Shown here: positions 1 to 26,013 of the stretch, one piece after another
Position numbering within the stretch: position 1 is the stretch's first letter
How the letters are laid out: every line of letters begins with the position of its first letter
DNA from: a virus
Strand: one strand, 5' to 3'
DNA length: 26,013 bases
IMG/VR virus record: IMGVR_UViG_3300044731_001018
Span: 1 to 26,013 of that record
Notes under the pieces: generated by a model
The model's input: only the letters and a program-made list of their open reading frames with translations
What the model was told of the DNA's origin: nothing
Databases searched by the model: none
Translations under genes and position numbers: made by a program

Positions 1-65
1 TTCGATTTAGTAAATCTTACATCTTTCGATTGTAACCATTTATACGCACCTTCAGTTACAAACGA

Positions 66-87
66 CAAAAGCCGCTCGAAGCGGCTT
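66..87 (-). terminator. Intrinsic terminator of the small leftward gene
   Basis: Read on the minus strand, an 8-bp perfect stem (AAGCCGCT / AGCGGCTT) with a three-base loop is followed directly by TTTTGTCG, the layout of a rho-independent terminator. It lies about 50 bp past the stop of the leftward gene at 139-309 and closes that one-gene unit. On the plus strand the hairpin is not followed by a T-run, so its direction is leftward. Confidence 0.75.
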
Positions 88-138
88 AGTCTGGTTAATG
101 TAATGGATTCGCGGTGGAGCTACCGCTTTGGTATTCTT

Positions 139-309
139 TTATGGCAATCGTTTAGACACGATTCGATCAAGCGCGGCTTGTACATCTTTAGGGATAACAT
201 ACGAATCGTTTGACACTATAACAACACGATTCGGTTCGATTCGTTCAACAGGCTTGAATAGTGTAAGCCCTGATACTAGGAACATTATACTTACTATTAA
301 CATTCTCAT
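139..309 (-). CDS. Small membrane-anchored or secreted protein, moron-like
   Basis: This 56-residue protein is not recognised. The ATG at 309 was chosen because AAGGAG lies six bases before it; the frame stays open 29 codons further upstream, but that extension runs into the promoter. Residues 1-21 (MRMLIVSIMFLVSGLTLFKPV) form one hydrophobic segment after a short positive start, so the protein is probably an inner-membrane anchor or an uncleaved or cleaved signal. The remaining 35 residues are polar and would lie in the periplasm. It runs against the late genes and has its own sigma70-type promoter (354-381) and terminator (66-87). That arrangement is typical of phage morons or of a single early gene. 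A role in altering the host envelope or excluding other phages is a guess from this layout only. Confidence 0.7.
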   Translation of the reverse strand: MRMLIVSIMFLVSGLTLFKPVERIEPNRVVIVSNDSYVIPKDVQAALDRIVSKRLP

Positions 310-353
310 TCGATCTCCTTGATTCCGAGCAACGTTATCGTTTCTCTGAATCA

Positions 354-381
354 AGTATACCACGATAATTGGATTTGTCAA
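354..381 (-). promoter_or_regulatory. Strong sigma70-type promoter, leftward
   Basis: On the minus strand a consensus -35 box TTGACA (381-376) is followed by a 16-bp spacer and the -10 box TATACT (359-354), which matches the consensus at five of six positions. It points at the 56-residue gene starting at 309, giving an untranslated leader of about 40 nt. Host RNA polymerase should use it without phage factors, so early or constitutive expression is likely. Confidence 0.8.
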
Positions 382-426
382 GCAGTATTGCACCATCGTA
401 TAAAGAATACCGATCGCAACGTATGC

Positions 427-504
427 TATTGGTAAGGCACGCGCATACTATTCGATATGATAACGATTCGTGCGCGTAGTATTGGTAAGATACGCGCGTG
501 CTAT
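427..504. repeat. Two 25-bp direct repeats, starts 53 bp apart
   Basis: Copies lie at 427-451 and 480-504 and match at 21 of 25 positions. Both begin TATTGGTAAG, continue with ACGCGC after two variable bases, and end CTAT. A GCGCGT word at 473-478 is the inverse of ACGCGC, so copy 1 can also pair with the bases just before copy 2. They could be terminase-binding sites, operators, or promoters of an unknown polymerase. No third copy was noticed in the window. Confidence 0.7.
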
Positions 505-695
505 AGACTCGCTTCGTGGGCGCGTAAGAGGGGGTGGTACCCCCAAAGTTCGTGTGTGCGTCCAGTGATTTAGATCACCCACGCGACCGACGAAGCGTTC
601 GGGAAACATAACCGACCTAAATTCTCTGGTACCTTGTGGATATTTCGACTCCCCTGCGGTACAATAGGGTATTCTTTATAACACACGGAGGTGTT

Positions 696-902
696 ATGTT
701 TTACGACCCCGAAGCGGACGCGCTGGTAGTTGATCCCATGGAAATGGATGAAGTTGACCAGCTTCGTGAGTTAGTTCATAATCTTCTTTACCGAAATACC
801 AAGCTTAGTCATGCTCTTGCTAAGAAACGCCAACAGATACGTGCTCTACGGATAGAGGTAAACGATATACGATGCAAGACGAACCAGAAGACGACGGATT
901 AG
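696..902 (+). CDS. Small coiled-coil protein upstream of terS
   Basis: This 68-residue protein is not recognised. The ATG at 696 has a good ribosome-binding site (CGGAGG, five bases upstream), whereas an in-frame ATG at 636 has none and falls in the presumed promoter region. Residues 1-20 are acidic. Residues about 21-60 form a leucine-rich heptad pattern (LRELVHNLLY... LSHALAKKRQQIRALRIEV), so a dimeric coiled coil with a basic patch is likely. It is the first gene of the rightward block and overlaps terS by 31 nt, which suggests coupled translation and perhaps a role near packaging, such as DNA or terminase binding. That role is inferred from position only. Confidence 0.75.
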   Translation: MFYDPEADALVVDPMEMDEVDQLRELVHNLLYRNTKLSHALAKKRQQIRALRIEVNDIRCKTNQKTTD

Positions 903-1585
903 GCGAAACGACGTCTACCGACCAAGATGACTTTATAACGACTCCCACTGTCCTTTCTTTTAAGGAACTATACCCTACAGACTATTCATACCTGGAACCG
1001 AAGCATCGCTACACCGAGGGAGTGGCTGCTGCTATATTTCGGCAGATGGTGGCAGGGAAATCTTTACAACAGGTCTGCGATTCGCCAGGGTACCCGTCCT
1101 ACAGAGATGTTCGTGTCTGGATGGAACACCATCCGGTGTTTAAAAAAGAGATAGAGGAGCTGCAAGCGGATCGGGTTAGGCGGTCCGTAGAGAACATGCT
1201 GATAGATCTGGAGAACGAACCGGATGAGTTAACCCCTTACGAGAAGAATGCTAAGCAGGTGCAGTTTGAAAGAGTCAAGTTCTTTGCAGAGAGGATGTTA
1301 CGAGAGAAGTTCTCTCCTACACTTAATCACAATATACAGGGTGAAGTGGTTACGAGGATTGTAGTCGATACAGGAATTACCAGGGATATAAACGTTATAC
1401 GCAAGATGTATAACATACCTAACGATGCATTACCCGCTTCGTTTGTCAAGGAAGAAGTAGATGGAACAAAAGATAAAGATACCGTACCTGCCAAGGATGC
1501 ATCAAGCCCTGATCCACTCCCAGATGAAGAGGTTCAACGTTCTAGTGTGCCACAGACGTTTCGGCAAGACCGTTTTAGTTCTTAA
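872..1585 (+). CDS. terS: Terminase small subunit
   Basis: The 237-residue product is called from its helix-turn-helix-like segment at residues 63-84 (KSLQQVCDSPGYPSYRDVRV), followed by a long charged helical stretch, and from its place immediately before terL. This pattern of an HTH for DNA recognition followed by an oligomerising helical core is known for small terminases, which bind the packaging site and stimulate the large subunit. Residues 1-20 are very acidic. Residues 197-237 are rich in P, D and S, look disordered, and are encoded entirely inside the 5' end of terL in another frame. GAGG lies 13 bases before the ATG, which is far, so initiation may depend on coupling with the preceding gene, which it overlaps by 31 nt. 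Confidence 0.85.
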   Translation: MQDEPEDDGLGETTSTDQDDFITTPTVLSFKELYPTDYSYLEPKHRYTEGVAAAIFRQMVAGKSLQQVCDSPGYPSYRDVRVWMEHHPVFKKEIEELQADRVRRSVENMLIDLENEPDELTPYEKNAKQVQFERVKFFAERMLREKFSPTLNHNIQGEVVTRIVVDTGITRDINVIRKMYNIPNDALPASFVKEEVDGTKDKDTVPAKDASSPDPLPDEEVQRSSVPQTFRQDRFSS

Positions 1586-2756
1586 CGAGATTTTAGACAG
1601 GGCACTTAGGTGCGAGCACAAGAACCCGCAGTATGCTTATATCGCTCCTACCTATGGGCAAGCGAAGCGCGTTGCCTGGACGATGCTTAAAGACTTCGTA
1701 CTACACATTCCAGGAGTTGTAACGAACGAAGCAGAGCTTAGAATTGACATCCCAAGGGGTGGAGACTTTATACGGATCATGCTTTTAGGAGCTGAGAATC
1801 CAGGATCTCTTAGAGGAATCTATCTAGATGGGGTTGTGCTGGATGAATATGCTGAGTGCGATCCGAGGGTATGGGGAGAAGTCGTGCGCCCAGCACTCTC
1901 AGATCGTCTAGGATGGGCGATATTTATCGGGACACCTAAAGGGTCAAACCATTTTTACGAGATCTATAAGAAGGCACAGGGACTCGATTCGTGGTTTACC
2001 GCGATATACAAAGCAAGTGAGACGGGCATTATCCTAAGATCGGAGCTAGAAGCTGCTGCGCAGGAGATGAGTGAAGAGGAATATAACCAGGAATACGAAG
2101 CGGACTTTGGCGCAGCTCTTATGGGTGCCTACTACGGCAAGGAGATGAAGCAGGCAGATTCTGAAAAGAGGATCACCACCGTATCGTATGACCCCGCGGT
2201 ACAGGTTCATACCTTTTGGGATTTAGGGATAGGTGACTCAACCTCTATCTGGTGTATGCAGTTAGTGGGGAAGGAATATCACTTGATTGATTACATCGAG
2301 CATTCTGGCGTATCACTTGATCACTATGTCAGAGAATTGACACGTAGACCGTATGTATACGGGGAGCATTGGCTTCCACACGATGCGGCTGCGAGGGAAC
2401 TCGGGTCCGGCAAGACGAGGCAAGAGACTCTCTTATCTTTAGGAGTGAGAGGAAGGATTCTGCCTAAGTGGAGGCTGGAAGATGGGATCAACGCGGTAAG
2501 GATGTTACTGCCTAAGTGTTGGTTTGATGCGACTAAGTGTGAGCGCGGGATCGAAGCTCTTAGGAATTATCAGAGAAAGTGGGATGGAAAGAATCAGATA
2601 TATCAGAACACGCCACTCCACAATTGGGCGTCACACGGAGCGGATGCATTTAGGGCACTTGCACAAGGATTTAAAGGCGAATACCATAGTAGTAATCGAC
2701 AATTGCCGCGCACAGCGGATCATGAATACAATGAACTTGGGGGGGATCGGCTATGA
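1461..2756 (+). CDS. terL: Terminase large subunit (packaging ATPase/nuclease)
   Basis: The 431-residue product is the ATP-driven motor and DNA-cutting enzyme that fills the capsid. Walker A is HRRFGKT at residues 31-37 and Walker B is LDE at 127-129. The nuclease half shows FWDLG with D254, HDAAA with D308, and HGADAF with D395, fitting the RNase H-like acidic triad of TerL proteins. The start at 1461 is supported by AAGGAAG about five bases upstream and by the expected short N-terminus before Walker A. It overlaps terS by 125 nt in a different frame, so the Walker A codons are also the tail of terS. Its last four bases overlap the next gene (ATGA). Arginine AGG codons are commoner here than in the structural genes downstream. 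Confidence 0.96.
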   Translation: MEQKIKIPYLPRMHQALIHSQMKRFNVLVCHRRFGKTVLVLNEILDRALRCEHKNPQYAYIAPTYGQAKRVAWTMLKDFVLHIPGVVTNEAELRIDIPRGGDFIRIMLLGAENPGSLRGIYLDGVVLDEYAECDPRVWGEVVRPALSDRLGWAIFIGTPKGSNHFYEIYKKAQGLDSWFTAIYKASETGIILRSELEAAAQEMSEEEYNQEYEADFGAALMGAYYGKEMKQADSEKRITTVSYDPAVQVHTFWDLGIGDSTSIWCMQLVGKEYHLIDYIEHSGVSLDHYVRELTRRPYVYGEHWLPHDAAARELGSGKTRQETLLSLGVRGRILPKWRLEDGINAVRMLLPKCWFDATKCERGIEALRNYQRKWDGKNQIYQNTPLHNWASHGADAFRALAQGFKGEYHSSNRQLPRTADHEYNELGGDRL

Positions 2757-3235
2757 GTGGTAGTGGCGCAGTATCAAGTGTTAAGAAAAAGGCTGAGTCT
2801 ACGGTAGGGAATTTTAAGGCAGGACTACTTAATCCTATTGGTGGAGCAGCTCAAGCCATTAAAGACGTTAAGAAGAAACCACTGACGGCAATTGGTAAAA
2901 CCCTTGTTCCTGTTGGTGGTGGGCAACAAATAGGTGAAGGTGCTACGAAGCTCGCCGTTACTGAAGCTCAAGAACAAGAAAATAAACAACGACAAGAAGC
3001 TGCTGCTGAATTAGCTAGCCAGACTAGTCAAGGAACTTCTGCAATTGCTAGTGCTAACGAAGTATCAAGAGTGTTAGCGTCTAACCCAAATGCCCAGGTA
3101 TCGGGAAGTGTAGCGGCGGGGGATGCTAGGTCAGGGCTGTTCTCATCTCTTATGGAAGGGATTGAAAAAAGAAGAGCACAGATACTTCAGTCTAAGAGAA
3201 CACCGGGTAGAAAAAGTACAATACTTACGAGGTAA
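2753..3235 (+). CDS. Unrecognised Gly/Ala-rich small protein between terL and portal
   Basis: The 160-residue product is not recognised. The start overlaps the terL stop as ATGA, indicating coupled translation. The N-terminal 70 residues mix glycine, alanine and lysine with small hydrophobic patches (FKAGLLNPIGGAAQAIKDV, IGKTLVPVGGGQQIGEG). Residues about 72-90 are a Q/E-rich helix, and the C-terminus is basic (EKRRAQILQSKRTPGRKS). There is no clear membrane segment or enzyme motif. The composition resembles small ejected or virion-associated phage proteins, and the site between terL and portal is a known place for such proteins in podoviruses, but no function can be assigned. Confidence 0.8.
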   Translation: MSGSGAVSSVKKKAESTVGNFKAGLLNPIGGAAQAIKDVKKKPLTAIGKTLVPVGGGQQIGEGATKLAVTEAQEQENKQRQEAAAELASQTSQGTSAIASANEVSRVLASNPNAQVSGSVAAGDARSGLFSSLMEGIEKRRAQILQSKRTPGRKSTILTR

Positions 3236-3240
3236 TGAGT

Positions 3241-3399
3241 ATGCCAAAGGACGATAAGAAAAAGATGCCATATATAAATGAGAGTGCAGTTACTGCTTTT
3301 GTTAGAGCTTTTGGCACCGAAAGAGAAAGAAAAAGAAAAGAAGAAAGACAGAAAAGAGAAATACAAAAACAAGCAGAAAAATTACTAACAAAGAAGTAA
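3241..3399 (+). CDS. Small highly charged helical protein
   Basis: This short gene encodes 52 residues from ATG 3241, which has GAGG eight bases upstream. An in-frame ATG at 3235 overlaps the previous stop (TAATG) and would add two residues. The first 25 residues include MPYINESAVTAFVRAFG. From residue 26 the chain is almost only E, R, K and Q (about 20 residues), then QKQAEKLLTKK, so a single charged helix or coiled coil is expected. It fills the gap between the 160-residue gene and portal with only three bases before the portal ATG. This tight fit, the ribosome-binding site and the protein-like sequence support it as real. It may act in virion assembly; the function is unknown. Confidence 0.75.
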   Translation: MPKDDKKKMPYINESAVTAFVRAFGTERERKRKEERQKREIQKQAEKLLTKK

Positions 3400-3402
3400 A
3401 TA

Positions 3403-4992
3403 ATGGCAATGAAGCAGGATAAAGATCTTATCATGGGTGATAAGAAACGATTCAACAAACTAAAGTCGGATCGTGTTAATTGGGAACAACATTGGGAAGA
3501 AGTTTCCGAATTAGTTATACCAAGGAAGAACGATGTTTATGGGACAAGAACTCCAGGAGACAAGAGAAGAGAGAGAGTCTACGATTCGACAGGAGAACAC
3601 GTCAACGAACTCTTGGCATCTGCTTTACAATCTAATCTTACTAACCCCGCTGGTTTATTTTTTGAATTATCTACAGGAGACCTTCTTCTAGATAACGACG
3701 ATTCTGCACGCAAGTATCTACAGTACGTCACAAGATCAATGCACAACGTGCTTAACAATTCAAACTTCCAAACAGAAGTACATCAAGTTTATCTAGACCT
3801 AGGATCTTTTGGTACAGGCTTTCTTCGTATTGAAGAAGATGACGAAATGATTGTAAGGTTTCATTCTAGACCAGTATACGAAATGTATGTGGCTGAGAAT
3901 AACAAAGGGTTTATTGATACAGTGTTTAGAAGTTTTAAATGGAAAGCAAAACAAGTAGTCGATGAGTTTGGTGAAGAGAACGTATCGGATAAAGTAAAAG
4001 AATCACATAAGAACAATGACCAAAAAGATTTTGAGATACTTCATGCAGTATACCCAGTAGATAAAAAAGCTAAGAACCCAAAAGGCTATACATTCTACTC
4101 TAGGTACTACCTTATGGGTGAAGATCATATGCTAAGTGATAGTGGTTTTAAAGAGTACCCTTTTGCTACACCTAGGTGGACTAAGGTTTCTGGAGAAGTC
4201 TACGGAAGATCTCCAGCAATGAAAGCACTACCAGATATCAAAATGCTTAACGAGATGGCGAAGGTTACAATTAGATCAGCACAAAAAGTTGTAGACCCAC
4301 CATGGTTACTCCCAGATGACGGAGTAATGTTACCTTTTAGGACTCAACCAAATGGAATAAATTATTTTAGAGCAGGTACACAAGATAGACCCGAACCGAT
4401 GGTAACAGGAGCAAGGGTTGATTTTGGTGTGCAGTTAATGGATAGGATTCGGTTGTCAATTGAAAGAGCGTTCTTTATTGATCAGCTTCAACTACCGCCT
4501 GAAACCCCACAAATGACCGCAACAGAAGTTCAGCAACGAACCGAAGAGAAAATGCGGCTACTCGGACCAATTCTTGCGAGACAAGAGTTTGAATTCTTAC
4601 GCCCAATTGTTGACCGAGTCTTTGCCATTATGGTGCGAAAAGATATGATCCCACCAGCTCCGGAAGTTTTACAAAATACTCAACTACAAGTACGATACAG
4701 TTCAATGATTGCTAAGGCACAACGTACGAGCGAGGCTGCTAACCTTACCCGTGCACTTAACCTAGTTGCTCCAATAATGCAGGCTTTACCAGAAATGTTT
4801 GACAACATCGATGGAGACGAAGCGATACGACATGCGTTCAAAACTTTCAGCGTACCAGAAGAAATTCTTAAGACGGTAGATGCTAGAGATGAACAAAGAC
4901 AGGCACGACAAGAACAGGCTGCACAAGCACAAGCTATGCAGGAAGCTCAGGTCGGATCTGAAGTCGCTTCTAAGCTGGGCGTTACTGGATAG
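3403..4992 (+). CDS. Portal (head-tail connector), T7 gp8-like
   Basis: The 529-residue product matches the T7 gp8 class of portals in length (T7 gp8 is 536) and in its opening pattern (DKKRFNKLKSDRVNWEQHWEEVSELVIPRKNDV). It forms the dodecameric ring through which DNA enters and leaves and to which the tail tube attaches. Other typical parts are the SLDIKMLNEMAK-like central helix (here LPDIKMLNEMAKVTIRSAQ), the MTATEVQQRTEEKMRLLGP segment around residues 370-388, and a Q/A-rich C-terminus after residue 490. The ribosome-binding site is weak (AAGAAG). It follows the 52-residue gene after three bases and precedes the Bbp19-like gene by five. Confidence 0.95.
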   Translation: MAMKQDKDLIMGDKKRFNKLKSDRVNWEQHWEEVSELVIPRKNDVYGTRTPGDKRRERVYDSTGEHVNELLASALQSNLTNPAGLFFELSTGDLLLDNDDSARKYLQYVTRSMHNVLNNSNFQTEVHQVYLDLGSFGTGFLRIEEDDEMIVRFHSRPVYEMYVAENNKGFIDTVFRSFKWKAKQVVDEFGEENVSDKVKESHKNNDQKDFEILHAVYPVDKKAKNPKGYTFYSRYYLMGEDHMLSDSGFKEYPFATPRWTKVSGEVYGRSPAMKALPDIKMLNEMAKVTIRSAQKVVDPPWLLPDDGVMLPFRTQPNGINYFRAGTQDRPEPMVTGARVDFGVQLMDRIRLSIERAFFIDQLQLPPETPQMTATEVQQRTEEKMRLLGPILARQEFEFLRPIVDRVFAIMVRKDMIPPAPEVLQNTQLQVRYSSMIAKAQRTSEAANLTRALNLVAPIMQALPEMFDNIDGDEAIRHAFKTFSVPEEILKTVDARDEQRQARQEQAAQAQAMQEAQVGSEVASKLGVTG

Positions 4993-4997
4993 GATAA

Positions 4998-5273
4998 ATG
5001 GCGAAAAAAAGATCTACATCTAAAACAGACATACTGTCGTGTTACCAACGTGTTTTTAAAAGCGACGATGGTAAACGTGTCCTCGATGATTTAATCAAAC
5101 AATACTACTTGATGGTGCCAACTTTCGGTAGGGTGTGGAATACGGAGCTAATGATGGTCAGGGAAGGACAACGCTCCGTCATTCTTTCTATTTTACGGTC
5201 GACAAATATAGACGTTTCAAAATTAAGACATCGCATGGAACAAATAACCAAGGAAGAGGACATTTATGAATGA
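4998..5273 (+). CDS. Bbp19-like small structural-region protein
   Basis: This 91-residue protein lies between portal and scaffold and overlaps the scaffold gene by eight nt. The pattern FKSDDGKRVLDDLIKQYY ... EGQRSVILSIL resembles the Bbp19 family found at the same place in Bordetella BPP-1 and related podoviruses: a start segment with G-kRVL, then a conserved EGQR. The N-terminus is basic (AKKRSTSK). The family's role is not established; the constant location suggests a part in head assembly or connector maturation. The family call comes from remembered motif and synteny, not from a search. Confidence 0.75.
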   Translation: MAKKRSTSKTDILSCYQRVFKSDDGKRVLDDLIKQYYLMVPTFGRVWNTELMMVREGQRSVILSILRSTNIDVSKLRHRMEQITKEEDIYE

Positions 5274-6135
5274 AGTAGCAACGCCAACTAGTACACCAGC
5301 AGCTCCATCTAATTCTATACTATCTACAAATGTAGACCCTACTGGTGCTCCACCTGTAACCGCAGGAGAAAGAGTGCAGGTAATTGATGAGAAGAAAGCA
5401 TTTGATTGGCGCGACCATCTTGCAGATGACTTTAAGCAAGACCCTTCACTAAATGTTTTTAAAGACGTTAACGACCTAGCTAAGAGTTATGTCAGCACGA
5501 AGAAAATGATCGGCGCGGATAAAATTTCTCTCCCAGGAAAATATGCAACAGATGATGAATGGAAACAGGTTTTTCATAAACTAGGGTTACCAGATGACCC
5601 AAGTAAGTATGAACTAAAGCCTAAGGAAGGGGATGTTAACGATGAGCTATTCGCACGATTTAAGGAAACCGCCTATCAATCCGGTGTTCTTCCAAAGCAA
5701 GCGCAAAGTATATATGATTGGTTTCAGAAAAGTACGGAAGACATTCAAGCCAAAATTCAACTCGAAGAACAAAAACGAGTTGACCAAGGTCTCCAAGAAT
5801 TAAAAAAAGAATGGGGTGATAATTTTAAACTAGAATTAGACAAAGCGAAAGTGGCTATCAAACATTTTGGTGGTGAAGAAGGATTTTCTTACGTCGAAAC
5901 TTCAGGTCTTGGAAATGATGTTCAGTTTATCAAGCTAATGAGTAAGGTAGGAAATGTTCTATCAGAAGATACCTTTAAAGGAATAACCGAGTCTTTAGGT
6001 GGGATGACCCCAAGAGACATCGAGTCTAAGAGAGCAGCAATATTCTCTGACCCAGCTTACTTTGATAAGCAACATCCAGGGCACGATGCTCTAGTACAAG
6101 AGATGCTAAAATTAACTAAACTATCTATGGGGTAG
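5266..6135 (+). CDS. Capsid scaffolding (assembly) protein
   Basis: The 289-residue product sits directly upstream of the major capsid gene, the standard place for a scaffold. It opens with about 35 disordered T/P/A/S-rich residues. Next comes the motif WRDHLADDFKQDPSLNVFKD with DLAKSYVSTKKMIGADKISLPGK, then a predicted coiled coil around residues 150-200 (QAKIQLEEQKRVDQGLQELKKEW), and a helical C-terminus ending in KLTKLSMG. This order (disordered N-terminus, the W..LADD..DPSL..FK motif, long helices) is common in podovirus scaffolds, which direct shell curvature and then leave the procapsid. The ATG at 5266 follows GAGGA and overlaps the previous stop region. Confidence 0.9.
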   Translation: MNEVATPTSTPAAPSNSILSTNVDPTGAPPVTAGERVQVIDEKKAFDWRDHLADDFKQDPSLNVFKDVNDLAKSYVSTKKMIGADKISLPGKYATDDEWKQVFHKLGLPDDPSKYELKPKEGDVNDELFARFKETAYQSGVLPKQAQSIYDWFQKSTEDIQAKIQLEEQKRVDQGLQELKKEWGDNFKLELDKAKVAIKHFGGEEGFSYVETSGLGNDVQFIKLMSKVGNVLSEDTFKGITESLGGMTPRDIESKRAAIFSDPAYFDKQHPGHDALVQEMLKLTKLSMG

Positions 6136-6168
6136 TTGACATCGCAGTTGTTTTAGCTATTCTATAAT
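6136..6168 (+). promoter_or_regulatory. Candidate promoter for the capsid gene
   Basis: A perfect -35 box TTGACA (6136-6141) begins two bases after the scaffold stop codon. A -10 candidate TATTCT (6159-6164) lies at the ideal 17-bp spacing but matches only four of six positions, while a perfect TATAAT (6163-6168) lies at 21 bp, which is too far. Either could explain separate high-level transcription of the capsid gene. It is the only promoter-like sequence noticed inside the rightward late block. Confidence 0.5.
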
Positions 6169-6181
6169 CAAACTATTCAGG

Positions 6182-6290
6182 ACTATCTCCTCGGAGACCC
6201 TACAAGCAGAGTAGTTCATGGAAGACCCTGCTTAAGGATTATCTATCCGAAAAATTAATTGTTATTAACCTTTCAACTATTGGAGATAGT
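6182..6290 (+). promoter_or_regulatory. Structured capsid leader with anti-Shine-Dalgarno segment
   Basis: The 156-nt leader before the capsid ATG has a segment ACTATCTCC (6182-6190) perfectly complementary over nine bases to GGAGATAGT (6282-6290), which contains the capsid ribosome-binding site. The same segment can instead pair with the adjacent GGAGA (6193-6197), forming a tight local hairpin. Between them are AAGCAG/CTGCTT (6204-6209 with 6228-6233) and GGAT/ATCC (6237-6240 with 6246-6249 approximately). The two pairings of the anti-SD segment exclude each other, as expected of a translational switch. The complementarity is seen; regulation is inferred. Confidence 0.5.
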
Positions 6291-6291
6291 T

Positions 6292-7236
6292 ATGTCAAAT
6301 CAAATTGATGAAGCATTCGTTAAACAGTACAAAGACAATATTTTTCATTTGTCTCAACAAAAAGGTAGCCGCTTACGTGGTGCCGTTAGAAATGAAGTGC
6401 AAGTAGGGGAATCAGCTTTCTATGAAAGATTGGGAACTACTGCTGCCATTAAAAAAGTATCTCGTCACAGTGATACTCCAGTGATTGATACTCCTCATTC
6501 AAGACGAAGAGTTACACTAGAAGACTACGAAATATCTGATCTAATTGACGAACAAGATAAAGTACGTCTTCTTATCGACCCTTCTTCTGTTTACGTAGAG
6601 TCCTTTATGTGGGCTTTAGGTAGAGCTGCCGATAACGAAATCATCGAAAATGCTTTCGGTACAGCTTTTGCTGGTAAAGAAGGTGGATCATCTGTTGCTC
6701 TTGGTAACGCACAAAAATTAGCTTGCCATGACGGTACAGTTACTACTGGATCAAATCTTAACGTACAAACTCTTAGAGCAGCTAAACGCTATTTTGATGC
6801 TAACGAAGTTGATGAATCAATTCCTCGTTACATTGCTTGTAGTGCCGCAGCTATCGAGAGTTTACTCGGTGAGACTGAAGTTACTAGCTCTGACTTTAAT
6901 ACAGTTAAAGCGTTAGTGATGGGCGAAGTAAATACTTTTATGGGCTTTAAGTTTATCCGTTCTGAACAGTTGCTAGCTACTTCTGGTACTACTACTTACA
7001 ACATCGATACTGGTGCTGTTGGTTCTGGTACAGGTACTGCTCCTGCTGCTTCAAGACGTTTAATGGCTTGGGCACAAAACGGTCTATTGTTCGCTGTAGG
7101 TAAAGATATGAAAGCTAGAATTACTGAACGAGCTGATAAATCATACGCCACTCAAGCATATGCTTGTATGAGTATGGGTGCTGTTCGATTAGAAGAAGCT
7201 AAGTTTTTAGAAATTATTTGCGACGAAGCTGCTTAA
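6292..7236 (+). CDS. Major capsid protein
   Basis: The 314-residue product is the shell protein. The ATG at 6292 has GGAGATA just upstream; the frame could extend 11 codons to a TTG at 6259, but that covers the ribosome-binding site. The sequence has marks of podovirus capsid proteins of the HK97 fold: an N-terminal helix (VKQYKDNIFHLSQQKGSRL), the VGESAFYERLG region, then ISDLIDEQDKVRLLIDPSSVYVESFMWALGRAADNEII, a G/A-rich middle (FGTAFAGKEGG) and a C-terminal ITERADKSYATQAYACMSMGAVRLEE strand-helix segment. Gene order scaffold-capsid-decoration supports the call. Codons lean strongly to GCT, ACT, GTT and CGT, fitting very high expression. The gene has its own promoter-like sequence and long leader, and a hairpin follows it. 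Confidence 0.95.
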   Translation: MSNQIDEAFVKQYKDNIFHLSQQKGSRLRGAVRNEVQVGESAFYERLGTTAAIKKVSRHSDTPVIDTPHSRRRVTLEDYEISDLIDEQDKVRLLIDPSSVYVESFMWALGRAADNEIIENAFGTAFAGKEGGSSVALGNAQKLACHDGTVTTGSNLNVQTLRAAKRYFDANEVDESIPRYIACSAAAIESLLGETEVTSSDFNTVKALVMGEVNTFMGFKFIRSEQLLATSGTTTYNIDTGAVGSGTGTAPAASRRLMAWAQNGLLFAVGKDMKARITERADKSYATQAYACMSMGAVRLEEAKFLEIICDEAA

Positions 7237-7247
7237 TATTAATTAAC

Positions 7248-7264
7248 GGGGGCTTTGTGCCCCC
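7248..7264 (+). terminator. Hairpin after the capsid gene
   Basis: A six-base GC stem (GGGGGC / GCCCCC) with loop TTTGT lies 11 bases after the capsid stop and is followed by TATTATAGGAG, not a clean T-run. It could be a partial terminator that lowers transcription of downstream genes, or an RNA-stabilising hairpin protecting the 3' end of the capsid message. Confidence 0.5.
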
Positions 7265-7281
7265 TATTATAGGAGATTAAA

Positions 7282-7749
7282 ATGGCTGATTATTATGGTA
7301 TTAACCACACCCTCGCATACCGAAATGAACCTTCTGAGAAAATCGATCCAGGTGAACAATTCGGTCGAGTACGTGTAGCTTTTGATTCTATTGATCTTTC
7401 TTCTCAAGCTGCTATCACTACTTCTGATACAGTATCGCTCATGAAAATTCCTGCTGGCGCAAGAGTGCTAGAAGTTGTTCTAGCTTCTGCTGACGTTGGT
7501 ACTACTGGTGATGCTAACTTAGGTTGGGCTGCATCTGCTGACGCTGTTGAAGCTGCTGATGCTGACGGGTTTTTAGTAGCTGTAGATATCAATGCTGCTG
7601 CTGACGTTCACAAGATGACTGATCAAGCTAACGTTCCTGGGCAATTCAAGAAATTTGCTTCAGAAGTTACCGTGACTATGACTCCAAGTGAAAACTTCAC
7701 AGCTACTTCAGGCTTACTTGAAGTTGCAGTTTATTACATTAAAGAATAG
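7282..7749 (+). CDS. Probable capsid decoration protein
   Basis: The 155-residue product is acidic and rich in alanine, threonine and valine, with alternating beta-strand patterns (VSLMKIPAGARVLEVVLASADVG, DGFLVAVDINAAADV, LLEVAVYYIKE) and no cysteine. This fits a small beta-sandwich shell protein. It directly follows the capsid gene, has a strong ribosome-binding site (AGGAG) and the same high-expression codon choice as the capsid gene. Such small proteins beside the capsid gene in BPP-1-like podoviruses stabilise the shell or project from it. Hairpins flank it on both sides (7248-7264 and 7756-7775), which may tune its message. The decoration role is inferred from place and composition. Confidence 0.75.
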   Translation: MADYYGINHTLAYRNEPSEKIDPGEQFGRVRVAFDSIDLSSQAAITTSDTVSLMKIPAGARVLEVVLASADVGTTGDANLGWAASADAVEAADADGFLVAVDINAAADVHKMTDQANVPGQFKKFASEVTVTMTPSENFTATSGLLEVAVYYIKE

Positions 7750-7755
7750 TTCTTT

Positions 7756-7775
7756 TAGGGGTGGTAACACCCCTA
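7756..7775 (+). terminator. 8-bp hairpin with GUAA tetraloop after the decoration gene
   Basis: TAGGGGTG (7756-7763) and CACCCCTA (7768-7775) form a perfect eight-base stem closed by GTAA, a member of the stable GNRA loop class. It starts six bases after the decoration-gene stop. No T-run follows (TATCT), so full termination is unlikely; attenuation or message stabilisation is more likely. Confidence 0.55.
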
Positions 7776-7794
7776 TATCTACACTGAGGTTTTG

Positions 7795-8361
7795 ATGGCT
7801 ATTACCGAAGTATCCATAGCAAATAGTGCTTTAATAAAGATTGGTGCCGATAGAATTACCGCACTGTCTGACGACAATAAAAGAGCTATTCTTTGCAACG
7901 AACAGTTTGCAAAACTAAGAGATGAAGTCCTGCAAGCTCATCTTTGGAATTTTGCTATGGCACGAATCGAGATAGCCGCCGACGCTACTGCTCCTGCTTT
8001 TGAGTACGAAAAAAGATTCCTACTTCCGTCGGATGTACTTAGAGTATTTTTTGTCTATCCGATGGAAGATGAGATAGAGTGGAAGAGAGAAGGGCAGTAT
8101 ATCTTAAGCAACGAAGCGAGTATGCAGATTGTATACATAAAGAAGATTGAGGATACTAGCCTCTTCTCACCAATATTTGCTGAATGTCTAGCATTACGAT
8201 TAGCGCAAGAACTTGCCTACCCTATTGTACAAAGCACACAAATTTCCGGTCTTATGGAACAAAAGTACCAAGACTTTTTACGTAAAGCTAGAAGCTACGA
8301 TGCGCAGGAAGGAACTCCATACTCTCTCACTAATGATATATTCCTCAGAGCGAGGTACTAG
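7795..8361 (+). CDS. Tail tubular protein A, T7 gp11-like
   Basis: This 188-residue protein forms the upper tail-tube ring joining portal to nozzle. The start ITEVSIANSALIKIGADRITALSDDNKRA, followed by EQFAKLRDEVLQAHLWNFAMAR, is the hallmark of the gp11 family (helices with the conserved alanine, leucine and W-F pattern). T7 gp11 is 196 residues. The ATG at 7795 has TGAGG five bases upstream; a TTG one codon earlier is less likely. Its stop overlaps the GTG start of the next gene (TAGTG). Confidence 0.92.
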   Translation: MAITEVSIANSALIKIGADRITALSDDNKRAILCNEQFAKLRDEVLQAHLWNFAMARIEIAADATAPAFEYEKRFLLPSDVLRVFFVYPMEDEIEWKREGQYILSNEASMQIVYIKKIEDTSLFSPIFAECLALRLAQELAYPIVQSTQISGLMEQKYQDFLRKARSYDAQEGTPYSLTNDIFLRARY

Positions 8362-11300
8362 TGAGTAAGTTTAATTCGATACAGAACTCTTTCGGAAGCG
8401 GAGAGATCAGTCGAAGACTAGATGGTAGAACAGATCTAGATCAGTATTCTCAAGCATTAGAAACGTTAGACAACTTCCTTGTTCTTAGAGGCGGGGGAGT
8501 TAGCAAACGACCGTCCTTTAGATACATAGTAAACCTCGTTGATGCTCTTGTGGACGGGGCTGCACTTATTCCGTTTATATTTTCTAGGACTGAATCATAT
8601 CTTGTTGTCTTGTTAAAAAATGAGATCTCATCAAAATATATTAAGGTGTACAAGAATGATGGAACAGAAGTTACTGTCAGTGACCTTAGTTTCCATTTTG
8701 CTACAGTCACTAACTATGATCCTAAGAAGTGGCAAATAGCTCAATCAGCAGATGTACTGTTTCTTACCTATGCAGATAGAAACATTCCTATGCATGTACT
8801 ATCTAGAATAAGTGAAAACAACTTTAATTTTGATATATATGGTTCAGCTATCGGTAACACATCGTTCAAGCTGCTAACTACAACCAACGAGACATTGTGG
8901 CGACCTTTCCTTGACCCAAACATAGACCCAAATCTGGTCATGGTTTTAAGTGCGGTAGCTGTTGGAACAAGAACAGTTAACATGCAAACAAGCGGGGCGG
9001 TACTAGTACCTTTCTTTACGCCAGGACACACGTTTAGCACTGGACCAAACGGGATCTTTAAGTATGGGGCTTATTTTAAAGCCACAGCAAGCTCAGTAAC
9101 AGGATCGTTATACATTAGCGATGCTTTTTCTGACCTTGATATTGCTGACGGTGGGATTGTAACGGGGACGGATATATTAACATCCGTGGCGCATGCACTT
9201 CAAACAGGTGACAATGTCATAGCTAGGTTATTTAACGCTGGTCCTCCAACAGGTATCACTCTAGGGACAACGTACTTTATTAGGAGATTGGGACCAGACA
9301 CGTTCACTCTCCACCCAACACTAGCGGACGCACAGGCTAATACAAATATAACTAATATCACTGCTGTAAACGGTGGGGGTATCAAGTTAGAAAAAGCAAA
9401 ACTTAGCACAGTTACTTGTGTGGTGGTGACAGCGTTTAATGCTGCTTTAACCGCTGGTTCAGATGACTGGGAAGAGTCAGCTTGGTCAGGGGAACAAGGA
9501 TTTCCTGGTTCTGTTACCATTCACGAACAACGTCTTACAGTTGGTGGGTCGCTAAAAAATCCAGACACTATATATAGTACAAAAGTCGGTAACTTCTTTC
9601 ACTTTATGGAATCTAAATTTGCGCAAGATGCTTCTACAGATTCTACCAGCTATGGATACTTTGGAGCTTTCACATCGGATGACCCATACCAATTTCAAAT
9701 AGCATCAAACGAAGTAAACGCTATACAATGGTTATCATCTCTTAAGACTCTACAGATAGGTACACTAGGTACTGAGTATATTGCCGACGGTGGACCAGAT
9801 CAAATTATCTCAAGAAATAACGTATCTGTTGTCCCACAAACAAACCATGGGTCTGTCGCTGTACAGCCTGTTAAAATTAACGATGCCCTTTATTTTGTGA
9901 GTAGGGATGGAAAAAGACTTAGAGATTTTAGTTTCTCAAATGATTCTAGAGGCTTTATCAGCTCCAACATCTCTCTTTTAAACAACACAATAATTAAGCA
10001 TCTATTTGATGGGTTAGCTACAAGTAGTGTTGATAATATAGAGCTAGATAAACTCATCTACCAAGAGTCTAGAGGTATTCTTTGGATGGTAACATCTCTT
10101 GGAGCTTTGATAGCGATAACCTTAGATAAGGATAGTGAGATAGTAGCGTGGCATAGACACACTATAGGCGGGGCGGGTGTATTTGTTCAGTCTGCGGTGG
10201 TCATACCAAACAGCACAGGCACATTTGATGATCTTTGGATTTTAGTTAAAAGAACTATCAACGGATCAGCAGCATACTACCTAGAAAAAATGGGCGGTGA
10301 TTTTGAGCATGTTCTACTTAAAAATTCTAGTACTGATGACAATGACCATCCATGGTTTTCTGATTCATCTAAGAGAATAAAGATAACTGCACTTCCTGAT
10401 CTAACAGTAAGTAGCGTTAGTACAGCTCTAAACCAACTAACCTTTGGTTCAGCACATGGGCTAGAAGACGGTCACTCGTTTACGATAGCATCTTCTGGAA
10501 CTATTCCAGGTGGGCTAGCTGCTGCTACTACGTATTACGCTGGTAAAGTGAGTAATACAGTTATTTCAGTTACCGCTTCACTAGATGAAGCCAATCAGTT
10601 TATTCCAACTATGACATTTGTTGACGGAAATGTGACGGTTGGAACAGATCAAATAGATTTAACTTCTCACGCGTATGTGACTGGTGACCCTGTCGTATTA
10701 ACGACAACCGGAACACTACCTGCTGGTCTAGCTACAAGTACAACTTACTATGTGATTAGAATTAGCGCGTCTGTAATCAAGTTTGCTTCCACACTAGCAA
10801 ACGCTAACCTAGGAACTGCAATTGACATTACGGCTGCTTCGGGCGGGGGTACTCATAGTATTTCTCCTCTTGTTAATAGGGCGATAGATATAACTTCTGC
10901 TGGGTCTGGAACGATAACGCTAGACCTTATGGGGGCAGCTACGTTCAATGTAGACCATCTGATAGGTCAAGAAGTGTCTATCCTAGCTGATGGCTTCAAC
11001 GTACCAAGACAAACGGTATCTGCTGCTGGAACCATCACACTAAGCGAAGTGGTAGAGGAAGTGATTGTAGGTCTTCCGTACACAGCTAAACTAAAAACTC
11101 TAAGACTCGAAGCTGGTAAAGACCATGAGTCTAGCCAGGGAATGACCAAACGAATCGATAGAGTTATCGTTAGATTTTTTGATTCCCTTAGCGCAAAAGT
11201 AGGGAGTGCTGAGTCCTTTTTAGAGGAGGTAGAGTTTAGACCTTCTTCTCTAGGAATGGGTCAGCCGGTGCCGCTTTATACTGGAGATAAGGTTGTGTAC

Positions 11301-11405
11301 TTGACGGCATCTCCTGATAGAGAAGCCCAGGTACTAGTTCAAAGTAGTGAACCACTTCCGACTACAGTAGTCGCTCTTATGTACAGAGGGGTCAGCTATG
11401 ATTAG
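8361..11405 (+). CDS. Tail tubular protein B (nozzle), T7 gp12-like, enlarged
   Basis: The 1014-residue product opens with the family signature NSFGSGEISRRLDGRTDLDQYSQALETLDNFLVLRGGGVSKRPSF and carries LYFVSRDGKRLRDFSFSND-like and HRHTIGGAG segments typical of the beta-propeller nozzle. T7 gp12 is 794 residues. The extra length is explained by three related modules with the pattern TGD-V...G..P.GL...TTYY..R: residues about 273-340, 688-757 and 758-833. The last two are in tandem. They look like small beta-sandwich domains projecting from the nozzle, perhaps for receptor or fibre contact. Start is GTG at 8361, overlapping the previous stop, with GCGAGG upstream. The end overlaps the next gene by eight nt. 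Confidence 0.93.
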   Translation: MSKFNSIQNSFGSGEISRRLDGRTDLDQYSQALETLDNFLVLRGGGVSKRPSFRYIVNLVDALVDGAALIPFIFSRTESYLVVLLKNEISSKYIKVYKNDGTEVTVSDLSFHFATVTNYDPKKWQIAQSADVLFLTYADRNIPMHVLSRISENNFNFDIYGSAIGNTSFKLLTTTNETLWRPFLDPNIDPNLVMVLSAVAVGTRTVNMQTSGAVLVPFFTPGHTFSTGPNGIFKYGAYFKATASSVTGSLYISDAFSDLDIADGGIVTGTDILTSVAHALQTGDNVIARLFNAGPPTGITLGTTYFIRRLGPDTFTLHPTLADAQANTNITNITAVNGGGIKLEKAKLSTVTCVVVTAFNAALTAGSDDWEESAWSGEQGFPGSVTIHEQRLTVGGSLKNPDTIYSTKVGNFFHFMESKFAQDASTDSTSYGYFGAFTSDDPYQFQIASNEVNAIQWLSSLKTLQIGTLGTEYIADGGPDQIISRNNVSVVPQTNHGSVAVQPVKINDALYFVSRDGKRLRDFSFSNDSRGFISSNISLLNNTIIKHLFDGLATSSVDNIELDKLIYQESRGILWMVTSLGALIAITLDKDSEIVAWHRHTIGGAGVFVQSAVVIPNSTGTFDDLWILVKRTINGSAAYYLEKMGGDFEHVLLKNSSTDDNDHPWFSDSSKRIKITALPDLTVSSVSTALNQLTFGSAHGLEDGHSFTIASSGTIPGGLAAATTYYAGKVSNTVISVTASLDEANQFIPTMTFVDGNVTVGTDQIDLTSHAYVTGDPVVLTTTGTLPAGLATSTTYYVIRISASVIKFASTLANANLGTAIDITAASGGGTHSISPLVNRAIDITSAGSGTITLDLMGAATFNVDHLIGQEVSILADGFNVPRQTVSAAGTITLSEVVEEVIVGLPYTAKLKTLRLEAGKDHESSQGMTKRIDRVIVRFFDSLSAKVGSAESFLEEVEFRPSSLGMGQPVPLYTGDKVVYLTASPDREAQVLVQSSEPLPTTVVALMYRGVSYD
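10424..10860 (+). repeat. Tandem domain repeat inside the nozzle gene
   Basis: Two adjacent stretches of about 70-75 codons encode related modules. Both contain HxL/HAY, a GD/DG-H or TGDPV turn, T(L/I)P.GLA..TTYY and a following I/V-rich strand with a short A/N-rich end. A more distant third copy lies at about 9177-9380 (TGDNVIARL ... GITLGTTYFIRRLGPDTFTLHPTLADAQ). The similarity is clear at protein level but not as long identical DNA, so the duplication is old. Confidence 0.7.
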
Positions 11406-11829
11406 ACTCATACCCTTCTCTCTAGGACACCTAGACTTCTTTAACTCAAGTGTAGAGATTGAAAATCTAAAAGAGAATATGGAGCTAAACATACAAAATC
11501 CGATCATGGATATTGTCACTGTTTGTGTAGGGAATCAGATACTAACTATCGCTGGTTCTACAAGCCTACGCGCGGGCGTGTGCGAGGTGTGGTTACTTTT
11601 AGATAAATGCTACAAAAAATATAAGACCTCTTTAGTAAGGGCTTTAAAGATACTAATGGAAGATTATCTAGTTAAAGAACGAGGCTTCTATAGGCTGCAA
11701 ATGGCGATAGACGCTGCTATACTTGAAAGATCAAGATGGGCTGAATACTTAGGATTTTTCAAGGAAGGATTAATGAAAGCATATGATACAGAAGGTAGAG
11801 ATCACTACCTCTATGCGAGGGTATTCTAA
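11398..11829 (+). CDS. GNAT-like protein, T7 gp13-like
   Basis: This 143-residue protein lies between the gp12 and gp14 homologues, the exact place of T7 gp13, which belongs to a GNAT-fold family. The fold is suggested by the order strand-helix-strands: VTVCVGNQILTIAGSTSLRAGVCEVWLLLDK, a helix (YKTSLVRALKILMEDYLVKERG), then YRLQMAIDAAILERSRWAEYLGFFKEGLMKAYDTEGRDHYLYARVF, where the last part is the typical late GNAT strand-helix-strand with an aromatic-rich end. T7 gp13 is needed for proper assembly of internal proteins; whether this one still binds acetyl-CoA cannot be told. It overlaps the nozzle gene by eight nt and the next gene by one (TAATG). Confidence 0.82.
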   Translation: MIRLIPFSLGHLDFFNSSVEIENLKENMELNIQNPIMDIVTVCVGNQILTIAGSTSLRAGVCEVWLLLDKCYKKYKTSLVRALKILMEDYLVKERGFYRLQMAIDAAILERSRWAEYLGFFKEGLMKAYDTEGRDHYLYARVF

Positions 11830-12353
11830 TGGCAGAAGGTGCAGCAATTGCGGCTGGGATTGGGCTTGTTGGTAGTGTCATGCAAGCCAACGCCCAAAAA
11901 GAACAGGCTAAAGCTGAAGCAGCAGGGTTAGGGGCTAGAGCTAAAGCCTTAGATAACCAGGCAACAGAGATAAATTCTAGATTTGAATTGTTTACTAAAA
12001 AAGATATCAACGTAAAAAAACAAATTCTACAAGGTGAACAAGTAGCCGCTCTAGCGAAAGGTGGAGTTAACGTTTCCGCTGGAACATCTCTTTCTATAAT
12101 TCAGGAAACAGCTAGGCTATCGGTAGAAGAATTAATGAGGGCTAAGCGCGAAGCAATGTTTGAATCAGAAACCCTTAGGAGTGAAGCAAAATCAGCTAGA
12201 GATCAAATATCAGGAGTACTCAAAGCAGGTAAGTTAGCTTCCACAGCTTCATTACTTGGTGGGGCATCTTCCGCTGGTGGAGCTTTAGCGTTTTTTAATA
12301 AGTCATCAAATAAACCAGTAGACCCATCTAAACCTACAGGATCTAAAGGATAG
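11829..12353 (+). CDS. Internal virion (ejection) protein, T7 gp14-like
   Basis: The 174-residue product has an N-terminal small-residue hydrophobic helix (AAIAAGIGLVGSVMQANA), a long coiled region (QKEQAKAEAAGLGARAKALDNQATEINSRFE), the segment GEQVAALAKGGVNVSAGTSLSIIQETARLSVEELM and a second small-residue hydrophobic stretch near the end (STASLLGGASSAGGALAFF). This is the gp14 pattern: the protein is ejected first and forms a pore in the outer membrane for DNA entry. T7 gp14 is 196 residues. Start by TAATG overlap with the preceding gene. Confidence 0.88.
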   Translation: MAEGAAIAAGIGLVGSVMQANAQKEQAKAEAAGLGARAKALDNQATEINSRFELFTKKDINVKKQILQGEQVAALAKGGVNVSAGTSLSIIQETARLSVEELMRAKREAMFESETLRSEAKSARDQISGVLKAGKLASTASLLGGASSAGGALAFFNKSSNKPVDPSKPTGSKG

Positions 12354-12357
12354 AATT

Positions 12358-14562
12358 ATGCCTAAAATACCTGGAGCAGCACAACCTACAGCAATTAGCT
12401 CTAACGTTACTAGATCGGATAGTTTTGCTGGCATAGGTGAAGGTGCAAAACAAAGAGCTGTTGCTCAACTTGGAAATACCATATCAAAGATAGGGACTTC
12501 TCTAGCTGACCAATGGACTAAAGAAGACGCTGCTATGTACGTGGCTAAGAGTCACACGGATCTGAATAATTTTTCTGCAAAAAGAAAGATGGAATTACAA
12601 AATGAATTGAATTCAGGAAACATCGACGAGAACCAATACGTAGCCCAGCTAAACGACGACACCTATAATTTCTTTAAGCAGCAATCAAAAGAAGCTCCCA
12701 ACAAAATAGGGGAACAAGATTTTATTCTTAGAGGACAAGGGTTAGTAGACCAGAACTACCTGGAGTCTCAGTTTTTTGCTAACAAACTAAAGGGTGAAAA
12801 AAGAATTTCTGAAGCAGATAAAATGTTTGATGGGATAGTAGATACATTTTCTTATGAAACAAATTTAAACAAGGGGATAGAGTCTCTAACTAGTGTGCAA
12901 TCATTTGTTGAAAATGATGGGTATATTGACCCAGGAGAGAAAGAAAAATTAACTCCTAGATATAAAAATAAATTAGCAACTTCATATCTTGATGCTTCCA
13001 TTGCTAGCGGTAAGGCTAACGTAATATCAAAAGCAAAAGATGAGTTTCTAAACCATGAATACCTAAAGACCGAGCTAACCCAAGATCAAAGAAGATCATA
13101 CGCAGCAGCACTAGACGCTGCACTAGACCACACGAAAGAAAATAGCTTACGTGGGCTGCTTACGGCTGCCAACAATTACGGTGCATCTATAGATTCTCGA
13201 TTTGGTGGTTTAACAAGTAAAAAATTAAGTGAAGCTCAAGCGTTAGTTCAAGCACTATCCACACATGCTGACAAAGACGAAGCGAGACAAGCTATAGCTA
13301 AGATCACTGGAGCTGTAGATGATTATGAGTATGAAAAAACACTTCCATTTCGCATAGTTTCTAAGAGGGATGCTAGTGGAAAAGTAATTGCCTCAGGTCT
13401 TGACGTAATAGATCCAGCAGCAGGCACTGCTCCCGATGAAACTATCAACGCTAACCAAGCACTACAAAGAGCTGAGAATAGAGAAAGAGTCAGACAAAGA
13501 AGAATAGAGTTGGCTTCAAAAGATCCTAGCCGATATACACAATTAGCTAACAGAGCAACAGAACCAGGAACACAAGCACACATAAAAGAACAGCAAGACC
13601 TAGGAATAATGACTCCTAAGTGGTTCTCAAACGAGCAAGAAAAATTCTATATAGACACACTTAGAAACGGAACAGTCCGTGACCTCATAGCTTTTGAGCA
13701 GGAATACCCTGAAGGAGCTATTCCTTTTCTCAGACAAGTAGCAGAAGAAAAAGGTGGAGAAGCTGTAGGTAGTGAGCTTAATAGGGTTCACTTGGCAGCC
13801 CTCCTACCTGGAGCTGCTGGAAAATCAGCGGTCATGGACTTGAGGCTAAACCAATTAGTACAAGCTAGTGGCGGCAAAAATTCCGTAGATATGGAAAAAA
13901 AATCTGCATTGAAAGCACTAGAGAAAATCAAAGTAACTTCTGCTTTGTCTTCCCAAAACCCTCAACTAGTAAATGCGCTAAGTGAGGCTGTGGCTGCTGT
14001 TAAGCTACAGGAAGGAATTAGCTACGAAAAAGCCGCAGAAAAGGTTCTTGAGGGGACAGCGGTCGCGAGGGTTAACGATCCTTGGTTTAAATCAAGACAA
14101 GACAGTTTTGTGTACCTACCAAAAGAAGCAGTTCCATATGAAAAAAGAGTTTCTGCTTTTATGGAAGGGATAATAAATACAAGCGGTGATAGCAAGAAGG
14201 AAGCTGCTTCTCTACTTGGACTGGATGAGGATACATATGATGATTTAGTGTCGAGCATGTCTATGAAGGTATCTCCAGACAACACAGGTTTAATAGTAGT
14301 AATACCGGACGATAGCGGTAGAGGGATGAGACCTTTAGCTAAGTTAAACAGTAATGGGTTAGCAGAGACTGTGGTGTTTAAATTTGAAGATATGAAAGGG
14401 AGAACTGAAGGCAATTATAGGGAGTTTATTAACTTCCAGTTAAACCTTTCACAGAGAAGTGAAGGAGTAGAAAGAGAAAGGGTAGCAAAAACAAAAGCAT
14501 TCAATGCAAGCCCAAAAATTCAAAGTAGATTAACAGGAAAAGTAGTCGGTAAGAGGGATTAA
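12358..14562 (+). CDS. Internal virion (ejection) protein, T7 gp15-like
   Basis: The 734-residue product is nearly all helical, without membrane segments, and sits between the gp14 and gp16 homologues. T7 gp15 is 747 residues and forms the periplasmic tube through which the genome passes. The N-terminus (SNVTRSDSFAGIGEGAKQRAVAQLGNTISKIG...LADQW) is the common opening of these proteins. No enzyme motif was seen; an SLT-type transglycosylase motif was looked for and not found. ATG at 12358 has GGATAG upstream. The GTG of the next gene follows its stop directly. Family assignment rests on length, composition and order. Confidence 0.82.
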   Translation: MPKIPGAAQPTAISSNVTRSDSFAGIGEGAKQRAVAQLGNTISKIGTSLADQWTKEDAAMYVAKSHTDLNNFSAKRKMELQNELNSGNIDENQYVAQLNDDTYNFFKQQSKEAPNKIGEQDFILRGQGLVDQNYLESQFFANKLKGEKRISEADKMFDGIVDTFSYETNLNKGIESLTSVQSFVENDGYIDPGEKEKLTPRYKNKLATSYLDASIASGKANVISKAKDEFLNHEYLKTELTQDQRRSYAAALDAALDHTKENSLRGLLTAANNYGASIDSRFGGLTSKKLSEAQALVQALSTHADKDEARQAIAKITGAVDDYEYEKTLPFRIVSKRDASGKVIASGLDVIDPAAGTAPDETINANQALQRAENRERVRQRRIELASKDPSRYTQLANRATEPGTQAHIKEQQDLGIMTPKWFSNEQEKFYIDTLRNGTVRDLIAFEQEYPEGAIPFLRQVAEEKGGEAVGSELNRVHLAALLPGAAGKSAVMDLRLNQLVQASGGKNSVDMEKKSALKALEKIKVTSALSSQNPQLVNALSEAVAAVKLQEGISYEKAAEKVLEGTAVARVNDPWFKSRQDSFVYLPKEAVPYEKRVSAFMEGIINTSGDSKKEAASLLGLDEDTYDDLVSSMSMKVSPDNTGLIVVIPDDSGRGMRPLAKLNSNGLAETVVFKFEDMKGRTEGNYREFINFQLNLSQRSEGVERERVAKTKAFNASPKIQSRLTGKVVGKRD

Positions 14563-15843
14563 GTGGTAGATAAAACTTCTGCATACAACGATATAGCTAA
14601 CGCTCCTATAGTACCGGAAAAATCCAAGGGGTTTTTTCAGGAATTAAAGGAAGAAGGTAGCGCGATTTCAGCTTCCTTTAAGGAGCAATTTGCTACAGGG
14701 TATACTACAGGATTATTCAGAGAAGAAGCAGCAAGGGAAGCGGAAAGAGAAACTACTAAATTACTTTCTGCTGACGAAGCGAATACTAGATACCCAGATA
14801 TGCCAAAGCCTTTTGCTATTCCTATCAACGAAAAGAAAGCCGAGTATCTACATAGTCTTCAAGAAGAGTCAAAAAAGAGACTGCTTGTTATGCAGGAAGG
14901 CTCGTTTATATCTAACGCTTTAGGTGGTTCTATTGGAGGGATAGTAGACCCGATTGAACTAGGAGCTGGTATTGTTACTGGGCTAGCGTTCACTAGAGCG
15001 GCTAAAGCTGCCTACGCAGCTAGAGGGGCAACAGCAGCATCCGCAGCCGCTAAGGCAAGTAAGCTAACAAATACTATTCCGTTTGCTGTAGGTGAAAACG
15101 TAGCGGGGAATCTAGCTCTAGAAGTTGGTCTTAAACAACAACAACAAAATAGACTTGGCTTTGACTACACCCAAAACGAAGCGGTAGGTAACGCTATCAT
15201 TGGCGGTATTGGTGGTACTCTTGTTATCAAAGGGTTCGCTAAAGGGCTTGGTAAGGTTTTAGACGCTACCACAGATAGAGTACCGGATAGATTGTTTCAA
15301 GAATCTTTTGCTTATATGGATGCCTTAGATGAAAGACAATATGCCAGCATGATTAGTCTAGCAGAAGCAAATATGAAAGCAGGAAAGAACCCCAACCTTT
15401 TGGAGAAGGGCGATCCCCAAGTAGAGTACGCAACAAAATTAGAGCAGAAGGAGCTTTTAAAAGAAGCGATAGAGATACAAAAAAAGATTAACGATGAATC
15501 GGCTGTAGAATCAGATGTCGTTAGAATGCAAGAGATAGAGAAAAGAATGATCGATATAGAGAAGATGAATCTAGATCAAGCTAAAATTAGAATGGATGCT
15601 AACGCTCCTGAAAGAGATATTGGTTACGACCAAGAGATTATAGATAAGTTACAAAAAGCTGGTGACCTAGAGGAAGGAACAAATATACCTAGGAAACAAC
15701 TTGAAGAGCTAAAGGAACAGGTAGACGCCCTCGGCTTAGACGAAGCGGACAAAGCACAGTTTGAAGCTGAGTACAAAAAAAATATAGATGAGATTGATAC
15801 TACAGAAAAGATTATAGACATGGCAGAAAAATGCCCGTTCTAA
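14563..15843 (+). CDS. Ejection protein, N-terminal partner of a split gp16-like pair
   Basis: The 426-residue product starts at GTG 14563, with GAGGG six bases upstream, immediately after the gp15-like stop. Residues about 115-235 are a long hydrophobic small-residue stretch (NALGGSIGGIVDPIELGAGIVTG, then A-rich helices, then GNAIIGGIGGTLVIKGFAKGLGKVL), like the membrane-inserting part of gp16-type ejection proteins that cross the inner membrane. Residues about 290-420 are a charged coiled coil (KEAIEIQKKINDES ... EIEKRMIDIEKMN). It ends 14 bases before the 804-residue gene. The two together (1230 residues) approach the length of T7 gp16 (1318), so a split gp16 is inferred. It lacks a visible transglycosylase domain. 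Confidence 0.78.
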   Translation: MVDKTSAYNDIANAPIVPEKSKGFFQELKEEGSAISASFKEQFATGYTTGLFREEAAREAERETTKLLSADEANTRYPDMPKPFAIPINEKKAEYLHSLQEESKKRLLVMQEGSFISNALGGSIGGIVDPIELGAGIVTGLAFTRAAKAAYAARGATAASAAAKASKLTNTIPFAVGENVAGNLALEVGLKQQQQNRLGFDYTQNEAVGNAIIGGIGGTLVIKGFAKGLGKVLDATTDRVPDRLFQESFAYMDALDERQYASMISLAEANMKAGKNPNLLEKGDPQVEYATKLEQKELLKEAIEIQKKINDESAVESDVVRMQEIEKRMIDIEKMNLDQAKIRMDANAPERDIGYDQEIIDKLQKAGDLEEGTNIPRKQLEELKEQVDALGLDEADKAQFEAEYKKNIDEIDTTEKIIDMAEKCPF

Positions 15844-15857
15844 CTGGTGGGGAATAG

Positions 15858-18272
15858 ATGGCTGACAAGCGGTGCTTTGCAAATATTAGATCTAAGATAC
15901 CAGTGGAAAAGATTGGTGACGAAGAACTCACTAAAATTATCGACGACGTTCAAAATAGGAAGGTCAATAGTGACCCTAAGAGCTTAAAAAAACAGCTAGA
16001 TAAATTAAAACTTGACCGTGTTACGTTTCTAACTCTCCAAACAGATACAAAAGTGAAGAAGCTAATCGCAAGAAAATCGATTAAGACAGCTCTAGCAACA
16101 CCAGAAGCAGAGTCTTTAGTTAGAAAAGGCAAGTACACTGAGATAGCAGAAGCATCTCTTGAGGGATCTTCAGGTAAGTGGGTCGGATCTAAATTTAGTT
16201 TTAGAAGCCTTCAAAGATCTGTCGAAGCACTCTACGCAAAAGCGTTTAACCATTCATTTAGCGCAGATATTGAAGTTAGAAAGATCATTCAGAATCCAGA
16301 AATGGACGAAGAAGTTATTACAGCAACGTACCTGCTTAGAATGGGGGATTCTAAATTCGACCAGTACCCAGAATCAATTAAGAAAACAGCTATGGCGGTC
16401 AATAAGATGAATGACCTTATAGTTGATAACTTAAAGGCGGCTGGAGTTAATGTTAATAGAAGACTTGATTACGTCATGAGACAAACTCATGATGGGGTTC
16501 TAATAAGAAAGGCTTCGTTTGATACTTGGAAAACAGATATCAAGGACTTTCTAGACCCAGAAGAAACGTTCGGGACTGATGACTTAAAAAAACAAAACGA
16601 GATCCTACGAGATATATACGACAGCATAACGACCAATAACTATGGAACTGAATCCAATGCCCTAATAGGAAGACGGTCGCTACATTTTAAAGACGGAGAG
16701 TCGTTAGCTAAATACAATTCTAAATACGGAACAGGTAGCCTTCTTGAAAATATACAACAATCAATAAGGGCTGCTGCTACTGTTGAATCTAGTCATAGAG
16801 TATTTGGACCAGACAGGAAGGACTACTTTGATACCCTAGATAAAGAAATAGAAGCGGCTATAACTAAAGTACATGGAGTTAATGCTCCTGCTGAATTAGA
16901 CAAATTTAGAGATACTGATATGTTTGCTTTTCAAAAACATAGAAGAGAGGCATCTCGTATACAGACATTCAGTCCTGGTTCTGCTGGGTCTACAGATAAG
17001 TTAGCGGTTAAAGTTTTTGGTGCCACAAGAGCGATACAAGCTATGGCAAAATTAGGTCTAAGTGCTGCTAGTACGATAGCCGACTTTGCCAACGCTTCTA
17101 ATAGAATGTTGTCGCTAACTAATTCATTTTCTTCTATTGGAAAATTAATAGAGAACTACACGAGGGTTTTATCCCCAACCGCCAAGAAAGAATTTGCTGA
17201 CAAGCTATCTTTCATTCTTGATTCAGAGCTGTCCCTTAGATTTGATGAGCTATCAGGGATGCAAAGACTAGATACTGCTTCTAGATTAAGTATGGAAGCA
17301 TTTGGTCTAGGGTGGACTACAAGACAAAATAGATTAACGATGACATTAACTATAGCAGGGGATCTAGCTGAAAGAATGAAGAAAGGTTCCTTCACTGATA
17401 TGGAACCTAGAATTAAAAGCGAGCTTAAATCATTTGGTATCAGTGAAGCTGAGTGGGTTCAAGCTAGTGCTGCTATAGAAAACGTCAGAGGGATTGAGAT
17501 ACTAAGCACAGACAAACTCTTAAAAACTGTTAGCAAAGATACTTACTACAAATTTGCATCCCTCCTAAACCATAACGGATGGTTCGGGGCAATCGAAGCT
17601 GGCGGTATAGCTAGGGGAAGACTGCTCGGAAAAAGCACCGCTGATACTACTTGGGGGCAAGCGGTTAGGGCATCAATGCAGTTTAAAAGCTATGCGGTAG
17701 AGGCGGTTAGAGCGAGCAAAGAAATACTCAACCAGAATCCTGAAACATACAACATGAGTCTTCTAAAGAGGTTTCAAGATGCGGATTCACTAAAACTTAT
17801 AGGATGGATGGGTGCTAGTTTCACGGGTACAGCGGTCGCCTCTATGTGGCTTAAAGACCTTGCTAACGGAAAAACCCCACGAGATATGACTAATCCTGAG
17901 AATATAATGCAAGCTCTCCTAATGGGTCCTGTGCCTCTAGAGATGCAATACCTAGTTAATACATTCAGTGGTCAGTACGGTAGGGGAAGAAGTGTACTTA
18001 AGGATCTTGCAGGTCCTACGTTCTCAACAGCTCTTGATGATTTTCCTAGAGCTATGTCAGAGCTTCTAGAAGGTAAGACAGCAGGATTTGAACGCCTTAT
18101 CAGGTCTCAAATACCAGGGAATACCATGCCAGTAGTGTCACCTATTATTCGTAAATATATCCTAGATGGTATTAACGAAGGTGGAAATTCACAATACAAT
18201 AGACAAGTAGAAGAAAGGTTACAGGAACAAAACCAAAGATATATACATCCATTTTTTGACCCACGGGAGTAG
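15858..18272 (+). CDS. Large ejection protein, C-terminal partner of a split gp16-like pair
   Basis: The 804-residue product is mostly helical: a basic N-terminal 100 residues (KKQLDKLKLDRVTF...KKLIARKSIKTA), a central region with AVKVFGATRAIQAMAKLGLSAASTIADFANASNRMLSL (about residues 380-425), and YKFASLLNHNGWFGAIEAGGIARGRLLGKS (about 565-595). Near the C-terminus is MLIGWMGASFTGTAVASMW-like hydrophobic sequence followed by proline-containing PGNTMPVVSPIIRKY. It is typical of the large internal virion proteins ejected into the cytoplasm side. Start has GGTGGGGA upstream; an in-frame TAG directly before the ATG shows it is a separate gene, not a frameshift product of the 426-residue gene. Confidence 0.8.
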   Translation: MADKRCFANIRSKIPVEKIGDEELTKIIDDVQNRKVNSDPKSLKKQLDKLKLDRVTFLTLQTDTKVKKLIARKSIKTALATPEAESLVRKGKYTEIAEASLEGSSGKWVGSKFSFRSLQRSVEALYAKAFNHSFSADIEVRKIIQNPEMDEEVITATYLLRMGDSKFDQYPESIKKTAMAVNKMNDLIVDNLKAAGVNVNRRLDYVMRQTHDGVLIRKASFDTWKTDIKDFLDPEETFGTDDLKKQNEILRDIYDSITTNNYGTESNALIGRRSLHFKDGESLAKYNSKYGTGSLLENIQQSIRAAATVESSHRVFGPDRKDYFDTLDKEIEAAITKVHGVNAPAELDKFRDTDMFAFQKHRREASRIQTFSPGSAGSTDKLAVKVFGATRAIQAMAKLGLSAASTIADFANASNRMLSLTNSFSSIGKLIENYTRVLSPTAKKEFADKLSFILDSELSLRFDELSGMQRLDTASRLSMEAFGLGWTTRQNRLTMTLTIAGDLAERMKKGSFTDMEPRIKSELKSFGISEAEWVQASAAIENVRGIEILSTDKLLKTVSKDTYYKFASLLNHNGWFGAIEAGGIARGRLLGKSTADTTWGQAVRASMQFKSYAVEAVRASKEILNQNPETYNMSLLKRFQDADSLKLIGWMGASFTGTAVASMWLKDLANGKTPRDMTNPENIMQALLMGPVPLEMQYLVNTFSGQYGRGRSVLKDLAGPTFSTALDDFPRAMSELLEGKTAGFERLIRSQIPGNTMPVVSPIIRKYILDGINEGGNSQYNRQVEERLQEQNQRYIHPFFDPRE

Positions 18273-18274
18273 GT

Positions 18275-19615
18275 ATGGCAATAAGCAATGAAGTTGTAAA
18301 GCAGAAATTCTCAGGCAACGGAGCGACACTTACCTTTGCCATCCCATTTGATTTTGAAAACACAGACGAGATCAAAGTCTATCTGGAAAGTAGCACAGGA
18401 ACCCTTACGCTAAAAACGGAAGGTGCTTCAGATGGGTACGACCTGACAGGTAATCCTATAGCAAACGTAGTGATGAAGGTAGCTCCGGCTAGTGGAGAGT
18501 CACTCCTGCTTATAAGACGAAACGCTCGTACACAAGAGCTAGATCTTATTAACAACGGAACATTCTCTGCTCAGTCTGTTGAAGACCAACTAGACAGAGT
18601 AGTCAGACAAACACAAGAACTAGATGAAGAAGTTAACCGCGCTCTAAAGTTCAAACTTACCTCTAGTAACGTGGATGTAATTTTCCCAGAAGCTGTAGCA
18701 AACGGAATCCTAAAGTGGAACTCATCTGCTACTTCACTAGAGACAGTGGAGCTATCAGTTGAAGACGCCCTTACCGTCACACTTCTTGGAAACCAAAACA
18801 TAGGTGGGATTAAAACCTTTACCGACACGATAGTAAGCGATGCGGACAGTGCAGAGGTTGGAATTCAAATCAACCATGACCAGAACGGAAACGCTCTTGA
18901 TATCAATAAAACTGCTGGCACAGGATCAGCTATAGACGTAGGAGATGGTAACTTTACCGTCGAACAAAACGGTAGCTTTAAGGCTGCCAACGAAGCGTTT
19001 GAGGTTAGTAGTGCTGGTATCGCTATCCATACTGTTGAACAACAGATGAACCATATCGCAACTCCAGGATCAGCTCCTGCTGCTGGTAAAGTTAAGATCT
19101 ATCCTAAGTCAGACAACATTCTATATCTTCTAAACCCATCAAGTGTTGAATCAGCAATTGCTTTTCAATCGTATGTGACTGGGCTGCTGGATACACTTAC
19201 ACAATTTGCTAGTGCTTCCCATGTTGCCGCAGCCACTACTCTTCTGACAAATAGTACTACTGGAATTAGATTCGATCTCGCTAACATAACTGAGACCGAT
19301 GCGAGCGGGATCCTTACAATCGCAAATGCTGCGACTGAAACAACTTTTACCTCATCAGTAGCTTGTTTTGTTTCCGCTGGAATGTACTGTGAAGGTGCAG
19401 CGGCTGGAGACGAGATAGGTCTATATGTTGCTGGAACGCTCATAGCACATTCAAATAACGCAAGTGGAATAGGGGAGGAAATTGCCGTAGTTGTAGCGGA
19501 TCTACCCGTTGCTGCCAGTACAGCAGTTTCTTTCAGGGCGGTAAACGGTTCGATTGCTGGTGGTGGAACCTTGGCACGAATGAGAATAACTTTTAAACGA
19601 CAGAGCTACGCATAG
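18275..19615 (+). CDS. Tail fibre with T7 gp17-type attachment domain
   Basis: The 446-residue product has the T7 gp17 N-terminal virion-attachment domain in residues 1-130 (FSGNGATLTFAIPFDFENTDEIKVYL ... LLLIRRNARTQELDLINNGTFSAQSVEDQLDRVVRQTQELDEEVNRAL). The middle (residues about 135-260) is a slim repetitive stalk with the phage-fibre motif LGNQNIGGIKTFTDTIV. Residues about 330-446 are beta-rich and glycine-rich (IRFDLANITETDASGILTIAN, FTSSVACFVSAGMYCEGAAAGDEIGLYVAGTLIAHS), resembling a C1q/TNF-like jelly-roll tip that would bind the receptor. It is shorter than T7 gp17 (553). Start ATG 18275 has GGGAG upstream. Confidence 0.92.
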   Translation: MAISNEVVKQKFSGNGATLTFAIPFDFENTDEIKVYLESSTGTLTLKTEGASDGYDLTGNPIANVVMKVAPASGESLLLIRRNARTQELDLINNGTFSAQSVEDQLDRVVRQTQELDEEVNRALKFKLTSSNVDVIFPEAVANGILKWNSSATSLETVELSVEDALTVTLLGNQNIGGIKTFTDTIVSDADSAEVGIQINHDQNGNALDINKTAGTGSAIDVGDGNFTVEQNGSFKAANEAFEVSSAGIAIHTVEQQMNHIATPGSAPAAGKVKIYPKSDNILYLLNPSSVESAIAFQSYVTGLLDTLTQFASASHVAAATTLLTNSTTGIRFDLANITETDASGILTIANAATETTFTSSVACFVSAGMYCEGAAAGDEIGLYVAGTLIAHSNNASGIGEEIAVVVADLPVAASTAVSFRAVNGSIAGGGTLARMRITFKRQSYA

Positions 19616-19633
19616 CACATTGCCAAGGAGGGC

Positions 19634-19843
19634 ATGGTGAAATCAGAATTGAAGTATGCTTTTCTTATCCTTAGCCTTGGGGCTGGGCTTGTCGCCTACG
19701 CCCACTCAAACTTCGTCACCAAGTACGAAGTCGACACAATCAAATCTATACTTTATGAAATTAGAGAATCAATCAAGATCATCGATCAGAGGTTATATGA
19801 ATTTAGCAAAGATAAAAGCAGAAATGGCGGTAACGTACGCTAG
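19634..19843 (+). CDS. Single-TM coiled-coil protein: holin or inner-membrane spanin candidate
   Basis: This 69-residue protein follows the tail fibre and overlaps the endolysin gene by 47 nt, the usual company of lysis genes. After a short positive start (MVKSELK) comes one membrane segment (residues 8-24, YAFLILSLGAGLVAYAH), then an amphipathic helix (VDTIKSILYEIRESIKIIDQRLYEF) and a basic tail. A single N-terminal membrane anchor with an external coiled coil fits an i-spanin; its position resembles T7 gp17.5 holin. The sequence alone does not decide. Start has a strong AAGGAGG. Confidence 0.75.
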   Translation: MVKSELKYAFLILSLGAGLVAYAHSNFVTKYEVDTIKSILYEIRESIKIIDQRLYEFSKDKSRNGGNVR

Positions 19844-20234
19844 TCATTTTATCGGAACGCCCTACAAGTGGGGTGGTAACAATCCATTTGATGGGTTCGA
19901 TTGCTCAGGATTTGTTCAATGGGCATTGCAGTCTGTTGGACTTTCTAAAGACGATCGCTCCGCTCAGGACTTGTTTAACTACTTAAGAGGAGCTGGCACA
20001 CCTTCCGATACAGTACAACCTGGAGCGGTGTTATTTTACGGAAAGAGTCCACAGTATATTACTCACGTAGCTATAGCTAATTCACCATACACAATACTTG
20101 AGGCTGGTGGTGGTGGAGCTGAAACAAAAACGTTAGCTGATTGCAAGAAAAGCGGTGCGTGTGTGAGACAAAGACTTTACAATTATAGAAAAGATTTAGT
20201 CGCAATGATTATACCAAATTACGAAAATTTATAG
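19797..20234 (+). CDS. NlpC/P60 cysteine peptidase, endolysin or virion hydrolase
   Basis: The 145-residue enzyme probably cuts peptide bridges in peptidoglycan. It contains the family core Y-K-W-G-G-N..FDGFDCSGFVQW, with catalytic Cys36, followed by the second half VQPGAVLFYGKSPQYITHVAIA, with catalytic His90. The third polar residue is probably in ILEAGGGG but not certain. Length equals a bare NlpC/P60 domain with no wall-binding part, normal for Gram-negative hosts. The ATG at 19797 was chosen because GAGG lies eight bases upstream and it starts just before the domain; the frame stays open further upstream, but that part is the fibre-adjacent gene read out of frame. Position supports endolysin; a tail-tip hydrolase is possible. 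Confidence 0.9.
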   Translation: MNLAKIKAEMAVTYASHFIGTPYKWGGNNPFDGFDCSGFVQWALQSVGLSKDDRSAQDLFNYLRGAGTPSDTVQPGAVLFYGKSPQYITHVAIANSPYTILEAGGGGAETKTLADCKKSGACVRQRLYNYRKDLVAMIIPNYENL

Positions 20235-20243
20235 GAGAACATC

Positions 20244-20756
20244 ATGACAATTCTAACGACATCACCACAACAAGCAATGTCCAGAGGAGAAAGAAACGAT
20301 ATTATGGAAGTATCGTTTATCCCGGTTATTAGCACAAGTATCTACGCCGCAAACGATCAAATAGGTGGGTTAATACAATTATCTAACGTAGTCGGGTTCC
20401 CAGGTAGAGCGGTTGCTTTACGAGGATATTCGATACTCAGCAATACCGTTCAGACATATACGTTTAGTGTACTTTTTTTTAATGAGCAACCAGCCGTTAC
20501 CTCTGTGGATAACGGGGCTATGGATGTGCCGGACGCTGAGATGTTGAAGTTTGTAGGATCAACGCTAACTACTGCTGCGGCTACAATCTCGCTAGCAAAT
20601 AGTTCTATTTCATTTCTCCCCCCAACTAACGCTCCAGTAGTTCTTATGTCAGGGACTACAAGAGATCTATGGTGCTTAATGAGGGTTGCTTCTGGAACAC
20701 CCACATTCCTAGCGACTAACGATGTAAGAGTAAAGCTATATTTCCAAAAATTATAA
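20244..20756 (+). CDS. Beta-rich probable virion protein
   Basis: The 170-residue product shows STSIYAANDQIGGLIQLSNVVGFPGRAVALRGYSI, then VQTYTFSVLFFNEQPA, DNGAMDVPDAEMLKFVG and DVRVKLYFQKL. These look like strands of a single beta-sandwich, a pattern I associate with small structural proteins of tailed phages that decorate head or tail. It begins nine bases after the endolysin stop with a good AGGAG. No enzymatic or membrane motif is seen. The virion role is inferred from resemblance only. Confidence 0.75.
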   Translation: MTILTTSPQQAMSRGERNDIMEVSFIPVISTSIYAANDQIGGLIQLSNVVGFPGRAVALRGYSILSNTVQTYTFSVLFFNEQPAVTSVDNGAMDVPDAEMLKFVGSTLTTAAATISLANSSISFLPPTNAPVVLMSGTTRDLWCLMRVASGTPTFLATNDVRVKLYFQKL

Positions 20757-20768
20757 CAAGGAGTCCTT

Positions 20769-21023
20769 ATGGAAAAAGTTTCAGTAGCATTAATGGTCCC
20801 AAAAGAATCAAAAGAAGTTATCGATCTTCTCGCTATGGTCTTAGAAAAAGTTAAAGCAAAAGCTGAGCTTGCTGAGTATGCAGCTTTGATTGGTGCTTTA
20901 TCAGTAGCAGTAGACGGTGTTAGCGGGATCAAAGAAGAGTTAAAATCTGATGGTCTAGATGAAGTTGCAGCTTACCTTGTTCACAAGGTAATGGGAGCAT
21001 TGCTTGTTAAGGAGTCTGTTTAG
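20769..21023 (+). CDS. Unrecognised small helical protein
   Basis: The 84-residue product is not recognised. It is largely helical with alternating charge (KESKEVIDLLAMVLEKVKAKAELAEYAALIGALSVAVDGV) and a second helix (LKSDGLDEVAAYLVHKVMGALLVKESV). Residues 31-53 are rich in alanine and mildly hydrophobic but carry charges, so a membrane segment is unlikely. Strong ribosome-binding site (AAGGAG). Its end overlaps a possible 44-residue membrane peptide in another frame (21004-21138). Confidence 0.75.
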   Translation: MEKVSVALMVPKESKEVIDLLAMVLEKVKAKAELAEYAALIGALSVAVDGVSGIKEELKSDGLDEVAAYLVHKVMGALLVKESV

Positions 21024-21138
21024 TTACATACTCGCCTTTATACGTTTCCCTTGGTGGCAGTTAATCGCTGCTATCAAGGGAGCTTTTGAAGTTTTCACTT
21101 TACTTAAAAATAAATTTAAAAAGGACAAGGATATATGA
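21004..21138 (+). CDS. Overlooked 44-residue hydrophobic peptide, holin-like candidate
   Basis: The gap between the 84- and 370-residue genes is open in one frame from a TTG at 21004 (GGGAG six bases upstream) to a TGA at 21136-21138, which overlaps the next ATG as ATGA. The peptide has a hydrophobic half (residues 5-24, LFSYILAFIRFPWWQLIAAI) and a lysine-rich tail (KNKFKKDKD), the make-up of small membrane-active phage peptides. The stop-start overlap and protein-like sequence favour translation; the lack of an ATG weakens it. A stem-loop at 21048-21080 is inside this frame, so a non-coding terminator region is the alternative. A frameshift extension of the 84-residue protein is also possible. 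Confidence 0.5.
   Translation: MLRSLFSYILAFIRFPWWQLIAAIKGAFEVFTLLKNKFKKDKDI
21048..21080 (+). terminator. 13-bp stem-loop, possible terminator
   Basis: CCCTTGGTGGCAG (21048-21060) pairs along its whole length with CTGCTATCAAGGG (21068-21080), with two G-U pairs and a seven-base loop. AGCTTTTG follows. This could end or weaken transcription after the 84-residue gene. It also codes for residues 16-26 of the possible 44-residue peptide, so both readings cannot be judged from sequence alone. Confidence 0.45.
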
Positions 21139-22247
21139 ATTGGAATCCAGTATTTAATGCGGTTGCAAACGAACAAGGCGTGGAACCTGGATCAACCGCA
21201 TGGGTTGATGGAGGACTTCAAGCTTTCTCAGGACAAACAGGTGGTCACCCGGCGTATGGGTGGAAACACTCTCACAAGCTAAGCCCACAGTGGGCAAGAG
21301 CAGTAGTCGCTAACTACTGTCATAGAAGATGCTACTACGAAAACGAACCGCTTCGTCAGTCAGGATACAACATTGCAGGTAGACCAGTTGGATGGAAGCC
21401 AGAGATTGATAGCGACATTGCTGATGGTGATGCAGTTTATATGACCTCAAAAGGGTTTGTTAAAGTATCAGGACCAGATCCTCAACATTTTCATATCGGA
21501 CCTTTAATAGAGTTGTGGGATAGCAATGCCTACCAGATCAAAGTCTTTGGCGTATCGATGCCAGCTAAAATTGTAGCTGGAGAAATCGTCAAACATATCA
21601 TGGCTTCGTTTGCTGGTATGACTAGAAAATCAAATGGCAGCTACGCAAGCTTTGGTGATAGAGGAGTTTCCAATCTTTTAAAAGCAATGAATCATGCTGG
21701 CAGAAGAGGACTACTATTCCCAAATGATCTTGAAACTTTTATGGATTGGCTAAGAAAGAATGGGATACCTGATTATACAAATGCTCCAGGGCATGGGTTC
21801 TCTCATAAAGACTTTTACTCTGTTCCATCTAAATTAGTTTTTCAAACTTACAATGGATTGTGGTGGTTGTTGCCTTCAATGTACGACACGCTAGAAACTT
21901 GTAAGGCTTTTAATTTGACTGAGTTTATTCCAGGCTTAGAGAAAATTGTTTTAAGAATGAGTAACTGGATGCTGAACATTTTAGATCACTCAGGAGATTT
22001 TACTGTAGAACAAATTGAAGTTGATAAATCTATTTCATTACTCCCAGAATCACCAATGGATCTAACTCCATACATTGTATCGGTTAAAAAGATTAACTGG
22101 TACGAGCACTGGGCGTTTCGAGCGGTCAGTGTGGCAGCTCATGTACTAAACAATGAGAAGTTAAAAGCTGAAGAAGCTAAGATCAAGTTAAAATTTAAGG
22201 GTGTTCAGAAGGAATGGATGGTCGATTACAAGGGTGAATATGTATGA
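21135..22247 (+). CDS. Unrecognised 370-residue protein
   Basis: No family was recognised. The N-terminal third is rich in Trp, Tyr, His and Gly (GLQAFSGQTGGHPAYGWKHSHKLSPQWARAVVANYCHRRCYYE) and has a HFHIGPLIELWDSN segment; the last two thirds are more helical (LLKAMNHAGRRGLLFPNDLETFMDWLRKNG, YNGLWWLLPSMYDTLETCKAFNL, YEHWAFRAVSVAAHVLNNEKLKAEEAKIKLK). There is no signal peptide or clear membrane segment. AAGGA lies upstream of the ATG; the stop overlaps the next gene as ATGA. It lies between lysis-type and small accessory genes, so it may be a virion-associated or lysis-associated protein; neither is supported by a motif. Confidence 0.85.
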   Translation: MNWNPVFNAVANEQGVEPGSTAWVDGGLQAFSGQTGGHPAYGWKHSHKLSPQWARAVVANYCHRRCYYENEPLRQSGYNIAGRPVGWKPEIDSDIADGDAVYMTSKGFVKVSGPDPQHFHIGPLIELWDSNAYQIKVFGVSMPAKIVAGEIVKHIMASFAGMTRKSNGSYASFGDRGVSNLLKAMNHAGRRGLLFPNDLETFMDWLRKNGIPDYTNAPGHGFSHKDFYSVPSKLVFQTYNGLWWLLPSMYDTLETCKAFNLTEFIPGLEKIVLRMSNWMLNILDHSGDFTVEQIEVDKSISLLPESPMDLTPYIVSVKKINWYEHWAFRAVSVAAHVLNNEKLKAEEAKIKLKFKGVQKEWMVDYKGEYV

Positions 22248-22519
22248 CCGAGTTGATACCTTTAATACTAGGCATAGTTAAAGACGGGCTTTCACTGTGG
22301 TCAGAAGAAAGACGAACAAGGTTTATGAAACAACACCATAAATTATTAACCGAGGTTTCAAATGCACAAGATAAAACTTTTCCACATTATAACGACAGTG
22401 ATGTTGACCTTTCCACTGATAAGCTGTGCCGGTTCTTGGAAGCCTATTGGTCCGAGTTACGACAAGAGAACTTGGCGAATTTGCAGTCTGGAAAAGGACA
22501 AGCCGGAGCTAAATCGTAA
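22244..22519 (+). CDS. Small helical protein overlapping a lipoprotein gene
   Basis: The 91-residue product starts with a short amphipathic hydrophobic segment (ELIPLILGIVKDGLSLW) that includes K and D and so is a poor membrane span. A charged helix (SEERRTRFMKQHHKLLTEVSNAQDK) and a C-terminal helix (TDKLCRFLEAYWSELRQENLANLQ) follow. It is translationally coupled to the preceding gene (ATGA). A second gene starts inside it in another frame (22362), the arrangement seen for Rz/Rz1 spanins, but this protein lacks the clear N-terminal anchor of an i-spanin. Function unassigned. Confidence 0.75.
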   Translation: MTELIPLILGIVKDGLSLWSEERRTRFMKQHHKLLTEVSNAQDKTFPHYNDSDVDLSTDKLCRFLEAYWSELRQENLANLQSGKGQAGAKS

Positions 22520-22655
22520 GGGTTTTTGTTACGTAGAAAAGTGGTGTAAGTCTCAACTGTTTGGAGATAAGTGCAAGAACGAACAAGTCTTCTGTGCTTG
22601 GGGTGATCTTGAGTGTATGGAAAAATATAAGTTGTTTAATAAGACTCTTAGGTGA
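22362..22655 (+). CDS. Cysteine-rich outer-membrane lipoprotein, o-spanin or exclusion candidate
   Basis: The 97-residue product has a signal sequence (HKIKLFHIITTVMLTFPLISC) with lipobox LISC, so Cys22 should be lipidated; Ala at the next position directs it to the outer membrane in Gram-negative cells. The mature part has six more cysteines (41, 56, 62, 71, 78, 85), enough for three disulphide bonds in the periplasm. Its start lies inside the previous gene with its own GAGG six bases upstream; the overlap is 158 nt. Embedded lipoprotein genes in lysis regions are usually Rz1-type o-spanins, but those are proline-rich and cysteine-poor, so a phage-exclusion lipoprotein (Llp-like) is an alternative. 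It is the last gene before the terminator. Confidence 0.82.
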   Translation: MHKIKLFHIITTVMLTFPLISCAGSWKPIGPSYDKRTWRICSLEKDKPELNRKGFCYVEKWCKSQLFGDKCKNEQVFCAWGDLECMEKYKLFNKTLR

Positions 22656-22672
22656 ACCGTTCCCTAAGATAG

Positions 22673-22713
22673 CTAAGCGTAGGTTAGTGATTTTTCCTAC
22701 GCTTAGTTCTTCT
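22673..22713 (+). terminator. Terminator between convergent gene blocks
   Basis: An 11-bp perfect stem CTAAGCGTAGG (22673-22683) and CCTACGCTTAG (22696-22706) with a 12-base loop is followed by TTCTTCT. It is framed by a further inverted pair, AACCGTT and AACGGTT, at about 22655-22661 and 22717-22723. It lies between the last rightward gene (stop 22655) and the end of the leftward operon (22722) and probably stops rightward transcripts, perhaps both. Confidence 0.75.
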
Positions 22714-22721
22714 ACTAACGG

Positions 22722-23666
22722 TTATCTATTCCAGACAAGTCCTTGAACTATTGGTCGCGATTCAGTGGGGGATAATTTCCAATCACTTCCGTTCCAGTTG
22801 TAAACTAAGATGTTACCAGAACCAGTGCATTGTTTAATGTCGATTGATTCTCCACATTTTCTTACGGAAATGTTATTCCCCAAATCCATATGTACACCAC
22901 GAATCTTGATGTGCTTTGGACCAGTGTCACGTGCTGACTTTCTTGAGTAGTCGAATAGTTGAACAGGGGTTCTGTCTGGGTTTTTCATCGCAACGTAACC
23001 ACCTCGCCAATCAAGTGAGTTACAAAACTCTACGCATACGGCACCAAAGCTGTCGTAGACATTGTTGTTGTAAATTTTAACTGCGGTTTGATTAATAGTT
23101 CTTACGGCAAGATCGCGGATAACAATATCAGATAACGGACCCATGTCTTTAACTGATATAGAAAACCCTGCGCGACCTGCGCCTCGTTCTAGCCCACACT
23201 CAGCGGATCTAACATCTTCGATAGTAATTTTACGAGCGACATTCCATAAAGGGTCAGCTCTATTTCCAGTGTGACGGATTTGTAATGCCTGCGCTCCTGC
23301 GTCCTCTAGATATAAATCCCGATAAACTAGGTTTCCATCTCCTGGGCTTTCGTAAATACAGTGTTCTTTCCAGACACCTGATACCCAGAGGCGTTCTCTG
23401 ATGCCGGTTATTTTGTATCGTCTTACACCCCATTTAGACATTGTATTGCTGTCAGTGGGACTAGAAGGAGGCAAGCATTCAATACGCATGTCACGCATAA
23501 CATCTCTTGTATGAGGATGGTTGTAATCAATTACAGCCGCCCAATAGCCCTGGTACTTCACATGAGTGTTCTCTAGTGTGTAGGAGTGTTGTGGTCCGTT
23601 AGGGATTACAATGTTTGAATTAATTACGTTTAGATTCTTTGGTAAGCGTGGTGGTTTAAAATCCAT
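22722..23666 (-). CDS. Probable beta-helix tail appendage protein
   Basis: The 314-residue product has repeated short strands with turns typical of a right-handed parallel beta-helix (SYTLENTHVKYQGYWAAVIDY, ENVYRDLYLEDAGAQALQIRHTGNR-type, ARKITIEDVRSAECGLE, SDIVIRDLAVRTINQTAVKIYNNNVYDSFGAVCVEF, KHIKIRGVHMDLGNNISVRKCG). The pattern -I-I-V-N- with N, D and G turns recurs about every 20-25 residues. Such folds form tail spikes that bind or cut surface sugars, and no catalytic residues could be assigned. The C-terminus ends in a W-rich tail (YNWNGSDWKLSPTESRPIVQGLVWNR). GAGG precedes the ATG by five bases. It is the last gene of the leftward operon. Confidence 0.78.
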   Translation of the reverse strand: MDFKPPRLPKNLNVINSNIVIPNGPQHSYTLENTHVKYQGYWAAVIDYNHPHTRDVMRDMRIECLPPSSPTDSNTMSKWGVRRYKITGIRERLWVSGVWKEHCIYESPGDGNLVYRDLYLEDAGAQALQIRHTGNRADPLWNVARKITIEDVRSAECGLERGAGRAGFSISVKDMGPLSDIVIRDLAVRTINQTAVKIYNNNVYDSFGAVCVEFCNSLDWRGGYVAMKNPDRTPVQLFDYSRKSARDTGPKHIKIRGVHMDLGNNISVRKCGESIDIKQCTGSGNILVYNWNGSDWKLSPTESRPIVQGLVWNR

Positions 23667-23669
23667 AAT

Positions 23670-23704
23670 ATCCTCGTTGTTTTAGTTAATGAGATACCGA
23701 GGAT
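23670..23704 (-). promoter_or_regulatory. Hairpin that can hide the ribosome-binding site of the beta-helix gene
   Basis: On the minus strand ATCCTCG (23704-23698) is perfectly complementary to CGAGGAT (23676-23670), which contains the GAGG ribosome-binding site of the 314-residue gene. The loop is 21 bases. This could lower translation of the last gene relative to the upstream operon; with seven base pairs it may also be chance. Confidence 0.4.
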
Positions 23705-23746
23705 GTTTGGTTGTAAACTGTTCGTTTGGTTAGCGGATGATATTTG

Positions 23747-24073
23747 CTAGTGCTTCATAAGAGATACGTTGCTAAAACAAAACTCCATTATCGAATCTAG
23801 AACGTACTCAACATTTTCAGGGTACACAAACGAAGCGAACCCACCAAGTTCTGTCACCTTGTTTATAGTGAATCGTTGTAGGGCGATAGTACCAATAACT
23901 TTGGAAGCTTCACCCTCGCTTCGTTTAACTTCAAGAGCAACGAACGTTCCGTCTACAATACCAATGATATCTGGGATGCCACGAATCGCTAGAGCTTCTT
24001 TAGAAAAGAACCATGACCTAGGGATAGACCTTAGCTTCTTCATTAGGGAACGTTTAAAGGTCGCTTCGTTCAC
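23747..24073 (-). CDS. VRR-NUC nuclease (PD-(D/E)XK, Holliday-junction-resolvase type)
   Basis: The 108-residue enzyme shows the VRR-NUC pattern: Glu3 in the first helix, GIPDIIGIVDGTFVALEVK with Asp35, Glu48 and Lys50, and a later Gln66 (ALQRFTINKVTELGGFASFVYP). These match the PD-(D/E)XK catalytic set that binds a metal ion and cuts DNA. Bare VRR-NUC proteins in phages are thought to act on branched DNA, for example to resolve junctions before packaging; T7 uses the unrelated gp3. Start is GTG at 24073, overlapping the TAG of the upstream gene, with only a weak AGGCGG before it. It is unusual that it lies among virion-type genes. An 80-bp gap follows before the beta-helix gene. Confidence 0.88.
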   Translation of the reverse strand: MNEATFKRSLMKKLRSIPRSWFFSKEALAIRGIPDIIGIVDGTFVALEVKRSEGEASKVIGTIALQRFTINKVTELGGFASFVYPENVEYVLDSIMEFCFSNVSLMKH

Positions 24074-24255
24074 TATCCGCCTAGCTGAGTAATCAAACTA
24101 TCAATCGTCGCTTTTGTCGCTTGTAGATCAGCTATCTCAAGATCGATCTTATTCTTAGCTGCGATGACTTTTTGTTTCTGGTCTTGCTTCGCTTGGATTT
24201 GAGCATTTAGTTTTTTCTTAAGGTCTTTTAGTTCCTTAACTGTATTGTCTGCCAT
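24073..24255 (-). CDS. Short coiled-coil protein
   Basis: The 60-residue product is an almost uninterrupted charged helix with a heptad pattern of leucine, isoleucine and alanine (TVKELKDLKKKLNAQIQAKQ, DQKQKVIAAKNKIDLEIADL, IDSLITQLGG). It should form a dimeric or trimeric coiled coil. It starts right after the TAA of the upstream gene and its stop overlaps the nuclease start, so both are probably translated together. It could be a trimerising piece of a tail appendage or a partner of the nuclease. Which is unclear. Confidence 0.75.
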   Translation of the reverse strand: MADNTVKELKDLKKKLNAQIQAKQDQKQKVIAAKNKIDLEIADLQATKATIDSLITQLGG

Positions 24256-24567
24256 TTAATACCCCACTGTGATTGATGAGATTGATCCGTTCATAGTGAT
24301 TGAATCAATGTCAGCGACTAATATATTTGCATCGTAATTAGATAGTAGGTTGTCGATAAACTCTTGGAAAGTTAAAACAAACGATTGTACTTGAGAGGTA
24401 CCTAAGACAATTATCTCTGGTTCCCTTATTGTCAGGGTCTTATTTACGTAATCGACTGACTCGAGTGAAAGTCCTGAGTATTCGCACGTTACCTCATCTT
24501 CAAGCTCTAAATACTCCTTAACCTCTTCAAGTGGAACTGATACATATTTTGATATCACTACTGACAT
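24256..24567 (-). CDS. Unrecognised small acidic protein
   Basis: The 103-residue product is acidic and alternates short strands and helices (ISKYVSVPLEEVKEYLELED, LTIREPEIIVLGTSQVQSFVLTFQEFIDNLLSNYDANILVADIDSITMNGSISSITVGY). A beta-rich C-terminus ending in ISSITVGY suggests a structural phage protein. A good GGAG lies seven bases before the ATG and overlaps the previous stop. It has no motif for a function. Confidence 0.75.
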   Translation of the reverse strand: MSVVISKYVSVPLEEVKEYLELEDEVTCEYSGLSLESVDYVNKTLTIREPEIIVLGTSQVQSFVLTFQEFIDNLLSNYDANILVADIDSITMNGSISSITVGY

Positions 24568-24577
24568 GTGAAACTCC

Positions 24578-25375
24578 TTAGTTGATTACGCAAAAAAAGT
24601 CTTGGTCTTTTGTAAAATCATATTTAGCTCTTCTCTCAAAACATCCGCCTTCCATGCTTAAATTGGTAGAGCTATAGGAATCACGTGCAATTCCCTCTGC
24701 TGAGCGATGTTCCAACCCTCTTCTAACAGTTCTAAATGCAGTGAAGTGGCGACCGTTGTAATCAAATGCCCAAATAATATCATTCACATTACTCGATGAG
24801 ATGGATCGCTCTTGTTTTAGCGTGGGGCTTCCTCGCCCTTTAGCGGCAAACTTCCAGCATTGGTGAAGCATTGTAGTGGGTGTATTTTGTTTAGTGTACA
24901 GATAGAAGTAGCTACCATCATAACAGATATCCGATGGAGGGTAGAGTGGGGTTATTACTCCATCGTAGTGTTCGCCGATAGCTCCGTTTGATGGGTTTAT
25001 CTGAGATATCCTTGCTCCGAGAACGACTACTCCTCCCCCTGGGCTGGTCTGGTAAGAGTATGCAACATACAGCATACGGTTATCTCCAGTCAGGCAGTAT
25101 AGGTCCACCAAGGTTTCTCCAGTGCCCGCGAACTCGGCAAGTAGACCAGTTATGTCGTAGCTTTTTGTTAGCTCTAAAACCGGAGAACCAGTCTTGCCAA
25201 TCTCTAGCTTCATTTGGAGTAAGGTGAACTTAGGATCATCGTTATTAAGCGTCCAGAAGTAAACTCCATCATGGTAAAGACCTGTAGTGTAGACGCTATC
25301 AGGTATGGCGATATCATATTTAGTTCTTGTGCCGGTAACACTTAGCTGGGTATTAACTGCAACTAACCTGCTCAC
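24578..25375 (-). CDS. Propeller-like probable tail appendage protein
   Basis: The 265-residue product carries repeated blade-like segments: GLYHDGVYFW (residues 32-41), LTGDNRMLYVAY (95-106), ICYDGSYFYLY (150-160) and AFDYNGRHFTAF (203-214). Each is a turn with D/N-G, then an aromatic strand. They are about 55-60 residues apart, as in beta-propellers. Few charges are conserved and no catalytic motif is seen, so a binding domain in the particle is the likely role. Start is GTG at 25375, overlapping the preceding TGA; the ribosome-binding site is weak (GGAAGG is far). Part of the leftward operon. Confidence 0.72.
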   Translation of the reverse strand: MSRLVAVNTQLSVTGTRTKYDIAIPDSVYTTGLYHDGVYFWTLNNDDPKFTLLQMKLEIGKTGSPVLELTKSYDITGLLAEFAGTGETLVDLYCLTGDNRMLYVAYSYQTSPGGGVVVLGARISQINPSNGAIGEHYDGVITPLYPPSDICYDGSYFYLYTKQNTPTTMLHQCWKFAAKGRGSPTLKQERSISSSNVNDIIWAFDYNGRHFTAFRTVRRGLEHRSAEGIARDSYSSTNLSMEGGCFERRAKYDFTKDQDFFCVIN

Positions 25376-25884
25376 GTGCTAAGTCTGCCTTCCATATTAG
25401 TGAGTGTTATGGTGTTACTCGCTGTGGTCCCTGATGCCAGAATTCCTATGCGAAAATTAGAGCTTGCTATTTCAAATCGACAACAAATCTCAGGGTTAGC
25501 AGTAATCATTGCTCTGGTATAAACCCACTGAGCGATGTAGGAATCTTCCCTTGCTCTATAGGTGCCCGACGCAAACTTTTCTTCAACTGTAATGGATATC
25601 GAGGTTGGTGTGTTTGCAAACGCCATTGACCCACCAAGGGTAAAGAACCTATATCCAGCGGCGTTTATATCAGCTGATTTTTGGGAAGTTGTCACTGCAT
25701 TAAAAGTGACCTCAAGTGCGTTTAGTTCAACGTCTAAGTATTTTGACAGTGGCACAGTCTGTACAATGTTGACATCAGCTGCTCTTCTGTCGCCTACCTC
25801 AGTTCCAGTTAGCCATTTGTTTGCGCCTTGAACTTCCTGAGGACTTGCATCCTTATCAGGAGCTAGGTCTATTCCTTCACTCAT
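25372..25884 (-). CDS. Beta-rich probable virion protein, leftward operon
   Basis: The 170-residue product starts SEGIDLAPDKDASPQEVQGANKWLTGTEVGDRRAADVN and continues with beta-rich segments (LEVTFNAVTTSQKSADINAAGYRFFTLGG, TSISITVEEKFASGTYRAREDSYIAQWVYTRAMI, NFRIGILASGTTASNTITLTNMEG). This looks like a jelly-roll structural domain with a flexible N-terminal arm, for example a baseplate or fibre protein. Its ATG overlaps the stop of the preceding short gene (CAATGA) and its end overlaps the propeller gene, so it belongs to a compact operon. The virion role is inferred from composition and context. Confidence 0.72.
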   Translation of the reverse strand: MSEGIDLAPDKDASPQEVQGANKWLTGTEVGDRRAADVNIVQTVPLSKYLDVELNALEVTFNAVTTSQKSADINAAGYRFFTLGGSMAFANTPTSISITVEEKFASGTYRAREDSYIAQWVYTRAMITANPEICCRFEIASSNFRIGILASGTTASNTITLTNMEGRLST

Positions 25885-26013
25885 TGTTTATCCGTTTGTT
25901 CTTTTATTCTTTTTAAGAATGTTTCTATTGTTTCAGATTTATCAATTGTGATTTGCTCTTGTTTATCTGCCCATCCGCATAGATTTTTTAAGCAAAAGAT
26001 GAGCATTGTATTA
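25881..26013 (-). CDS. Short gene at the window edge, possibly cut off
   Basis: On the minus strand a frame is open from the edge of the window to a TGA (25883-25881) that overlaps the ATG of the 170-residue gene. From an ATG at 26006 it would encode 41 residues (MLIFCLKNLCGWADKQEQIT, then IDKSETIETFLKRIKEQTDKQ), the second half a charged helix. No ribosome-binding site is visible before that ATG, so the true start may lie beyond the window. The stop-start overlap supports it as the upstream member of the leftward operon. Function unknown. Confidence 0.6.
   Translation of the reverse strand, partial: NTMLIFCLKNLCGWADKQEQITIDKSETIETFLKRIKEQTDKQ

Follow-up and report, generated by a model that had tools for sequence, protein, structure and literature searches.

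A conserved tandem-bulge RNA in the capsid leader of HTVC010P-related phages, a candidate translational switch

Introduction

Control of coat-gene translation by RNA structure is familiar from the RNA phages, and we know of no family-wide element of this kind in lytic double-stranded DNA phages. The candidate RNA Mu-gpT-DE is located upstream of the Mu-like major head gene, and the put RNA of phage HK022 is formed by two hairpins close to the promoter, with one put site on each early operon. In translational riboswitches and protein-bound translational operators, a structured 5′ leader allows mutually exclusive pairings, one state of which sequesters the Shine-Dalgarno (SD) region.

The RNA described here is located in the capsid gene leader of a viral sequence from IMG/VR (IMGVR_UViG_3300044731_001018; 26,013 nt, the whole stretch of DNA analyzed, hereafter the window). 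It resembles translational riboswitches and operators in the respects just given and differs from them in being a phage RNA without a known aptamer, with tandem identical bulges in two of its hairpins (P2 and P3), and tied to capsid genes. Like Mu-gpT-DE, it is a structured RNA candidate associated with a phage head-protein gene, but no Rfam model, among which we assume Mu-gpT-DE to be included, matched the window or 16 related loci. With put it has in common two promoter-near hairpins, a likeness of layout; it differs in that a second copy per record was not detected at E<0.01 and in its location at capsid leaders, save for one match at a scaffold gene start. Mu-gpT-DE is among the names given in PMC7657543.

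Searches of the window, its leader, the 16 related loci, and the leader of a further relative (L093) against Rfam 15 gave nothing at or above the gathering threshold and only weak subthreshold matches. One of these was a partial similarity of L093 to the preQ1-II riboswitch (RF01054), weak and below threshold (20.8 bits, where the gathering score is 47; E=0.21). Literature searches of open-licence papers found no description of a tandem-bulge capsid-leader RNA. We take the element as a new family within a known general kind, the structured leader RNAs.

Results

By its capsid protein, the window comes from a podovirus related to pelagiphage HTVC010P, with 52 to 53% identity to the capsids of cultured HTVC010P-type pelagiphages. 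The scaffold-then-capsid gene order is also found in HTVC010P relatives. The leader between the scaffold stop (6135) and the capsid start (6292) is 156 nt long, and the conserved RNA element sits in it between the scaffold and major capsid genes, the location typical of the family. The features of the locus are the following.

5266 to 6135, + strand, scaffold/capsid-assembly protein gene, the upstream neighbor (PHROG matches phrog_3742 and phrog_458)
6136 to 6141, + strand, predicted −35 box (TTGACA, sigma70-like promoter), immediately following the stop codon of the scaffold gene
6158 to 6163, + strand, predicted −10 box TATTCT, spacer of 16
6171 to 6178, + strand, P1 5′ strand AACUAUUC, 8 of 8 pairs with 6209 to 6216
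6179 to 6201, + strand, P2 hairpin AGG-A[CUA]UCUC...GAGA-C-CCU (from motif and model), bulge CUA at 6183 to 6185, A6182 opposite C6198
6182 to 6190, + strand, ACTATCTCC, complement of the SD region, overlapping the P2 5′ strand, so that its pairing with the SD region excludes P2
6209 to 6216, + strand, P1 3′ strand GAGUAGUU, pairing with 6171 to 6178
6220 to 6248, + strand, P3 hairpin, its 3′ strand carrying the bulge motif also seen in P2, GA-C-CC...GG-A[UUA]-UC (from motif and model), bulge UUA at 6239 to 6241
6282 to 6290, + strand, capsid Shine-Dalgarno region GGAGATAGT
6292 to 7236, + strand, major capsid protein gene, 314 aa, ATG at 6292 (phrog_3437 major head protein, E=1.9e-80)

Past the capsid gene, ahead of the one that follows it, the window also contains a strong hairpin (7248 to 7264, GGGGGC/loop/GCCCCC, −14.4 kcal/mol) without a T-run directly 3′, possibly a partial terminator or an mRNA stabilizer.

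An earlier note on this DNA had proposed that nine bases of the leader pair perfectly with the capsid SD region, that the same bases can pair instead with an adjacent GGAGA, and that the two pairings form a translational switch. Both pairings are present. All nine pairs between 6182 to 6190 and 6282 to 6290 are Watson-Crick, and this helix dominates the computed ensemble with a probability of 0.95 to 1.0. In the alternative, TCTCC (6186 to 6190) pairs with GGAGA (6193 to 6197), and it is this local hairpin that is conserved: ACTATCTCC makes up the 5′ arm of P2, with its bulge region, within a conserved fold, P1-P2-P1′-P3, spanning positions 6171 to 6248. Folding of the 195-nt region from 6136 to 6330, as the note had suggested, gave a structure modestly more stable than those of shuffled sequences (z −1.4).

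The leaders of relatives contain a recurrent motif, 5′-G-R-[YAR]-UC-3′ opposite 5′-GA-Y-C-3′, with a 3-nt bulge. Its orientation differs between the two hairpins, the loop lying beyond UC/GA in P2 and on the opposite side in P3. The window leader carries both P2 (5′-side bulge) and P3 (3′-side bulge), its bulges being the variants CUA and UUA, and a strict motif scan of the 26-kb window outside the leader returned one weaker match. P1 encloses P2 in many leaders. The base pair adjoining the bulge is nearly always G.U, A.C, or A-U in 28 leaders, the G.U and A.C pairs being alike in shape. A kink-turn was considered and rejected, as judged from the sequence, in that U-A and C-G pairs follow the bulge, not sheared G.A pairs. 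An additional copy of the P2-type hairpin lies ahead of P3 in two leaders (L136 and L157).

Relatives were gathered by their capsid sequences and their leaders were then read. In 15 leaders, with the window excluded, 92% of the cells pair and 13 of the 22 pairs show changes in both partners. Covariation scored 0.472 there, compared to 0.276 for shuffles, and slid controls were far lower. Alignment of 28 leaders by the model gave 17 of 22 pairs double-changed, 143 double-changed cells versus 45 in shuffles, and a covariation score of 0.578 versus 0.266 (reached in 0 of 500 shuffles); this alignment was fitted to the structure, and the 15-leader test is the cleaner of the two. Every P1 pair changes on both sides in relatives (alignment A5). 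A covariance model built without the window (R1) has its best match in the window at 6167 to 6253 (E=2e-5, the next best position having E=0.4), a match recovered only with the filters off and missed under default filters; a second model, R2, scores 32.2 bits on the window (E=4.7e-6). Compensatory change therefore does uphold the local hairpin of the earlier note, within a larger fold that the note had not seen (P1, P2, P3, and the tandem bulge motif), and does not uphold the nine-base anti-SD helix. The latter is not conserved in position, the longest anti-SD matches falling at differing sites in different leaders, and among the capsid leaders of the family compensatory change does not keep one same SD-occluding helix.

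Using a simple descriptor, P2 followed by P3 was found in 43 of 86 distinct capsid leaders; windows of equal length from elsewhere gave 0.6% and shuffled leaders 0.4%. Across 30 whole records searched, matches at E<0.01 never exceeded one per record. Context-free DNA patterns listed about 200 loci, and among these matches five reach E<0.01, all of them before phrog_3437-type capsid genes, two of the five contigs being already in the set. Among the single-hairpin context-free pattern matches listed from IMG/VR, most are due to chance, and they served as controls for the covariance model. A search of 446 bacterial genomes with R2 gave no match, a weak test in that few candidates were scored per genome.

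The P2/P3 arrangement can be read by eye in the cultured Vibrio phages VP5, phiVC8, K300, and CKB-S2 and, as two P2-type hairpins, in Alteromonas phage ZP6. CKB-S2, K300, and ZP6 score weakly with the model, and these cultured Vibrio and Alteromonas phages are an extension of the family, not proof of it. In HTVC010P itself (L082, about 2362 to 2388), the P2 motif lies inside a small annotated gene, gp08, between the scaffold and capsid genes, so that coding and RNA constraints overlap there.

A further occurrence concerns the scaffold gene. In the record of one phage (G003, the phage of leader L006), the match at E<0.01 falls on the start codon of the scaffold gene instead of in the capsid leader. 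Here, at about 2988 to 3016 and at the same site in L005, GAATCCCTACTCGGGGGCAATTC directly follows the scaffold ATG (ATGTCT). It encodes ESLLGGNS and can be read as a perfect P3 element; the DNA is kept in the two phages with differing flanks. The occurrence may mark another site under the same regulation or may be a coincidence, the latter because other scaffolds encode a similar SLLGG peptide by other codons.

The boxes at the start of the leader predict a transcript start at about 6170, one base ahead of P1. TTGACA-like and TATAAT-like boxes, scanned at a spacing of 15 to 19 nt, are present in 52 of the 86 leaders, the background frequencies being 4% in other windows and 6% in shuffles, and the first motif strand lies a median of 11 nt past the predicted start. 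Because promoter boxes stand upstream and the motif follows soon after the predicted start, the conserved RNA is probably the 5′ end of the capsid transcript. In the Vibrio phages VP5 and phiVC8 (L432/L433, about 1315 to 1360), the −10 region of the capsid promoter lies between the arms of a 13-base inverted repeat (TGTTCTCCCTATG ... CATAGGGAGAACA in VP5); the repeat is a possible operator or a possible hairpin at the transcript start.

The earlier note had put the chance of a perfect nine-base match at 1 in 1,000 to 2,000, which proved too strict. When a perfect match of at least nine bases was allowed anywhere between the window leader and the SD region, 1.5% of composition shuffles had one, and longer matches than nine bases are found in two other leaders among the 86. 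By itself, the match is weak and not decisive (about 1 to 2% by composition shuffles). The duplex energy between leader and SD is extreme for the window phage (z −5.05 in one analysis and −4.03 in another).

A family-wide view was obtained by hybridizing 70 representative leaders in silico to their own SD and to all other SD regions, with normalization to shuffles. Leaders pair more strongly with their own SD than with swapped ones (mean z −0.78 versus −0.10; permutation p=5e-5), also when the window is left out; in the controls, the spacer gave p=0.02 and the coding sequence from +10 to +33 showed no effect (p=0.69). As read from the duplexes, the strand that pairs with the SD comes in the family mostly from P3 (5′ arm or loop) and in the window from P2 (5′ strand).

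In the window, formation of P2 precludes sequestration of the SD, and vice versa. For positions 6170 to 6300, the computed energy is −30.4 kcal/mol for the SD-closed state versus −20.8 kcal/mol for the conserved fold, and enforcing the latter raises the computed unpaired probability of the SD from 0.00 to 0.71, the largest change of the 36 leaders tested. Energies and accessibility thus predict for the window an alternative pairing in which the SD is occluded and the conserved fold cannot form. SD accessibility shifts little in many other leaders, several of the strongest family members included.

Discussion

From the computed fold, covariation, capsid-gene link, promoter enrichment, and leader-SD complementarity we infer a regulatory role, with translation as the step, a direction for the switch, and a factor that acts on it. 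As modeled, the element is a structured capsid-leader RNA that probably serves as a translational switch or operator and sets the amount of capsid. To the more specific reading, a cis-acting conserved leader RNA whose translational switch is held or released by a factor in trans, we give slightly better than even credence. At the 5′ end of the capsid mRNA, P1 would enclose P2, with P3 next, and the RNA would govern capsid expression in cis. With 33 nt separating the end of P3 from the SD, the conserved fold would be expected to form first during transcription, and any effect on translation would be indirect. With the P2 5′ strand held within the conserved fold the SD would be open, and with that strand paired to the SD it would be closed. 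A trans-acting factor, most likely a phage protein recognizing the tandem bulges, would hold or release the fold, the opposite orientation of the P2 and P3 bulges being as might be expected for a paired recognition site.

Several observations go against such a switch. On naked thermodynamics, closure of the SD is favored in the window by about 10 kcal/mol, so that a factor or kinetic control would be needed for the conserved fold to persist, and the strand that meets the SD varies by phage (P2 here, mostly P3 elsewhere). In many leaders SD accessibility also shifts little, and the gap between P3 and the SD would leave an indirect effect on translation. Because the local hairpin covaries within the conserved fold and leader-SD complementarity is selective, the switch is plausible, if unproven; of the original proposal, selective complementarity to the SD stands for the family, mostly through P3, and the specific nine-base helix is not conserved there.

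The SD pairing could also be coincidental to a conserved RNA that functions otherwise, as a tandem-bulge protein operator or as a stabilizer of the mRNA 5′ end independent of SD sequestration. The position of the element at the predicted transcript 5′ end, the lack of positional conservation of the exact anti-SD helix, and the absence of an SD effect in several of the strongest family members are all consistent with this, but the advantage of a leader's own SD over swapped SDs (p=5e-5), which is absent for coding sequence, argues for a link between leader and SD, and we regard coincidental pairing as unlikely while still a serious contender. That chance accounts for both the nine-base match and the local hairpin we consider very improbable. 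Shuffles with at least nine matching bases, at 1.5%, would lead one to expect about one such case in 86 leaders, and for the nine-base helix taken alone chance may be enough; for the hairpin it is rejected, since covariation and motif enrichment place it in a selected structure.

A put-like RNA acting on RNA polymerase, as in phage HK022, by which the host polymerase would read through a long structural operon, would fit the promoter-proximal position in most leaders and the paired-hairpin layout. The single copy per record and the SD complementarity, which such a function leaves unexplained, make it improbable. We grade a small-molecule riboswitch no higher: its conserved bulges in a compact fold would suit one, but no Rfam family matches, capsid production is no obvious target of metabolite control, and the sampled bacterial genomes, weak as that test is, gave no match. 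Riboswitches have been reported in other marine phages (PMC9004378).

To return to the switch held or released by a trans-acting factor, compensatory changes have preserved its fold across many relatives from marine and fresh waters. A tentative extension, which we think doubtful, is that the element may be an undescribed sensor RNA in phages of Pelagibacter, Vibrio, Alteromonas, and uncultured aquatic hosts, which would read a phage assembly protein through its two identical bulges and adjust capsid translation to keep capsid and scaffold in proportion. A conserved RNA located where the capsid transcript begins would be a compact handle on the timing and balance of capsid production, testable in cultured relatives such as the Vibrio phages VP5, phiVC8, and K300, in whose leaders the same motif can be read.
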